Positions 1-64,000 of a stretch of 64,000 nucleotides of DNA are shown here, piece after piece. The notes beneath the pieces were generated by a model. The model was not told where the DNA came from, did no database searches, and worked only from the letters and a program-made list of their open reading frames with translations. The translations under genes were made by a program, and so were the position numbers. Location: positions 1 through 64,000 of the forward strand of contig JAUILP010000013.1 of assembly GCA_030432875.1 (NCBI GenBank), written 5' to 3'. The stretch's first letter is position 1. Every line of letters begins with the position of its first letter. The DNA comes from Oligoflexia bacterium. GTDB lineage: Bacteria; Bdellovibrionota_B; Oligoflexia; Oligoflexales; JAGOVF01.

Positions 1-1
1 T

Positions 2-1831
2 TATGCCCTTAGTCCCGAAACCATCATGCCTGATAATAGTAACTACGGCATTTTTTGGCTTTCTCAGACCGCGTATCATGCTGCCTTTGGGGGGGCGGAT
101 ACCTTCAACACGCTGAGCGGGCAGCTTGCTGATCTCAAAGAAACTTATAAAGCGAAGAAAGCCATTGAGCAGCGTCTAATTCCATATCGTCCTTACGTAT
201 ATCCCCGCACCAAGCAACTATCGCATATGTTTGTCTCTGATGAAATTGCCCAGCAACGGGTTACTGCTTTATTTATGCCGAGTATTTTTTTGTTGATCGC
301 GACTTTTATGGTGCAAATGCTGCTCTCACGCATTGTCGCTTTACAGCGCTCCCAAATTGCGACACTAAAAGCATGTGGTTATAGCGACTTTGCCCTTTTT
401 AAACACTATTTTCTTATGATTTCCTTGATCGTCGCCCTGGGATGTCTTTTTGGCCTCGGACTAAGCATTCCTCTTGCTTCGTGGATGATAGAGATGTACC
501 GGGAATATTTTATGTTTCCCAACCTAAACATAACTATTGAACCTACCCATATCTTTCGCTCACTCTTTGTTGTTCTCCTGGTGGTCACAGCAGCCTGCTA
601 TTATAGCTTTAAAAATATTGTAACCTTAAACCCCGCTGAAGCAATGCGGCCACCCATGCCACCAGATTATCACAAGTCTTTCATGAACCAGGTGCTTCGT
701 AAGTGGCGCATTCGGGCGCAGACAAAGATGATCATGCGCGGCATATTTTCGCGTCCCTTAAGGTGGGGTGTGAGTACTGTGAGTATCAGCACATCGCTTG
801 CTATTATCGTCCTTGCTTTGTTCTGGGGGGATATGGTCGATTATATGATGAAAATGCAGTTTTCCTCTCTGCAAAAAGAAGACCTGTCTATTGCTCTACA
901 AAAACCCATGCCCGTAGATCATCTCGACACCCTAAAAAGCAAACTCGGCATTTTGCACCTCGAAACCTACCGAAATGTCCCGGTAAAGATAAAGGTTTCT
1001 TCCCAGGAAAAACTCCTTTCTCTTACTATTTTTCCTGATAAAGCATCGCTGCGCCGTATTGCCTCTACCACTGGCGAAAAGCTCTTCATTCCACCTATTG
1101 GAATCGCTATCAGCAAAAACTTTCGTGATAAATATGGCCTAAAAGTTGGGGATTATCTTTCCCTAGAAATTATGGAACCTCCCAAAAGGACTATCTCTTT
1201 GCCCATAGCCTATTTTTTTGATTCTTTTATTGGTGAGTCCATCATCGCCTCGAAAGCCTATATGGACAAAATCCTCGCTGAGGGAGATTTAACTAATGAG
1301 ATTTTGCTGCGTCTTTCTCCCCATGCGGAGGAAAAAACAGAAAGGCTGCTCAAAGAATACCCTGCGGTTTCTTTTGTCTTTAATAAAAACCGCACCTATA
1401 AAATATTTAAAGAACTCGTCATTGATGCGGCGCTCAGTTTTACATACATTCTCACCATCCTCGCCATGCTCATGTCGGTGGGAATCGCCTATAACTTTGC
1501 CCGCATAAATTTTTCTGAGCGCTCCTGGGAGCTTGCTAGTCTCAGTGTCTTAGGTTTTTCGCGGAGGATGGTTTTTACTTTGTTTATCAAAGAAATCCTC
1601 ATCCAGTTTATCCTCGCTTGGCTGCCGGGTATTTTGTTAGGGCGGATGCTTGCGGGGCTCAGCCTCAAAATGATCAGTACCGAAGTTTTCTTTTTTCCCC
1701 TTATTATTTACCCCAAGTCCTATATAATAGCGACGGGAGTAACTGTATTGGCTTTTTGTTTGTCGATAGCGGCCATTTACCAGGTTTTTAGAAAACTCAA
1801 TTTAACAGATGCTTTAAAAGTTAGAGAATAA
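2..1831 (+). CDS. ABC transporter permease, FtsX/MacB type (5' end outside window)
   Basis: The frame is open to the left edge (in-frame residues precede the first ATG at 26), so the N-terminus is missing. The protein alternates long hydrophobic segments with a large extracytoplasmic domain: membrane segments lie around residues 85-105, 130-150, 180-195, 245-270, 475-490, 520-540 and 560-585. This is the duplicated FtsX-like permease plan of exporters that move lipids, lipoproteins or peptides. A periplasmic adaptor gene follows after about 100 bases, so the pair probably forms an exporter with an ATPase encoded upstream of the window. The substrate cannot be read from the sequence. Confidence 0.85.
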   Translation, partial: YALSPETIMPDNSNYGIFWLSQTAYHAAFGGADTFNTLSGQLADLKETYKAKKAIEQRLIPYRPYVYPRTKQLSHMFVSDEIAQQRVTALFMPSIFLLIATFMVQMLLSRIVALQRSQIATLKACGYSDFALFKHYFLMISLIVALGCLFGLGLSIPLASWMIEMYREYFMFPNLNITIEPTHIFRSLFVVLLVVTAACYYSFKNIVTLNPAEAMRPPMPPDYHKSFMNQVLRKWRIRAQTKMIMRGIFSRPLRWGVSTVSISTSLAIIVLALFWGDMVDYMMKMQFSSLQKEDLSIALQKPMPVDHLDTLKSKLGILHLETYRNVPVKIKVSSQEKLLSLTIFPDKASLRRIASTTGEKLFIPPIGIAISKNFRDKYGLKVGDYLSLEIMEPPKRTISLPIAYFFDSFIGESIIASKAYMDKILAEGDLTNEILLRLSPHAEEKTERLLKEYPAVSFVFNKNRTYKIFKELVIDAALSFTYILTILAMLMSVGIAYNFARINFSERSWELASLSVLGFSRRMVFTLFIKEILIQFILAWLPGILLGRMLAGLSLKMISTEVFFFPLIIYPKSYIIATGVTVLAFCLSIAAIYQVFRKLNLTDALKVRE

Positions 1832-1928
1832 CCAAATGCAGAATTTTTTTACCGAATCGGTTAGCGATAAACTAACATAAACTGAAAAAATCCTGCTAAA
1901 AACCTTGATTGACAACAAGGAAATCCGC

Positions 1929-2765
1929 ATGAAACATCGGTCACTCATAATTTCAGGAACCCTGCTTTTTGTTATCGCTGCCTATTTCTGGTATAGACAC
2001 ACGGTATCCCCAAAAGACATTGATCCTTTACTCACCGTCCATACTGTAAAAAGTGAGGTTTTTCGTGATTATATTGAGAAAACGGGACGCATGCGCGCTG
2101 AAAAACACCAAATTATTTATTCTTTTGCCACAGGCGATATCAGCGACATCACTTTTCGCTATGGTGATAATATAGCCAAAGGGACTCAGCTTGCTCTTAT
2201 TAACAGTGATCATAACCGTGCTTTGCTTTCTCCAATCGCAGGGGTGGTCAGCCATGTTTACCGCGATAGCCCTGGACCGATCATGAGGGGTGAACCTATT
2301 TTAGAAATAGCAAATATAGATAAACTCGAAATGGTCGTAGAAGTTTTAACGGAAGAAGCAGGACTTCTAAAGGTCGGTATGGAAGCCATTATTTCCCGAA
2401 ATAAACACGAGGTACGGGGCAAAGTAAGCAGCATAAACCAGACGGCCTTTAAAAAAATCTCCCCTCTTGGGGTCGAGGAATACCGCACAGAAGTCATCCT
2501 CGATCCCCAGAATCAGGAGGATTTTGCTGAGAGTCTAAATGTCGGCCAAAATTTTGAGGCACTCTGCACCATTATTTTAGTGGAGCATGAGAACGTTATT
2601 ACCGTACCGCTCAATGCTCTCAAAAAGCATGATGACTTGTGGTATGTTGATACATTAGATGCAAAAAATAATGTCGTTGAACGTGAAGTCCAAGTAGGAC
2701 TTGTGGGACCAGATAGCGCTTTTATTGCACAAGGCCTGTCAGCCGGTGAACGCGTGGTATTTTAA
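1929..2765 (+). CDS. Periplasmic adaptor (HlyD / membrane fusion protein family)
   Basis: About 278 residues. The ORF track starts at a TTG (1905), but the ATG at 1929 has an AAGGA ribosome site about 8 bases upstream and opens directly into a signal/anchor helix (MKHRSLIISGTLLF). After the anchor comes a lipoyl/barrel-sandwich half (residues 40-75, then LSPIAGVVSHVYR) followed by beta-barrel domains, as in adaptors of ABC exporters. The helical hairpin seems very short or absent, since the two lipoyl halves are almost contiguous. It lies directly downstream of the permease and probably bridges that transporter to the periplasm. Substrate unknown. Confidence 0.82.
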   Translation: MKHRSLIISGTLLFVIAAYFWYRHTVSPKDIDPLLTVHTVKSEVFRDYIEKTGRMRAEKHQIIYSFATGDISDITFRYGDNIAKGTQLALINSDHNRALLSPIAGVVSHVYRDSPGPIMRGEPILEIANIDKLEMVVEVLTEEAGLLKVGMEAIISRNKHEVRGKVSSINQTAFKKISPLGVEEYRTEVILDPQNQEDFAESLNVGQNFEALCTIILVEHENVITVPLNALKKHDDLWYVDTLDAKNNVVEREVQVGLVGPDSAFIAQGLSAGERVVF

Positions 2766-3131
2766 AGGTGTAATAAACCTTTTAACCTATAGGTGCGCGA
2801 CCGTTCCATCAGTCCACGGTATTTTTAAGGTGTACCGCAAATCACCATCGCTTTCTTGTGTCATTCGTTTGGAAGAAAAAGGTCCACGAGTAGTATAGCG
2901 AATAAGCTGCTCCGAAGCTTGGCGAAACTATTTTTGCCTGATTTTGAAAGTTAAGCCTAAGTCACGAGACTGACATTAATCTCACTGAATAACCATCTTG
3001 AATGATGTAGAAATTTTCAATTCCGCAGATCTTACATGATAAATTTATTATTTTCTAAAGAAGGGAATATTATTCCTCGCCGTCGACCTTAAGATATCCA
3101 CTATGGCGGGTGCAATTTATGATATTTGAGC
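2766..3131. other. Intergenic region without a recognisable gene
   Basis: About 370 bases between the adaptor gene and the convergent DUF1566 gene. It holds two weak hairpins just past the adaptor stop: AAAGGT/ACCTTT around 2764-2782, and ACCGT/ACGGT at 2800-2820 followed by ATTTTTA. Either could end the adaptor transcript. The 65-residue ORF at 2701-2898 begins inside the adaptor gene in another frame and is not supported. Confidence 0.4.
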
Positions 3132-3140
3132 CTCTTTACG

Positions 3141-4565
3141 CTAAGGAGATACGCAAAGAGTAATGCTCATCAAATGTTTATTTCGGCTTATGGCTTTTCC
3201 GTTCATTATAGATAAAGTCTTTGCTGCCGTGGTAGTCTGCGCATCTGTAGTTGATGATGAAAAATATGCACCTGATTCTAGATTCCCTAAATTATCGTCT
3301 ACGCTATGTACAGAAGATAAATCGTGAATGCCATGGGCATAGGCATCAAATAATTCTCTGTTAGTCGGAACTCTCCAAGTGTCAATGCCACCGTGACTTA
3401 AGCTTTCACAGTATTCGAGGGCGCCTGTTCCAGCCCCATGCGTCCCTTCAGGATCATCAAAATAATTTCCTCCTGCCGTATATCTAGTCCACTTAAGCCC
3501 AGAAATTTTATCCTTAAAAACCGCATCGGAACCACTTGTAACGGGGTTAGTGACAACCTGTTCCCAAGTGCGCTCCTCCAAAGGAATTGATAAATATCCA
3601 CATAATCCGGAATTATCTCCCCAGGGATTTATCAAGGGTACAGTAGTTCCATCACCAGCATAATCATCAATGGTCGAAAACGGGTCGTCAGTACCTGAAA
3701 TTCCGGTGGAAAGACCATCCGCTTTATCATAGGAGGAATGGCTCAAGCTTTTACAGTTTACCTTAAGTTTCCCTGTTACACTTCCAATGTGGACTCCATA
3801 GCACAAATCCCAGGCATCCGGGTTTGGAACGTTCATGTTACCTGGTACACCTAATATAGATTTTCCCGTCACTATATTTTCAGCAACCAAGTCGACATCA
3901 CCTGCAGCTAGCGCGCGTGATCCGTCCGATAGAAACCATTCAAAATTCACAGCAGACGCGAATTGTAATTTTCTATCATTTTCAATTAAAGATAAGTCGG
4001 CTGTGGTGTCAGAGCCGGTGAGTAAGTTTCCTACCGAGGGATAAGTACCGGTTAGACCTGCAACGACTACATTTTTTTTAATGTTTTTTGCGAGCAGATT
4101 TATTGGGCTGATTCCTTGATAGAAAGAATTAGCTATGCAACCTACAGTAAAATTTTCACCACAATTAATAAGGGAACCTGATAGACTTCCTATTGTGACT
4201 TCTGATGTTATATCATTCGTAGAAATTTGAGTTATATCAAGAGCACCTGTTCCTATAGTTCCATCACACAAAGTAAAAACTTCAGTGCTCAAAATTCTAT
4301 CTAAGTCTGGATCAACACAATCAGGATTATCTATTTTTGCTGAACCGCCCGATTCAGCGACTGAATTGGGCAAAGTATTTTCTGTCTCATCTGGTTGCAT
4401 TGTCGGCATGGGTATTTCTGCAGCATTTGGATCAATTTCAGCCGACACATCACTTGCCTTTTTTTTAGAATTTTGACCCGCGCAGCCTAAAACTAGGAAT
4501 GACCATACGATGAAAAACGAAATAATGCCCTTTTGTCGCCTACGATGATTCAGATTTTGTATCAT
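3141..4565 (-). CDS. Lipoprotein with C-terminal DUF1566 (Lcl-type) domain, copy 1
   Basis: 474 residues. The signal peptide ends in a lipobox (FLVLGCAG, Cys near residue 28), so the protein is probably anchored in a membrane by lipid. The middle carries spaced repeats of the form NI-x-x-x-V-x-I-x-G-x-x-G (AKNIKKNVVVAGLTG, ENIVTGKSILGVPG), typical of large secreted proteins that end in DUF1566. The C-terminal 130 residues show the DUF1566 pattern: DKISGLKWTR, a HGGIDTWRVPTNREL block, a YFSSSTT block and a terminal CVSP. The domain is known from the Legionella collagen-like adhesin and many secreted proteins; its function is not settled. A near paralogue lies immediately upstream, so this is a tandem duplication. 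Confidence 0.85.
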   Translation of the reverse strand: MIQNLNHRRRQKGIISFFIVWSFLVLGCAGQNSKKKASDVSAEIDPNAAEIPMPTMQPDETENTLPNSVAESGGSAKIDNPDCVDPDLDRILSTEVFTLCDGTIGTGALDITQISTNDITSEVTIGSLSGSLINCGENFTVGCIANSFYQGISPINLLAKNIKKNVVVAGLTGTYPSVGNLLTGSDTTADLSLIENDRKLQFASAVNFEWFLSDGSRALAAGDVDLVAENIVTGKSILGVPGNMNVPNPDAWDLCYGVHIGSVTGKLKVNCKSLSHSSYDKADGLSTGISGTDDPFSTIDDYAGDGTTVPLINPWGDNSGLCGYLSIPLEERTWEQVVTNPVTSGSDAVFKDKISGLKWTRYTAGGNYFDDPEGTHGAGTGALEYCESLSHGGIDTWRVPTNRELFDAYAHGIHDLSSVHSVDDNLGNLESGAYFSSSTTDAQTTTAAKTLSIMNGKAISRNKHLMSITLCVSP

Positions 4566-4671
4566 AATGCATTCCCGATTTTATAAATTTTTTTTTCATC
4601 CGTTAGTAAAAAATCTTTAACCCCTAAAATTTTGCAATTCCATCTCCTCGCCTAAACAAAACAATTGAGTA

Positions 4672-5943
4672 TTAAGGAGATATGCACAAAACTTTTTTTA
4701 AGGAAGTTTTTGGCATAAAATCGCCGGTAGCGTCTCTTACAATTAAATACCAGGCATTTGTTCCATCTCCAGAACGGGATGTGGAAGACCAAAATCCTTG
4801 CCAGTATGAATGCACATCTCCTAGGTTGTTCCCATCATTTCCTATCATCCAAGCTGCGCTGAATATCCCATGGGCATAGGCTGCCCATAATTCCTTCTGG
4901 GTTGGTAATCTCCATGCATTAATACCACCATGATTGAGATTATGGCAGTATTCCATAGCTCCTGTTCCTGCTCCTCCTCCTCCTTCTGCCTCATCCCAGT
5001 ATTTTTCCCCTGTACTTTCACCCCTAGTCCACAACTGTCCCGACATTTTGTCTTTAAAGACAGAAAATTCAGCCGACGTTGAGGGAGTTGTCACGATTCT
5101 CTCCCAAGTGCGTTCCCCTTCTGCCACATTTACATAACCGCAAAGATATTGATCACTTCCCCAAGGATTGATATTGGGATAGACTTCGGCATATGCCTTA
5201 ATTGTAGAAAAAGGATCGTTGACGCCAGAAATTCCAGTCGAAAGACCATCAGCTTTATCATATAAAGCACTCACCATATTACGACAATTAGTTTTTAGCT
5301 GGCCTGTTACCCCGCCTGTGGAAATGCCATAACGCAAATCCCAAGGGTCTGGTGGTGAGTCATCCATTTCACCGTGTATCCCCAATATGGTCACCCCTAA
5401 CTTGATATTGGCTGCGGCTAAATCGTTACTTCCAGAGGTTTCACCTCGTGAGCCATCAGATTTAAACCATTCAAAAACAGTAGATGAGGCTAGCTGAGCA
5501 TTTCGCGTAGTTTCATTTGCAGACAAATCAGCAATGAGCCCGCTTGAACCGATCAAGGGAGAGGAAGAAGAAGGGTAATTTCCTGTAATACCACCGATAC
5601 TTACTCCGTTCTTGATGTTAGCCGCATTTAAATTTGTGGGACTAATGCCTTTAAAAGAACTATTAGTTATGCAGTTCGTAGAAAAATTAGTGCTGCACTC
5701 CGCAAGTGTTCCTAAAGTCCCTGCAATGACCACCCCAGCTCTAATTTTTCCGCTAGTAAGACTTGACAAATCGAGCAATCCAGAAGCCAAGCTGCCATCA
5801 CACAACATGATAGACTGATCGCTCGCCACCTTAGTTAAATCAGGATCTATGCAGATTCCTTCTAAAAAAAAGGATTTATCCTGAGCTTTTGGTAGGAGAA
5901 AAGTGGTGACGATTAACGATGCCTTTAAAATTTGAGTGGTCAT
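4672..5943 (-). CDS. Secreted protein with DUF1566 (Lcl-type) domain, copy 2
   Basis: About 423 residues. The track start is a TTG. The ATG at 5943 is better because GGAAGG sits just upstream and it opens into a hydrophobic signal. It aligns with copy 1 along its whole length: IDPDLTKVAS, the NCITNSSFKGISPTNLNAANI block, DKADGLSTGISG, FKDKMSGQLWTR, HGGINAWRLPTQKEL and the terminal CISP. Unlike copy 1 it has no Cys at the end of the signal (LLPKAQDKSFF), so it is probably released or held differently. The conserved DUF1566 core with a changed anchor suggests the two paralogues have separated in location. Confidence 0.83.
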   Translation of the reverse strand: MTTQILKASLIVTTFLLPKAQDKSFFLEGICIDPDLTKVASDQSIMLCDGSLASGLLDLSSLTSGKIRAGVVIAGTLGTLAECSTNFSTNCITNSSFKGISPTNLNAANIKNGVSIGGITGNYPSSSSPLIGSSGLIADLSANETTRNAQLASSTVFEWFKSDGSRGETSGSNDLAAANIKLGVTILGIHGEMDDSPPDPWDLRYGISTGGVTGQLKTNCRNMVSALYDKADGLSTGISGVNDPFSTIKAYAEVYPNINPWGSDQYLCGYVNVAEGERTWERIVTTPSTSAEFSVFKDKMSGQLWTRGESTGEKYWDEAEGGGGAGTGAMEYCHNLNHGGINAWRLPTQKELWAAYAHGIFSAAWMIGNDGNNLGDVHSYWQGFWSSTSRSGDGTNAWYLIVRDATGDFMPKTSLKKVLCISP

Positions 5944-6022
5944 GGATCCTTCCAATTTGTTTTTACGTCATTTCGCCAATTTTTTCTGTTCCTTAAATAT
6001 ATTCTTAATTATTTACAAAACT

Positions 6023-6075
6023 TATCAGGCATTTCCATTGATTTCGCTCCGCTCATTCAATGGAAATGCCTGATA
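6023..6075. repeat. Perfect 19-bp stem hairpin with TTCGCTCCGCTCAT loop (copy A)
   Basis: Arms at 6023-6041 and 6057-6075 are perfectly complementary over 19 bp around a 15-base loop. A second hairpin at 12083-12135 has the same loop and a related stem in which paired positions have changed together (GGCATTTCCATT versus GGCGTTTCCACT). No long T run follows, so it is not a simple terminator. It lies between two minus-strand lipoprotein genes. Confidence 0.85.
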
Positions 6076-6111
6076 TATTATTTCTTGGGTGCTATAAAAA
6101 AAGAATGTTTA

Positions 6112-6687
6112 TCAATTACGAATACTAGAACTTCTAGGATACGTAACCCTTCCCTCAAAACTTGTGCACGTGTTTGTTAATCTCCAAGGAAAATGATTTT
6201 CTCTCCAGCTGTTTTTAAAAGAAGCCCTATTGGCATATCGCTCATTTTGACCGCACGCATCGTCACAGCTCACCTTACTTCTTCCATGCGTTATTGTAGT
6301 AAACCTAGTCGCGCCGCTTATAACTTCAGTTTCGCAGGTGAATTCGGTTTTCGGACTGCTCGGATTATCATTGTTGGTTACGATAATTTCGACAAAAGTA
6401 TAGGTTGAACTATTACACATACGCACAAACCGGTTGGCATATTCACCGCAAGATCGTTTTGCTTCATCCGCACAAGCCTGGCGGGCATAAGACTCAGCTT
6501 GTTCGGCGGATATCGAAAATCCAGTAATGATATCCCTTTGAGGTAAACGCACACCATTGCAAAGATGCGTGTTTCGTGCAATCTTAGCCGTATAACGCAT
6601 TCCACTTGGGCTTAGCTTCGATGAAGTAACATTAAATCCACAGTTGCTGGTAAAAATAAGTAGAGTTGCTAAATACAATTTGTTCAT
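6112..6687 (-). CDS. Cysteine-containing lipoprotein, unknown function
   Basis: 191 residues. It starts with a short hydrophobic signal and a lipobox (LIFTSNCGFN, Cys near residue 16). The mature part has about ten more cysteines spread along it, suggesting disulphides in the periplasm or outside the cell, and an Arg/Asn-rich composition. I recognise no domain. It is the third member of a minus-strand series of secreted proteins (3.1-6.9 kb). The small lipoprotein at 44409 has a similar beginning (TSCGFQAN), possibly only because of shared signal constraints. Confidence 0.65.
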   Translation of the reverse strand: MNKLYLATLLIFTSNCGFNVTSSKLSPSGMRYTAKIARNTHLCNGVRLPQRDIITGFSISAEQAESYARQACADEAKRSCGEYANRFVRMCNSSTYTFVEIIVTNNDNPSSPKTEFTCETEVISGATRFTTITHGRSKVSCDDACGQNERYANRASFKNSWRENHFPWRLTNTCTSFEGRVTYPRSSSIRN

Positions 6688-6760
6688 AGATTGACCCTTT
6701 AAAATTAGTTAACGTTAAAAAATGGAGAAAAATGCAAATCAATTAAATCGAATTCTTCTC

Positions 6761-6886
6761 CTAAATTAGAAAACCGACACAAGTTACCCCAGAAACGGAA
6801 GAACGTTCTGTGTTGCCACCACAACTTGCTAAAATTGCAAAGAGCGCTGTTGTTACTGTTAAAGTTATAGGTGATTTCTTAAACAT
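6761..6886 (-). CDS. Very small lipoprotein (41 residues)
   Basis: The ORF track starts further upstream, but the ATG at 6886 has a GAGAGG ribosome site 5-6 bases away and begins a clean signal peptide (MFKKSPITLTVTTALFAILASCGG). That leaves a mature peptide of about 18 residues after the lipid-modified Cys. Such tiny lipoproteins occur as entericidin-like or lysis-type peptides, but nothing here identifies which. A long upstream leader and a strong ribosome site support its being real. Confidence 0.6.
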   Translation of the reverse strand: MFKKSPITLTVTTALFAILASCGGNTERSSVSGVTCVGFLI

Positions 6887-7169
6887 AATTACCTCTCTTG
6901 TAAAAAAGCCAAGATTCTTTTTACAAGAGACACAGATACATTCTGAACTCTCGTGATGCACATTATATCCCTGTGTGGAAAAAAAGGTATCTACAGTATC
7001 TTGTTTTTTGAAAACGTGTACCCATTTGGGTACACCGATAAATGAGTCTAGTTGCCAATCTTTTTATAAATATGAGGAAAGCCAGTTCCAAATATTTTTA
7101 AGGTAATTCCAGATATTTGATTTCTAGGCATGGCGTTGTTGCGTACATCAAATTCTTGTTGAGATTGGC

Positions 7170-7945
7170 CTTGCCCCCCTAGCTTATCTAATGTTTTTCC
7201 ATATTTCGGCATGCCGAGTTGGATAAACTTGTTAAGTATTTTTGCCCCTATTTGCAATTCAGTCACCTATCTTTCCATTTTTCTCAAATGCAGTGAGGCA
7301 CCCATTGGGTTTTATTACAGTAGATCGCTGTTTCGAAGAGGCTTCTGAGAGAATACTTTGATTCTCTTTTCCACGATTTTTTTTGCCGAGAAGATAATTC
7401 TCTCCCAGAAGGCGGTTGCGTTCGACATCTCCCTAAGAAATATTTTTTTTAAGCTTTAGAGTCGCACCACTGCGCGGAGGAATAATAGCACAAGCCTTTT
7501 TGGCATCAATAGGTTCCTAAGCATTCTTGTTGTCGTATCCCTTGTCGCCAGTAACGCTGGCGACATTCCCCACTTGATTAAGCAATGGTTTGGTCTTCAC
7601 TGAATCGTAGACATTCGATTTTGTCAGTTCCATGCTGAAGGTTTCATGGGCGTCACGATTGACGGCCAGATGCAGCTTACGCCAGGTGCGACGCTTACTT
7701 TTACCATGAGTACGCACTTTCCATTCTCCATCTTCGAGAACCTTTAACCCAGTCGCATCAATGAGATTATGTATGGGCCGAGACCAATTCAAATGAGCGA
7801 GGTGGTTACTCGTGATTGCCGCTCGTCGAGATAGTGTGGAATAATCCGGCGCTGATATCGGCAATTTCAGCATGGCAACCAAACCTTTAATGATGCCTGT
7901 GTTTTGCGCAAAGCTCAATTCAGAATACCCTGCATCAGCCGCTCC
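7170..7945 (-). pseudogene. Decayed IS5-family (IS903-like) transposase
   Basis: The central ORF (7517-7918) carries IS5-family transposase blocks: YSTLSRRA, the DATGLKVLEDGEWK block with a catalytic Asp, RTWRKLHLAVN and SVTGDKGYDN with the second Asp. The frame stops after this. Further down the minus strand AIIPPRSGA and, in ORF 7048-7266, the family's C-terminal block TELQIGAKILNKFIQLGMP can still be read, separated by stops and frame changes. Plus-strand bases from 7132 (GGCGTTGTTGCGTACATC) resemble the outer end of IS903-type elements. The N-terminus is cut off at about 7945, beside a palindrome. This is an inactive remnant. Confidence 0.85.
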
Positions 7946-7959
7946 CGGCGGGAGCGGCT
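7937..7959. repeat. GC-rich palindrome at the broken end of the IS5 remnant
   Basis: A 23-base near-perfect palindrome (AGCCGCTCCCG mirrored around one base) in an AT-rich surround. Recognisable transposase sequence stops within a few codons of it. It could be a terminator-type or REP-like hairpin, or a structure that marked the breakpoint. Confidence 0.6.
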
Positions 7960-8104
7960 ATTTAAGCCGATTCTCTAGAGTTAACAGTCTTTGACAGATT
8001 TAGACGCACCTCTCCTAAGCTGTTAAGAAATTTTTAATTTTTATAGAACGCTTAAATACTTAAAGATACTTAAGTTTAAGGCGGACCTTGAGGTAGATTT
8101 ATGA

Positions 8105-8127
8105 CCGGACTTTCGCCAATAGCTTAA
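8105..8127 (+). repeat. Left terminal inverted repeat of the IS1634-type element
   Basis: CCGGACTTTCGCCAATAGCT plus TAA; the exact reverse complement occurs at 10002-10024. Confidence 0.9.
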
Positions 8128-8180
8128 CCTAAAACCCCAGAACCCGCTCTGCAAGAGACTTCTAAGCTCTAAAAACCCGA

Positions 8181-8270
8181 TTACATACCAATCTGAATAA
8201 ATTTTTTCAATGTAATACGAAAATTATTCGTGGGTTACTCATTTTTTGCTTGACTTTGTATTACATATTA
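8181..8270. promoter_or_regulatory. Iterated GTATTACAT sites in the transposase promoter region
   Basis: Within 90 bases upstream of the transposase, ATTACATA (8181), ATGTAATAC (about 8211) and its exact inverse GTATTACAT (about 8260) occur; the last two form a 9-bp inverted repeat. TTGACT at about 8251 could serve as a -35 element. These may be transposase or host-factor binding sites controlling expression. This is inference from the repeats. Confidence 0.4.
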
Positions 8271-8277
8271 ATATCAT

Positions 8278-9948
8278 ATGCTTATGGCTAGTTTAATTAA
8301 AAAAAGATCTAAATATAGTACATACTACGTTATCGCTGAATCCAAGCGTATCGATGGCAAGCCGCGCATTGTCAAGCAATGGTACTTAGGCACAATCGAA
8401 AAACTTATCAGTTTGGCTGAAGGCACCTCTTCTCACAAAGAGGTGCGACAAATTGATTGTGTTGATGAAGGAGGCGTTGCTGTACTTTCTAATATTGCCC
8501 GTGAATTTGGTCTCAAGGAAATAATTGATGGGGCTTGTAGCAAACGTAAGCAAGGAATGACTGTCGGCGATTATATTATTATTGCAGCGTTAAACCGTGC
8601 ACTTGCAGCTACCTCTAAGTCAAAAATTAAGGAGTGGGTGGATAGTACCGCGTTACATTTACATTGGCCATTAGAGTTAAATAAATTAGATTCCCAGAAT
8701 TTTTGGGATCACTTTGATAAGCTTGATCAAAAGTCAGTGGAAGACATTGGTGATTCGATTGCCAAAAAGGTTGCGGAAATCGAAAATATTGACCTTGACT
8801 GCCTAATCTACGATACCACAAATTATTTTAATTATTGGGATATCACGACCCCTTCTGATCTTGCCAAAATGACCAAATCTAAGGCCAGTAAAAACCATTT
8901 GCGCCATATTGGGCTGGCAACAGCAGTGGATCGGAAATGGGGGATTCCATTGTTTCATCGCCTTTACCCGGCGAACGAGCATGATTCAAAAGTATTTAAT
9001 AAACTGATTGATAGTATCTTTAATCAAATTCACCAAACCGTCACTGACAAAAAGAGCGTTACTTTTATTTTTGATAAGGGCAATAATTCTGAGGAGCTCA
9101 TCCAAAAATTAGATGAAAGCCAACATCATTTTATTGGCTCACGTAGTCCTCACTATCATAAGGATCTTTGTCGAACCAGCTTTGAAAATTTTTTAGAAAT
9201 ACCTTTAGCAGATGGCTCTAAAGTAAAGGCATTTGAAACAACCTTAGAAATTTATGGAAAAGCTCGTCGCATCATTGTAACTCATAACCAGTCAACCTAT
9301 TTGAGGCAGCTCTATCGTCTGGAGCGTCATATTGAACTCGCAAAGAATGAATTGTCATTTTTCAAGCGTAAAGCCAAAGAGGCGGACGGAAGATCTACAT
9401 TAGAATCTATTCAACGTAAAGCGGAAGATATTTTACAGAACCATCATGTAACGGGGTTATTAAAAATAGATACCGAAGAAACTGATGGCGGCTTCAAAGT
9501 CAGTGCTAGAAAAGATTTTCCCGCCATCGAAGATGCCAAGACGAGACTTGGCAAACAAATTATCTTTACCAACAGGCAAACTCTTACTTTAGCCGAAGTA
9601 ATAAAAGGATATAGAGATAGAGCTATCGTAGAAGATGTTTTTCGTATCACCAAGTCAAGTCGCTGGGTGAAAATGGATCCTGCATTTCACTGGACTGACT
9701 CTAAAATCAGAGTACATGCGCTAACCTGTATTATTGGTCTTCTTTTAGTCAGAATTGCCCATAAGCGAGCAAAACAAAATGGTTTCACCAATAGCGCTGA
9801 TCGTATGCTGGAATTACTTAGCGGCATTCGCTCTGCAGTTTTATTTTATCCAAAATCGGCTAAGCCACATCGAAAATTGTGCTCCCTATCAAATGAGCAA
9901 CAAGATCTACTGACTAAATTAAAACACCAAACCCCTGATAGTAGGTAA
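8278..9948 (+). CDS. IS1634-family transposase
   Basis: 556 residues, full length for the family. The N-terminus has the YVIAESKRIDGKPR..QWYLGTIE block seen in IS1634-type transposases. The DDE domain follows: CLIYDTTNYFNYWD near residues 178-191 (first Asp), TFIFDKGNNSEE near 263-275 (second Asp) and YRDRAIVEDVFRITKSS near 442-458 (the Glu region of an IS4-like core). No stop or frameshift interrupts it. The track start (8278) is followed two codons later by a second ATG at 8284 giving MASLIKKR, the usual start in the family; neither has a clear ribosome site. The gene looks functional, unlike its mobile neighbours. Confidence 0.93.
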   Translation: MLMASLIKKRSKYSTYYVIAESKRIDGKPRIVKQWYLGTIEKLISLAEGTSSHKEVRQIDCVDEGGVAVLSNIAREFGLKEIIDGACSKRKQGMTVGDYIIIAALNRALAATSKSKIKEWVDSTALHLHWPLELNKLDSQNFWDHFDKLDQKSVEDIGDSIAKKVAEIENIDLDCLIYDTTNYFNYWDITTPSDLAKMTKSKASKNHLRHIGLATAVDRKWGIPLFHRLYPANEHDSKVFNKLIDSIFNQIHQTVTDKKSVTFIFDKGNNSEELIQKLDESQHHFIGSRSPHYHKDLCRTSFENFLEIPLADGSKVKAFETTLEIYGKARRIIVTHNQSTYLRQLYRLERHIELAKNELSFFKRKAKEADGRSTLESIQRKAEDILQNHHVTGLLKIDTEETDGGFKVSARKDFPAIEDAKTRLGKQIIFTNRQTLTLAEVIKGYRDRAIVEDVFRITKSSRWVKMDPAFHWTDSKIRVHALTCIIGLLLVRIAHKRAKQNGFTNSADRMLELLSGIRSAVLFYPKSAKPHRKLCSLSNEQQDLLTKLKHQTPDSR

Positions 9949-9962
9949 TCGCCCTTCCGTGC

Positions 9963-9998
9963 CTTGCAACCCTTTGCTAGCAAAGGGTTGCAAGTTTT
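9963..9998. terminator. Strong palindromic terminator after the transposase
   Basis: A perfect 32-base palindrome (arms CTTGCAACCCTTTGCT and its complement) directly after the transposase stop, followed by TTTTGT. It lies inside the element just before the right terminal repeat, where it would stop transcription leaving the IS and, in reverse, reading into it. Confidence 0.8.
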
Positions 9999-10001
9999 GT
10001 C

Positions 10002-10024
10002 TTAAGCTATTGGCGAAAGTCCGG
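10002..10024 (-). repeat. Right terminal inverted repeat of the IS1634-type element
   Basis: Exact reverse complement of 8105-8127. The last codons of the truncated reverse transcriptase ORF in the track (GLSPIA) are read from this repeat, so they are element sequence and not intron protein. Confidence 0.9.
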
Positions 10025-10874
10025 CAAGAAAGTCAAAACTTATTGTCTTAAATTTCTTCCGCCTCTCTCCGTCTTTGCAGTAAACAATTTTCGTTTTACC
10101 CGGATGAAGTTCTAGTCCGCATTCCTGAAAACGATGAGTGAGCTTATCCAATACTATTTCTGCCTGCTTTAGAGATTTGCAATGCGCAACCCCATCGTCG
10201 GCATAGCGACACCACAATACTTCTGGAATATTGCGGTTAAGCCACTCGTCAAACACATAGTGCATGAATAAATTTGACAGCACGGGCGAAATTACCCCAC
10301 CCTGCGGTGTACCTCGAGTTCGTTCAATGAGTTTACCATCTACCCCTTCAAACGGTGCTTTTAGCCACCGTTCAATGTAAATTAGTACCCACTTATCGTT
10401 TGTATGTTTCCTAACAGCTTTCATTAAAAGGTTGTGGTCTATGTTGTCAAATAAGCCCTTGATATCAAATTCAATCAACCAATCCCATTTCCAACATCGT
10501 TGCCTTGTTACACCTATCGCATCAAGCGCGGACTTTCCTGGCCGGAATCCATAGGAATCGACATGAAAATAAGGCTCAACACAAGGTTCAAAAACAAGCT
10601 TGACCACAGCCTGCGCGACCCTATCACTCACTGTGGGCACTCCAAGGATTCTAATGCCTCCTGATTTCTTCGGAATCGGCACCGCTTTTACAGGAGGAGG
10701 AAAATAACTGCCTGATGACATGCGGTTCCAAATCTTATAGAGATTATTCTTAAGATCTGATTCAAATTCATCAATTGACTGTTTATCCACTCCCCATGTA
10801 CCTCGATTTGCCTTAACAAGATGAAAGGCCTCAATGAAAAGTTGTTTCGGTATGTGAAATTGCTTTTGTTGCAT
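10025..10874 (-). pseudogene. Group II intron reverse transcriptase, 3' end lost to the IS insertion
   Basis: About 283 residues of the intron-encoded protein remain. The reverse transcriptase motifs are in order and intact: VPIPKKSGGIRILGVPTVSDR, GFRPGKSALDA, WLIEFDIKGLFDNIDH (catalytic Asp), RGTPQGGVISPVLSNLF, the RYADDG active site, LHPGKTKIVY and the start of FDFLG. After FDFL the frame enters the IS terminal repeat. The thumb/maturase domain and any DNA-binding or endonuclease domain are missing. Bases left of the IS (minus strand, from 8104) can be read as GHKSTSRSA, faintly like the following GYxFxPRSA motif, but then decay. Not expected to make an active maturase. Confidence 0.88.
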
Positions 10875-11442
10875 CTATTCTATTTCCTCCTATTGCTAGT
10901 TGAACCAAAAGTTGCAACCACCTAAGCCAACACCTTTGCTCCAGCGCTATTACTCGCCTTCATTGCTCATACATGTTGGTCCGCCCCAGTGCTTCGCATC
11001 TGTACTCTCACCCTCATACCTGTTCGTATTTGGGTTTCTCCATTATCATCGAAACGACTGGTTCCCGCAGTTCCGTGCAAAAGCCAGATCAGACTCACGC
11101 CACCTATACGCCGGTTGCCATCCACACAATCATCAGGCTCCCTGTGGACTCATCCCGGGCTATAGAAACGCTCCCGGTTTTGACAACATTCACTGGATTA
11201 CGACGCGTCAACAGTGGTTCGGGTTTACTCGTCTTTCTGATCCATACCTGCCTGAGATATTCTCCCAGTACTTTACTTCAACGCTCACTACCACGGCTTT
11301 TAACCACAGCAGCTTGAAGTGGTTTGACAGCCGTTCCTGAAAACCGATGTCGAAGGGCCAAACCTTCATCAATCGCACAGCTTCTAAGCACAAAGTTTTA
11401 GTTCATGGTATAAACCTCCTACTTTGTGCGCCTGCGGCGCAC
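10025..11442 (-). mobile_element. Group II intron, 5' part only
   Basis: The region upstream of the reverse transcriptase (10875-11442) is non-coding on the minus strand and folds like the start of a group II intron. It begins with the canonical GTGCG at 11442, closes a GTGCGCC/GGCGCAC hairpin and then a GCACAAAGT/ACTTTGTGC stem. Further on, GGAACTGCGGGAACC-type segments and a GTTGC-rich leader run up to the ORF. The 5' boundary is supported because homology of the host transposase gene ends exactly one base before it. No domain V or VI was found on the far side of the IS, so the intron cannot splice as it stands. The plus-strand ORFs at 10900 and 10973 are shadows of this RNA. Confidence 0.75.
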
Positions 11443-12082
11443 TTTCAATTTTCCATCTATCCCTCCCAGCTCGCATAATTTTCATGACATTATTATTATT
11501 AATCTTGAGGTCTGTGACCCAGCCAAATTTAATAATTTTTCCTGTTTTTATCTCGCACTGCTCATAATCTAAAAAATTAACGCGAAGATCATCGTTGGCC
11601 TCATTTAATCCAAGATCGTTGACGTAATGAAAGCGGTGAACAATGCCATCCTTGTCAATAATTTCTAGTCTTTCTGAAGCTTTTCCTGCAAGGCTTACCT
11701 GTTCATATAAATAGGCATGATCGCCTGGTTTGGCGCTAATAATGTATGACAAATTATGCTCTACAAGTAATCGCAAATGGGGTGCGTTGGCGGCTAAGCC
11801 ATCCTCAAGTATAATCGCTTTTAGTTTGGGGTGATCCTGTCGGAATTTTTCTAGTGGGCTTTTAGCTGCATTACGTTCTGAATCATTTTTACTTTGTCCA
11901 TCCTGTTTTAAAATTGCCTCAGGACAAAGCGGTATCACTGCTTTGATTTCAGGGTGCACCATAACCATACCCAGCATTTGGTGATAGAAGGTTTTTTCTC
12001 CGGTTTTACGACTTTCTTTGACCATGCACGATGAGCCGTGCACTTCATGGGAAGAAAATAAACCAGTTCCATCAATTGTGAT
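11443..12082 (-). pseudogene. Transposase fragment (probably ISNCY-type), interrupted by the group II intron
   Basis: The frame can be read from ITIDGTGLFSSHEVH (first DDE Asp) through SRKTGEKTFYHQMLG, VIPLCPEAILKQDG, NDSERNAAK, AIILEDGLAANAPH (second Asp), SYIISAKPGDHAYL and VNFLDYEQCE to RDRWKIE, the family's last catalytic block (Glu). From memory the family continues NETFNTLKNQ, but here the sequence turns into the intron's GTGCG after the first base of the next codon. Upstream, homology stops at the edge of a hairpin repeat, where an in-frame stop (TAG) lies in the hairpin loop. Both ends are therefore missing. The family is named from remembered motifs; the fragment is clearly a DDE transposase. 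Confidence 0.8.
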
Positions 12083-12135
12083 TAACAGGCGTTTCCACTA
12101 AATTCGCTCCGCTCATTCAGTGGAAACGCCTGTTA
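12083..12135. repeat. 17-bp stem hairpin with TTCGCTCCGCTCATTCA loop (copy B)
   Basis: Arms 12083-12099 and 12119-12135 pair perfectly over 17 bp, with one mismatch near the loop. The loop matches copy A at 6023-6075, and the stem differs from it by paired changes. It abuts the point where the transposase fragment loses homology, so it either inserted there or marks the deletion junction. Confidence 0.85.
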
Positions 12136-12884
12136 TTATTTCTGATGTTAAGCAACCAGAGCGTATAAAGCATATTTTATACTATTCAGTACCATGGGAC
12201 TGTTCAGAATAGTTTAATGAAGATTCATTAATCTTTTCCACTTTCTCAAGGTTTTCATGCGAGATAAGTTACGACCGTCGCAATACCCGTTTAAGCCAAT
12301 TTAATCAAAGGCAGTGCTTTGTATATTATTTTGTGCCCCAACTGTTGAAAGGCGATCCATCAAAGTATCAATTTAACTGCTAGGGAAGAAATACGGGCGG
12401 TGCGATTTACGAGCTATTTTTAACGAATACCAAGACCACTATATCAAATGAATTTTTAAGTTCAAATAGCTGAATAGTTTTTTGCAAATCTATTACCAGA
12501 GCTTCGCCAATACAAAGCGATAAATACCTTGGTGAATAAGGGGTTTAGGCGCAATAGCAGCGTTTACCTGACTGATAAGTTGGATCACAGCGTTATTAAA
12601 AACTGATCCTAATAGGTGCGGCCTTTAATGTTTATACTCTATGACATGTTTCCCTGATACAAAGAAAGCGCGTTTTCTCATCATCCCATTTTGTTAAAAA
12701 TGCTTAAACTTCAATGATTTCCCCAATAGAACTGGGAAATTTGGTGTTATTTCACGTAGCCCCCTCGCTGAAGAGCTCGCGCAATGGGAATGCTTTATTG
12801 CTAATTGACGAATATTGAAGCGTACACATGTGGCGTAAAAGCGATATCATTGGGGTATTTTGTAGTCACCAGCCCCCTTTTTTG
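12136..12884. other. AT-rich stretch without a supported gene
   Basis: About 750 bases. All frames are short; one stretch of about 43 codons on the plus strand around 12480-12605 (FFANLLPELRQYKAI...) has no start or ribosome site. The missing 5' half of the neighbouring transposase should lie here on the minus strand, but I could not recognise it, so this is probably decayed mobile DNA. The 120-residue minus ORF at 12885-13244 is the shadow of the rhodanese gene. Confidence 0.45.
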
Positions 12885-12932
12885 CTATGTTTTTTGGGAG
12901 ATTAATAAGAACGGTTTTTTACGGAGACTGAG

Positions 12933-13283
12933 ATGAACGAGCAAATGATTTACTATTTTATAGCTGCGATACTTGTTACGTTTTATGTCCTGCGTTTTAT
13001 GAAAAATCAGACCATTAAGAAAAGACTCTCCTCCATTTTGAAGCAAGGTGCAATTATCATAGACGTGAGATCCGGGGCGGAATTCGCTGCCGGGGCATGT
13101 CCCGGGAGTCTCAATGTTCCGCTTGAACAACTGGAACGAAAAATTAAATCCTTCGACAAGGAAACAGCTTATATTGTTTGCTGCGCAAGTGGAGCACGCA
13201 GTCGAATGGCAGAATCTATATTTCGCAGGCATGGGTTCACGCATGTCCTAAACGCCGGTTCTTGGACAAATGCCATTGTCTAG
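12933..13283 (+). CDS. Membrane-anchored rhodanese-like sulfurtransferase
   Basis: 116 residues. An N-terminal membrane helix (YYFIAAILVTFYVL, residues 7-20) is followed by a single rhodanese domain. It shows IIIDVRSGAEF, GSLNVPLEQL and the active loop CASGARS, where the Cys would carry the persulphide. Loop length and Arg suit a thiosulphate-type rhodanese. The start is supported by CGGAGACTGAG just upstream. Probably faces the cytoplasm or periplasm as a one-domain sulphur carrier; the partner is unknown. The gene stands alone after the mobile region. Confidence 0.85.
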   Translation: MNEQMIYYFIAAILVTFYVLRFMKNQTIKKRLSSILKQGAIIIDVRSGAEFAAGACPGSLNVPLEQLERKIKSFDKETAYIVCCASGARSRMAESIFRRHGFTHVLNAGSWTNAIV

Positions 13284-13425
13284 TACGGTTTTGCGACTTA
13301 GGGATGACGCATTTACGAGACACTGCCCATTCCTTTATAAAAAACTGCGCCAATATGGGCTTAATCTTCGGATTGCATGACATCCGGGAGCGAAATACTA
13401 AACAATTGATCAGTGGTTTATATCA

Positions 13426-15672
13426 ATGACTAGAAAAATAGAGCTTTTAGCACCTGGTGGCGATATTGAAGCGATTAAGGCTGGTATTGCTGCGGGTGCT
13501 GATGCCGTTTACTGCGGCCTAGATGTATTTAATGCCCGCAACCGCGCATCTAACCTTTCAATTGATGAATTGGCCGGGGCCGTGCGCCTAGCCCATGAGT
13601 ATAATTGTAAAGTTTTTTTGACACTCAACATCGTTATTTTAGAGCATGAAATCGATGTCTTAATCAAACTTCTTAACCAAATCGTCAACCTGAAAATCGA
13701 CGGTATTATTGTGCAAGATTTGGGCGTATTTGATATTGTTAAAAAATATTTTCCAACCATCGCTATTCATGCATCAACTCAAATGACAACACATAATGAA
13801 GGTCAAATTCATTTTTTAAAAAGGATTGGTGCCTCCCGGATAAACTTATCCAGAGAACTCAACCTATCTGAGATAAAAAGCTTAACGGCTGTCGCTCACG
13901 AGCACGGCATACTCACTGAAGTCTTTGTTCACGGTGCTCTGTGTATTGCCTTTTCAGGTCAATGTTATTCTAGTTCTGTAAGTGTCGGGAATTCAGGCAA
14001 TCGTGGCCGCTGCAGTCAAGCTTGTCGTGACGAATATGAGGAAACAGCCGCGGGTAACAAGTATCCGCTTAACCTTAAAGATAACTCAGCTTATTTTAAT
14101 CTGCCCGAATTGGTGGATGCCCACGTTGACTCGCTTAAAATAGAGGGCCGCATTAAAGATGCTCATTATGTATATACCGTTACGGATACCTGGAGAAAGC
14201 AAATCAACGGCTTTATCGAACGAGGCGAATTAGTAAATGACGACTCTAATTTGCATAAGGTTTTTAACCGTAGCTTTACAAGTTCATTTCTGACCGGAAA
14301 CCTCACCAAAGATATGTTTATTGATAACCCTCGTGACTATAGCGCTAAACACGCAGTCCAGTTGAAAGGTGCTGTATCCGCAGAGCAAATAGATGAGGCC
14401 CGCAAGAATTTATATGACGACAGGGCACGTCTGGGAGCGGCTCTCGTAGATAAAGTAAAACACTTAAATACGGAGAAGACTGAATTATCGCTAAAATTCA
14501 CGGCTAAACTGGGTCTACCCTTAACGGTAACGGTGAGCACTCACAGCGATGTTTTTGTTGCTACGTCATCTGTCACATTAAAATCGGCGGGCATTTCCCC
14601 GATAAAGCGTGATGTCTTAGAAAAGCACTTTAAAACCTTTAATAGCCCGTCCTATAAAATCAGCCATTTTGATTTTACAGAATTAGATGAAAAATTAAGT
14701 CTGCCCTTTTACGAAATAAGAGCCATAAAAAAAGAGCTAGCCTTTCTCTTAAATGGTTCTGTCGCTGTGGTTCCCAACGTAGAAATCCCTAAACCACCGG
14801 TAAGACCAAAAGACCCAAAATCCACCCCTAGACTTTCCCTATTAATCCACGAAGAAAAAGATGCAGGCCTTAGTGAGTTTACTGATTCTGATATATATTT
14901 CAAATTGCCTGAAAGCTTTAGAAAAGACTCTACAAAATATGCAGATATTTTTCTTCGCCACCCACGACTAATCCCTTGGTTTCCTGCCGTGATCATTGGC
15001 AAGAATTATGCTGAAGCGGTTAAGCTGTTAGAGACTCTTAAGCCTGCAAAAATAGCTGCAAACAACACGGGCATCGCCTATAAGGCCTTTGAGATGGGCA
15101 TTGACTGGATTGCAGGCCCTTTTCTCAACACAACCAACTCGCATGCCCTCGTAACCTTGAAAGAAAAACTGAACTGTAATGGGGCATTTATTTCCAACGA
15201 GATCAATAGCAGTCAAATCAAAAAAATCACTGCTCCTGAAAATTTTCGCTTGCTTTATAGCATTTATCATCCGATTTTGATGATGACTAGTCGCCAGTGT
15301 TTCTTTCAGCGGACCGTGGGCTGTGATAAACCAAGCATTGATGAGAGTTGTATGCTACGGTGTCAAAAATCAACCACAATTACCAATATAAAAGGTGTTT
15401 CTTTCGCAGTTGATAAACAAAGAGGTGGCTACCCGAGTATTTACAACCATGAGCAATACTTAAATCTTGATGCAGTGAGAGATTTTTATAGACTATTCGA
15501 TGAATTTTTTATTGACCTCACCGACATCGGCTCTGGTTCTAAAGAAAAATTAGACAAAAGGACGTTAATTTTTGAATTTGAGAAGTTTTTAAATGATGAA
15601 CGGCAATCTAAAGAATTTTTGAAAAATATGGTACCTTTATCGACAAATGCCCAGTACGTGACGGGACTATGA
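13426..15672 (+). CDS. rlhA: U32-family protein, RlhA-like (23S rRNA 5-hydroxycytidine synthase type)
   Basis: 748 residues, somewhat longer than E. coli RlhA. The N-terminal barrel starts IELLAPGGDIEAIKAGIAAGADAVYCG, the peptidase U32 hallmark, and continues with VQDLGV, HASTQMTTHN and the Cys-rich block GQCYSSSVSVGNSGNRGRC(S)QAC, which in U32 RNA hydroxylases supplies iron-sulphur ligands. A DUF3656-type middle domain follows, then a C-terminal half with another Cys cluster (CFFQRTVGC...CMLRC). RlhA hydroxylates C2501 of 23S rRNA; other U32 members (TrhP) act on tRNA. The length and second half favour RlhA, but the exact target is inferred. The start lacks a strong ribosome site. Confidence 0.75.
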   Translation: MTRKIELLAPGGDIEAIKAGIAAGADAVYCGLDVFNARNRASNLSIDELAGAVRLAHEYNCKVFLTLNIVILEHEIDVLIKLLNQIVNLKIDGIIVQDLGVFDIVKKYFPTIAIHASTQMTTHNEGQIHFLKRIGASRINLSRELNLSEIKSLTAVAHEHGILTEVFVHGALCIAFSGQCYSSSVSVGNSGNRGRCSQACRDEYEETAAGNKYPLNLKDNSAYFNLPELVDAHVDSLKIEGRIKDAHYVYTVTDTWRKQINGFIERGELVNDDSNLHKVFNRSFTSSFLTGNLTKDMFIDNPRDYSAKHAVQLKGAVSAEQIDEARKNLYDDRARLGAALVDKVKHLNTEKTELSLKFTAKLGLPLTVTVSTHSDVFVATSSVTLKSAGISPIKRDVLEKHFKTFNSPSYKISHFDFTELDEKLSLPFYEIRAIKKELAFLLNGSVAVVPNVEIPKPPVRPKDPKSTPRLSLLIHEEKDAGLSEFTDSDIYFKLPESFRKDSTKYADIFLRHPRLIPWFPAVIIGKNYAEAVKLLETLKPAKIAANNTGIAYKAFEMGIDWIAGPFLNTTNSHALVTLKEKLNCNGAFISNEINSSQIKKITAPENFRLLYSIYHPILMMTSRQCFFQRTVGCDKPSIDESCMLRCQKSTTITNIKGVSFAVDKQRGGYPSIYNHEQYLNLDAVRDFYRLFDEFFIDLTDIGSGSKEKLDKRTLIFEFEKFLNDERQSKEFLKNMVPLSTNAQYVTGL

Positions 15673-15805
15673 TTTAGGGTCTACTTTATTTAGGCAACTT
15701 TATAGTCTGTCTCAAAAGCAGCAGAGAAATTTGATCCAATTTTAGCGCTAAGATCACCCTAAGAAATACTGCGAACGCAAAAACATAGCTGAAGTGATCT
15801 AAGTT

Positions 15806-17176
15806 TTAATTCCCATCGCGTAGAATCCAACGATCCCAAAATTTTTGAAATTCCCCTGCTATAGCAGGATCAAAACATTCCGCGGGAGCAGGTTGAGCCT
15901 TATTGCCACATAGTTTAGCGGTATGAATAGCTGGTCCTGCGCGCCCTTCTATCGCGAGCATAAATCGGGACATTTGATCATCTCTATCAGTCGTATTTTC
16001 TTGGCCCAGCGTAAAAAGCAGCACGCCCTTAATAACATTCCACCCCACTTTGTTATTAACCCAATCAACGCCCGTTCGTGCGGCTTTAATTGCCGCCACC
16101 CATTCATCCGCGTTGCCATACATATTGCCATTTAGCTCGGTAATAAATATATTGCTTCTGGTACACCCAGCCACCCTGCGAATATACCGTAAATTAAGTG
16201 CTAAAAGTTGGTTAGCGAAGTTTTCTGCGCGATTGCCTGCCCCAAGAGAAGAGTAAGCATGAATACCAATATTGACTGGGCAGTTTCCCCGCAAAACATT
16301 AGGCGCCCACACCCAAGGAATAGCATCCTCACCAGATTCATATTTTGCGACAAAATTGGCGTCCGTTGCCCACGGTGCGGAAATAAACCGAAGGTCATCT
16401 TTGTAACGTTCAATAATGGGAATATAGGATGACCACCGACAATTATCTATGCTATCGCCACATTCGCCCCTAAGATTAGGTTCATTGCCAGCCTGAACGA
16501 AAGCGACACCAGGGTTAGCTAATATGCGGTCAATTACAGCAAAATACCTTCCTAAATTTTCCGGGCTAGGATTTGAATTTCCGCCAGAGTAATCCAAGCG
16601 AACAATAAGTTTATCATTTTTCTGTTCCCGCGAAGCTAGTGCGACGGCCTTAGCTAAAGTCGCGTCTAAATTAGGATCAGTCGAATATAGAACCTGAAGC
16701 ATGTACGCACTTTTACCGGGATCCTTATAAGAAAATTCCTTTCCGTCTCCCATTTTTTCAGCCCAGAAATGATGTTTTTCAACGTCATGGATATTGTAGC
16801 CAAAGAGCATCATATTAGAAGAGTCTAGCGGCGCTGCTGCGCCACCGCCAGTGCCGCCGGGATTTGCGAGAATTGGATGTGCCTCACAGCCCGAGGCGTA
16901 ATCATCAAATTCACCAGTTTTAGAGTTATAACGTGCATCGTATTCCGACAAGGGTTTATTAGGAGTGCAGTAGCCACACTTGACAACTTTGCTTTGCCTA
17001 TTACAGACTAAATACTCGTCGCTATTAATAGTAGCAATACACGATACATATCCGTTGTAGGCAGGACAGCCTTCACCAGGACGGTAGCTTAATCCCGAAG
17101 GCATCTTTGCATCACCCGTATTGCAACTAAAAATTATCGTGCTAAAAAGAAAAATAATAATAGGAGTTCGAAGCAT
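15806..17176 (-). CDS. Lipoprotein with GH-A clan glycoside-hydrolase-like barrel
   Basis: 456 residues with a lipobox (FSTIIFSCNTG, Cys near 18). An N-terminal Cys-rich segment of about 100 residues (CPAYNGYVSCIA, CNRQSK, CGYC) precedes a TIM-barrel-like domain. In the barrel, QAGNEPNLRGE (around residue 230) fits the acid/base strand-4 GNEP motif of clan GH-A. FITELNGNMYG (around 348) fits the strand-7 nucleophile Glu. A GIHAYSS segment supplies the His/Tyr expected near the active site. The family (GH5, GH39 or another) and substrate cannot be chosen by eye. Probably exposed at the cell envelope and acting on polysaccharide. Confidence 0.7.
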   Translation of the reverse strand: MLRTPIIIFLFSTIIFSCNTGDAKMPSGLSYRPGEGCPAYNGYVSCIATINSDEYLVCNRQSKVVKCGYCTPNKPLSEYDARYNSKTGEFDDYASGCEAHPILANPGGTGGGAAAPLDSSNMMLFGYNIHDVEKHHFWAEKMGDGKEFSYKDPGKSAYMLQVLYSTDPNLDATLAKAVALASREQKNDKLIVRLDYSGGNSNPSPENLGRYFAVIDRILANPGVAFVQAGNEPNLRGECGDSIDNCRWSSYIPIIERYKDDLRFISAPWATDANFVAKYESGEDAIPWVWAPNVLRGNCPVNIGIHAYSSLGAGNRAENFANQLLALNLRYIRRVAGCTRSNIFITELNGNMYGNADEWVAAIKAARTGVDWVNNKVGWNVIKGVLLFTLGQENTTDRDDQMSRFMLAIEGRAGPAIHTAKLCGNKAQPAPAECFDPAIAGEFQKFWDRWILRDGN

Positions 17177-17343
17177 TGTAGATTCCCTCTTTTAAAAAGC
17201 CCAACACCAGTCCTCGTATCACACGAAAACCGCTTTTAAAAGAAAAAAATCATATTTTAATTTCAGAAAAAAAACAAAAAGGCAATAAAATAAAAGATCT
17301 ACAGCTAGGATAGGGCGGTCAATTTGATCTGATCAGTACCGAA

Positions 17344-18717
17344 CTAACTCTGCTCATCCGAGCTAGGCGGCGAAACAGCTTGTTGGGTCAAGCCCTTTTG
17401 CATGATGATAAACAACAGAAGAATCTGCAGCGGCAGCAGCGTTAGTGCCGGTCTTCTGATGTTTTGTTCTGCAATATTAAGAACTCCCATAATCATAAAA
17501 ATGAACGAGCACACAAGATGGGCCTTTATATAGCTCCTAAAAAACAGGCTATTTAATCCTGATTTTGGGCCAGCAAAAATTTTGCGGTACCGGATAAAAT
17601 AAAACCCAAGAATCACAAGAAGGATATCCGTAGGCCATAACCAGAGAAGATTCAGACTCCGCTGCAAATCAAGGTGATCAGAAGTAAACCACCAAAGCAG
17701 CATAATTGTACCGTAGGCAAAGGAAGCTAGCGCCCACACAAGTGTCATAATCCCAAGAGAAACAAAGGCCTTGCCTTGATGCGGGGCATGTAAAACATAA
17801 AGAGTATCTTGACCCTTTGGGGCGGGTAACGGGGGTTGTCCGAACATAAAAGCGGTAACAATAAGCCACAAAAGCCACACCCCACCGATCATGTGATACA
17901 TATCAAGAAGCGACGAAGGAAATTCTTTTCCCACCACGAGGGTTTTGCGTTCACTCAAAAGTTTTTGCCCAGGGACGGCTACCCCATCATCGTCATAGGC
18001 GGGAAGTTCCGCCAGGTATTCTTCGAGTTTCAGAGGTAAGAACATCTCCTCCCACTTAGATATTTTTCGGTCTATCCGCCCATTCATGGTCAAATCGAGA
18101 GAAAAGGCAATGATAGGAGGCGCATTTAAATTGGCATAAACATAGTCGCGAAAAGTCTTATCCGTAATAGCATTCGCATAAGCTTCCTTAATCTTGCCGC
18201 CGATAGCTTCATCCAAATAGTCGCGAGGCTTGGTCGCGCAGTTGTTAAAAAAATATTGGTACCTATAGGTGATATTTTCCGGTTGAGCGTTCCAGGCAAA
18301 ACGGTTAAAGAGTATCTGTTTTTGCTTAGAGGTTAAATTTATGCGTTGCTGATACACAGGGCGTTGAAAATAGTTATAGGTACTTATGATATTGCCATAT
18401 GTATCATCTCCGAGCCGATAATCAAGTTGACCCCTAAAAAATTTGTAGGCGAATAGGGGATCCTGAAAATCAAAAAGACCCCAGTTAAGATTTTGCTCAT
18501 GACCAGATTTTTTATCAACAACCCGAATCACCGTGTGGCCAAAACGAGCATAGAGATCTTCACCAAGGCCCACAGAAAGCAAAAAGACATCAGTATCATC
18601 CAAATGACTCTCAGGTGGCGCAATAAAGAGAGGTTTGCCATTCTTTGACAAAGCAAACTGGGGTAATAAAAGCGCAATGACATAGAGAAGAATTATATGA
18701 TATGAGGCAGATTTCAT
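17344..18717 (-). CDS. DUF4105 membrane protein (Lnb N-terminal-like periplasmic domain)
   Basis: 457 residues. After a signal peptide, residues 40-240 match DUF4105: LYARFGHTVIRV, LNWGLFDF, FRGQLDYRLG and YRYQYFFNNCATKPRDYLDE, with the conserved H...NC pair suggestive of a Cys-His hydrolase fold. The second half has about six membrane helices (residues 270-450), ending in a cytoplasmic tail. It ends a minus-strand run with prepilin peptidase, GGDEF and thioesterase genes. DUF4105 proteins are associated with outer-membrane or lipid chemistry, but this activity is not shown. Confidence 0.8.
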   Translation of the reverse strand: MKSASYHIILLYVIALLLPQFALSKNGKPLFIAPPESHLDDTDVFLLSVGLGEDLYARFGHTVIRVVDKKSGHEQNLNWGLFDFQDPLFAYKFFRGQLDYRLGDDTYGNIISTYNYFQRPVYQQRINLTSKQKQILFNRFAWNAQPENITYRYQYFFNNCATKPRDYLDEAIGGKIKEAYANAITDKTFRDYVYANLNAPPIIAFSLDLTMNGRIDRKISKWEEMFLPLKLEEYLAELPAYDDDGVAVPGQKLLSERKTLVVGKEFPSSLLDMYHMIGGVWLLWLIVTAFMFGQPPLPAPKGQDTLYVLHAPHQGKAFVSLGIMTLVWALASFAYGTIMLLWWFTSDHLDLQRSLNLLWLWPTDILLVILGFYFIRYRKIFAGPKSGLNSLFFRSYIKAHLVCSFIFMIMGVLNIAEQNIRRPALTLLPLQILLLFIIMQKGLTQQAVSPPSSDEQS

Positions 18718-18785
18718 GGTGACTTCGCTGCAATTTTAGGGGGTTGATGACTTAAAAATCCTATGGGGGATAAGATAAAAAAAAC

Positions 18786-19286
18786 CTATTTTTTATCCTG
18801 TGACCGCTGGGCTATTTCTTCTTTAAGCTTTAAACGCGTTTTTCGCCGCAAATTAGCCTCTTCCATGCGCCGCATATCTTCCTGAGTATCATGAACCAGG
18901 TGGGGCATTGAAGCCGGTTTATTTTGACTGTCAAGGGCGACCATGGTAACAAACGCACTCGCCGTATGAAAAGTCTCTCCTGTCAGGGGGTTCTCTGCTG
19001 TTATACGCACCCCAACTTCGCAACTTGAATGCCACGCTGCGTTGAGCTTGGCCTTAATCGTCACAATCCAGCCGAGTTTAATGGGTTGCAAAAAATGCAT
19101 AGCATCTATCGAGGCCGTAACAACCGGGCGATTCGCGTGCCGAAAAGCCGCGACTGAACCCGCAATATCCACCCAAGACGTGAGAACACCCCCGAAAATG
19201 GTACCAAAAGCATTGGTATGCTGAGGGAGTACGATTTCCGTCATTTCTACTTCAGAAAGCTTGGAATTTTTTTCTTTTATGTGCAC
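18786..19286 (-). CDS. Acyl-CoA thioesterase, hotdog fold (YciA-like)
   Basis: 166 residues. Single hotdog domain with ..VLPQHTNAFGTIFGGVLTSWVDIAGSVAAFRHA, in which the Asp and the N/GG region fit the active site of hexameric YciA/BACH-type thioesterases, followed by DAMHFLQPIKLG and ETFHTASAFVTMVALD. It hydrolyses acyl-CoA to free acid and CoA in the cytoplasm; chain preference is unknown. A charged C-terminal tail (RRKTRLKLKEE) is typical. Situated between a GGDEF gene and the DUF4105 gene with short gaps, probably co-transcribed. Confidence 0.87.
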   Translation of the reverse strand: MHIKEKNSKLSEVEMTEIVLPQHTNAFGTIFGGVLTSWVDIAGSVAAFRHANRPVVTASIDAMHFLQPIKLGWIVTIKAKLNAAWHSSCEVGVRITAENPLTGETFHTASAFVTMVALDSQNKPASMPHLVHDTQEDMRRMEEANLRRKTRLKLKEEIAQRSQDKK

Positions 19287-19310
19287 GGCGGGCTGTTCCT
19301 TTGGAGCAAA

Positions 19311-20351
19311 TTATAAATTGAGAATCAAATCTTCGTGGCCGCGAATAAAACTGCGATTTTTTCCGCGCTTTTTACTTATGTACATATTTTTATCCGCGAT
19401 ATCAAGTAAAGTTTCTTTATCTTTGGCATGATCGGGATAAACAGAAATGCCAATTGAGACGGTGAGTTTTAGTTCGTTCCCCTCATGGGTATGAAAGGCA
19501 TTTTTAGCTACGGCATCACGTAAACGCTCGGCGACATTGATGGCACTAGGTCCTTTGGCTCCGAGTATTAGAACCACGAACTCATCGCCACCATAGCGGT
19601 AAATACTATCAATTTCTCTAAGAGTGTTTTTAAAAAGCTCCCCCATTTGCACCAAAATATAGCTACCATTCAGGTGCCCATACGCATCGTTAACCTTCTT
19701 AAAATCGTCCAAATCAACAAACAGAACAGAAAAAGCATACTCAAACCGCTCGGCTCTTTTTATCTCACGAGATAGAGTTTGATCCAAAAATTTGAAGTTA
19801 TAAAGACCGGTAAGATCATCAAGGTAAAGCTGGCGTTCGACATTTTTAATTTTTCTAAGCCAGAGACTGACTTGCGCCGCCATACTGCCAAAGGTATCCA
19901 GAAATTCCTTAGTAACGCGAATATCATCAATAGCGAAATTTTGTATCCACTCCTGATATTTCCACATGATAAGGGTAGCACTCCGCCCACTGGAATAAAA
20001 CGCTACCACCACATAGTCTCGGTCATCAAAAACCCAGTGACTCAAACCATCCATTTTTTCGCTGTGATTCAAATACGCACAGCCCGCCTGCTCATATTCT
20101 GATAAATGAAGAACCTTTGGTGTTTTCTTATTTTCTGGATCTTTTTCGTCTGAAGGGGGGGCGACTAGCCAGACGCCATTTTCATACTTAAAGCTGCTTT
20201 GGGTCATATCATCGACGTAAAACTGGGTCAGTAAAAAAATTTTGACCTGCTCCAGTAAATCGGTTTCGGAATGAACATGGGAAATATTTTCTATCCAATT
20301 TTTTAAAGAGGGCAAAAAATGTTCTTTTTGGCCGGGGAGAGCGTGACGCAT
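19311..20351 (-). CDS. Diguanylate cyclase (GGDEF) with N-terminal sensor region
   Basis: 346 residues. Residues 1-165 form a GAF-like sensor region with no membrane helix, and the GGDEF domain fills the rest. It has DDLTGLYNFKFLD at its start, FSVLFVDLDDFKKVND (metal-binding Asp), an intact RYGGDEFVVL active site and LTVSIGISVYP. It should make cyclic di-GMP from two GTP. I see no RxxD inhibitory site directly before the active site. Two PilZ receptors lie in this window (34409, 60039), though not adjacent. Located between the prepilin peptidase and the thioesterase on the same strand. Confidence 0.92.
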   Translation of the reverse strand: MRHALPGQKEHFLPSLKNWIENISHVHSETDLLEQVKIFLLTQFYVDDMTQSSFKYENGVWLVAPPSDEKDPENKKTPKVLHLSEYEQAGCAYLNHSEKMDGLSHWVFDDRDYVVVAFYSSGRSATLIMWKYQEWIQNFAIDDIRVTKEFLDTFGSMAAQVSLWLRKIKNVERQLYLDDLTGLYNFKFLDQTLSREIKRAERFEYAFSVLFVDLDDFKKVNDAYGHLNGSYILVQMGELFKNTLREIDSIYRYGGDEFVVLILGAKGPSAINVAERLRDAVAKNAFHTHEGNELKLTVSIGISVYPDHAKDKETLLDIADKNMYISKKRGKNRSFIRGHEDLILNL

Positions 20352-20397
20352 AATAAACCCACCTATTCATAAATTCACAAAAACACTTATCACTATT

Positions 20398-21174
20398 TTA
20401 CATAAAAAGCAGGTTATAACCAAAAAGCAGATGTAAAATAGCCCCCAAAGCCAAAAAAGGGCCGAAGGGGATCGCCGTCTTTAGTGACCTATTTTTGCTT
20501 ATGATAATAAAAATTATGCCAATACCAGCCCCAAGGATCGACGAATAAAAAATTGTGGGAAAAACAGCTTTATAGCCAAGCCACCCACCAATACCTGCAA
20601 GGAGCTTGACATCACCAAAACCCATACCGATCTCTTTTCGGATAATCCAGTATAACCAAGCAATAAGATAAAGAAATCCCCCACCAAGGATCACGCCAAG
20701 TCCCGAATCAATCAGGGTGAGACTAGGATGAAAATAGGCGACTATAGGAGAAAGAACGATCATCCCCAAGGATATAACATCCGGAATAATCATATGATAA
20801 AGGTCAATAACGGAAGCCACAAGCAGCAAGGAACAAAAAACAACGGCATGGATATACCGAATAACCAGATCAGGCTGAAATGACACATCTTGATTGATAA
20901 CTTTAACGAATGGAAATTTAATAAATACTAAACCGAAGATCAAACCACCAGCGAGTTCAACAAGCGGATATTGCCAAGAAATCGGTTTCTGGCAACAGGC
21001 TGAACGGCCACGCAGGAGGAAAAAACTCAAAATCGGTATATTGTGATAAAAAGGAATGGTTGTGTCACATTGGGGGCAGGTGGACCGTTGTTTTTGCCAA
21101 AAAGTGCCTTCGGGAATCCGCAGGATGCAAACGTTAAAAAAACTCCCAAAGACCGAGCCCAAAACAAAGAGCAC
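20398..21174 (-). CDS. pilD: Type IV prepilin peptidase / methyltransferase (A24 family)
   Basis: 258 residues from a GTG at 21174. The frame stays open upstream (SILTPFFSQLLHWLTSPVTG), and AAGGA sits before that segment, so translation may begin earlier at a non-standard codon; the extension would complete the first membrane helix. Visible hallmarks are GSVFGSFFNVCILRIP, the zinc CPQC pair with a rearranged second pair (SACCQKPISWQYPLVE), and the two catalytic aspartates in VIDLYHMIIPD and GFGDVKLLAGIGGWLG. It cleaves and N-methylates prepilins at the inner membrane. No pilin genes lie nearby. Confidence 0.88.
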   Translation of the reverse strand: MLFVLGSVFGSFFNVCILRIPEGTFWQKQRSTCPQCDTTIPFYHNIPILSFFLLRGRSACCQKPISWQYPLVELAGGLIFGLVFIKFPFVKVINQDVSFQPDLVIRYIHAVVFCSLLLVASVIDLYHMIIPDVISLGMIVLSPIVAYFHPSLTLIDSGLGVILGGGFLYLIAWLYWIIRKEIGMGFGDVKLLAGIGGWLGYKAVFPTIFYSSILGAGIGIIFIIISKNRSLKTAIPFGPFLALGAILHLLFGYNLLFM

Positions 21175-21511
21175 CCCGGTAACCGGTGACGTTAACCAAT
21201 GCAGAAGTTGAGAAAAAAATGGTGTCAGGATAGACTTATTCCTTTCTAAAATTAGAGATTTTCTTTAATTTTAGTATGACTGTGGGGATTTCACTAGGGA
21301 AATCAACTAAAAAAATTAAAAATATTATACGGTTAATACGCTGGAGACAGATGGGTTTTGCCCGTTGTTCCCAGATTGTACACAAAAGATAGGGAAGGAC
21401 TCTGACCTTATTTAAGGCCTTAGGGAAGGTGGGAAATAGAGCCCAACTGGGGGACAACCAGGATCTCAAAACAAAAATAAATTTTATTTACGGGCTATTA
21501 AGGAACTTATA

Positions 21512-23980
21512 TTGCAACGCTATTTAAAAATTTTAGAAAAGCTTGATTGGCCAATTCTTACGACGCAGCTTGCCGAGTATGCCAAATCCGAAGAAGGCAT
21601 TTTATCCTGCGCGAATCTCGCTTTGCTTGATGATACTGATGACATTGTGCGCAGTTGGGGCGATCTAAGGGATATGAAGCGCATTGTTAGCGATGGCTAT
21701 AAAATTCCCTTACGGGAGCTGCCATCGCTGCGCCTACTTCTGCGCGCTATTGAGCTTGGACAAATTTTAAACGGCCAGGAACTATACCTGATCTGGTCCT
21801 TACTTGAGAACACCTCACGTCTTTATTCTTTTGCCGATACACTAAAAGAACGCTATCCAGTCTTAGGCTCTTTTAGGAGCAACCTCCTGCCCATAAGCAA
21901 ATTGCAGCAACAAATTAAAGAGACGGTTTCAGAGTCAGGGGCAATCCTCGACAGTGCCTCAGATGAACTTAGAAGCATTCGCAACAACAAAAAAAATATG
22001 CGAAAAAGAATTGAAGACAAACTCACCGCACTTATTCATAACAGTGATTTGGTCAGTTATCTTCAAGATGACTTTTTTACGCTGCGCTCAGACCGTTACG
22101 TTATCCCAATGAAATTAGATTGCCGCGGACGTGTTAAAGGTAAAATCGTTGATACATCAGACAGTGGGCAGACTTTATTTTTTGAACCAACAGAAATTTC
22201 CGGCCAAAACGAGGAACTCCTGGGTTGTGAGTTGCAGGAAAAATTAGAGATCGCCCGTATACTTAAAGCGCTTAGTCAAAAAATAAACGAGCGGCACGAA
22301 GATCTAGTGAGAAACTATGAAAATGTCGTCAGTCTCGACATCTTGTCAGCAAAAGCTCAGCTCGCCTTTCTTCAGCGGGCTGAAGCCCCATGTATCAGCG
22401 ATAACCCGATCATTGATTTGCATCAGGCACGCCATCCTTTGCTACTGGAAAAAGATGACCGCAAAATCATTGCTAACACCATCACCACCGAAGAAAATCA
22501 GCATATTCTTGTTATTTCAGGCCCCAACGCAGGTGGTAAAACCGTAGTGTTAAAAACCGTAGGGCTGCTCCACATCATGGCGAAAGCCGGACTCCTCCTC
22601 CCCGTCGCCCCCGAATCGCGTATTTATAATTTTCGGTCTATTTTCCTTGAAATGGGGGATTTACAAAGCTTAACGACCAACCTTTCGACATTTTCGGCCC
22701 ACTTGTCGGGCCTCAAACCCATTATCACGGAGGCCAAAGACTTTGATTTGGTGCTTTTAGACGAACTTTGTGTTGGTACTGAACCGCAAACTGGAGCTGC
22801 CTTAGCCCAGTCCATCGTAGAAACACTAGCAGAAAATGGCATCAAAACGGTTATAACCACCCACTTTGACAATTTAAAAGCACTGGCCTCCCATGACAAA
22901 AGATACCGTAATGGCTCGATGGAATACTCTTTAAAAAATTATCGCCCGACGTTTAAACTTTTATGGGATATCCCAGGTCAGAGTTTTGGCATTGAACTGG
23001 CGGAGCAGCTCGGCCTTCCCCGAAACCTTATAGAACGAGCCCGTGAACTGCGCGGCACTAAATTTGCAGAACTAGATGCAGCCATCAGTGAATATTTAAA
23101 AGAACGCGACATCTTAAAAGACATGGAAGCCACGCTCGGCAGCCAAACTCTCGCCCTCGAAAGCACAAAAGCGCATTTTGAAGCGGAAAGAGAAAACTTA
23201 CATCGCGAGAGGCAAAAACTGTCCAAGAAATATGCTGAAATTTACGAGGACAAGCTCCAAAAGCTTGAAGATGAGTTTTTTGAAAAACTTGAAGAGTTTA
23301 AAAAGGAGCAAAAACTCCTACTAAAAAATATGGCCGTGACAACGACAGACTTTACTTCCCTCAATAAGTCCCATGAAATATCTGGAACCCTTGGTGAAAT
23401 AAGCAAGACCATGCGGCAGCTTGCCCAGGAAGGAAGTCGCGCGGCCAATTTGCCCGGACAAAAAATTGAACTTAAAAGCCTTAGTATTGGCGATACGGTT
23501 TGGATTATCCCCATGCAAAAAGAAGCTCAGGTCACGAAACTCCCTCAACATGAAAGCGATGTAGCCGAACTCCAAATGGGCCTAATCAAGCTCAAATCAG
23601 CGCTTCATGACCTGAGATTCATGAGACAAGGAAGTGTAGATCAAAAACAAGCCAAAAAGCCTTCTCGTTCACCAGACAAAAAAGACAAGGGAGAGGGTAG
23701 TATCAAGGAAATTGCCTTGACACTCAAAACCGCTACGAATAGCGTGGATGTTCGCGGTTTAGATACTGAGCAAGCCAGTGACATGATTGTTTCGAGTATC
23801 GATAAAGCGCTCATGCGGGGCGAGCATATTATCATGATAATCCATGGACATGGCACCGGGGCATTAAAAAGCCACATTCGCACCCTATTAAACAATGATT
23901 TTCCCTACGCTATTTCTTTTCGCTCTGGTCAGCCTGAAGAAGGCGGTGACGGGGTTACGGTTGTTAGGCTAAATTCTTAG
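21512..23980 (+). CDS. mutS2: MutS2-type ATPase/endonuclease
   Basis: 822 residues from a TTG start (21512) that matches the family N-terminus. The core and lever region (residues 1-290) lacks the mismatch-recognition domain of MutS. The ATPase has Walker A GPNAGGKT near 335, LSTFSAHL, Walker B LVLLDELCVGTEP near 412 and TTHFDNLKALA. A long coiled coil (510-640) follows, then a KOW-like segment and a C-terminal Smr nuclease domain with VDVRGLDTEQA and IIHGHGTGALK. MutS2 acts on branched DNA and, in some bacteria, on collided ribosomes. The Smr domain lacks nothing obvious. Confidence 0.95.
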   Translation: MQRYLKILEKLDWPILTTQLAEYAKSEEGILSCANLALLDDTDDIVRSWGDLRDMKRIVSDGYKIPLRELPSLRLLLRAIELGQILNGQELYLIWSLLENTSRLYSFADTLKERYPVLGSFRSNLLPISKLQQQIKETVSESGAILDSASDELRSIRNNKKNMRKRIEDKLTALIHNSDLVSYLQDDFFTLRSDRYVIPMKLDCRGRVKGKIVDTSDSGQTLFFEPTEISGQNEELLGCELQEKLEIARILKALSQKINERHEDLVRNYENVVSLDILSAKAQLAFLQRAEAPCISDNPIIDLHQARHPLLLEKDDRKIIANTITTEENQHILVISGPNAGGKTVVLKTVGLLHIMAKAGLLLPVAPESRIYNFRSIFLEMGDLQSLTTNLSTFSAHLSGLKPIITEAKDFDLVLLDELCVGTEPQTGAALAQSIVETLAENGIKTVITTHFDNLKALASHDKRYRNGSMEYSLKNYRPTFKLLWDIPGQSFGIELAEQLGLPRNLIERARELRGTKFAELDAAISEYLKERDILKDMEATLGSQTLALESTKAHFEAERENLHRERQKLSKKYAEIYEDKLQKLEDEFFEKLEEFKKEQKLLLKNMAVTTTDFTSLNKSHEISGTLGEISKTMRQLAQEGSRAANLPGQKIELKSLSIGDTVWIIPMQKEAQVTKLPQHESDVAELQMGLIKLKSALHDLRFMRQGSVDQKQAKKPSRSPDKKDKGEGSIKEIALTLKTATNSVDVRGLDTEQASDMIVSSIDKALMRGEHIIMIIHGHGTGALKSHIRTLLNNDFPYAISFRSGQPEEGGDGVTVVRLNS

Positions 23981-24027
23981 GCTAACTGATTTTACAGCGA
24001 CTCACAAAACATAAGGCAAATGTTAAA

Positions 24028-26469
24028 ATGGCAAAAAAATCTGCATCTTCGCTAAAGCTTGACTCTTTAACACTCTCACCATCCGAAATCATCGATGACT
24101 ATAGGGTCGTTTATTTGAGCCGCCAGGCGAGTTTACTCGGACGCAAAGAAGTTCTCGGCGGAAAAGCAAAATTTGGTATATTTGGCGACGGCAAAGAACT
24201 CGCGCAAATTGCTTTGGCCAAGGCCTTTCGCAAAGGCGATTGGCGTTCGGGATATTACCGGGACCAAACTTTTTTAATGGCCCTCAATCAACTGTCGATA
24301 CGCCAGTTTTTTGCGCAGCTTTATGCCGACCCTAACCTAGAGAATGAACCAGCTTCAGGGGGCAGGCAAATGAACAATCATTTTGCTTCCCGCTACATAA
24401 CTCCTGAGGGAGAGTGGATACCCCAAACAGAAAGCTATAACATCGCCTCAGACCTTTCTCCCACGGCGGGTCAAATGGCTAAACTTACGGGACTTGGGTA
24501 TGCCTCCAAACTCTACCGGTCTCTTGATGAGTTAAAGGATTTTTCCAAGTTTTCAAAAAATGGCGACGAAGTCGCTTTTGGTACAATTGGCAATGCCAGC
24601 ACCTCCCAAGGTGTGTTTTTTGAAACCATAAACGCGGCCTGCGTTCTTAAGATTCCTTTGGTGATATCTGTTTGGGATGATGATTATGGCATATCCGTCA
24701 TGCAAAAGTATCACACGACTAAGCAGTCAATTTCTGCCGCGCTTCAGGGATTTGAACTTGAAAACGAAAAGAACAAAAATGCTGAAAATAGCGGCATGCA
24801 CATATCCCAGGTGATGGGCTGGGATTATGAAGCCCTTGTGAAAATTTATCAAACCACGGTTAACAAAGTAAGGAAGGAGCATATACCCGCTCTTATCCAT
24901 GTTTCTCAGATCAGTCAGCCCCTGGGACACTCTACCAGCGGAAGCCATGAGCGTTATAAAAGCAAAGAACGTCTCGAATATGAGCGGGGTATTGACTGCC
25001 TGCCGCGATTTCGTGCTTATATTTTAGACAAAGGTTTTATTGGTGAACGTGAACTATCTGCCTTAGAAACAGAGACTCTGGCTTACGTACAGTCGGAAAA
25101 GAAAGCCGCTTGGGAGGCTTATTACACCCCCATACTTGCGGAAAGAGCCGAATTTATGCCAATCCTCGAAAACCTCTCTCATGAGTTTTCTGAAAATAAG
25201 GACCTTCAAGAAAAAGTAGAGCAACTGAAAAACATGCCTGTTATTGGACGCAGGCATATGGCATCGCTTGGAGCAAAAATCCTCCTGGGACTCGGCGGCC
25301 AAGAGAGCCCAAATAAAGATGCTTTAATCGCGAAAATCTCTGCCTATCACGATGAAAACAAGCAGCGCTACCAAACCTATCTTACGAGTGAGAGCTTGCG
25401 TTCTCCGCTTCATGTGACAGAAATCAAACCAGAGTATAGTTCAGATGCGCCGCATGTAGATGGTCGGCAGATCATGAACAAATACTTTACCCTTCTTTTT
25501 CAAAGAGACCCCCGCGTCTTTGCCATTGGCGAAGACATTGGCTTTCTTGGTGATGTAAACTTAGGGTTTGAAAATATTCAAAGTCTTTACGGAGAACTTC
25601 GTTGCACGGACACTGGCATTCGCGAGGCCACCATCCTTGGACAAGGTATCGGGGCCGCCATGCGCGGCCTTAGGCCCATTATCGAAATTCAGTACCTTGA
25701 TTATTTGCTCTACTGTTTTCAGGGGCTAAGTGATGATCTCGCGAGCCTTCATTACCGCACCGCAGGAGGTCAGGCTGCACCACTCATCATTCGGACTCGC
25801 GGCCATAGACTCGAAGGCATTTGGCATTCTGGCTCGCCAATGGGCATGATCATCAGTGGTGCCCGCGGCATTCACATCTGCGTTCCCCGCAATATGACCC
25901 AAGCAGCGGGCATGTATGAAACGCTAATGTCCGGCGACGACCCTGGACTTATTGTTGAGGTTTTAAATGGCTACCGTGTCAAGGAAGTCCTTCCCTCTAA
26001 TATCGGCACTTACCGCATACCTCTTGGTGTTCCTGAAATACTCCGTAGTGGCTCCGATGTCACTTTGGTAACCTATGGTGCTTGTGTAAAAATAGCAGAG
26101 GAGGCGTGTGCAGAACTTGAAAAATTTGGCATCAATGTTGAGCTCATTGATGTACAAACCTTGCTCCCCTTTGATCGCCAAGGAATAATCTTAGCATCGC
26201 TGCAAAAAACAAACGCGGTTATTTTTTTGGATGAGGATGTCCCAGGAGGGGCGACCGGGTTTATGCTTGAGCAGGTTCTCGTTGAGCAAAAGGGCTATGA
26301 ATTTTTAGATGCGGATCCCCTTTGCATTTCTGCGTCAGCGCACCGATCTCCCTATGGTTCTGATGGTGACTATTGGTCCAAACCCAATGCCGAAACTATT
26401 ATGCTCAAAGCCTATGGTTTGATGCATGAGCGAAACCCAAACCGTTTTCCCTCACTCAGCTTCAGCTAA
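24028..26469 (+). CDS. 2-oxoacid dehydrogenase E1, fused alpha and beta subunits
   Basis: 813 residues. The alpha half (about 30-400) has GDWRSGYYRDQTFL and the thiamine diphosphate region GTIGNASTSQGVFFE...SVWDDDYGISV, where the usual GDG...NN appears as GNA...DD. The beta half (about 470-800) has FAIGEDIGFLGDVNLG, REATILGQGIGAAMRGLRP, DEDVPGGATGFM and HRSPYGSDGDYW. This fused layout is known in Bacteroidota and other groups as a branched-chain or related 2-oxoacid E1. No E2 or E3 gene is near, so the substrate (branched-chain acids most likely) is inferred. Confidence 0.85.
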   Translation: MAKKSASSLKLDSLTLSPSEIIDDYRVVYLSRQASLLGRKEVLGGKAKFGIFGDGKELAQIALAKAFRKGDWRSGYYRDQTFLMALNQLSIRQFFAQLYADPNLENEPASGGRQMNNHFASRYITPEGEWIPQTESYNIASDLSPTAGQMAKLTGLGYASKLYRSLDELKDFSKFSKNGDEVAFGTIGNASTSQGVFFETINAACVLKIPLVISVWDDDYGISVMQKYHTTKQSISAALQGFELENEKNKNAENSGMHISQVMGWDYEALVKIYQTTVNKVRKEHIPALIHVSQISQPLGHSTSGSHERYKSKERLEYERGIDCLPRFRAYILDKGFIGERELSALETETLAYVQSEKKAAWEAYYTPILAERAEFMPILENLSHEFSENKDLQEKVEQLKNMPVIGRRHMASLGAKILLGLGGQESPNKDALIAKISAYHDENKQRYQTYLTSESLRSPLHVTEIKPEYSSDAPHVDGRQIMNKYFTLLFQRDPRVFAIGEDIGFLGDVNLGFENIQSLYGELRCTDTGIREATILGQGIGAAMRGLRPIIEIQYLDYLLYCFQGLSDDLASLHYRTAGGQAAPLIIRTRGHRLEGIWHSGSPMGMIISGARGIHICVPRNMTQAAGMYETLMSGDDPGLIVEVLNGYRVKEVLPSNIGTYRIPLGVPEILRSGSDVTLVTYGACVKIAEEACAELEKFGINVELIDVQTLLPFDRQGIILASLQKTNAVIFLDEDVPGGATGFMLEQVLVEQKGYEFLDADPLCISASAHRSPYGSDGDYWSKPNAETIMLKAYGLMHERNPNRFPSLSFS

Positions 26470-26495
26470 AAACTCTGCGTTTAATAAGGTTTTTA

Positions 26496-27713
26496 ATGAA
26501 TTACGATAGTATTGTTTTTTTGATCATCGGATATCTCTTAGGCCTTGGCACTGCTCTAATTTTGCGGCGGGTGTTTTTAAACAACGAACAAAAACTCGCC
26601 GAAAATATATTAAAGGAAGGGCACCTCGCTTATCAGGAATGGGCGCAAGGAATGTCCCAAAATATGCGCGACAGTTTTGGCAATTTATCCCTGACGGCAT
26701 TGGCTCGTTCCTCAGAAGAACTCATTAAACTTGCCCGTTCACAACTGGGTGAAGAACGATCTGTCGCCCAGCAGCAGATGGATAAACAGCGGCTTCTGAT
26801 GGAAGGGCAAATCACGCATATGTCTCGGGAGCTAGAAACCATGCGGGCCATGGTACGGGAGTTTGAGCAGGACCGAGCTAAAAAGTACGGAGAAATTGCT
26901 TCCTCGATACAGGCCACCCATGAGAAGACCCGTGAATTATCGCTTTCAACGGAAAAACTCCACCGAGTGCTTTCTAACTCCCAAGCGCGGGGCCAGTGGG
27001 GCGAGCGCATGGCAGATGATATTTTGCGGCAGGCTGGTTTTATTGAAAACGTCAATTACCGCAAACAAGAAACAGCACAAAATTCGGGAACACGTCCAGA
27101 CTTTACGTTTTTGCTCCCCAAAAACTTGACTTTAAACATGGACGTCAAATTTCCTCTAGCTAATTTTCTCAAATATCATGACGAAGCGCGAGAAGATGGG
27201 CGCATTCAATATAAAAATGCTTTTTTTAAAGATGTTAAACAAAAGATCAAAGATGTTCAGACCCGGGAATACATTAATCCCGAAGCAAATACCATCGATC
27301 TCGTCATACTTCTTATCCCAAGCGAGCAAGTCTTTGCCTTTATCGCACAGTATGGCGACAACCTCATTGATGAGGCTTTGCGCCATAAAGTCCTCTGCTG
27401 CTCCCCCTTGACGCTGTTTCCCGTCCTTGCCATCATCCGCCAGTCCATCGACAATTTTGCTCTGGAACAAAAATCCACCCATATAATTGAGCTCCTTAGC
27501 CGCTTTAAGATGGAATGGCTTAAGTATGCTGATGGCATCGAAAAAGTGAGAAAAAAATTTGGTGAAGTTGCCAAAGAATTTGAACTGCTTGCGGGGCCCA
27601 GGCGCAGAAAGCTAGAAAAGCCCTTAGACGAAATTACTTCTGCGCTGCAAAAAGAGCAAGCACCTGAGAACCAAGAGAAAATCGGCGATGAAGTGCCTGA
27701 AGAAGACTTATAA
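26496..27713 (+). CDS. rmuC: RmuC-family DNA recombination protein
   Basis: 405 residues. N-terminal membrane helix (VFLIIGYLLGLGTALIL), a long coiled coil (30-165), then the RmuC nuclease-like domain: RGQWGERMADDILRQAGF, RPDFTFLLP, LNMDVKFPLANFLKY (the D-x-K signature of restriction-enzyme-like nucleases), VILLIPSEQVFAFI and LCCSPLTLFPVLAII. A charged tail ends the protein. RmuC limits inversions at short repeats in E. coli. It starts 26 bases after the E1 gene and may share its transcript. Confidence 0.93.
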   Translation: MNYDSIVFLIIGYLLGLGTALILRRVFLNNEQKLAENILKEGHLAYQEWAQGMSQNMRDSFGNLSLTALARSSEELIKLARSQLGEERSVAQQQMDKQRLLMEGQITHMSRELETMRAMVREFEQDRAKKYGEIASSIQATHEKTRELSLSTEKLHRVLSNSQARGQWGERMADDILRQAGFIENVNYRKQETAQNSGTRPDFTFLLPKNLTLNMDVKFPLANFLKYHDEAREDGRIQYKNAFFKDVKQKIKDVQTREYINPEANTIDLVILLIPSEQVFAFIAQYGDNLIDEALRHKVLCCSPLTLFPVLAIIRQSIDNFALEQKSTHIIELLSRFKMEWLKYADGIEKVRKKFGEVAKEFELLAGPRRRKLEKPLDEITSALQKEQAPENQEKIGDEVPEEDL

Positions 27714-27831
27714 TACTCAAGCGCCCCGATCTTATACGCCCGTTCCCCGACCTCAGAACACCAGAGACCCGTGATGCGCATCAAAACCAAGTCTGTCAAT
27801 TGACATATCGAGGAAGTGCCTCAAAGTCGCA

Positions 27832-28263
27832 TCAGCTATTCTGAACAAATCGCTGACGTATCTTGTCTTCCCAGGTCGTGCTTTTATAAAATTTACCCCG
27901 AAAAGATCGGTGATCAGGATTGATCACGAGAAATCCTTCGCCTTCATCAGTGGTACTCCAAGAAATCAAACTACGGTATAAAAAAATATAGGTTTTCTTA
28001 TCGATTGCGATTTCTACACCAGAAAAATCAAGCAATAAATCATCATAAGAGGATTTATCAAAACCAATTCCATAATAAAATCCATCGCAGCCTTTTCCAT
28101 CCAAATATAACCTCAGAATCTGCTTTTCAGCTTGGTTTTTATTTTTTGACTCAACGAATTCTTTCGCTTTTTTCCACGCTTCAACACTCATCATGAGGCC
28201 CGGGGAAGGCAATGAGGCTTCGGCAAACATTTCTTGATTAAATACCGGCTTAATATTATCCAC
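27832..28263 (-). CDS. IscA/HesB-fold protein lacking two of the three cysteines
   Basis: 143 residues. The central part follows the A-type iron-sulphur carrier fold: LRLYLDGKGCDGFYYGIGFD (first Cys position), VEIAIDKKTYIFLYRSLISW and EGFLVINPDH. The C-terminal CGC pair of IscA/ErpA, normally after the NP block, is replaced by RSFRGKFYK. The protein is therefore unlikely to carry a cluster in the usual way, though one Cys remains. An N-terminal extension of about 45 residues is not part of the fold. It stands alone on the minus strand. It could be a scaffold or regulator derived from IscA. Confidence 0.7.
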   Translation of the reverse strand: MDNIKPVFNQEMFAEASLPSPGLMMSVEAWKKAKEFVESKNKNQAEKQILRLYLDGKGCDGFYYGIGFDKSSYDDLLLDFSGVEIAIDKKTYIFLYRSLISWSTTDEGEGFLVINPDHRSFRGKFYKSTTWEDKIRQRFVQNS

Positions 28264-28620
28264 GTTAATAACCCTTCACAAAACTCATTTATAAATAGCA
28301 TCCCAAAAGGAGACTAAAAAGTAGGTTTTCAATTTACCCATGATTAAGGAAACACTCTATGACTCCAGAAACTAATTGCATAAAAAATATGCAGACACAC
28401 GTTATTATAGATAAAAGAAATCCACAAAAAAACTCTTATGTTTTTTGAACTATACCATCAATCCCAATAATATTAGATGTTTACTGATACGCCAAGATTA
28501 TACGTTAAATTAATCCTCAAGGTACCACAGAAAACACCGATTCCTAAAGACAATAAAGATTTGAGCTAATTTCGTTATTTTGAGACTAGGTCTCGTCAAT
28601 ATCAACCTTAGAGGTACTTT
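28264..28620. other. AT-rich intergenic region with a small palindrome
   Basis: No gene seen. It separates the divergent IscA-like gene and the lipoprotein at 28621, so both promoters should lie here. A GAGAC-TAG-GTCTC palindrome at 28582-28594, about 27 bases before the lipoprotein start, could be an operator or a small leader hairpin. Confidence 0.4.
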
Positions 28621-29427
28621 ATGAAGTTTTTAAACCTAAAGCAGAAAACACTTATGATTTTTTTGATTGCCGTATCATTAGTGCCTATTAGCTGCTCAAG
28701 CACAGAAGAGGCCGGGGCGGGTGACGAACTTGAAGACTCGGAAAACGAGAATGCTGCTAACGCAAATGCGAATGCGAATGAAAGCGAAAATACCGAAAAC
28801 TATTCTGAGAACTCAAATTACAATGAAAACTATAATGAAGATTATAGCGAAGCTAATGGAGAATCGGTCAACAATGCCGAGGGTGACGACCTGGTTGACA
28901 ATATCAATGAAGGCCAGCAAGCCATGACCTCAAATAATAGTTGGGGAGAAAACGACTATACTGACGACGCGTACCCAAGCAATGAGGAGTTTGCAGCAAA
29001 TCCAGCCGGAGGCGACAGCTTTTCAGATCCCCTGAGCAACACATCTGCAAATGGAGCTTTTTCCGCCCCGGTCGCCGATGAATCATTTATGGGAAATGGT
29101 ACGGCTAATAGCGCGGCAGCCCCGATAAATGGGACAATGGCGCCAGCAAACAGTGCCTATCCTGTTACAGACAGTACACAGATGACAAATAGCGCTATGC
29201 CCATGAGCCCAGCCCGTAGCGGGTGGTATGTCAAATACGCGACGCAGTCAATCAGCGTGCATCGCTCTCCCGGCGGAAATGTCGTAAATCAGCTGGAAGA
29301 AGGCGATCATCCCCTCGTGGTAGATGAAAACGACTGGGCAAGGACATCTGAGGGCTACTACATTCCGCAGTCAGGTCTATCTCCCAACCCAGTTGGTCGC
29401 CCACGTAAAGGGATAAACTGGCAGTAG
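28621..29427 (+). CDS. Low-complexity Asn/Glu-rich lipoprotein with C-terminal SH3-like segment
   Basis: 268 residues. Signal peptide with lipobox (LVPISCSS, Cys near 24). Residues 30-100 are an acidic, Asn-rich stretch with short tandem repeats (NANANANE, then YxENxNYNENYNED), and 100-190 are Asn/Ala/Pro-rich; both look disordered. Residues 200-260 (WYVKYATQSISVHRSPGG..QLEEGDHPLVV..WARTSEGYYIP) resemble a bacterial SH3-like module, which often binds cell-wall peptides. Probably a surface or periplasmic linker protein. GAGGTAC precedes the ATG at a normal distance. Confidence 0.7.
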   Translation: MKFLNLKQKTLMIFLIAVSLVPISCSSTEEAGAGDELEDSENENAANANANANESENTENYSENSNYNENYNEDYSEANGESVNNAEGDDLVDNINEGQQAMTSNNSWGENDYTDDAYPSNEEFAANPAGGDSFSDPLSNTSANGAFSAPVADESFMGNGTANSAAAPINGTMAPANSAYPVTDSTQMTNSAMPMSPARSGWYVKYATQSISVHRSPGGNVVNQLEEGDHPLVVDENDWARTSEGYYIPQSGLSPNPVGRPRKGINWQ

Positions 29428-29481
29428 CTTTTCTTAGCTATTTTTTTTCAACTTGAAATAATAAATTTATATTATAAGAAG

Positions 29482-29522
29482 TCCGCAGAGAAAAATTAAA
29501 AATTCACTGCGGAATTTCTTTT
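29482..29522 (+). terminator. Terminator after the Asn-rich lipoprotein
   Basis: TCCGCAG (29482-29488) pairs with CTGCGGA (29507-29513) around an A-rich loop and is followed by ATTTCTTTTA. A short TAGC/GCTA hairpin with eight Ts lies closer to the stop and may act first. Confidence 0.6.
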
Positions 29523-29820
29523 ATACTTTAGTCTAAACTCCTCAACATAATGCTGAACTCGCATTTTATTTTTCCTAATTCCTATAAAAAAATGCTCAAA
29601 ACCTACTGCGCCAAGATGTTCTTCCTATATCGTTCCCAAACGGGAACAGAAAATGATTTTTCAATTACAATTAATTGGCACGCACAGACAAATTTTAGTA
29701 TTCACCCGGGTGTGGTTTAACACTAAGTGATTCTCGTTTTTAAGAGTTAGTCTTTGCCGCAAAACAAAGTCGCGAGTCTGAGGCTAACAGGATGTAACGT
29801 TTAACAAAAAGGACCGAATC
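29523..29820. other. Intergenic region with two short palindromes
   Basis: No gene seen. GTTCCC-AAAC-GGGAAC (about 29633-29648) and CACCCGGGTG (about 29703-29712) are perfect palindromes in an AT-rich surround upstream of the secreted protein at 29821. They are candidate operator sites; no regulator can be named. Confidence 0.35.
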
Positions 29821-30531
29821 ATGAAGATAATTTTACTTGCCGCTGCATTGATTTTTATTAGCGCACCACAGCTGCTCGCACAAGATGATTTGATAGGTGG
29901 GGCTTTGTTTAGCTGGATGTACCAGCCGCAAACGGGTGAATGTATCGCCTCCCGCAACACGGCAGACCAGAACAAGCTTAAGAAGCTCGGATATATAGAA
30001 GCGACTACCCCCTGTGAAGATGTGGACACGCCCATTCCCGTGAGGCTATTGGCTCAGTGTGAGGTCGTTGATTCCACGCCAGGCAATATTGTTAGGAACA
30101 TCGCGATATACGGAGCGTTTGAAGCGAACACCGACGCCCTTATCGGAATGAGTGTTATCGGTAATTATGATGATGCGGCAATGACTGAAAACAACGTAAT
30201 TCTTGGTTTTATGCCCCTTGAGGAGACTCGCGCCGATTTTCCTAATGATTTTAATACGATATCGCATCAAGTCGCAGCTGATTTTACAGAGGCAACCTCT
30301 AAAAACAATGTGACGTTTGTGTTGGGAAAATATGAAAATTTTATTCCTCAATGGGTAATAACACGAAAAAATAATTCAAAGCCCAATTTAACAGAAGCAC
30401 TCACCACATATTCAATTCAATTTTTCCGCGAAAATGAAATTGAGTGGTGGCACCCTAAGTCTTACATATTTGACACATGCGTTTTAACAAATGACTATTT
30501 AGAACTCGCCGCCAAAAGCCAAGAGATGTAA
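29821..30531 (+). CDS. Secreted protein of unknown function
   Basis: 236 residues. A signal peptide (MKIILLAAALIFISAPQLLAQ) with an ordinary cleavage site and no lipobox Cys indicates export to the periplasm or beyond. The mature protein has four cysteines (TGECIAS, TPCEDV, AQCEVV, DTCVLT), which could form two disulphides. It has alternating beta-type segments, and I recognise no domain. An AAGGA site precedes the ATG. A strong terminator follows, so it is a single-gene unit. Confidence 0.65.
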   Translation: MKIILLAAALIFISAPQLLAQDDLIGGALFSWMYQPQTGECIASRNTADQNKLKKLGYIEATTPCEDVDTPIPVRLLAQCEVVDSTPGNIVRNIAIYGAFEANTDALIGMSVIGNYDDAAMTENNVILGFMPLEETRADFPNDFNTISHQVAADFTEATSKNNVTFVLGKYENFIPQWVITRKNNSKPNLTEALTTYSIQFFRENEIEWWHPKSYIFDTCVLTNDYLELAAKSQEM

Positions 30532-30621
30532 GACTAAAATGGGTCTGCTTTTTGCTCGGCAAAGTTCGATAGGATGGGTAGAGTGGCACCCCTAGCGAAG
30601 AATTAGAGTATAAGCCAGGTG

Positions 30622-30665
30622 CACATGAGACCATAGTGAAAGCACGAGTTTCATGTGTTTTTTTT
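30622..30665 (+). terminator. Rho-independent terminator
   Basis: CACATGAGAC (30622-30631) pairs with GTTTCATGTG (30648-30657), ten pairs including one G-T, followed directly by eight Ts. It ends the transcript of the secreted protein at 29821, facing the convergent protease gene. Confidence 0.8.
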
Positions 30666-30682
30666 GGTAAAAGGTGTTGATT

Positions 30683-31666
30683 TCAATTTGCTAGTGCGTA
30701 GCTATCAATCCAAGTTTTAAATTTTCTCACGTCTGTGTAAACAGATTCAGACCGGCCATCACAAGACATATTACCCCGACTCGTCGCCCCAATGAGAAAA
30801 TATTGGGATATTCCACTAATAGTTTCGGCAATAAAAGCTGGACCTCCTGAGTCACCTGAACAGGCGGATTTTCTTTTGTCAGGACCAATGTATATTTCTT
30901 TTGCGACAGAACTTGCCCCCGAAAGGAGAGACGAGACCTTTCTTAAAACGTTGTTCCCGTAGGCTTCATAGGTTTTTGTTGCAAAACTATACACGGTCTT
31001 ATTTGCGCCAAAACCCGCTAAAAGTATAGATTCGCCCCGAAATAATTTTGCCTCATTTCCGAGAATCGGTGCTCCCACGACCCAGTCATCAAAGGCTTCT
31101 TTTACATGAACTAAACCAATGTCATTAAGTGGCGCGACTACCTTTAAGGAGACAGTTAAGACCTTATCCATAAGTTCATTATCAAAATCTGGGTGAGGGA
31201 TCAAATCACCTTTTAAGGCGACCCGTGCGCTATACGTTCCGCTAGGATCACCAACTAAAGCAATAACAACGGGCTCGACAAGGACCCCCATATCGCGAAA
31301 ACCGGACTTGATTAAATCATATTCACTACGAAATCCAGCGACACAATGCCCTGCGGTGATGATCCAATTTTTTTGGTAAACCGTACCAGAACAAAAGCTT
31401 GAACCCGGCAGCACTTCTATACCTTTCGCATGAATCACGCCGAAAAGAAAATTCACGGTAGACCGGTAAATAAAATCATTTTCACTTGATAAATTCGCGT
31501 CATTTACAAAGTCTGCTGGTTTAATGATAGTGCCCCCAACTATATTAACTTTGCTGTCTTCTTGAGTTACCGTGAGGTCTGGGTGAAAACCACATGAAAG
31601 AGCGAAAAACAAACTAAGGCTCAGAGCAAAAGAGTTCCTATATAGCGTCTTAAGATTCATATACAT
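30683..31666 (-). CDS. Trypsin-like serine protease, lipoprotein form
   Basis: 327 residues. Lipobox FFALSCGF (Cys near 25) anchors it in the envelope. The S1 fold is clear: NIVGGTIIKPADF near 41 could be the new N-terminus after activation (IVGG). The triad is complete, with His near 107 in ITAGHCVAG, Asp near 182 in NDIGLVHV and Ser near 273 in ACSGDSGGPAF. A Cys pair around the His and another near the Ser fit conserved disulphides. Specificity pocket residues cannot be assigned safely. Secreted S1 proteases of this kind are frequent in predatory deltaproteobacteria-type genomes; that context is inference. Confidence 0.92.
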   Translation of the reverse strand: MYMNLKTLYRNSFALSLSLFFALSCGFHPDLTVTQEDSKVNIVGGTIIKPADFVNDANLSSENDFIYRSTVNFLFGVIHAKGIEVLPGSSFCSGTVYQKNWIITAGHCVAGFRSEYDLIKSGFRDMGVLVEPVVIALVGDPSGTYSARVALKGDLIPHPDFDNELMDKVLTVSLKVVAPLNDIGLVHVKEAFDDWVVGAPILGNEAKLFRGESILLAGFGANKTVYSFATKTYEAYGNNVLRKVSSLLSGASSVAKEIYIGPDKRKSACSGDSGGPAFIAETISGISQYFLIGATSRGNMSCDGRSESVYTDVRKFKTWIDSYALAN

Positions 31667-32047
31667 TGCTCCTCAAGGAATTGCTTTTTTGACAAAAAGC
31701 GGATTTTTTTTAAAAAAGAGGTCTTAAGAGCAAATCTAGTTCAAATTGGCCCGTCAGTCAATATATTTGCTCAAGATGCCTGGAGATGACTTTTGTTTGT
31801 CATTCCGCTCCAGACCACTTTACACGCGTGAAAAAAAAATTTACATCTTTTGAATCGAAACAGTTTTTTAGCTAATTGACAATAAACCATGTAGTTCACT
31901 TAAGCCTTAAGGAGAACCCATTAGACGGCACACTCGCCTCAATTTAAAGCCAAGAGCTGATATGACTGGACTAAGCGGAAAAAAAGTTTAAACCTATTTA
32001 GCAGGAAAATGCTGCCCCCTAAATTCCATAAGATATAATTTAATTAT
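31667..32047. other. Divergent intergenic region, no gene recognised
   Basis: 380 AT-rich bases between the protease and the EamA transporter, which are divergently transcribed. The expected promoters are not distinct enough to mark. No ORF with a ribosome site was seen. Confidence 0.4.
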
Positions 32048-32908
32048 ATGCGTTTAATCACCAACAGCTGGCCTTGCCTAACTTTTACCGCCATAATTCT
32101 TTGGAGCTTTTTAGCTCTACTCAGTAGCAACATAACGCATTTGCCTCCCCTTGCCTCTTTGGGTATTTTATTTTTAATTGGTTCATTGCTTTCAATTAAA
32201 AGTTGGCGCATTTGGATAAAGGATGTACGCCTACTTTGCATTGGGTCCCTTGGCATTTTTGGTTATCATTATTTTTTGTTTTTAGCATTCCGAAAGGCTC
32301 CCATCGTCCAAGCAAATCTCATTAACTACTTGTGGCCTGTTTTTATTGTGATGTTCTCACCCCTTTTTTTTAAGGGTTATAAATGGCGTTTTCAGCATGC
32401 CTTTGGAACAGCATGCGCATTTTTTGGTGCTGGCTTAGCGATAGCTGACACCCAGAGCATCGCATTCAATCATATGTATTGGCTCGGCTATTTATTTTCT
32501 TTTTGTGCCGCAATTATCTGGGCTCTTTATTCACTATGGACTAAAAAACAAGCTTCAATGCAAACGGAACTTGTTGGTGGTTTTTGCCTAGTATCAAGCT
32601 TACTTTCTTTTTTTCTCCACGGAGTTTTTGAAAATGCCCTTCCCCCAATTTCTTTTACAGATGCCGCCGTGCTTTTAGTTTTAGGCCTTGGTTCTATGGG
32701 CATTGCTTTTTATGCCTGGGATAAAGCCTTAAAATTGGGGGACCCCCGCATCATAGGATCGCTTTCTTACTTGACACCCATTCTGTCCTCGTTTTGGCTT
32801 TTGGCATTTGGAGATAAAAACTGGACACCGGGACTATTAATTTCAGTGTTTTTTGTGGTTCTCGGCGGTAGCATAAATTTGGGCAAGCAAAAAATCAATG
32901 CGGATTAA
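32048..32908 (+). CDS. DMT-superfamily transporter (EamA type)
   Basis: 286 residues with ten predicted membrane helices in two repeated halves, typical of EamA permeases. FRKAPIVQANLINYLWPVFIVMFSPLFF and LGSMGIAFYAWDKALKLGDPRIIGSLSYLTPILS correspond to the end of each repeat. The NYLWP and AWDKALK motifs resemble YddG-like aromatic amino-acid exporters, the closest guess. Inner membrane. The ATG follows an AT-rich leader without a strong ribosome site. Confidence 0.85.
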   Translation: MRLITNSWPCLTFTAIILWSFLALLSSNITHLPPLASLGILFLIGSLLSIKSWRIWIKDVRLLCIGSLGIFGYHYFLFLAFRKAPIVQANLINYLWPVFIVMFSPLFFKGYKWRFQHAFGTACAFFGAGLAIADTQSIAFNHMYWLGYLFSFCAAIIWALYSLWTKKQASMQTELVGGFCLVSSLLSFFLHGVFENALPPISFTDAAVLLVLGLGSMGIAFYAWDKALKLGDPRIIGSLSYLTPILSSFWLLAFGDKNWTPGLLISVFFVVLGGSINLGKQKINAD

Positions 32909-33047
32909 TTGGATCCTCATATTTTCGGGAAGAATGAGCGCAAGGGCCCTCCGCTACCTCAGAAGGAAGCTCTAAAGGATAGACTTCGTTTTTCTTTGAG
33001 CCCTTCTTAGAGGCCCATTATTGCCCAAGATCGACGGAAAAACGGTA

Positions 33048-33368
33048 TCAATCGAAATGATCTTCTATCAAGCTGGTGAGCTTGGCAATACCTTTAAACC
33101 CAATAAGCTTTGCCTTCAATTCTTGATCCTTAAAAACAAAAAAACAGGGCAGAACATCAGTATCTGCAGTTTCTAGCATCTCTGGAAATTCTTCAGCATT
33201 GATTTGGGCAAACACGAGATCTAGGGAACTTGAAAATTCTGCCTCAACTCTTTCTAGCGCGGGCTCTGAGAGCTTACAGGCTCCGCACCCCGGCTTCCAC
33301 AGTTTAAGGAAGACATTTTTACCAGAGTCTAAGTTTTCTTCGAGGTCTAGTGGCGTCCAGTCAAGCAT
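33048..33368 (-). CDS. Thioredoxin-like protein
   Basis: 106 residues, a single thioredoxin domain without a signal peptide. Active site KPGCGACKLSEP (CGAC in place of CGPC) near residue 32 and a cis-proline loop (VLPCFFVF) with an extra Cys next to the proline. The altered dipeptide between the cysteines should change its redox potential relative to standard thioredoxin. Cytoplasmic disulphide reductase role inferred. Single gene. Confidence 0.85.
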   Translation of the reverse strand: MLDWTPLDLEENLDSGKNVFLKLWKPGCGACKLSEPALERVEAEFSSSLDLVFAQINAEEFPEMLETADTDVLPCFFVFKDQELKAKLIGFKGIAKLTSLIEDHFD

Positions 33369-33599
33369 AAAATCCTCTGCTATATTAATATTTGAAAAAC
33401 TAACGTGCTTTAACTTTGCCTATGACTGATGATTTTTTCAAGATTTAGATCATCATTGCTTTAAGCTCTTTCAGCTATACCCAAATGACCAACCCTGAGA
33501 AGCCCTAAAAGAATAATTTGAAGTCAGATACCCATTGCCCTTGACATAAAACTCTTGATATCATTCCATTTTATGTTATCACCCTTAAGGAATCCCTCC

Positions 33600-34319
33600 A
33601 TGGAATATTATGACCTCATCGTCACATATGGGGCCCAATTTATTGATTTTTTTATCCACTTGGACCAGCACCTTGCAAGCCTAGTTGCTAACTTTGGCTT
33701 TTGGACCTATGCCATTCTCTTTCTCATCGTTTTTGCTGAAACAGGGTTTATAGTCACCCCATTTCTGCCGGGAGACTCACTACTCTTTGCCATAGGAGCC
33801 ATAAGCGCCCTAGAGTCGAGCAACCTCAATGTTTTTGCCATGGCCCTTACCTTAATAGTGGCCGCCATACTCGGAGATTTTGTCAACTATTCCATAGGTT
33901 ACCGCATAGGCCCGCAAATCTTTAAAAAACCAGGTTCCCGCCTATTTAACCCGGAACATCTCATAAAAACTGAGCTTTTTTACAAAAAACATGGTGCTAA
34001 GACTATTGTCATTGCGCGTTTTATGCCCATCATCAGAACGTTCGCACCATTTGTCGCGGGCATTGGAAAAATGCCTTACCGCCGCTTCAGCCTCTTTAAT
34101 ATCTTTGGTGCCGTGACTTGGGTTCTGATCTTTATTTTTGCGGGCTTTTATTTTGGCAATATCCCCACGGTTAAACGCAACTTTACTCTGGTCATTTTTG
34201 CCGTGATTGCACTTTCGGTCATGCCCCTCTTTTTTGCCTGGCTTAAGAGTCAGCGAGAAAACAGAAGCCAAAATAAAAAAATTACGGCAAAAAAAGCCCA
34301 ACCTAAACCTCTAGAATAA
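33600..34319 (+). CDS. DedA-family membrane protein (VTT domain)
   Basis: About 239 residues from the ATG at 33600, which has AAGGA nine bases upstream; the track start at 33555 adds 15 residues without support. VTT/DedA features: FAETGFIVTPFLPGDSLLFAIGAISA, LGDFVNYSIGYRIG, KHGAKTIVIARFMPIIRTFAPFVAGIGKM and FNIFGAVTWVLIFIFAGFYFGNIP. The Glu, Asp and Arg residues in membrane segments are those required in the family. DedA proteins flip phospholipids or undecaprenyl phosphate. The C-terminal tail is basic. Inner membrane. Confidence 0.9.
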   Translation: MEYYDLIVTYGAQFIDFFIHLDQHLASLVANFGFWTYAILFLIVFAETGFIVTPFLPGDSLLFAIGAISALESSNLNVFAMALTLIVAAILGDFVNYSIGYRIGPQIFKKPGSRLFNPEHLIKTELFYKKHGAKTIVIARFMPIIRTFAPFVAGIGKMPYRRFSLFNIFGAVTWVLIFIFAGFYFGNIPTVKRNFTLVIFAVIALSVMPLFFAWLKSQRENRSQNKKITAKKAQPKPLE

Positions 34320-34332
34320 TATAACTTTCACG

Positions 34333-34373
34333 AATACCTCGCGTTTATTCGCTTACGCTCCGAGGAGTGTATT
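34333..34373. repeat. Imperfect hairpin with TTCGCTTACGCTC loop region
   Basis: AATAC-CTCG-CGT pairs with ACG-(CTC)-CGAG-(GAGT)-GTATT, twelve pairs with two bulges, directly after the DedA gene. Its loop TTCGCTTACGCTC resembles those of the hairpins at 6023 and 12083. No long T run follows. Confidence 0.55.
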
Positions 34374-34408
34374 AAATAATATACGACTTACTTGAAAAGA
34401 GGTAACGG

Positions 34409-34774
34409 ATGGAAAAACGAAAAGCCCTGGTAAATTTACCCATTCAGTTTAAAAATCGCCGCGTACAAGATCGTTTAAGATTAACCGGCTTGATGCCAGG
34501 ACGCATAAAAAAACTCGCTGACGAATCATTTATCAGTTGTCGCCCGGTTGATATTAGCATTGGAGGTATCGGTATCCTCACATCAGATATTCTAGATGTT
34601 GGCGAACTCCTCGTTTTAGATACCCCAAACCAAAAAGTTACCTTGAAGGTTGAATGGATTAAGAAAGATTTTGGCAAATTTGAACTCATTCGTTATGGAC
34701 TCACCTTGGTTGGTGATGAAAAAGTCGATTTGCAGGAACTTTTTAAAGTTGGAAAATGCTTAGTTCTTGCTTAA
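34409..34774 (+). CDS. Small PilZ-domain protein
   Basis: 121 residues, one PilZ-like domain and little else. The cyclic di-GMP motif pieces are FKNRRVQDRLR (the RxxxR region) and PVDISIGGIGILTS (the D/NxSxxG region). AAAGAGGTAACGG precedes the ATG. Probably a stand-alone cyclic di-GMP receptor that acts by binding a partner. Partner unknown; the neighbours are DedA and UvrA-like genes. Confidence 0.82.
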   Translation: MEKRKALVNLPIQFKNRRVQDRLRLTGLMPGRIKKLADESFISCRPVDISIGGIGILTSDILDVGELLVLDTPNQKVTLKVEWIKKDFGKFELIRYGLTLVGDEKVDLQELFKVGKCLVLA

Positions 34775-34983
34775 ATTTTTGATACATTGCTTTGCCGGGA
34801 CCTAATCCCCTATATATGCTAAAAACTTAAGCCTTTGCCACCTGGGTGCGATACCAAATCTTAAGATCATAAAATTGTGCTCAGGCGACTTACCCTGTAT
34901 ATTTTTCCAGAAAATCCTGCTTTTTTCTTGTTATCTGCCTTATGATGAGTTCGTGCGTTTTTTTGGTCTAAAAGGAAGTCGCC

Positions 34984-37758
34984 ATGGCCCAAAGCATCCG
35001 ATGCGAAGGGATTACTACCCACAATTTAAAAAATATCGACATTGATTTTCCAATAGGACTGATTACAGCCGTTACCGGACCTTCAGGTTCGGGCAAAAGC
35101 TCTTTAGTCTATGACACCCTTTACGGAGAATCATATCGCCGCTACATTGAAAGTCTCTCAAGTTATGCGCGGCAGTATTTGACAAAAATTGTAAAAGCAC
35201 CCTTTAAAAAAATAGCAAATCTCCCCCCAAGCATCGCTCTAAAACAGGTCCGCCACTTTAGTAACCCGCGATCGACCTTAGCATCCCTAACAGAATTAGA
35301 TGATTTTTTGCGTGCAATATTCGCGGCTCACGCGCAAATTGTCTGTCCGACCTGTGGAAAACCTGTGCAAATAACCCATGCCCATCAAGTGTTCCCCTCA
35401 TTGCCATCCGAGCTTTTGGGTCAAAAAATAGCAATCTTAGCCCCTCTGGAATTTCTTACCGCACTTGACCCTGAGCAAATACCCCAGATATTGAGTTCTC
35501 AAGGCTTCAACCGTTTTTGGCATCCCCAGCAGGGTTTTTTTACCCAAACAGAGATGTCACCCCAACAGGATGAACTGCATGATTTTTTTGTCGTTGTCGA
35601 CCGAATCGTGCTTAAAGAAAATGAAAGATTTCGTTTTGAAGAAGCCGTTCGGCTCGCTTTTAAAATAGCCAAAGGTAAAGTGTCCATACTTTGCGCTAGT
35701 ACCCTGCATCAATTTACCAATGAGCTCAGATGCCTGCCGTGTGACACACTTTTTCCCAGCCCCTCCGTTGCCCTTTTTTCACCTGATCACCCCCTTGGCG
35801 CCTGCACTCAATGCAAGGGTTTTGGTCTTGAACCTGAACTGGCAATGGATAAGATAATTCCCGAAAAAAGCCTCTCCCTAGAAACCGAAGGGGTCGCCGC
35901 TTGGAACTTTGGCTCCTGCAGAAATTGGTATGAACTAGCTATTGAAGCCGGTAAAGATGTTGGCGTTAAAGCCTCCACACCCTTCACCTCTTATACGGCA
36001 AAGCAGTGGGAATGGCTAACTCAGGGAAACCAAGAGGTATTTCCAGGTATGGTCGGTTTTTTCAGCTGGCTAGACACGAAAAGTTACAAAGCCCACTATA
36101 GAATTCATGCCAGCAAGTTTAAAACTTATAGAACATGCTCCTCTTGTGATGGGTTTGGCCTCAATGAACTTTCGCGATGTTACAAGATCAGTGGTTCACA
36201 TTTTGGCAGTCTCATGTCACTGAATCTGCGTTCCCTAAATGCGTGGCTGCAAGACTTGAAAACGCACCTCATCAGATCCAGCTCAGGAGAAAGCACCCTG
36301 ATAACATTGGAAGACTTGCTTGAAAGAGTTGCGATAACCCTAGAGCTAGGCCTAGATTACCTGTCCCTGAGTCGCAAAACCCGGACGATGTCCGGCGGGG
36401 AATTTCAACGCGCCTGTCTTGCCAGAAGTTTAGCGTCAGGATTAAGTGACACTCTTTACTGCTTGGATGAACCAACCACGGGTCTACACCTCTTAGATAG
36501 TGCGCGCCTCATAAAAATCATCCGTAGGCTGCGTGACCTGGGCAACACCATTATCGTGGTTGAACATGATGCCACCGTGATAAAGGAAGCAGATCATATT
36601 GTTTGCCTTGGGCCAAAGGGTGGCTCTGAGGGAGGACATATAATGTATCAAGGACCTAGCGGGGGAGAGGCCCCAATTTCCCCACCAATACCAGTGCAAA
36701 AAACAGTACTGCCCCCAATTAAGACTCAAGCCGCCGAACAAACCTGGTTGACCATTAAAGACTCGCGCCTTAACAATTTGTGCATCAATGAAGTGCGTTT
36801 TCCCTTAAACACATTAATCGGGATTTGCGGCGTAAGTGGAAGTGGTAAAACCAGCTTGATCCACGGTTGCCTTTTTAATCTCCTAAACAAAGATGGGGGT
36901 GACATTGCCCTTGAAAATAGCGAAGATTTAGGGGTTCTCCTTCGCGAAAATTTTTCTCCCCAAACGCCCATCTCCATCCAGCTCATCGACCAAAAGCCTC
37001 CGGCCCGTTCTAGTCGTTCTTCAGTAGCGAGCTATATCGGAATATGGGACTGGATTCGGGATATTTATGCACGCACCCCAAAAGCCAAAGCCCTTAAAAT
37101 CCCCAAAAGTTACTTCAGCTTCAACTCGCCTGGTGGCCGCTGTGAGGCCTGTGAGGGAAGAGGCTGGACATCAGAGGATTTGTCATTTTTAGGTGAAATC
37201 AAGCAAAGCTGTGATATTTGCTTAGGAAAGCGTTTTTCCAAATCAGTTCTTAATGTTACCTACAATGGAAAGAATATTGCGGATATTCTCGACCTGACCG
37301 TAAATGAAGCTGAGAATTTTTTCGTCGAAGAACCAAATATCTGCGCAAAAATTTCCACCGCACGAAAACTCGGCCTGGATTACCTCATTCTGGGTCAAAC
37401 CACCAGCGCTTTATCTGGCGGCGAAATGCAGCGGCTCAAACTATTTACCTCCCTTGACATAACAAAAGAAAAAGATAGGACCAGTAAAAAAATCCTCATA
37501 TTAGATGAGCCCAGCGTGGGACTGGCTGATAGCGACCTTATCCCTATATTTGAAGTGCTAGCTCACTTGGTTAAAGATCTAGACTATACCGTCCTCATAA
37601 TTGAACATAACTTACTCCTTTTGTCCCAGTGCCAGTGGCTTATAGAGCTTGGCCCAGGCTCTGCAGAAGCGGGTGGAAAAGTTGTTTTTCAAGGGTCCGT
37701 TGCCGAGGCTATAGAAAGCCCGCACTCACGCACCGGAGAATTTTTAATAAAAATCTAG
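34984..37758 (+). CDS. UvrA-family ATPase, divergent paralogue
   Basis: 924 residues with the UvrA plan. It has Walker A GPSGSGKSS near 33, GESYRRYIESLSSYARQYL and NPRSTLASLTELDDFLR. Zinc-type pairs are CPTC near 120 and CLPC...CTQC near 245-277. The first signature MSGGEFQRACLARS lies near 469 with DEPTTGLH, the second Walker A GVSGSGKTS near 615, zinc CEAC...CDIC near 719-745, and the second signature LSGGEMQRLKL near 807 with DEPSVGL. Several normally fixed blocks have drifted: IALKQ in place of the usual IEQK, and DQKPPARSSRSS instead of DQSPIGRTPRSN. It could be the cell's only UvrA or a second copy; I favour a paralogue. AAAGGAAG precedes the ATG. Confidence 0.8.
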   Translation: MAQSIRCEGITTHNLKNIDIDFPIGLITAVTGPSGSGKSSLVYDTLYGESYRRYIESLSSYARQYLTKIVKAPFKKIANLPPSIALKQVRHFSNPRSTLASLTELDDFLRAIFAAHAQIVCPTCGKPVQITHAHQVFPSLPSELLGQKIAILAPLEFLTALDPEQIPQILSSQGFNRFWHPQQGFFTQTEMSPQQDELHDFFVVVDRIVLKENERFRFEEAVRLAFKIAKGKVSILCASTLHQFTNELRCLPCDTLFPSPSVALFSPDHPLGACTQCKGFGLEPELAMDKIIPEKSLSLETEGVAAWNFGSCRNWYELAIEAGKDVGVKASTPFTSYTAKQWEWLTQGNQEVFPGMVGFFSWLDTKSYKAHYRIHASKFKTYRTCSSCDGFGLNELSRCYKISGSHFGSLMSLNLRSLNAWLQDLKTHLIRSSSGESTLITLEDLLERVAITLELGLDYLSLSRKTRTMSGGEFQRACLARSLASGLSDTLYCLDEPTTGLHLLDSARLIKIIRRLRDLGNTIIVVEHDATVIKEADHIVCLGPKGGSEGGHIMYQGPSGGEAPISPPIPVQKTVLPPIKTQAAEQTWLTIKDSRLNNLCINEVRFPLNTLIGICGVSGSGKTSLIHGCLFNLLNKDGGDIALENSEDLGVLLRENFSPQTPISIQLIDQKPPARSSRSSVASYIGIWDWIRDIYARTPKAKALKIPKSYFSFNSPGGRCEACEGRGWTSEDLSFLGEIKQSCDICLGKRFSKSVLNVTYNGKNIADILDLTVNEAENFFVEEPNICAKISTARKLGLDYLILGQTTSALSGGEMQRLKLFTSLDITKEKDRTSKKILILDEPSVGLADSDLIPIFEVLAHLVKDLDYTVLIIEHNLLLLSQCQWLIELGPGSAEAGGKVVFQGSVAEAIESPHSRTGEFLIKI

Positions 37759-37912
37759 GGTTTATCCGGAAAGTTTCAAATACTGCCCCTTTTTTTTCGC
37801 GGGGAATGACCCTATCTTTTCGGGCAACAATGGTATATAAATTTTGAGATTGTAAGTTAACTATCGACTCTTAGAGCACGGCGAGCCTAATGATAAAGGC
37901 ATAAGGAGCATC

Positions 37913-38737
37913 ATGAGTAGAGAACCCACAAAAACAGGCGAAGCGGTGACTATTCTTACTCTTAAAAAAGCAAAACGAGAAGGGCGCAAAATCTCAATGG
38001 TGACATGTTATGATGCTACCTTTGCTCGGCTGATAGACCAAAGTTCTATTGATTGTATCCTCGTTGGCGATAGTCTTGGCAATGTTATTATGGGACTAGG
38101 GAACACCCTCGGCGTCACGATGGAGCATATGATCCACCACACGCGTGCGGTGAGTCGCGGAGCACACCGTCCGCTACTTTGTGCTGATATGCCTTTTTTG
38201 TCTTATCATATATCACCTGAGCAGGCCTTAACCAATGCGGGTAGACTTATTGCAGAGGGCGGGGCTGCCTGTGTCAAACTTGAAGGAGGGGAGGAAGTCG
38301 TCCCCCAAATCGAAAAAATCGTATCAGCTGGGATACCCTTGATGGGACATATTGGCCTTACGCCACAAAGCATCCATGCTATAGGCGGTTATAAAGTCAG
38401 AGGCAAGGGTGATGAAGAAGCGCGAAAAATGATGGATGATGCTTTAAAAATTGAGGCAGCCGGAGCTTTTGCTCTTGTTCTTGAAATGGTTCCGGCCCAT
38501 TTGAGTGAAGCTATCAGTAAGCGTCTTTCTATCCCCACTATTGGCATTGGTGCCGGGGGCGAAACAGATGGGCAAGTTCTTGTTTTACATGACTTACTTG
38601 GCTTAGACGCACAGTTCAATCCCAAGTTTTTAAAAAAATATATGGACGGGTCACACCTTGTGCTTGAAGCATTAAGGAATTATGATACCGAAGTTAAACA
38701 ACAAAAGTTTCCAGGAGTGGAACACAGTTTTTTGTAA
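37913..38737 (+). CDS. panB: 3-methyl-2-oxobutanoate hydroxymethyltransferase
   Basis: 274 residues, standard length. Motifs: ISMVTCYDATFARLID, ILVGDSLGNVIMG (metal-binding Asp), HTRAVSRGAHRPLLCADMPFLSY, CVKLEGGEE, GHIGLTPQS and TIGIGAGGETDGQVLVLHDLLGL. It adds a hydroxymethyl group from methylene-tetrahydrofolate to 3-methyl-2-oxobutanoate, the first step to pantothenate. AAGGAGC precedes the ATG. The next pathway enzyme, panC, lies 12 kb away in the window, so the usual panBC pair is split. dnaJ follows after 15 bases. Confidence 0.97.
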   Translation: MSREPTKTGEAVTILTLKKAKREGRKISMVTCYDATFARLIDQSSIDCILVGDSLGNVIMGLGNTLGVTMEHMIHHTRAVSRGAHRPLLCADMPFLSYHISPEQALTNAGRLIAEGGAACVKLEGGEEVVPQIEKIVSAGIPLMGHIGLTPQSIHAIGGYKVRGKGDEEARKMMDDALKIEAAGAFALVLEMVPAHLSEAISKRLSIPTIGIGAGGETDGQVLVLHDLLGLDAQFNPKFLKKYMDGSHLVLEALRNYDTEVKQQKFPGVEHSFL

Positions 38738-38752
38738 AGGTATTTTTAAACA

Positions 38753-39862
38753 ATGAGTCAAAAGAGAGATTATTACGAGGTCTTAGGGGTTGCTAAAGGT
38801 GCGAGCAAAGATGAAATCAAAAAAGCTTACCGTAAGATCGCCATGGAAAACCATCCCGACCGCAACCCCGGCAATAAAGAGGCCGAAGAAACCTTTAAAC
38901 AAGCTTCCGAAGCTTATGAAGTTTTATCTGATGAGAACAAACGCAGTGTGTATGACCGCTATGGCCATAGTGGCCTCGGTGGCCAAGGTTACCAGGGATT
39001 TTCCGATGTCCAAGATATTTTTGAGAGTTTTGGCAGCATCTTCGAGGAATTTTTTGGCTTTGGTTCTCCTGGAGGTGGTCGTGGACGACGGCGCGGTCCC
39101 AGTAGGGGCGCTGATCTCAAATACCCCTTAACCGTAAGCTTTGAAGAGTCCGTCAGGGGTGCCGAGAAGGAAATTGAGTTTGAACGCCATGAACTCTGTT
39201 CTCCGTGCAGTGGTAAAGGAGCACAACCAGGTAGTGGGCACAAAAAATGCACCACATGCGAGGGCTATGGCCAGGTTCGCCGCTCCCAAGGTTTTTTTAG
39301 CATTCAAACACCTTGCAATGTTTGCGGTGGTAAAGGCTCTGTTATTGAAAAACCTTGTACAACCTGTCGCGGTGTTGGCTTCAACCTAAAGAAACGAAAA
39401 ATAAATGTCAAAATCCCTCCTGGCGTAGACACAGGAGTTCGCTTAAGGGTGTCCAATGAAGGCGAACCCTCTCCAGAAGGTGGTCAAAATGGCGATCTGT
39501 ATGTTTTTCTAGAGGTTCAGGAAAGCGACACCTTTGTGCGCGAAGGTTATGACTTATTTCTGCACCAAAAAATAAGCTACCCTTTAGCAGCGCTGGGAGG
39601 CCAAATTTCCGTTCCCACTCTTGATGAAGAAACAACTATTGAGGTTCCTAGTGGCACCCAACATGGAGACCGCCTCACATTAAGGAATCAGGGGATTCCG
39701 CAAATTAAGGGAGTAGGTAAGGGAGATCTTATTGTTATTTTTGAAATCGGAGTTCCCAAAAAAATCTCTAAAGAGCAAAAAGAATTACTTGAAAAACTTG
39801 CCGCCCTTGATGGTGAGAACATCGGCTCTGGTGGTTTTTTTCAGCGTATATTTGGAGATTAA
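38753..39862 (+). CDS. dnaJ: Chaperone DnaJ
   Basis: 369 residues. J domain 1-70 with HPD at 34-36, a short Gly/Phe region with [11 protein letters not shown], and four zinc repeats between about 143 and 205 ([32 protein letters not shown]), all eight cysteines present. The C-terminal substrate-binding domains have [15 protein letters not shown]. It works with DnaK and GrpE. Neither is next to it here; it follows panB by 15 bases, an unusual pairing. Confidence 0.97.
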
Positions 39863-39942
39863 GAGGTGGGGGGAAGAACATAATTCCTCTTTCCTTATGC
39901 CTTATTTCTTGATCTTAGGTGAACAAGAATATTTTTCCTAAG

Positions 39943-41031
39943 TCAATCAACCTCGTAAGCCTCTATCTGCTTTACTGTTGCCCGTATAACGGGGTGAATT
40001 TCAGGCGCCTTTTTTATAAGTGTCAAAGCCTCACTCAGGCGATGGTCATGGGTAACATACATGACAATCAGGGCATTGCGCTTTAGACCAAATATTTTTG
40101 CGCGCGTCAAAGGGGTACCTGCGAACCATTTTTCATAAGCAGCTTGATCCATCACTGCGATTTCAAAGGTACTGACACCTTTTAATCTTTCTGGAATGAT
40201 GCGAGGCCAGTCCTCATTGACGGGTGTCTCCCTGTTGTAGGGACAAACATTTTGGCAAATATCACAGCCAAAAAAAGCCCTGGGTAAATGCTTCCAATAC
40301 TCGGTGGGGATAGTCCCTCGATTTTCGATCGTCAAATAAGCTAAGCACCGAGAAACATCGAGTTGATAGTCCTGTGCTAATGCCTGAGTTGGGCATTTAA
40401 TTTGGCAGCGCCGACATGAACCACAACCACCATGATCTTTGTGGCGTAGGCCAGATTTTTCCGTGGCATAGCCATGATCCGCATTGGCGGGTAGGGGCTC
40501 GGTGAGGATAATAGAAGCGAGGAGCAAAAAACTCCCATGACGCGGAGAAATAAAAAGGGTGTTTTTCCCAATAAAACCTCTGCCTCCTTTTCGTGCTAAG
40601 GCACGTTCTAGAAGGGGGGCAGAATCTATCGTGACACGATAATCCGTGTCAGCCATTAGGGTTCCGTCACGCTTACACGCCGAAATGAAGCGCAGGCATT
40701 CCTGGCGTAAGATTTTATGATAATCCTGGTAGTAGGCATAGCTAGCAATAGGCGCTATGCTAAGGAGTCGGTTCGGTTTGGGTACTTTATAATTTTTTGC
40801 CAGTAAAACTGCTGACTGGGCCCCAGGAAGAAGCTTTTTCGGGTCTTTGCGCACTTTCTGATTTAGCGTTAAAAACGCCATGTCACCATAATTTTTTTTC
40901 GCAAGCCAATTTTCAAAATGGACGAAATCCTGGGTGACGTCTAAATCACTACAGCCCAAATAGATTAACCCATGTTCTTTCGCACATTTTTCTAAATTTT
41001 CTATCCTTTTAAAAAGCATAATAGGCAGCAT
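39943..41031 (-). CDS. queG: Epoxyqueuosine reductase
   Basis: 362 residues. N-terminal cobalamin-binding region with AVLLAKNYKVP and the YRVTIDSAPLLERALARKGGRGFIGKNTLF block that includes the catalytic Asp region. Then two 4Fe-4S clusters, CGSCRRCQIKCPTQAL and CDICQNVCPYN, and a C-terminal HEAT-like tail. It reduces epoxyqueuosine to queuosine in tRNA. Start at the track ATG; a second ATG four codons on (MLFKRIENL) is equally possible. The stop lies 80 bases from the convergent dnaJ. Confidence 0.95.
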   Translation of the reverse strand: MLPIMLFKRIENLEKCAKEHGLIYLGCSDLDVTQDFVHFENWLAKKNYGDMAFLTLNQKVRKDPKKLLPGAQSAVLLAKNYKVPKPNRLLSIAPIASYAYYQDYHKILRQECLRFISACKRDGTLMADTDYRVTIDSAPLLERALARKGGRGFIGKNTLFISPRHGSFLLLASIILTEPLPANADHGYATEKSGLRHKDHGGCGSCRRCQIKCPTQALAQDYQLDVSRCLAYLTIENRGTIPTEYWKHLPRAFFGCDICQNVCPYNRETPVNEDWPRIIPERLKGVSTFEIAVMDQAAYEKWFAGTPLTRAKIFGLKRNALIVMYVTHDHRLSEALTLIKKAPEIHPVIRATVKQIEAYEVD

Positions 41032-41039
41032 GCCTTTCT

Positions 41040-41774
41040 TCAGCGCGCAACTTGGTCACGAGTATAAAAGGACTTGAGGCTTCGTTTTAATTCCCACACT
41101 TTAAAAATAGCTTCAATAACTATGTTAAGACTCATTTTGGATTGACCCGCTCGCCGCTCTTCAAAAACTATCGGTATTTCATGAAGGGAATATTTTTTCA
41201 AAAAAGCTCGGTATTTAAGCTCAATTTGGAACGAATACCCCTCACTGGTGATTGATAATAGGTCGAGCGAAGAGAGTGCCGCGGCCTGCCACGCATTAAA
41301 GCCACCGGTAAAATCATTTATGGGGGTTTTTAGGATAAAACGGGCATATAATGACCCGAACCGACTGATGAGTAAACGGTACCAACTCCAGTTAAGGACA
41401 CCCCCACCGCCAACATAACGACTTCCGATGACCCCATGATGCGAGTTTAGACTTTCTCTAAACATAGGAAGGTATTTAGGGTTGTGCGATAAATCAGCAT
41501 CCATTTGGCAAATATATTTATAACCATGTTCTAAAGCCCAAGCGAACCCAGCTAAGTAAGCTTTTCCTAAACCGGCTTTGCCAGGTCTTTTAAGCAAAAA
41601 AACACTCTCTTTATCGTTTGCCATCAGTTTTTCAATGGCATTTTGAGTGCCATCGGCGCTATTATCATCGACGAAGAGAACATGCGCACTGGGCAAATAT
41701 TTCTTAATACCACTCACCAGTGGTTCAATATTATCAAATTCATTATAAGTAGGGATAACGATTAAAAATTCCAT
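41040..41774 (-). CDS. Polyprenol-phosphate mannosyltransferase-like GT2 glycosyltransferase
   Basis: About 244 residues. The track start is a TTG eight codons upstream; the ATG at 41774 begins MEFLIVIPTYNEFDNI, the exact family start. GT2 features: VDDNSADGTQ, QMDADLSHNPKYLP (D-x-D), GSRYVGGGG and DFTGGFNAWQAAAL, with EERRAGQSKMS near the end, all as in dolichol/polyprenol phosphomannose synthases. No C-terminal membrane domain. It transfers a sugar from a nucleotide sugar to polyprenyl phosphate on the inner membrane. Its stop is 8 bases before queG's start on the same strand, so the two are probably co-transcribed. Confidence 0.88.
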   Translation of the reverse strand: MEFLIVIPTYNEFDNIEPLVSGIKKYLPSAHVLFVDDNSADGTQNAIEKLMANDKESVFLLKRPGKAGLGKAYLAGFAWALEHGYKYICQMDADLSHNPKYLPMFRESLNSHHGVIGSRYVGGGGVLNWSWYRLLISRFGSLYARFILKTPINDFTGGFNAWQAAALSSLDLLSITSEGYSFQIELKYRAFLKKYSLHEIPIVFEERRAGQSKMSLNIVIEAIFKVWELKRSLKSFYTRDQVAR

Positions 41775-41965
41775 GAAAACCCCAACATATTTAGACAAAT
41801 AAAAACAGCAACAAGAGTTTAATCATGTTACCTTACTCACTTTAATTAAAAAATTAAAATATTCCCCAACTATTCATATTGACACCTATAAGCCTTAGCA
41901 TCATCATTTAATGATAGTTACCGAAGTTGGTGACACGCTTTTAAAAATTATTTTAGGAGTTTATC

Positions 41966-42265
41966 GTGAAAGCATTAAAAATTTTAGTGTGTGCTACGCT
42001 CTTGTCTTTTGCTGGTGTGAGCTTTGCGGAAGGCAGCGCCGACAAGCCCGCTGCTAAAACAGGCCACGAAATGATGCACAAAAATAAAAAGAAGGTAAAA
42101 AAGCATAAGAAAAATGCCAAAAAAGGTGCTAAGAAAGATGCTAAAAAAGCGGCTGCCCCTGCTGCGGAGCAACCAGCCAATGCTGATGCCAATCGGCCAG
42201 CTAATGCGGATGTTGCTCCAGCTCCAGAAGGCGATGACGCTATGCCAGAAATGCCCACCGAGTAG
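41966..42265 (+). CDS. Small secreted Lys/Ala-rich protein
   Basis: 99 residues from a GTG (41966) with TTAGGAG upstream. A signal peptide (MKALKILVCATLLSFAGVSFA) is followed by a strongly basic run (KNKKKVKKHKKNAKKGAKKDAKK) and then an Ala/Pro/Asp tail ending in an acidic segment. No domain is recognised. Basic exported low-complexity proteins can bind nucleic acid, polysaccharide or metal, but nothing decides here. A strong terminator follows directly, indicating a monocistronic and perhaps abundant product. Confidence 0.7.
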   Translation: MKALKILVCATLLSFAGVSFAEGSADKPAAKTGHEMMHKNKKKVKKHKKNAKKGAKKDAKKAAAPAAEQPANADANRPANADVAPAPEGDDAMPEMPTE

Positions 42266-42291
42266 TTTTAAAACCAATTTAGTATTTTATC

Positions 42292-42326
42292 AAACGCCCT
42301 TTCATTATCTAAAGGGCGTTTTTTTT
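42292..42326 (+). terminator. Rho-independent terminator
   Basis: AAACGCCCTTT (42292-42302) pairs perfectly with AAAGGGCGTTT (42311-42321) over 11 bp and runs into a T tract to 42326. It ends the Lys/Ala-rich gene. Confidence 0.92.
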
Positions 42327-42388
42327 AACGTCCTATAATCGATTATTTTTTTCAGGCTCTTCCCACTTTCATCAAACCCCGACTTAAT

Positions 42389-44149
42389 TTGGCATCTCAC
42401 AATCATTTCTTCTTAAGCATAAAATTTGAGATAAGCCAATTTACTCTTTTGGGGTACTCTTTGCCGTCGCCTCAGCAAAAACTTTTTTCGTTGCAACAAG
42501 ATCTTTATGAGCAAGCCTATAAAAGAGCTCAAACAAGCATTTGGGGATCATCGCGCGTTCTTAAAGACTACTTTAGACGCTTTGAGGCTGACTTACCTGA
42601 ACACTTTGACTCAACCTCAGCTGATGCAATCATTAGAGATTTGAGAAAAAAAGACATTATCCTTTTTGGTGACTTTCATACTTTACAGCAGTCTCAGCGT
42701 GGGTTTGTGCGTTTAGTTCGTTCTTACATAAATAAATACAAGACAAAGAAAATCATCCTCGCCCTAGAGGCATTCCGTGCCCGTGACCAAAAGTATATTA
42801 ATGCTTATTTGTCTGGAGACCTTGAAGAAGATGACTTTTTAAAAAAAACTCACTACCACCTGCACTGGCATTTTGCTTGGAGCAATTTCCGCGTTATTTT
42901 TGATCTAGCAAAGACATTTGACATCAAAATAATGGGTATTAATAGTGATAGAGCAGGAAAAGACACTCTATTTAAACGGGACCGCTTTGCAGCTAACACT
43001 CTAGTTGATATCCTGGGTCAAAATCCTGACAGTAAAATATTTTGCCTTATTGGCGAATTTCATCTTTCCAAGAAGCATCTGCCTGATTTTCTTACCCGAC
43101 GCGCGCCCCGTTTTGAGCGCCCCCTTGAAATTGCCCGTGTCGTCACCAATGCCGACAAATACTATTTAAAGCTCAATCTTTTTGCCACACGTAACACCAC
43201 TGACTATTTAAAGCTTGGAGATGGATACTACTGTATTCTTAACTGCCCACCGTGGTTAAAGTGGCAGTCCTACAACATATGGGAAGAATCTCAGCTTGCA
43301 GATGATGCCCTTATGGAAGAACTAAGCTACTCAGAGCTTGAAACGGTATTTGAAGGGGAATTAAAAAGTCAGGAAATAAAATATGACATGGAGTCACATT
43401 TTCACAATATTTTAAATGTCCTATGCCGCTTTCTAAACATTTCTCTACCGTCAAGCGAATTATTTAATTTTAATATTTTTTCAGGAAACCGTCATGATAT
43501 AGAGGAATATCTAAAAATATTTGGCCCAAAACAACGAAAAACATTTAAGCAGTTGCAGCGGGAAATCGATAGTAAGCGCAATGTGTATTTGCCAGAAAAA
43601 AATACGGCGCTACTCACAGCGGTCAGTATCAACAGTCTTGCCGACATGGCCGGGCGCTTTCTATATCACAAACTTCACACCCAACCGCCTAATCTAGAGA
43701 CCCCATACCATTCCTTTTATATTCGGGTTATTATCGGTGCGTGTGGGTTTTTATCTTCAAAAATTCTAAACCCAAACCGCAAATGCTTAGGCTACCAAGA
43801 GCAGAAAAAACTATATAGCGAATCCCAAGGGAAACGACTCTCGGGCCGTGCCGCTATAAAGCGAGATGCCGCCAAGCTTTTCGTAAAGCACGAAGATTGG
43901 CTGATAAAAAAGCTGTCAAAAAAAGACACCCCTTTTAATCGACCCATTTCGCAAATATATCGCGATGACGAAAAACTGGGGTTTTACCTCAGTCATGCCC
44001 TTGGTAAGGCTCTTGGCCTAAAATTTTATCAAAAGTTTATTCAGGGTGATAAAACGAATTTGCCCCCTGATTTTCTGTTTTTGATCCCCACTGAAGAATT
44101 TTCTGACTTGTGGGAGAATTTCATATTTATTACGCGAACATTAAAATAA
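42389..44149 (+). CDS. ChaN-like (DUF399) domain protein with long unknown C-terminal part
   Basis: 586 residues from a TTG; no ATG or clear ribosome site lies near the start, so the true start is uncertain. Residues about 70-290 match the ChaN/Tiki-type haem-binding or protease-like domain: KKDIILFGDFHTLQQSQRGF, KIILALEAFRARDQKYINAY, HFAWSNFRVIFDLAK, IMGINSD and CLIGEFHLSKKHLP. The remaining 300 residues are helical and unlike known ChaN proteins. No signal peptide is evident, which is unusual because ChaN is normally a lipoprotein. It may act in the cytoplasm. Function unassigned. Confidence 0.75.
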   Translation: MASHNHFFLSIKFEISQFTLLGYSLPSPQQKLFSLQQDLYEQAYKRAQTSIWGSSRVLKDYFRRFEADLPEHFDSTSADAIIRDLRKKDIILFGDFHTLQQSQRGFVRLVRSYINKYKTKKIILALEAFRARDQKYINAYLSGDLEEDDFLKKTHYHLHWHFAWSNFRVIFDLAKTFDIKIMGINSDRAGKDTLFKRDRFAANTLVDILGQNPDSKIFCLIGEFHLSKKHLPDFLTRRAPRFERPLEIARVVTNADKYYLKLNLFATRNTTDYLKLGDGYYCILNCPPWLKWQSYNIWEESQLADDALMEELSYSELETVFEGELKSQEIKYDMESHFHNILNVLCRFLNISLPSSELFNFNIFSGNRHDIEEYLKIFGPKQRKTFKQLQREIDSKRNVYLPEKNTALLTAVSINSLADMAGRFLYHKLHTQPPNLETPYHSFYIRVIIGACGFLSSKILNPNRKCLGYQEQKKLYSESQGKRLSGRAAIKRDAAKLFVKHEDWLIKKLSKKDTPFNRPISQIYRDDEKLGFYLSHALGKALGLKFYQKFIQGDKTNLPPDFLFLIPTEEFSDLWENFIFITRTLK

Positions 44150-44408
44150 TGTAATATCGAGCAAAGTTTATCGACAGACTTAAGTCGTCAATGACATAAA
44201 ATCATTTCTCCACAAGCCACAGAAGTAAATATTAACAAAAATTCACCATAACACACCGAAAGAGGTGATCGCCGTGAAACCACCACATTATAATTTAGAT
44301 TGCGATTCAAATCTCACTTTGATATAGGCTATTTGATAGCTAGAACCAGGCATCATATTATTTGGATTAAATTACAAGTAAAACCAATTTAACTTAGGGA
44401 AATATTAA

Positions 44409-44691
44409 ATGAAAAATATTAGCTTATTCTTCTCAAGTGCCTTTTTTTATCACATGGCTATGTTTAACCTCATGCGGCTTTCAAGCTAATAGTATAAATG
44501 AATCTCGACTTTCCGGCACGCCAACCGCCAAGTGTGGCTATGGCTATAGTGACAGCAAAAACAATTATACCTGGTGGTGTAGGCCCCGCAGCTGGTTTTC
44601 AAGCTGCAACGGAAAGTCAACCTCGTCATGTACACGCAACCAGATAATATCATTGTGCGGCAGGGACTATATTGTCACCAGCTGCCGCTAG
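44409..44691 (+). pseudogene. Small Cys-rich lipoprotein split by a frameshift in a T7 tract
   Basis: TAGGGA lies before an ATG at 44409 that starts MKNISLFFSSAFF. At the T7 run (44442-44448) the frame is lost. Reading with one T fewer continues into ITWLCLTSCGFQANS, giving a complete signal peptide with lipobox and a Cys-rich mature protein (seven further Cys) ending at 44691. The track ORF 44437-44691 covers only the second part. It may be a pseudogene, a slippage-regulated (phase-variable) gene or a sequencing error; the intact ends favour a recent or reversible change. Confidence 0.65.
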
Positions 44692-45214
44692 GTAAATTTT
44701 TTTAGTCATTTATTTATCAATTAGCATCTTGATAAACCACGAAATTATAATATTTGAACAATTTAGGATGCGACTTCAGAAAAGGCACTATTTTTCTACA
44801 TCATCAGGCTTTAACTACTATGGGCTTAAACTTATTGGCAGCACATCAGAAAAATTTTTGCTGCAATAGCACTTGATGCCAAATAAGTGACATATTGTAC
44901 AAAAAACCTACACATTGTAACTGAATTTAAGTGCAGTTAAACATTATGCTGACGCCAGGAGAACTTCCGGGAGAAAGTCATCAGAGACTTTTCCTGGATC
45001 CCTGTGGGCTTTTGCGTTTTCAGGCTTAAAGCAGCCTATATTGGGCTTACGCCGCCGTTGGCGTGCGCCATCAAGCACCTATAAAAATTGGACATTTAAT
45101 TAAAACAGCGGCTATCGGAAAGACCTCATATTGACTTGGTGCACTTATTGCAGAATAAAACAAAAAACACCCTATTTAGGGCGATTGACCGATCTTTAAT
45201 TTTAGGGGCATGAC
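44692..45214. other. Intergenic region with clustered small hairpins
   Basis: No coding sequence is supported. From about 44925 to 45190 the base composition becomes more GC-rich. Several short stems follow one another: TAACTG/CAGTTA, CCAGGA/TCCTGG around AAAGTC/GACTTT, AGGCT/AGCCT, ACGCC/GGCGT and CCCTA/TAGGG. It could be a small RNA or a long structured leader of the next lipoprotein. No terminator T run was found, so support is weak. Confidence 0.35.
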
Positions 45215-45925
45215 ATGATAAAAATGATTTTCTTGTTCGTATTTTTGCCGTTATTCGGCTGTGGTGAAAAAAACCACAATACCAACGTTGATCAAGAATA
45301 TAAACCAGCGCTTGCTCTCAGCCCCGAAAATACCACCTTGACCTGTAAAATTAAATTTCAACAATTTTGGGCGATTGACATTACCACAGATACCCCTTCG
45401 TTCCTACTCTCTCAAGAGCACGTTATATACAATGGAGAATTTGCAAGCACCCTTCAGGATGGCCTGGATTTAGATTTATATGCAGATAATATGAGGCAAA
45501 TGGAGGCTGAGTCTCGCGAAAATACCCTCGCCAGCAGCCCAAACATTAGCAACTTCAAAGTAAATGTGTCTGTTACGGATGAAGAGGGGGAGTGTGAATA
45601 TAGGGATAATAATTTTTATCTATCACTAGAAACACATGTTGTCGTTAGAGATCTTCCAAGAAATTTAACCAGCACCACAAAAACCTGCGTAAATTTTGCA
45701 GAAGCGGAAAAGAAATTAGATTTTAAAATTTCACTAAATTTTGGACCACAAAGGAGGACAACAGGTGTATTAGAATCGGGCCTAGATGACTTTGATACTT
45801 TAAGTGTATTAAATTCTGAGGCACCGCCTATTATTTTCAATTTTTCTTGTAAAATAAGCAAAGTTAACCCCGATTTATCGGCAGCCACCCCCACGGATCG
45901 TGATACGGCGACAGCGTCCGAATAA
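45215..45925 (+). CDS. Lipoprotein of unknown function
   Basis: 236 residues. Very short signal with lipobox (LFVFLPLFGCGEKN, Cys near 16). The mature part is mostly beta-type with four further cysteines (TCKIKF, GECEYR, KTCVNF, FSCKIS), possibly two disulphides, and the repeated C-K-I context suggests two related halves. No domain recognised. It converges on the pabA-like gene with a 6-base gap. A short leader with TTAGGGGC precedes the ATG. Confidence 0.68.
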   Translation: MIKMIFLFVFLPLFGCGEKNHNTNVDQEYKPALALSPENTTLTCKIKFQQFWAIDITTDTPSFLLSQEHVIYNGEFASTLQDGLDLDLYADNMRQMEAESRENTLASSPNISNFKVNVSVTDEEGECEYRDNNFYLSLETHVVVRDLPRNLTSTTKTCVNFAEAEKKLDFKISLNFGPQRRTTGVLESGLDDFDTLSVLNSEAPPIIFNFSCKISKVNPDLSAATPTDRDTATASE

Positions 45926-45931
45926 TAGGCG

Positions 45932-46579
45932 TTAACGCAAACCCTTTACCCATGTCTCTACAATTCTATATATATTCCTAGCAATAACATCTTTTTGACT
46001 GGTGAGAAATGAATCAGGATGAAACTGCATCGCCATGACGGGCGCTAACTGCGGGTGCCTGTACTCTAAAGAAAGAATTTGCCCTTTCTCATCATGACCA
46101 CTTATCACCCAGTCCGGAGATAACAGGGGTTTGGCGTCCCCAGAAAGGCTAAGAGAGTTATACACGCCCACCTCTAAAGAATCAGCCGCGATGTCCTGAT
46201 ATAAACCCAAAAAATCATTTATTATCACCCGCCGCTTCTTACCGTGCATGGGTTCCTTAAGTGGTTCGACCTTAAACCCTAAATGAAACCCAATAATTTG
46301 GTGACCTAAGCAAATCCCAAGCAGCGGGACTTTAAACATGATTTTTTTAGTGAGCTTTAGAGTAGGCCGGGCATCCTGCGGGGCGTGCGGCCCTGGAGAA
46401 AGGATAAGAAGATCAAGCCCCGCCTCATCCACAAGTGAATTCATTGCTTTTTCATCTTCAAAATTCACAATGCGAATATTTTCGATTTGGGGAACAACCA
46501 AAAGCCAATCGACGACATTATGGGTAAAACTATCATTGTGATCGACGAGAACAATGTTTAACATTTTTTTGCGGCTCAA
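45932..46579 (-). CDS. pabA: Class I glutamine amidotransferase, TrpG/PabA type
   Basis: 215 residues. MLNIVLVDHNDSFTHNVVDWL is the PabA/TrpG N-terminus. LILSPGPHAP, the nucleophile Cys in LLGICLGHQIIGF and the His in AMQFHPDSFLTS complete the set. It supplies ammonia from glutamine to chorismate-using enzymes for p-aminobenzoate or anthranilate. The synthase partner is not in the window; a class IV aminotransferase at the right edge could be PabC, but it is 17 kb away. The start is 5 bases after ctpA ends, so it is co-transcribed with the protease. Confidence 0.85.
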   Translation of the reverse strand: MSRKKMLNIVLVDHNDSFTHNVVDWLLVVPQIENIRIVNFEDEKAMNSLVDEAGLDLLILSPGPHAPQDARPTLKLTKKIMFKVPLLGICLGHQIIGFHLGFKVEPLKEPMHGKKRRVIINDFLGLYQDIAADSLEVGVYNSLSLSGDAKPLLSPDWVISGHDEKGQILSLEYRHPQLAPVMAMQFHPDSFLTSQKDVIARNIYRIVETWVKGLR

Positions 46580-46584
46580 AGACT

Positions 46585-47964
46585 CTATTTCAATATCGCC
46601 ATACCACGCAAATAACTGTAGGCGAGCTTGACGGATTCATCTTGCTGAAGGTTTTTGGGCCATTTATCCATAATTTTTTCTAGGGTCTGGTTACTAGAAA
46701 AATCGCTGAGATCATGGGCTTCAATATGCCCCTTTAAATCGCTTTCCTTGAGAGGCTTTCGAGGTTGCTTAGTCCCTGTCACAGCTTTTGTCATATTTAA
46801 TGGGATATCAGGCGATATACCCCTTGCTTGGATGGAACGGTCGTTAGGAGTATAATAACGCGCAATAGTTAACTTTAAGCCCGCACCATTGGGGAGTGAA
46901 ATAAGCGTCTGCACAGAGCCCTTACCAAAGGTAGTTTCTCCCATAATGATCGATCTTTTATGATCCTGAAGGGCACCGGCAACAATTTCTGAAGCACTTG
47001 CAGATCCTGAATTAACTAGGGTTACGATAGGAAAATCACTAAATGTCCCCACTTTGCTTGCAAATTCGCGCTCGACTTTTTTGGTATCCCGCCCTACCGT
47101 GGAAACAATAATACCAGACTCAATAAAAAGATCGGAAACCTTTACAGCCTGATCTAAGAGCCCGCCAGGATTGTCGCGCAAATCAAGAAGTAAACCCTTG
47201 ATGGCCATATTTTTTGCGGATTTTTGTAAAAATGAGCTCAATTCTTCATAAGTATTTTCCTGAAAACTTGATATCCGGGCATAGAGGATTTGCTCCCGCA
47301 AATCTGCAGTACGCAGTGATTTAACATTGATAATTTCCCTGACGAGTTTAAATATCAGTGGTTTCTTTTCTTTGACGCGCTTTATGGTCAAGGTCATTGT
47401 ACTCCCTGGAGCTCCCCGCATAATGTCGGCGGCCTTGGTGGGCGTAAGTTTTGCCACCTCAAATCCATCTATCGCCGTAACTTCATCTCCGGCTTGGACG
47501 CCAGCCTTTTCAGCTGGGCTATCTTCTATGGGGGAAACAACAATCAGTTTCTCGCCTTCTGGAGAAACAATAATGCCCACTCCGCCAAATCTCCCCTGCG
47601 TACCTGTGGTCAAATCCTCAAAATCTTTTTTTGTCATCAAAACCGTGTGCGGATCAAGTTCCCCAACCATTCCTTTCAAGGCACTAATAACAAGATCATC
47701 TTGATCGACCTTAGACTCATCAACATAGAGATTTTCTAAAAAGAAAAGTCCCTGAGCCAAAGACTCCAGCGCCTTATAGCGCGCGCTTATTTTTGCGGCA
47801 TGAACGTTTTCATCTTCTTGCTCCCCACCGGAAATATTGCCCGTCGTCCCGTCCACTGACTCAGGAGGAGGGGTAAGCTTATCATTGGGCTCCGTCTCTG
47901 CTGCCCATAAATAATGCGGCAATAACAAGATAAAACCGAGAAAAGCGAAACTATGAATGCGCAT
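46585..47964 (-). CDS. ctpA: C-terminal processing protease (S41, CtpA/Prc type)
   Basis: 459 residues with a signal peptide (HSFAFLGFILLLPHYLWAAE). A PDZ domain at about 130-215 (GRFGGVGIIVSPEGEKLIVVSP...AGVQAGDEVTAIDG) precedes the S41 catalytic domain: LLLDLRDNPGGLLDQAV, the Ser in NSGSASASEIVAGAL near 317 and the Lys in MGETTFGKGSVQT near 345. It cuts periplasmic proteins from their C-terminus. The acidic linker after the signal is not conserved. Upstream of pabA in one operon. Confidence 0.94.
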   Translation of the reverse strand: MRIHSFAFLGFILLLPHYLWAAETEPNDKLTPPPESVDGTTGNISGGEQEDENVHAAKISARYKALESLAQGLFFLENLYVDESKVDQDDLVISALKGMVGELDPHTVLMTKKDFEDLTTGTQGRFGGVGIIVSPEGEKLIVVSPIEDSPAEKAGVQAGDEVTAIDGFEVAKLTPTKAADIMRGAPGSTMTLTIKRVKEKKPLIFKLVREIINVKSLRTADLREQILYARISSFQENTYEELSSFLQKSAKNMAIKGLLLDLRDNPGGLLDQAVKVSDLFIESGIIVSTVGRDTKKVEREFASKVGTFSDFPIVTLVNSGSASASEIVAGALQDHKRSIIMGETTFGKGSVQTLISLPNGAGLKLTIARYYTPNDRSIQARGISPDIPLNMTKAVTGTKQPRKPLKESDLKGHIEAHDLSDFSSNQTLEKIMDKWPKNLQQDESVKLAYSYLRGMAILK

Positions 47965-48347
47965 TGAAACTTCCTTGTTCTATTAAAATGATTGCAAATA
48001 CGGCACGGAAAAATAGCCACCAACTCTATACTTAAGCAAAGGGTACTTTAATACTTAATAACCGAAGTCCCTTTACCCCAAAAAAATGTTCTCCATTGAG
48101 TTTACCTGAAGAAATCGAAAAGGCTTAGAAAAAAATCCTCTTTAGCGCGCTATACAGACATCTCACCCCAAATTTGTGGGGAACAAGACATGGGGGGGGG
48201 GGGGGGGGATAGAAACACAGCAGTTACTTTGGGGCACTTAAGCATCTTTTGGGAATAAGCAATGAACAAAACCTGACCTTTACAAAGCAGCACTCCGCGG
48301 CTTTTTTTCGGGTACACAAAAGAGTGTAAGTTTGCCCGGAGGTTTGG
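47965..48347. other. Intergenic region containing a G17 tract
   Basis: 383 bases between two minus-strand genes; the promoter of ctpA should lie in its left part. It holds 17 consecutive Gs (48192-48208). No gene recognised. Confidence 0.5.
48192..48208. repeat. Homopolymer of 17 G
   Basis: Seventeen Gs in a row in an otherwise AT-rich intergenic stretch, about 230 bases upstream of the ctpA start and 140 bases past the end of the TPR gene. A tract this long can slip in replication or fold as a quadruplex, but it may also be a base-calling artefact. Confidence 0.9.
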
Positions 48348-49196
48348 CTAGCGATTTATTTTTGTCAGTATATTTGTCGCTAAAGATCGATCACCTACTT
48401 GCAAATCTTTTTGAGCAAGATAGCCTTTTAAGATTTGGGTCGCCTCTTTTTTCTTACCCATTTTTAAGTAGTGCTTACTGAGAACCGCCACTGGTTCTAA
48501 ACACTTATTGCAATTATGAATGGCTTTTTTAAAGACATCTTCTGCTAATTTATTTCTACCAGTCTTCTGATATACCCTCCCCATGCGCATCAAGGAAAGA
48601 TAAAATAATGAATTTTGTACCAGCGCTTTTTGGTAATACTTTTCCGCGAGTTTGAGTTTTTTTTCTTTTTCGTAGGTCAAACCGATGTTGTGAAAAATCC
48701 GTTCGGGAAATCGGTATTTCGTCTTGTCACCTGCCGCGAGATTCTTAAGGGCTCCCTTCAAGGTTTTTCTTGCCTGAGGAAATTGGCGCGCTTCAATTTG
48801 CGCAGAACTCAAATTTAGCGCAGCACTAGGACTTGGCATCATGTTATAAGATTTTTCAAGATATGAAATTGCCAAAATAGGATTTTTAAGGGCCATTTGC
48901 GTCAGGCCCATAAGCATGTGCAGCTCAGCTTCTTCAGGATATTTATTTAGAGCAATGGCCAGCTCAGCATTAGCCTTTACGGCCTCACCCGACTCCAAAT
49001 AGTTATAAATTAGGGCCTTTTGGGCCTGAAGGGCATTACTTTTCCCCTCTCCTTTCTTTTGGGTATCAAGGCTCGCACAGCTCTGCAGCGCAGAGACCAT
49101 AAAACTAAGCGTTATAGCGAAAACCAGATAATAACAGTTAGGAAAAAGATTTAAAGATTTTTTATTATTGGCCTCGAAAAGGTCTAACTGGCACAT
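48348..49196 (-). CDS. TPR lipoprotein, PilF/PilW-like
   Basis: 282 residues. The signal is unusually late (membrane segment 22-38) with lipobox SALQSCAS (Cys near 40); an inner start could be used. It has at least five TPR units: KANAELAIALNKYPEEAELHMLMG, ILAISYLEKSYNM, RIFHNIGLTYEKEKKLKLAEKYYQKAL, MRMGRVYQKTGRNKLAEDVFKKAI and VLSKHYLKMGKKKEATQIL. This layout is that of PilF/PilW, the pilotin for the type IV pilus secretin. A prepilin peptidase is in the window, but no other pilus gene is near, so the assignment is tentative. Confidence 0.78.
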   Translation of the reverse strand: MCQLDLFEANNKKSLNLFPNCYYLVFAITLSFMVSALQSCASLDTQKKGEGKSNALQAQKALIYNYLESGEAVKANAELAIALNKYPEEAELHMLMGLTQMALKNPILAISYLEKSYNMMPSPSAALNLSSAQIEARQFPQARKTLKGALKNLAAGDKTKYRFPERIFHNIGLTYEKEKKLKLAEKYYQKALVQNSLFYLSLMRMGRVYQKTGRNKLAEDVFKKAIHNCNKCLEPVAVLSKHYLKMGKKKEATQILKGYLAQKDLQVGDRSLATNILTKINR

Positions 49197-49426
49197 AAAA
49201 CTACCCCTTTTTAATTAATAACCACTAACAGAGTAAAAATAAGCCCAAATTACCGCTAAGCTTAGAAAGAAATAAATTGTGTTGAGGTCTCCTAAAGTAT
49301 ATTTTATATCATAAGCTGTTCGGAATAAATGATTGGGCATGTTGCAAATGGTCTTTTTAAGTTAAGGCTCTGTGTTAATACAGCAAATAAAAATAAAATG
49401 CGTCCTAATCAAAAGGTATATTTTAT

Positions 49427-50530
49427 ATGCAAAACTCAGATGACTCTAAAGAGAGCCCCAAAACAATAAGTGGAGCAGAGACTGCTGCCAAAAATGAGTT
49501 ATTAATTCAGCTCGGTAAAAATTTGTGCGCTGCACGGCTGGCAGCTGGTTTATCGGTTAAACAAATTTCAGAAACAACCCGAATAAATAGTAGTTTTATT
49601 GAGTCCATTGAACAAGGAGACCTAAGCCAACTTCCGGGACTCGCTTTTGGCAGAGGGTTTATTGACTGCATTTGTAAGGAACTAAAGATAGAGCCAAAAA
49701 GCTTCCTAAATCTTTATGATGACTACATTAAAAGCAACCAACTCAATGACTTCAAAACTCTCGATCCCTGCAATAGCAACCACATTAGGCAGTCTTCAGA
49801 TGAGAAGAAAACCTTAAAGAATTTGAATCAATTTTGGAGTCCCTCAGAAAAAAACCGCGGCTTACTTAAAAATGGCGGCAACTATGTCACCTATTCCCTT
49901 TATTTTGCTGCGATTCTAGGGCTTTTCTTGATCACTTTTTCCTATTTTAAAAAAAATAAGCCCGTTACCCCAAATTCCGTCGTATCAGAATCTACAAACT
50001 CTATGGCACCCATCCCCGCTAATGAGATTGAAACTTTTACCGTATCTGATATCGCGGACACCCAGACAGAGGACCTCGCGCCCGTCGATTCAAACGGCGT
50101 GAACAGTCGCGTTGAGCCCCTAGCCCAAAATACCGGCAAGATTCCCGCGCCTGAAAATGCCCCAATCAGCCCCACTAAGCCTCAGGTGGGTGAGCAAAAA
50201 ACCTCACCGTCAGATTCCGCAGAAGATGAAAACCCCGCACCCACGGCTCAGGCTAAGACAACCGCATCAAAAAACACAATATATATTAAAGTCTTAGAGC
50301 CTTCAGATATCCGCCAACGCTGTGATGGAGGCGGTTATCAAACTAAGCGCTGGGAGCAGTCAGGTGAAATATCTTTTAATGCCGCCTGCGAAATAACTCT
50401 TTTTGATGCCGCAGCCGTAGAGCTTACTTTTAACGGTGCGCCTCTGGGCAACCTCGGCAATAAGAATATACGTAGAAATTTAAGCTTTTCAAACCAGCCG
50501 GTTAAATCTGCTGCCACACAAAAACTCTAA
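49427..50530 (+). CDS. rodZ: RodZ-like cytoskeletal membrane protein
   Basis: 367 residues. N-terminal helix-turn-helix of the RodZ type (GKNLCAARLAAGLSVKQISETTRINSSFIESIEQGDLSQLPGLAFGRGFI), then one membrane helix near 150-170 (YVTYSLYFAAILGLFLITF) and a Pro/Thr/Ala-rich periplasmic linker. The C-terminal DUF4115 domain is TIYIKVLEPSDI...GEISFNAACEITLFDAAAVELTFNGAPLGNLG. RodZ links MreB to the elongasome. The cytoplasmic part is a little long. No ispG or miaB neighbour, which often accompanies it. Confidence 0.88.
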   Translation: MQNSDDSKESPKTISGAETAAKNELLIQLGKNLCAARLAAGLSVKQISETTRINSSFIESIEQGDLSQLPGLAFGRGFIDCICKELKIEPKSFLNLYDDYIKSNQLNDFKTLDPCNSNHIRQSSDEKKTLKNLNQFWSPSEKNRGLLKNGGNYVTYSLYFAAILGLFLITFSYFKKNKPVTPNSVVSESTNSMAPIPANEIETFTVSDIADTQTEDLAPVDSNGVNSRVEPLAQNTGKIPAPENAPISPTKPQVGEQKTSPSDSAEDENPAPTAQAKTTASKNTIYIKVLEPSDIRQRCDGGGYQTKRWEQSGEISFNAACEITLFDAAAVELTFNGAPLGNLGNKNIRRNLSFSNQPVKSAATQKL

Positions 50531-50544
50531 GCAAAATATTAAGG

Positions 50545-50572
50545 CATAAAACTTGGCCTCCTTGGTTTTATG
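50545..50572 (+). terminator. Hairpin after the rodZ-like gene
   Basis: CATAAAAC (50545-50552) pairs perfectly with GTTTTATG (50565-50572) just after the stop. No T run follows, so it may be a weak terminator or an RNA-end stabiliser. Confidence 0.5.
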
Positions 50573-50640
50573 TGGCGATTATTTAATGTAATAATAGAAA
50601 TTTTTTACCATTCGTCAAAACCTGATTTTTCAAAAGAACT

Positions 50641-50855
50641 TTAGTTTCGCTAACGCTCACCGAAAAGTTTTTTAGAGCTTCGGTTCTAAAGTGTGCGTAG
50701 ATAACCAGAGCAGAATGCTTTGCGCGAAGATGGTTGATATTGTGCGACCCATGGATGGGTCAAAATACCAGGAGGGTATTTTAATCTTCTACTTTATCTA
50801 TAGCCAATTTTTTTGCTACAAAACCGCAGAAACCTTTCTGCGGTTATTTTTTTTT
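50641..50855 (+). ncRNA. Candidate structured small RNA with GGA-loop hairpins
   Basis: Four tight hairpins follow one another and end in a textbook terminator. TTTAGAGC-TTCG-GTTCTAAA (50671-50690) has a UUCG tetraloop. AACCA/TGGTT (50703-50735) encloses a GCA-rich loop. GACCCAT-GG-ATGGGTC (50746-50761) and AAAATACC-AGGAG-GGTATTTT (50762-50782) both present GGA at the apex. The CATGGATG apex matches the CANGGA(T/C)G pattern bound by CsrA/RsmA. No credible ORF (the 71-residue ORF here lacks a ribosome site and crosses the terminator). Its start is not defined. CsrA-sponge function is inference. Confidence 0.6.
50822..50855 (+). terminator. Strong Rho-independent terminator ending the RNA candidate
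   Basis: AACCGCAGAA (50822-50831) pairs perfectly with TTCTGCGGTT (50836-50845) around a 4-base loop and is followed by A and nine Ts. Confidence 0.93.
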
Positions 50856-50992
50856 ACCCGCGCACAGTCTATTATTAGAGCCTTATTAAGCAATTTTTTT
50901 GCATAGGAAAATCTTTAAAAATGCCCTATCTTAAGGATACTTCTCGGTAAGAAAATCGGGGCGTTTATTCTGTAACTAGCAAGAAAGGCCGC

Positions 50993-51868
50993 ATGCACAC
51001 CCATAAAATTGCTACCCTCATTTCAATTGATGAGGCCATGAAATATAGAGCGTCATTGGGCACCACAAAACGCGTTGCGTTTATCCCTACCATGGGCGCA
51101 CTCCACCAGGGCCACCTGAGCCTTGTGAGGAGAGCGCGAGAAGATAACTGCCTGGTCATCGTTTCCATATTTGTCAATCCCACTCAATTTGGTCCCAATG
51201 AGGATTTTTCAAAGTATCCACGCACATTAGAGCGCGATGTTTCCCTACTTTATCAAGAAAACATTGAGGCCTTATTTTTACCTAACACAGCAAACATGTA
51301 TCCGCCAAATTATAGCACTTATATTTCGCCACAAAGTATGGCGGCTGAGCTATGTGGCAAAACCAGACCACAACACTTTCAGGGTGTTTTAACTATTGTG
51401 TTAAAGCTTTTCAACATAATCAGACCACAGGTTGCCTATTTCGGAAAAAAAGATTATCAGCAATTATTTCTCATAAAAAAAATGGCTCTTGACCTCAATC
51501 TGGACATCGATATTGTCGGTGTAGAAACCTCCCGCGACCACGATGGCTTGGCTCTAAGCAGCCGCAACCAATACCTAACCAAAGAAGAGCGTGTGATCGC
51601 ACCACAAATTTATGCTGCCTTAAAAAAAGCAAAAGAGCAGGCACAGAGGGAAACCAAGTATAGAGATCCCGATCAAATACTAAAGGTTTTTTTAAAATCC
51701 CTAGAGCCTTATCCAGAGCTAAAGCTCGAATATGTAGAAATACGTCGTCAAGAAGACCTTACCCAAATCCACGAAGCATTCTTAGAGCCTGCCGTCATCC
51801 TTACTGCAGTTCGTTTAGGATCGACTCGGCTTATAGATAACATTGAAGTTGGTCCCTATGAAGCGTAA
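50993..51868 (+). CDS. panC: Pantothenate synthetase
   Basis: 291 residues. RVAFIPTMGALHQGHLSLVRRAREDN carries the two ATP-binding His residues of the HIGH-type motif (near 37 and 40). VSIFVNPTQFGPNEDFSKYPRTLERD, QHFQGVLTIVLKLFNIIRPQVAYFGKKDYQQLFLI, SRDHDGLALSSRNQYL (KMSKS-equivalent region) and VRLGSTRLIDN complete the pattern. It joins pantoate and beta-alanine. panB is 12 kb upstream. The plsB-like gene starts inside its last codons, so translation of the two is probably coupled. Confidence 0.97.
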   Translation: MHTHKIATLISIDEAMKYRASLGTTKRVAFIPTMGALHQGHLSLVRRAREDNCLVIVSIFVNPTQFGPNEDFSKYPRTLERDVSLLYQENIEALFLPNTANMYPPNYSTYISPQSMAAELCGKTRPQHFQGVLTIVLKLFNIIRPQVAYFGKKDYQQLFLIKKMALDLNLDIDIVGVETSRDHDGLALSSRNQYLTKEERVIAPQIYAALKKAKEQAQRETKYRDPDQILKVFLKSLEPYPELKLEYVEIRRQEDLTQIHEAFLEPAVILTAVRLGSTRLIDNIEVGPYEA

Positions 51869-54320
51869 TCACCTATTTTCAAACATCATCCGCCGTCTAG
51901 CGTCTTTACTACGTCCGCTATTTAGGATAACGCTTCACCATGAAAATTTAGCCACTGACTTTGCACTTCTGCCTAACCAGCCCGTGTGCTATGTCATCAA
52001 ATATCAATCCGCAATTGAAGCCATGCTTTTAGAATCAATTTGTAAACAGCATGATTTACCACCCCCGCACTACCTTCCTGAACCGAGCCTCACAGGCGCT
52101 AAAGGAACTTATATTTTTTTACAAAAAAGAGGCTGGCTAAAAACAACCAATAAAAATCCAGCCCCGCCAGCCCCCCTGAATAATATAGTTAGCTATGGAA
52201 AAATTCACCCTGAATACAATATGCAGTTTGTACCCGTTCATATTTATTGGGGACGAAATCCTGGCAAAGAAGATTCGGCTCTAAAGCTTCTTTTTTTCGA
52301 CGATGAGTTCTCGGGATTGGTTCAACGGTTTTTAACCATTATTTATCAAGCACGCCGGGTACAGGTTCGCTTTGGGCAAGCACTTAAACTGCAAGACATC
52401 TACAATGATAAAATCTCCGCGGAAGATGCTGCGAAAAAACTAAAACGCATTATTCGCGTTCATTTTAGGAATATTCGCACGGCACTCCTGGGGCCTCAAT
52501 TATATACGGTAGAGTTGGCTACGCGAAGCATATTGCGCGCTCCAGCAATCAAGCAAGCACTTGAAGATCAGAGCAGACGGACAGGTCAAACCAACAATAA
52601 ACTGGATTTGCAAGCGCAAAAAATTATTCGTGAAATATCAGCGGACACGTCCTACTCTTTTGTTCGGTTTTTTGATATTGTTCTACCCCGCTTATTTCGT
52701 ATTCTTTATGACGGCGTAGATATCAAAAATGGTGATTACCTCCGGCAGCTTGCGGAGACTCATACGCTTGTTTATCTTCCGTGCCATCGTAGCCACGTTG
52801 ATTATCTTTTAGTTGGTTTTTTTATCCATGCTTTTGGTTTAATGAGTCCGCATATAGGCGGGGGTGACAATCTCAATTTTTGGCCTGTTGGCCCCTTACT
52901 TCGCCGTGCTGGAGCCTTTTTTTTGCGGCGAAAATTTGGCGGTAATCGACTCTATTCGGCTATTTTTAACGAATATATTCACTACCTCATTTCCAAGGGC
53001 CACCCTCTTGCGTTTTTTCCTGAGGGGGGTCGCAGCCGTACCGGATTTCTATTGCAACCCAAGACCGGTATGCTCGCGATGGTCGTTCATAGCTTCCTTA
53101 GAAACAGAAAACCCATCGCTCTAATTCCCATATCTATCACCTATGACCAAGTCATTGAAGTGGAAACATACCAAAAAGAATTGTCGGGAAGTAAAAAGGA
53201 AAAAGAGAATATAAGCGGACTATTAAAAGCCACCCGAGTGCTGCGAAAAAAACACGGAAAAGCTTACCTAAAATTTGGATCTCCCATTGATTTGGAAAAT
53301 TACTTCGACGAACACTTACCCAATTGGCGCGATCTCGATGGCGGTGAAATTGTGCGTCCGAGCTGGCTTTCACAGCATGTTGCGGAACTCGCAAAACTCA
53401 ATTTTGAGCGGATCAATGATGCTACCGTAATAAGCCCAGTCGCTTTGATCGTTGCGATTATCCTAGCAACACCTCAGCGTGCCCTCTCTGAAGATGATTT
53501 ATTGGACGCCTTTACATTGTTCAAAAATTTTCTTATCAAAGCTCACGACCAAAAACAAATTGAAGTCTCCTGCGACGATCCTCAGGCAGCCTTAGCAAGT
53601 GCCTTAACTTATAGCAAAGTCATGCAGCACGGCAGTAGCTTTGGCAACGTATATCATATTTCTGAGGAAGACAGCTTATCTCTGTACTATTATAAAAACA
53701 ACATTACTCATTTGCTTGCGACAGGCTCGATGATTGCGAGTTTTTTCAGTTACAATGACCATATGAAACGGTCTGAGTTAATCAGTTTTTCTTCCCAAAT
53801 TGTTGATTTTTTACAGGACGAACTGTTCATCTCCTCACCCAAAACCTCAGCAAATCTTATTGAACATACGCTAAATTGCTTAATTGAATTAAAATTGTTG
53901 AATCTGAGTGACACTAAAGAGCTAATTTTTAGGCCACCGCCCCATGAAAAAGCCTTTATGCAGCTGCAAATACTTGCACGCATTGCAGGTGGCCTTCATC
54001 AGCAGCTAGCCATTATTGCAACCACCCTTGAAGCGAGAATTTCACTAAAGATACCCACAAGCATAGACGAAATTATTAAGGAAAGTCAAAGCGTTGCAGA
54101 CCGATTCACAATTTTGGGCGGCATCCCCGGGCAGCATGGCATACCCAGAGATTTTGGTTATGATTTTTATTATGAACTCGTAAAAACTGGCAAAATTTCT
54201 ATTGATGAATCAGGCATTATCCATGGGTCAGAATCGTTTTTAGAACTAGAAATCGGGCTAAAAAAAATGCTCTCTCCAGACATCGTGACGAGCCTACTGC
54301 GGTACAAAGGCTCACTATAA
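51858..54320 (+). CDS. plsB: Glycerol-3-phosphate acyltransferase PlsB
   Basis: About 820 residues. The ATG at 51858 overlaps the end of panC by 11 bases; the track's earlier start (51843) is a TTG with no better ribosome site. Acyltransferase blocks: LPCHRSHVDYLLVGFF (H-x4-D, near 308), GGDNLNFWPVGPLLRRAGAFFLRR, FFPEGGRSRTG near 388 and IALIPISITYDQVIE. Length and order fit the membrane-associated PlsB that makes lysophosphatidic acid from acyl-CoA or acyl-ACP. The N-terminal 250 residues are the family's helical region. Confidence 0.95.
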   Translation: MKRNHLFSNIIRRLASLLRPLFRITLHHENLATDFALLPNQPVCYVIKYQSAIEAMLLESICKQHDLPPPHYLPEPSLTGAKGTYIFLQKRGWLKTTNKNPAPPAPLNNIVSYGKIHPEYNMQFVPVHIYWGRNPGKEDSALKLLFFDDEFSGLVQRFLTIIYQARRVQVRFGQALKLQDIYNDKISAEDAAKKLKRIIRVHFRNIRTALLGPQLYTVELATRSILRAPAIKQALEDQSRRTGQTNNKLDLQAQKIIREISADTSYSFVRFFDIVLPRLFRILYDGVDIKNGDYLRQLAETHTLVYLPCHRSHVDYLLVGFFIHAFGLMSPHIGGGDNLNFWPVGPLLRRAGAFFLRRKFGGNRLYSAIFNEYIHYLISKGHPLAFFPEGGRSRTGFLLQPKTGMLAMVVHSFLRNRKPIALIPISITYDQVIEVETYQKELSGSKKEKENISGLLKATRVLRKKHGKAYLKFGSPIDLENYFDEHLPNWRDLDGGEIVRPSWLSQHVAELAKLNFERINDATVISPVALIVAIILATPQRALSEDDLLDAFTLFKNFLIKAHDQKQIEVSCDDPQAALASALTYSKVMQHGSSFGNVYHISEEDSLSLYYYKNNITHLLATGSMIASFFSYNDHMKRSELISFSSQIVDFLQDELFISSPKTSANLIEHTLNCLIELKLLNLSDTKELIFRPPPHEKAFMQLQILARIAGGLHQQLAIIATTLEARISLKIPTSIDEIIKESQSVADRFTILGGIPGQHGIPRDFGYDFYYELVKTGKISIDESGIIHGSESFLELEIGLKKMLSPDIVTSLLRYKGSL

Positions 54321-54374
54321 ATAGCAATTTGTCTTTATAAAAAATCGAAACATAGATCATTTCCGAGGTAATTT

Positions 54375-55580
54375 TTGAAACATAAAAAGTCATTCGATGA
54401 TTTTGAAAATTTGGAAAAATTTGAGAGGATGCGCGGCTCTCACAAGATCAAAACCAAGAATAAAGAACCGTTATTTCTTAATGAAAACCTATGGAAAAAA
54501 ATTTCCGATAAAAAAAATTTTGCGGCACGCGTTGTTGAAGTCCACAAGCGTTATGCCTTTGTCTCTTCTGAAAAGACGTTGGGGCGCATCAAAACGAATG
54601 ATGTTTGGTTGGCAACCGTGGCAAAAAAGTTTTTGATTGAAGAACGCAAGGAACGCAATTTTGTTGCCGTAGGAGACCGCGTACTCTGCAGCCCTGACAG
54701 CAAAAGGCCTACCACTTCTGGCAACGAGGATGATCTGCCGCGCTGCGTTATTCAGGCCATTGCCCCAAGGTCAAACGAAATTGCCCGAATGGACCCTCTT
54801 TTAGAGTCACGACGCCATATTATAGCAAGCAATATCGATACCCTATTCGTCGTCGCGAGCTTGTGGTTCCCTCGGGTGCGCTGGGGGCTAATTGACCGCT
54901 ATATAGCGCTAGCAGAGCTCGAAAAGATTCCTGTCGCCATCATCCTCAATAAAGCAGATTTATTCAGCAAAGATCACTGCTCAGATAGCTTTATACAAAA
55001 AGCAGAGGAACGAATTGCCAATTATAAAACAATAGGTTATCCCGTCTATTTGACTTCGGCCCATCAAAATGATTTTTTAACGTCAAAAGAATATAAACAA
55101 ATAACTAAGCAAATGAAGGGAAAAATTTCGCTATTCACTGGCCATTCCGGCGTCGGTAAATCTACACTGGTCAATGCCTTTGATCCCCAAATAATTCAGG
55201 TGGTTGAACCCGATGAAAATATTTTTTACAAAGGACGGCACACTACCAGCTACACGAGCTTCATTAAACTCGGTACGGGTGGCTTTATTATAGACACTCC
55301 GGGAATTCGCAGTTTTAGGCTTCCTAAGGTGTCTCCCCAGGAACTTGCCTATGCCTTTAAAGAATTTCGCCCTTTAATTTCGTCTTGTAAATATCGCCAG
55401 TGCTGCCACAATGAGGAGCCTGAATGTGGCATCAAAGATGCCCTCGATGCCGGAAATCTATACAAAGATCGCTACCTGAGTTATCTTTCGATTTTGCTTG
55501 GGACAAGTGGCCGCAAGGGACGTCTTCGTGATCAGGAAGATATAGATGTTGATATTGATACAGACATTGAATCCTCTTGA
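54375..55580 (+). CDS. rsgA: Ribosome small-subunit-dependent GTPase A
   Basis: 401 residues from a TTG at 54375 preceded by GAGGTAA. The order is circularly permuted as in RsgA: OB domain (60-130), then IILNKADLF (G4, near 190), FTGHSGVGKSTLVNAF (G1, near 255), GRHTTSYT (G2 region) and IIDTPGIRSFRLP (G3, near 306). The C-terminal zinc site CKYRQCCHNEEPECGIK has an extra Cys. A basic N-terminal extension and an acidic tail (DIDVDIDTDIESS) are not typical. It helps late maturation of the 30S subunit. Confidence 0.95.
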   Translation: MKHKKSFDDFENLEKFERMRGSHKIKTKNKEPLFLNENLWKKISDKKNFAARVVEVHKRYAFVSSEKTLGRIKTNDVWLATVAKKFLIEERKERNFVAVGDRVLCSPDSKRPTTSGNEDDLPRCVIQAIAPRSNEIARMDPLLESRRHIIASNIDTLFVVASLWFPRVRWGLIDRYIALAELEKIPVAIILNKADLFSKDHCSDSFIQKAEERIANYKTIGYPVYLTSAHQNDFLTSKEYKQITKQMKGKISLFTGHSGVGKSTLVNAFDPQIIQVVEPDENIFYKGRHTTSYTSFIKLGTGGFIIDTPGIRSFRLPKVSPQELAYAFKEFRPLISSCKYRQCCHNEEPECGIKDALDAGNLYKDRYLSYLSILLGTSGRKGRLRDQEDIDVDIDTDIESS

Positions 55581-55684
55581 GACTGAATTTGACGCTACAA
55601 GCATTGAATAGGATGCAAAAAGCATGTGACGCTTGGAGTTTGGCATTATTAATATACTAAAATGAAACAATTAGGGAGATCTCT

Positions 55685-56851
55685 ATGAACCAAAATTATG
55701 GATTTGCTGAATCTGAAGAAATTAAGTTATTAAGAGATACCGTTAGAAAATTTGCCCAGCAGCAAATTGCGCCTCGTGCTCAAGAATTAGATGAAAAAGA
55801 GCATTTTTCTGAAGAACTCACGCGCAGCATGGGTGAACTGGGTCTTTTTGGGACGATTGTCAGCACTGACTATCAAGGTCAAGGAATGGACTATATATCA
55901 TATATCGTTGCCGTTGAAGAACTTGCGCGTGTCGATGGCTCCCATGCCGCGACGATTGCCGCGCATAACAGTCTGGGAGCGGGGCCGATTTATTACTTTG
56001 GGAGTGATGAACAAAAGAAAAAATATTTGCCCAAACTAGCAACTGGAAACGCCTTATGGGGCTTTGGTTTGACTGAGCCAGATGCAGGAAGCGATGCACA
56101 AAGTAGCAAGACAACCGCACGTTATGATAGCACAACAGATGAGTGGATAATTAACGGGGCCAAAATATTTATTACAAATGCCGCAAGCGATCTCACGATA
56201 GGCGTCACTGTTCAAGCTGTCACTGGGATGCTCGCCAATGGGAAACCAGAATTAACCTGCTTTTTAGTTGAAACTCCTTGCAAGGGACTAAAAGCCACCC
56301 CGATGAAAGACAAAATGATGTGGCGTGCTTCAAATACAGCGCAGCTTTTTTTCGACAATCTGCGCGTTCCCGCTAAAAATATCTTAGGCACTCTTGGACA
56401 GGGATTTAAAATCATGATGAGCACCCTGGACAATGGCCGACTTTCTATAGGAGCCATGGGCCTTGGATGTGCCAAAGGTGCCTATGATCATGCCCTTAAA
56501 TACGCCCAGGAGCGGCAAACATTTGGTAAACCGATAGCAAAACACCAAGCAATCGCCTTTAAGTTAGCTGATATGGCAACCAGAATAGAAGCCGCCGAGC
56601 TACTATTGTATAAAGCCTGTTGGCTAAAGCAAACAGATCAAGCCTTTGAGAAGCTTGCCTGCATGGCAAAACTATACTGTTCCGAGGCTGCCGAGTTTTG
56701 TGCACGAGAAGGCCAGCAGATTTTTGGTGGCTATGGCCTTATGAAAGAGTATCCTATTGAGCGTTTTTATAGAGATGCGGCACTTTTAAGAATTGGTGAA
56801 GGTACTAGCGAAATTCAGCGGCTGGTGATATCACGATATATAGGTTGCTAA
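55685..56851 (+). CDS. Acyl-CoA dehydrogenase
   Basis: 388 residues, short/medium-chain type. Blocks: DTVRKFAQQQIAPRAQELDE, GFGLTEPDAGSDAQSSKTTA (flavin contact), WIINGAKIFITNA, YAQERQTFGKPIAKHQAIAFKLADM, QIFGGYGLMKEYPIERFYRDA and LLRIGEGTSEIQRLVISR with the catalytic Glu. It oxidises acyl-CoA to enoyl-CoA, passing electrons to ETF. AGGGAGATCTCT precedes the ATG. Chain preference is not clear. With the E1 and thioesterase genes it hints at branched-chain or fatty-acid use. Confidence 0.95.
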   Translation: MNQNYGFAESEEIKLLRDTVRKFAQQQIAPRAQELDEKEHFSEELTRSMGELGLFGTIVSTDYQGQGMDYISYIVAVEELARVDGSHAATIAAHNSLGAGPIYYFGSDEQKKKYLPKLATGNALWGFGLTEPDAGSDAQSSKTTARYDSTTDEWIINGAKIFITNAASDLTIGVTVQAVTGMLANGKPELTCFLVETPCKGLKATPMKDKMMWRASNTAQLFFDNLRVPAKNILGTLGQGFKIMMSTLDNGRLSIGAMGLGCAKGAYDHALKYAQERQTFGKPIAKHQAIAFKLADMATRIEAAELLLYKACWLKQTDQAFEKLACMAKLYCSEAAEFCAREGQQIFGGYGLMKEYPIERFYRDAALLRIGEGTSEIQRLVISRYIGC

Positions 56852-56854
56852 TTA

Positions 56855-57865
56855 ATGGCATGGTGTTTGCGATTTTTTTTATTTCTTAGAGTCCACAAAT
56901 TAAGCATCCTGGCGTTATTGTTAGGCGCCAGTGGATGCGTTTATTTTTCTAATTTTGGCAGCAATCAATATGACGCGAATCCGCTGACCATACAAACCAT
57001 CAGCCTATTTAACCAAAAAGTCAGCCCCGCGGCTCCTGCGCCATCCTTGAATGGTGATTGGATTTTTCGGCGAAAACGTTTAAGCAAAATAAGCATGGAA
57101 ATTGCTCGTGCCAAGCCTGATATCCTATTTTTGCAACAAGTTATGCGCAAAAATGACAACCCTTATGAGAATGATATCCTCATCCTAAAAGAAAATTTGC
57201 AGGCAAATTATCAGGTTTTTTTGCGGCTTTTTGACGACCATCAAGATACTTTGGAAACCGAATATATGGGCATTCTCGTGTCGCCATCGCTTATAACACA
57301 AACAACTGGGGAGGAATCCGATAAAGATTCGACCAGCGCTAACCTACGCCCTTTGATTTTTTCGCAAACAGTTTCTTTCGCGGGAGCCCCGATTCTCCTC
57401 ATCAATGTTTCCTTACCCCATGAGTCTATATTCGATAATGTCACTTATGAAATTTTTCACGAGAAACTTAAGGAAACTATGTCGCGATTCTCATGTCCTA
57501 ATCGCGTTATCATTGCTGGATTTTTTCCGGGGGCTCAATTTCTTACCGACTATAAAAAAATGCTCACAAAACTTCATCTCAAGGAATCACATCTCGGACT
57601 ATGCAAAAGCCAAGAAAGCTGCTTTACCAAAAGCTTACGTAACGAGATATTTCTACGCACGCACAATGGCGAAAAAGAAGAACTTTCCGATCTCATCTTA
57701 GTTTCGCAAAGCACCTTAATCGAATCTTCCTTCCGTGTTTTTGATCAAGCTGAGGATGCTGGAGCCTATTTTCGGCGTTTAGGATTTTCTAAAGTGTTTT
57801 CTTCACGACGCTTTGGCTGGCAAAGCACGCTGCGGCTTCCTAAATGCGGGCAAAACCTCGATTAG
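56855..57865 (+). CDS. Lipoprotein with degenerate endonuclease/exonuclease/phosphatase fold
   Basis: 336 residues. Signal with lipobox (LLLGASGCVYF, Cys near 28). The mature part follows an EEP-type order: TIQTISLFNQKV for the usual N-containing strand, ILFLQQVMR where the family has LQE, RVIIAGFFPGAQF where it has GDFN, LSDLILVS for the DxI strand and SSRRFGWQSTL where SDH is expected. The metal and catalytic Glu, Asp, Asn and His residues are therefore replaced, pointing to a non-catalytic relative. It begins 3 bases after the acyl-CoA dehydrogenase stop. The fold is inferred by eye. Confidence 0.6.
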   Translation: MAWCLRFFLFLRVHKLSILALLLGASGCVYFSNFGSNQYDANPLTIQTISLFNQKVSPAAPAPSLNGDWIFRRKRLSKISMEIARAKPDILFLQQVMRKNDNPYENDILILKENLQANYQVFLRLFDDHQDTLETEYMGILVSPSLITQTTGEESDKDSTSANLRPLIFSQTVSFAGAPILLINVSLPHESIFDNVTYEIFHEKLKETMSRFSCPNRVIIAGFFPGAQFLTDYKKMLTKLHLKESHLGLCKSQESCFTKSLRNEIFLRTHNGEKEELSDLILVSQSTLIESSFRVFDQAEDAGAYFRRLGFSKVFSSRRFGWQSTLRLPKCGQNLD

Positions 57866-57891
57866 GGAATGCTCCTTTCACCTAAATAAGC

Positions 57892-58482
57892 TCATTCCAA
57901 AAAAGTAGAAATACCTGCCATGATCGCTAACCCTAGATGATCGGGCGTACGCGTCCCTCGCCAGCGACTTAAACAAAACAGTGCATTATATCTTCCGAGG
58001 TTATACTCATAGTAAATATTGCCCGCTACACCGACTTCACTTTCCTTGCCAGGATCTTTTTTTGTGCGTCCAGAATCTTTTATAAGCGGCACCAAATAAT
58101 TAATACCAACACCAACAATTAATGTTTGATCAGGATATAAGCGGTAACGCCTGCCAATATTTTGGGAAAGGAAAAAAAATTTTTCCTCCTTTAGACTCTC
58201 ATCAATCGGCAGTAACTCGTAAATTCCCGCATTAAGAATAACTTGCCAAACCTCTTTATAATTAAACCCATAGCCAACTGTCGGGTAAACCCCACCCCCT
58301 TTGTGGGTTCCTATGAGGTGGCCCACAGGATAGGTGCGCAAAAGACCGAGAGTAACGAAGCTACTACTAAAATCAGCTTCAGCAGCACTTTCAGGAGCCG
58401 CAGGTGCTTGTGCTAAGGCAAAAAAGTTTCCGTCAAATAGCATTATGAAAATAAGGATGATTTTTTTAAGTTGTGTGTACAA
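57892..58482 (-). CDS. Secreted protein, probably a small outer-membrane barrel
   Basis: 196 residues. Signal peptide (IILIFIMLFDGNFFALAQA) then an Ala/Glu segment and about ten amphipathic beta strands with alternating aromatic and glycine residues (VYPTVGYGFNYKEVWQVILNAGIYEL, FLSQNIGRRYRLYPDQTLIVGVGINYLVP, GVAGNIYYEYNLG), ending in a hydrophobic strand. The terminal residue is Glu and not the usual Phe, so outer-membrane insertion is uncertain. No family recognised. It converges on the EEP-like gene. Confidence 0.6.
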   Translation of the reverse strand: MYTQLKKIILIFIMLFDGNFFALAQAPAAPESAAEADFSSSFVTLGLLRTYPVGHLIGTHKGGGVYPTVGYGFNYKEVWQVILNAGIYELLPIDESLKEEKFFFLSQNIGRRYRLYPDQTLIVGVGINYLVPLIKDSGRTKKDPGKESEVGVAGNIYYEYNLGRYNALFCLSRWRGTRTPDHLGLAIMAGISTFLE

Positions 58483-58732
58483 ATCTTTATGCGCTCACTT
58501 TGAAGAGGACCCGTGAATTTAGTGTAAAGATAACTTAGCCCATTGCAAATTAGAAATAAATTTATAAGCTTGTATTAAAAGTGTACGCCTAACTTTTCTT
58601 AGATCCATATTGGTTGTCTTTTATTTCTCGGTAACGCCTTATCCCCTAATAACGCCGTAGGCACAAAACCCACAAATAGGTTATAATACCTTACAGTTAT
58701 GCCCTTAGCACTATAAAACCTTAAAAAACGAA

Positions 58733-60070
58733 GTGATCCCTTTGCATACCTCTAAAAAACCAGCAGATCTATTGGTCTTTTTACTCCTGATAAGCACATT
58801 TTTCCCTATTTTTGCGAGCTACGTATTGTTGAGTATCGTGCTTCTACTGATTTTACATCATTACCGCTCACAGCTTTGCCGCCGCCCTTCAATTTTCGCG
58901 ATAAAGTCTGGATTTGTGCTAACAAAAAAATATCTCTCTCGGGGACTTGCGAAAAATTTAGCATTTTATTTGCTATGTATTTCAGTAAGCACCTGTGTCA
59001 GCTATTTCTATTTTTCTGAGCCACCTCAGAGTTTTTTGGCTTGGATTAAGCCTTTAAAACACTATTATTTGAAATTTTTTATAATCTGGATTGTTTTAGA
59101 TCAAGGGGTAAAAGCTTTTCCAAATCTTTCATCGAAAAAACCATTAATAGAAAAATATCTGACGGGATTTCTAGCGATTCTTTTTTGTTACGCAATAGCG
59201 CAACGATGGTTCGGGTTTGATTTAACGCATGGTCTGATGGGTAAATTACCTGAGCACCGTATGACAGGAGACATTTTTCGGGTTTCGGGTTTTATGAGCC
59301 ATCCCCTGACATTTGCCTACAACCTTTCGATAACTATTTTCACCTGGGCCATAATTTTTTTATTTTCTATTAAAAAAGTTGGTTTTAAAAACAATCTTTT
59401 TACCTTGGCTATTTTGTTTTTGTCTTTTTTTCTTCTCTATCTTTCCATGTCTCGGTGGGCCTTGGTCCTCATGATTGGCTTTTTGTTTATCTTAGCGCTA
59501 TTATATTTGCCTTATAAATTCAAATATTTATTTTTTGTTTTGGCCTGTATCAGTCTAGGAACACTCCTAATGGTTGATAAAAGTTTGCTCATGCGCTTCA
59601 AAGAGCTGGGTAATATTCAAAATGTGGATCGTTTTGTGTTTTGGCGCGCCCACTTACACTTGTTTAAACAGTCTATCCTTGTGGGAATAGGGCCGAAAAT
59701 CACTCCTGAACTACTCAGCGAAGTTTATGCCTCACTTAACTATTATGATAAGATATATTCAGCGCACAATATTTTTATTCAGACTTTAGCTAATTTCGGC
59801 CTGATGGGATTTGTGGGATTAATTGGTTTTTTTACCGGTGTTTATAGGCGCCTAAAAAACACCCTTGGTAATCTTGGCAACCCTCAATTTGTCGCCACCA
59901 TGATCATCGGCTTAATGGTTGCGTCCGGATTAATGCAAAATACGTTACTAGACTCCGAATACTTGTACTGTTTGTTTATAAACATCCACTTACTGGCATT
60001 AGCTTCAGAAAACACGGTGGGAGAGAAGCTTAAGAAACATGAATTCCAGCATAAAAATAAACAATCCTGA
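58733..60070 (+). CDS. O-antigen ligase / Wzy-like membrane protein
   Basis: 445 residues from a GTG at 58733. About eleven membrane helices, with the Wzy_C-type block between them: FRVSGFMSHPLTFAYNLSITIF, LYLSMSRWALVLMI (Arg), WRAHLHLFKQSILVGIGPKIT and YSAHNIFIQTLANFGLMGFVGLIGFF (the His-containing ligase loop). Such proteins join or polymerise polyprenyl-linked glycans at the outer face of the inner membrane. The polyprenol-phosphate glycosyltransferase at 41 kb might supply donors; that link is speculative. Its end overlaps the PilZ gene. Confidence 0.85.
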   Translation: MIPLHTSKKPADLLVFLLLISTFFPIFASYVLLSIVLLLILHHYRSQLCRRPSIFAIKSGFVLTKKYLSRGLAKNLAFYLLCISVSTCVSYFYFSEPPQSFLAWIKPLKHYYLKFFIIWIVLDQGVKAFPNLSSKKPLIEKYLTGFLAILFCYAIAQRWFGFDLTHGLMGKLPEHRMTGDIFRVSGFMSHPLTFAYNLSITIFTWAIIFLFSIKKVGFKNNLFTLAILFLSFFLLYLSMSRWALVLMIGFLFILALLYLPYKFKYLFFVLACISLGTLLMVDKSLLMRFKELGNIQNVDRFVFWRAHLHLFKQSILVGIGPKITPELLSEVYASLNYYDKIYSAHNIFIQTLANFGLMGFVGLIGFFTGVYRRLKNTLGNLGNPQFVATMIIGLMVASGLMQNTLLDSEYLYCLFINIHLLALASENTVGEKLKKHEFQHKNKQS

Positions 60071-60812
60071 GCGTATTCGTAGAATTCTTCAAAGAATTTG
60101 TGAGTCGAATTTACAAATATTTTTAAAAACCAGCCCTCAGTCACACATTAGTATTAGAGGAACGACCCAGTACTTATACGCAAACAATAACCCACCACAA
60201 ATGCTCATAACAAAGGTATCTGCACGCGGAATAGAGATATTGAGGGACGTTAAAAATGTCCAAATTGAATTTAGCATGATGTCGACTAAGGTACTTTTTT
60301 CCTGCCAGTTGATTAGTATTACGGGAAACTCTCTCTATGTTTCAATTCCAGAACAATTAGTCAGTATTGAACGCAGAAAGAATACGAGATATCCCACGAC
60401 TATTGATAATTCCCCTTACATGAATCTGGATTTTCTTAACGAAAATTATTGCAAGCCTCTCTCTATGCCGGTAGTTCCTTGTTACGACTTTTTAAAAAAT
60501 CGTTTGCGCGTCGCAGACCTTAGCCTTGGGGGATTTTGCGTCGTTAGCGATTTCCCAATCTTTCAAAATCAACTTGAAATCGGAAAAATAGATATCGCGT
60601 CAAAAATGATACTCCCTATGATTGGAGAGTTCATCACGCCAGTAGAAATTCGCTGGGTCAAAAAAGTCAAAGAACATCTTCAAGGCAGCTCTGGGAAAGC
60701 CCATATAACTTATAAGTTCGGGATACAATTTTTGGAAGATCAATTGACAAATGAAAAAAAACAAAAGATTTTGCAATTTATCAACATCATTGATTCTGCA
60801 CAAGCCATTTAA
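60039..60812 (+). CDS. YcgR-like PilZ protein
   Basis: 257 residues. The first 110 residues look like a YcgR N-terminal beta domain. The PilZ domain follows, with ISIERRKNTRYPT (RxxxR) and RVADLSLGGFCVVSD (DxSxxG), so both cyclic di-GMP motifs are present. The start codon lies inside the O-antigen-ligase-like gene (32-base overlap), suggesting coupled translation and a possible cyclic di-GMP control of glycan assembly. A later start cannot be excluded. Confidence 0.82.
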   Translation: MNSSIKINNPERIRRILQRICESNLQIFLKTSPQSHISIRGTTQYLYANNNPPQMLITKVSARGIEILRDVKNVQIEFSMMSTKVLFSCQLISITGNSLYVSIPEQLVSIERRKNTRYPTTIDNSPYMNLDFLNENYCKPLSMPVVPCYDFLKNRLRVADLSLGGFCVVSDFPIFQNQLEIGKIDIASKMILPMIGEFITPVEIRWVKKVKEHLQGSSGKAHITYKFGIQFLEDQLTNEKKQKILQFINIIDSAQAI

Positions 60813-60827
60813 ATTGGGAATTTAATA

Positions 60828-61649
60828 ATGTTAAAGATTAGAAATACCTTTCAATTTATTGTTGTCGTCCTTTATATTTTAGTTTCTGCTTGTTCTTTTA
60901 GCAAAAGCGCAGGCTCAGACGACGCGCTTGAAGAAGAAGCTGAAAATAATCTTAGCTCCGGAGATGAAGTAGAGACACCTTCCAACCATACTAAAAAGAA
61001 ACCGCGCAAGACTGACCTTGATAAAATAAATTTGCGATTAGCTCAGCTTTGGACTCGCCTTGATGACTTGGAATTGCGGGTCAATCAAACAATAGAATCA
61101 CAAAAAGTTCTTGAAAAAAGTTTGTTACTTGGTATTACGCCCAAGTCGGTGAGTTCTAATGGGTTCTCCTCTGGAGATGCCCAAGAAAATACCCAAAGCG
61201 CGGATATTGCTTCTGTTCCCAAGGAATCCCCGCCACCTCAAATTGAACGAGCGAATGAAAACTCTCTTGAAGATTTTGAGTCTTCTTTTGCCCAAGCACT
61301 TTCCTATTACCGTTCTGGAGACTTTGGCAAAGCCGTCGTTGAGCTCAACCAGTTAAAGAAAATATTTGGCGATCAAGTAAAAGAAGGCATACATCTTTAC
61401 TGGCTTGGAAAAAGTTGGATTAGCTTAAATGACTTTTCTGCGGCTGAACGTTATATAAAGGATTATATAGATAAATTTCCGGCAAGCCCGCTGATTCCCC
61501 GAGCGAAACTTGATCTTGCCCGTGCAAAATATCGTGGTGGCAAGGCCAAACAGGCCGTTTCACTCCTGAAGGGAATCATTGATGATTATCCTGAAGAAGA
61601 TGTTGCAGAAATGGCCCGCTTAGAGCTAGAAAGACAAAGGCGAAATTGA
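60828..61649 (+). CDS. TPR lipoprotein, CpoB/YbgF-like
   Basis: 273 residues. Lipobox YILVSACSF (Cys near 22), an acidic linker, a short coiled coil (INLRLAQLWTRLDDLELRVNQTIES) and then a TPR region from about 150: FAQALSYYRSGDFGKAVVELNQL, YWLGKSWISLNDFSAAERYIKDYIDKFPASPLIPRAKLDLARAKYRGG. Coiled coil plus this TPR type is the CpoB plan, which couples wall synthesis and outer-membrane constriction, but CpoB itself is not a lipoprotein. No tol-pal genes are near. It overlaps the next gene by 4 bases. Confidence 0.8.
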   Translation: MLKIRNTFQFIVVVLYILVSACSFSKSAGSDDALEEEAENNLSSGDEVETPSNHTKKKPRKTDLDKINLRLAQLWTRLDDLELRVNQTIESQKVLEKSLLLGITPKSVSSNGFSSGDAQENTQSADIASVPKESPPPQIERANENSLEDFESSFAQALSYYRSGDFGKAVVELNQLKKIFGDQVKEGIHLYWLGKSWISLNDFSAAERYIKDYIDKFPASPLIPRAKLDLARAKYRGGKAKQAVSLLKGIIDDYPEEDVAEMARLELERQRRN

Positions 61650-63484
61650 TGAAAGCGTGTCTAAATAATAAAACTTTAGTATTAGTAGCATTGATAATCT
61701 GGTCTCCTGACGCTATATGGGGCCAGGAAAACAATGCTCCTTTTGAAGCTCTGGCTGCACCTTCCCAGGCTCAATCCCAGGTACAGAGCGCAAATAATGC
61801 GCCTGTAAATTCGCCAAATACCAAGAACATAAATGAAGCAAATATGGGGCAAACCATAAATTCTGACGATGAGTTTTCTGGAGCAGAAAATGACTATACC
61901 TTAGACGATTTTTCTACGGCAGTTCAAGGGGAGGATGATCTTCCCGGTAATACAGAATTCAATGATACCGAGTCAAATGATACTCAAATGGTCGAGGAAG
62001 ATTTATTTCTGCCCGAAGGCGAAAACACTGTTCTTGAGGCTGATGATACGGTCCAAATAAATAATGCCTCGGGTAACGTGAATACCAATGTGACTACTAA
62101 TGAGCAGACGGCCAATACTCAAATTTTTACCTATACAAATAAGCCCGGCAACCCCCAAAATAATGCTCCCAATGCGGCCCCACCTTCGCCCCCGGTTACC
62201 CAGCAGCCCGCACAAAATATGAATGCCGCTTTACAAATTGGCGATAAACCACTCAATGCTGCCAATAACTCCTTTACACCGCCTGAACCTAATACTTATT
62301 CTCCCCCACCACCACCTGTTCCTGAGCCTGCCGCCGTGCCTGTTGCAGCTCCAGTATCGCTAAGCGAAACCCCTTATACTCAACCACCAATAATCCTAAA
62401 TGAAGCTCCTTTGCTGCCTGGCTCAATAAAGGAGCTCAATGAAGCCGAGGCACCGGCTGAATATACTATAGAGCGCGGGGATACTTTGTATGATATTTGT
62501 GAACAACTTATCAATAAACCCAGCTATTGGCCAAAACTTTGGGCTCTCAATCCCCATATTAAAAACCCCCATTTTTTAATGCCGGGGGTAAAAATCAAGT
62601 TCTTTAATCCGTCTTCTGAGGTCTCTCCCCATTTGGAGATTTTGCCGCAAGAAGACATCCCCATTGCCGCAGAAAATATTGAGCAAATAATCCTGGGGGA
62701 GCTCATCCCACCCATCCATGTCGCCGCCAGTACTACGGGGATTCTTTCTGGTGAAGAATTAGATGCTCTGGCAAATTATGCTCCTCTGTTACTCACTGCG
62801 GGAAAGGTTTATAAGTCAAATGATTTAATTACGAGAGTACCTGCCTTCGTTTACGAAGATGAAAAAGAACCAGTTGGTTACGTATATGCGGGAACTGAAG
62901 GGAATAATCTATTAAATTTTGGCGAAAAAATGCTTATTGAAATAGAAAGCAAAATTGATGTAGGGGCGTTATATTCGATTTTGCGCGAAGATGAGTCCTA
63001 TGATGGGGAAGGGTACCTTTATTACAATGCAGGAACAGTCAAAGTTAGCCAAATTTTAGCAGATGAAGACATGGCTATCGGTCTCGTTACAGAAACAATG
63101 ACCGGGATTAAAGCAAACGACATCATCGTGCCTTATATTTCCTCTGTTCGGGTTATAAGCAACATCAGTCAAGTCGGCTCTCTTTCTGACACCGATGCCG
63201 AAATCGTTGCTTTTGAAAAGATGGAGCAGGAAATTGGTGCAGACGGCAATTTTGTGGTGCTAAATAGAGGTGCGAGGTCCGGCATTACCCCAAACCAATA
63301 CTATGTCATTAGACAGCGTGCAGGGTATTGGTCGATGAATCGCTCAGTGGATATCGATAATTTTTTTGAAAATGTTGGCATCGTGCGCATTATTGATTCT
63401 ACCCCCACGGGTTCGGTGGGATATGTTGTAAAAACAAACGGGGAAATTCGCCGCGGTGATTTGGTTGGCACAAAACAAATGTAA
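61646..63484 (+). CDS. LysM-domain secreted protein with long disordered region
   Basis: 612 residues. Signal peptide ending near IWGQ, then about 230 residues rich in Asn, Pro, Ala, Gln and acidic residues (PNTYSPPPPPVPEPAAVP). A LysM domain follows (EYTIERGDTLYDICEQLINKPSYWPKLWALNPHI, near 273-325) that should hold the protein to peptidoglycan. The last 260 residues are beta-rich with no recognised family (NRGARSGITPNQYYVIRQRAG). Start overlaps the TPR lipoprotein gene (ATGA type), so both belong to one envelope unit. Confidence 0.82.
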   Translation: MMKACLNNKTLVLVALIIWSPDAIWGQENNAPFEALAAPSQAQSQVQSANNAPVNSPNTKNINEANMGQTINSDDEFSGAENDYTLDDFSTAVQGEDDLPGNTEFNDTESNDTQMVEEDLFLPEGENTVLEADDTVQINNASGNVNTNVTTNEQTANTQIFTYTNKPGNPQNNAPNAAPPSPPVTQQPAQNMNAALQIGDKPLNAANNSFTPPEPNTYSPPPPPVPEPAAVPVAAPVSLSETPYTQPPIILNEAPLLPGSIKELNEAEAPAEYTIERGDTLYDICEQLINKPSYWPKLWALNPHIKNPHFLMPGVKIKFFNPSSEVSPHLEILPQEDIPIAAENIEQIILGELIPPIHVAASTTGILSGEELDALANYAPLLLTAGKVYKSNDLITRVPAFVYEDEKEPVGYVYAGTEGNNLLNFGEKMLIEIESKIDVGALYSILREDESYDGEGYLYYNAGTVKVSQILADEDMAIGLVTETMTGIKANDIIVPYISSVRVISNISQVGSLSDTDAEIVAFEKMEQEIGADGNFVVLNRGARSGITPNQYYVIRQRAGYWSMNRSVDIDNFFENVGIVRIIDSTPTGSVGYVVKTNGEIRRGDLVGTKQM

Positions 63485-63491
63485 CGAGTAT

Positions 63492-64000
63492 TTAATGTAT
63501 TTCATCTGAGATGTTTTCTTTACAAGCCTCGCCCTGAATTATATTTCCAGACGCATAATCAACACGCCATCCAATCTGACTTTCGACATAGGATAAAAAT
63601 AGCCTTTGAACGTGCCAAAAGGCTGCATTAGGTCGCATCGTAGAAAATTTTTGGCTGCCGATGCTACGTATGGGCACCAGCCCTTTTACCGTAGAGCAAA
63701 CGAATGCTTCATCATATTTGGGAAGCTCATCAAAATATAGCGTTGCTTCCTGACAGGGTATGCCCGCATTTTTTAAAAGCATCAAAACAATATCTCTGGT
63801 CCGCCCAGCATAATAAGAGCCTTGAATAGAAGGTGTTTCAAAGGTGTAAGAATCACCCATGCGGGTCAGAAAAAAAATGTTGGCTGTGCTCGTTTCGTGG
63901 ATACGACCGTCATCACCAAGCCAGAGAATATCATCAAAACCAAGGGCACGAGACCTTAATAGCTCTCTAATAGATGCCCGATAGGCCCATGGTTTTATAT
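63492..64000 (-). CDS. Class IV aminotransferase (PabC/IlvE type), N-terminus outside window
   Basis: The track ORF stops at an internal Met, but the frame continues to the window edge: IKPWAYRASIRELLRSRALGFDDILWL, then DDGRIHETSTANIFFLTRMG. These are the class IV PLP blocks, with the Lys of IKPWAY in the place of the Schiff-base Lys, and ETSTANIF the phosphate-binding Glu-x-S/T-x-x-N-I-F motif. TSTVKG-like CSTVKGLVPI follows. It could be aminodeoxychorismate lyase or a branched-chain/D-amino-acid aminotransferase; the sequence seen does not decide. Convergent with the LysM gene. Confidence 0.85.
   Translation of the reverse strand, partial: IKPWAYRASIRELLRSRALGFDDILWLGDDGRIHETSTANIFFLTRMGDSYTFETPSIQGSYYAGRTRDIVLMLLKNAGIPCQEATLYFDELPKYDEAFVCSTVKGLVPIRSIGSQKFSTMRPNAAFWHVQRLFLSYVESQIGWRVDYASGNIIQGEACKENISDEIH

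Follow-up and report, generated by a model that had tools for sequence, protein, structure and literature searches.

Results

A structured RNA gene lies between rodZ and panC

In a 64,000-nucleotide stretch of DNA from an Oligoflexia bacterium (hereafter, the window), a long gap separates a rodZ-like gene with an HTH_25 domain (49427–50530, plus strand) from panC, which encodes pantoate-beta-alanine ligase (50993–51868, plus strand). We asked what this gap encodes. The original prediction, made from the letters alone, had described a highly structured RNA with CsrA-type loops: a hairpin capped by UUCG, two adjacent perfect hairpins and a 10-bp terminator with nine Ts. All of these elements were found in place, and the 271-base region folded better than each of 200 dinucleotide shuffles (z = −3.8). 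The predicted transcript, delimited by the promoter and terminator positions and by homologues in 33 genomes, runs from 50670 to 50855 on the plus strand (~186 nt), with both neighbouring genes outside it.

The fold of this RNA can be described from its 5′ end, with all parts on the plus strand. P0, an 8-bp hairpin with the UUCG loop (50671–50690), is supported by folding and by P0-type hairpins in relatives. It stands 5′ of a basal stem, P1, in which UAGAUAA (50698–50704) pairs with UUAUCUA (50794–50800), a helix with compensated changes in relatives. P1 closes P2, a 7-bp hairpin (50706–50722) supported by folding and by relatives, together with P3, in which GAAGAU (50726–50731) pairs with AUCUUC (50784–50789). 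P3 in turn closes the twin hairpins P3b (50746–50761; GACCCA(TGGA)TGGGTC) and P3c (50762–50782; AAAATACC(AGGAG)GGTATTTT). Most relatives have ANGA in the P3b loop, and nearly all have ANGAN in the P3c loop. The intrinsic terminator (50822–50855) consists of a perfect 10-bp stem (50822–50845) followed by nine T. The hairpins and the terminator had been described correctly; the outer helices P1, P2 and P3, which tie the hairpins together, had been missed. In the window RNA, this comparative structure lies ~4–5 kcal/mol above the minimum free energy fold, whose outer part is somewhat different. Many species carry a further hairpin within P3, P3a, which is very variable in sequence and absent in other species; its tip in one g10 locus (L105) reads ACGGA.

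The RNA defines a family found across one order

A DNA search with the window sequence against 38 genomes, including relatives of the same order, returned only the window itself. We located the syntenic gap in same-order relatives via panC, and there a homologous RNA was clear by eye. Its core reads GUGCGGGCC-ANGA-GGCC, then GGAUUGCC-ANGAG-GGCAG, then AUCUCCUUACC, with an upstream GGAGAU that pairs with AUCUCC. Whole genomes were then searched with a covariance model, R1, which spans 77 positions of the core and was limited to 17 helix pairs because MAFFT shifts the outer stem of the window sequence by three columns. The model found exactly one copy in 33 of the 43 genomes of the window's order, with E values from 1e-7 to 1e-19, and none in the 15 genomes of the sister order, which represent other families of the class. 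The panC region of four relatives without the RNA gave no match to it even with the filters off.

Rfam contained no family that scored above threshold for the window RNA or anywhere near it, and six homologous loci gave no match at E values up to 2. The sole over-threshold Rfam match in the window is to Group II intron D1-D4 (RF01999), at 11246–11367 on the minus strand (94.8 bits). An unannotated regulatory RNA, perhaps a new one, had been proposed for the locus, and this proposal holds: the RNA is conserved in its stems, apparently transcribed independently, and assigned to no Rfam family above threshold. The best reading is that it represents a new family of structured small RNA, and not a CsrA decoy. 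Within the class Oligoflexia, the family is characteristic of a single order, probably the Oligoflexales.

Compensatory changes support the fold

In an alignment of the 33 sequences that was fitted to the model, and is hence biased towards it, 94.7% of the cells were paired, in comparison with 29–57% when the partners were slid by one to three columns. Of the 17 core pairs in the model, 13 carried two-sided compensatory changes, and none of 500 shuffles of this alignment reached the observed value for either pairing or two-sided changes. The outer pair P3 illustrates such a change: GGAGAU/AUCUCC, the form seen mostly in relatives, is GAAGAU/AUCUUC in the window.

As a check independent of the model, we aligned groups f9, f6 and f8 separately with MAFFT and analyzed each with RNAalifold. 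Each group gave P3, P3b and P3c. In f9, P0, P1 and P2 were recovered as well, the last two with changes on both sides of their pairs; f6 yielded the same three helices, P1 being without two-sided changes, and f8 yielded P2 and a partial basal stem (P1). With the six most divergent sequences, RNAalifold recovered P3, P3b and P3c only. When P1 strands were swapped between genera, using crudely set boundaries, foreign strands paired as well as the native ones in a median of 26% and a mean of 31% of cases. Compensatory changes across an entire order are much stronger support for the structure than the single-sequence shuffle test.

A sigma28-type promoter precedes most copies

The sequence TAAAG-N15-CCGA stands directly upstream of the RNA. 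It is exact in 23 of the 33 copies, against 0.05 expected from shuffles, and at least eight of its nine positions are present in 31 of the 33 upstream regions, against 1.1 expected, a count that includes the window through another, unlikely placement, such that good boxes at the homologous place number 30. At that place, the window carries TTTAG-N15-CCGA(AAAG) (50640–50663, plus strand), which agrees at seven of nine positions and has a degenerate −35 box. The consensus for sigma28 (FliA) is TAAAGTTT-N11-GCCGATAA, the spacing of which is the same as in TAAAG-N15-CCGA. The FliA-type promoter of Bdellovibrio has been given as TTAAG-N16-CCGATA (PMC3627812).

Genome-wide, TAAAG-N15-CCGA was enriched over a reversed control in f8 genomes (for example, 13 versus 1 and 21 versus 2) and in G005; the strict motif was not enriched over this control in either f6 or f9, nor in the genome of the window itself. 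Copies of the motif were found 5–100 nt ahead of most of the start codons examined. Flagellins of one subtype (MG(M/L)RIRTN-like) have TAAAG-N15-NCGA-like boxes ~80–92 nt before the ATG. The link to flagellin rests on this subtype, since the motif was not seen at flagellins of the MGLRIATN subtype. A related arrangement, TAAAGTT-N12-14-CCGAA, precedes many lipoproteins, Ser/Thr kinases, an HD-GYP-like protein and a pilin (G008, G019, G034 and G002; loci L177–L216), placements that suggest a non-flagellar sigma28 regulon like that of the Bdellovibrio attack phase. From the promoter sequences, the best reading is that the family is usually under a sigma28/FliA-type promoter in relatives and that the box in the window is degenerate.

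The window's genome keeps the RNA where FliA and FlhA are not found

The RNA co-occurs with flagellar genes in the order: flhA is present in 30 of the 33 genomes with the RNA versus 2 of the 10 without it (p = 4e-5), and csrA in 32 of 33 versus 4 of 10 (p = 2e-4), both by raw Fisher tests that ignore ancestry. In profile searches, FliA scored over the cut-off in 53 of 58 genomes. The window's genome, which is 95% complete, is not among them, and FlhA was not found there either. Since fliA lies next to flhA in relatives and the genome is incomplete to this extent, their joint loss to an assembly gap is possible. This genome is an informative exception, as it retains the RNA with compensated stems and an intact fold where FliA and FlhA were not found.

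A search of this genome for csrA, on which the CsrA-type reading of the loops depends, located it as csrA-fliW (L129, 1063–2067; G000, C87), kept despite the missing FliA and FlhA. The pair is flanked by an SBF-family transporter gene and a murA-like gene; csrA of the relatives lies near flagellin-like genes.

Alternative identities of the RNA

The CsrA-type loops had led to the proposal that the RNA is a small representative of the CsrB/RsmY functional class, in which hairpins tipped with GGA titrate CsrA/RsmA. The family does resemble CsrB, CsrC and RsmX/Y/Z in its serial hairpins, and some tips bear A(N)GGA: ANGGA occurs in P3b of the window and of G001, and GGA is found in 17 of 33 P3b loops and 11 of 33 P3c loops. 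The co-occurrence with csrA, and the retention of csrA-fliW in a genome where flagellar genes were not found, would also fit a decoy. However, GGA is neither enriched nor conserved in the family. An RNA of the family holds 5.2 GGA on average and its dinucleotide shuffles 4.9; the total in the window copy is two, against 2.5 in shuffles, and 12 of the 33 RNAs have none in either loop. Across the 33 copies, what the tips conserve instead is A-N-G-A, seen in almost every P3c loop and in the majority of P3b loops. The CsrA pattern was recognized in P3b of the window because the loop in its family, f1, is one base longer (AUGGAU, AGGGAU), and the extra base happens to create it. The Rfam models CsrB, CsrC, RsmX/Y/Z and TwoAYGGAY were all unmatched, genomes of the sister order carry csrA without the RNA, and csrA is tied to flagellar genes, which may alone explain its co-occurrence with the RNA. 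The assignment to the CsrB/RsmY class thus did not survive comparison with relatives, and we regard a CsrA decoy as unlikely. Contact with CsrA in f1 or f9 is possible, not as a conserved property; CsrA sequestration as the conserved function is not supported by the loop sequences.

Another possibility is a cis-acting leader of panC, in which an aptamer and a conditional terminator would together control pantothenate synthesis as a riboswitch or an attenuator. The rodZ gene is upstream of the RNA in all of the 33 loci except L097, and panC follows on the same strand in 29, that is, wherever panC is found in the locus. A strict scan detected a clear terminator in 7 of the 33 copies, and in several loci a terminator sits between the RNA and panC. 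In genus g15 (L119, L121, L123 and L124), the RNA has no terminator and its end is separated from panC by ~40–60 nt or less, so that the two may share one transcript by read-through; this short gap, too, is what a leader would predict. Of the four remaining loci, L100 reaches a contig edge, L114 and L122 have a plsB-like gene next, and L128 has another gene. The last three, all f11 genomes, retain the RNA with no panC within 1.5 kb downstream, which argues against its being only part of a panC leader transcript and leads us to treat it as an independent small RNA gene. A flagella-type promoter would moreover be odd for panC, in f8 and f6 separate sigma70-like boxes were seen by eye in the interval from the RNA to panC, and an unsystematic look noticed no antiterminator pairing. 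A panC leader is therefore quite improbable. We give slightly less weight still to an abundant RNA that binds a metabolite and so is the functional counterpart of the Bdellovibrio merRNA. That RNA was proposed to sequester c-di-GMP as a reservoir, in a broadly related bacterial group in which FliA-type promoters precede some attack-phase small RNAs (PMC3627812), and the RNA described here is likewise highly structured and not bound to a downstream gene. Unlike merRNA, it has no match to the c-di-GMP-I riboswitch, or to any other riboswitch family in Rfam, and the letters that it conserves are mostly those of hairpin tips, with no obvious ligand pocket. Least probable, to a degree that we consider remote, is a GcvB-type base-pairing RNA that depends on Hfq. 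GcvB (RF00022) has a pair of central hairpins and then a terminator, and gave the best sub-threshold Rfam match of the window, spanning two hairpins and the terminator (26.8 bits, E = 3e-4 per 271 bases). This falls short of the gathering score, 42 bits, and was obtained in the window only, none of the six homologous loci having an Rfam match, and the identity was dropped.

Discussion

We consider it likely that the locus belongs to a new sigma28-linked family of trans-acting structured small RNAs, ~140–190 nt long and present in one copy per genome. A literature search found no small RNA described for this bacterial order. Small RNAs that depend on sigma28 are described elsewhere, such as CjNC1 and CjNC4 of Campylobacter and those of Escherichia coli (PMC4626219, PMC11187230, PMC10578931). 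As far as these reports describe them, they share with the present family a FliA-type promoter and a flagellar link, and they are mostly base-pairing or UTR-derived RNAs, unlike the RNA between rodZ and panC, which is compact and multi-branched and conserves its twin hairpins.

In most relatives, FliA-RNA polymerase would make the RNA together with the motile-phase regulon, and the RNA would accumulate in swimming cells; judging from the promoters, flagellated relatives very likely express it along with the motile programme. A protein would then read the two A-N-G-A loops presented side by side, and activity or translation would be adjusted at the switch between motile and non-motile states. 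The RNA probably acts in trans through a protein; that this protein reads the twin ANGA loops themselves is a tentative suggestion of the model, and base-pairing with mRNAs or metabolite binding may take the place of such a reader. In the window's organism, the fold is retained, the −35 box has decayed and FliA and the flagellar export gate are apparently lost, so the RNA would be run from another promoter and have a role beyond flagella. We lean towards the use of another promoter there, and the role of the RNA in this organism probably does extend beyond flagella. More speculatively, and with less confidence than any of these parts, the RNA could represent an undescribed class that offers adjacent ANGA loops to a dedicated RNA-binding regulator and so links the flagellar sigma factor to the motile-to-sessile switch. 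Flagella-less lineages would keep such an RNA under a new promoter, the regulator having other targets.

These results add a family of RNA that is well supported, is missing from Rfam and extends across an order of little-studied bacteria related to predatory ones; its promoter connects the family to the flagellar programme. The window's genome, in which FliA and FlhA were not found and both csrA-fliW and the RNA are kept, amounts to a natural experiment. Given this genome and the flagellar promoter, the role of the RNA and its candidate protein partner are directly testable.
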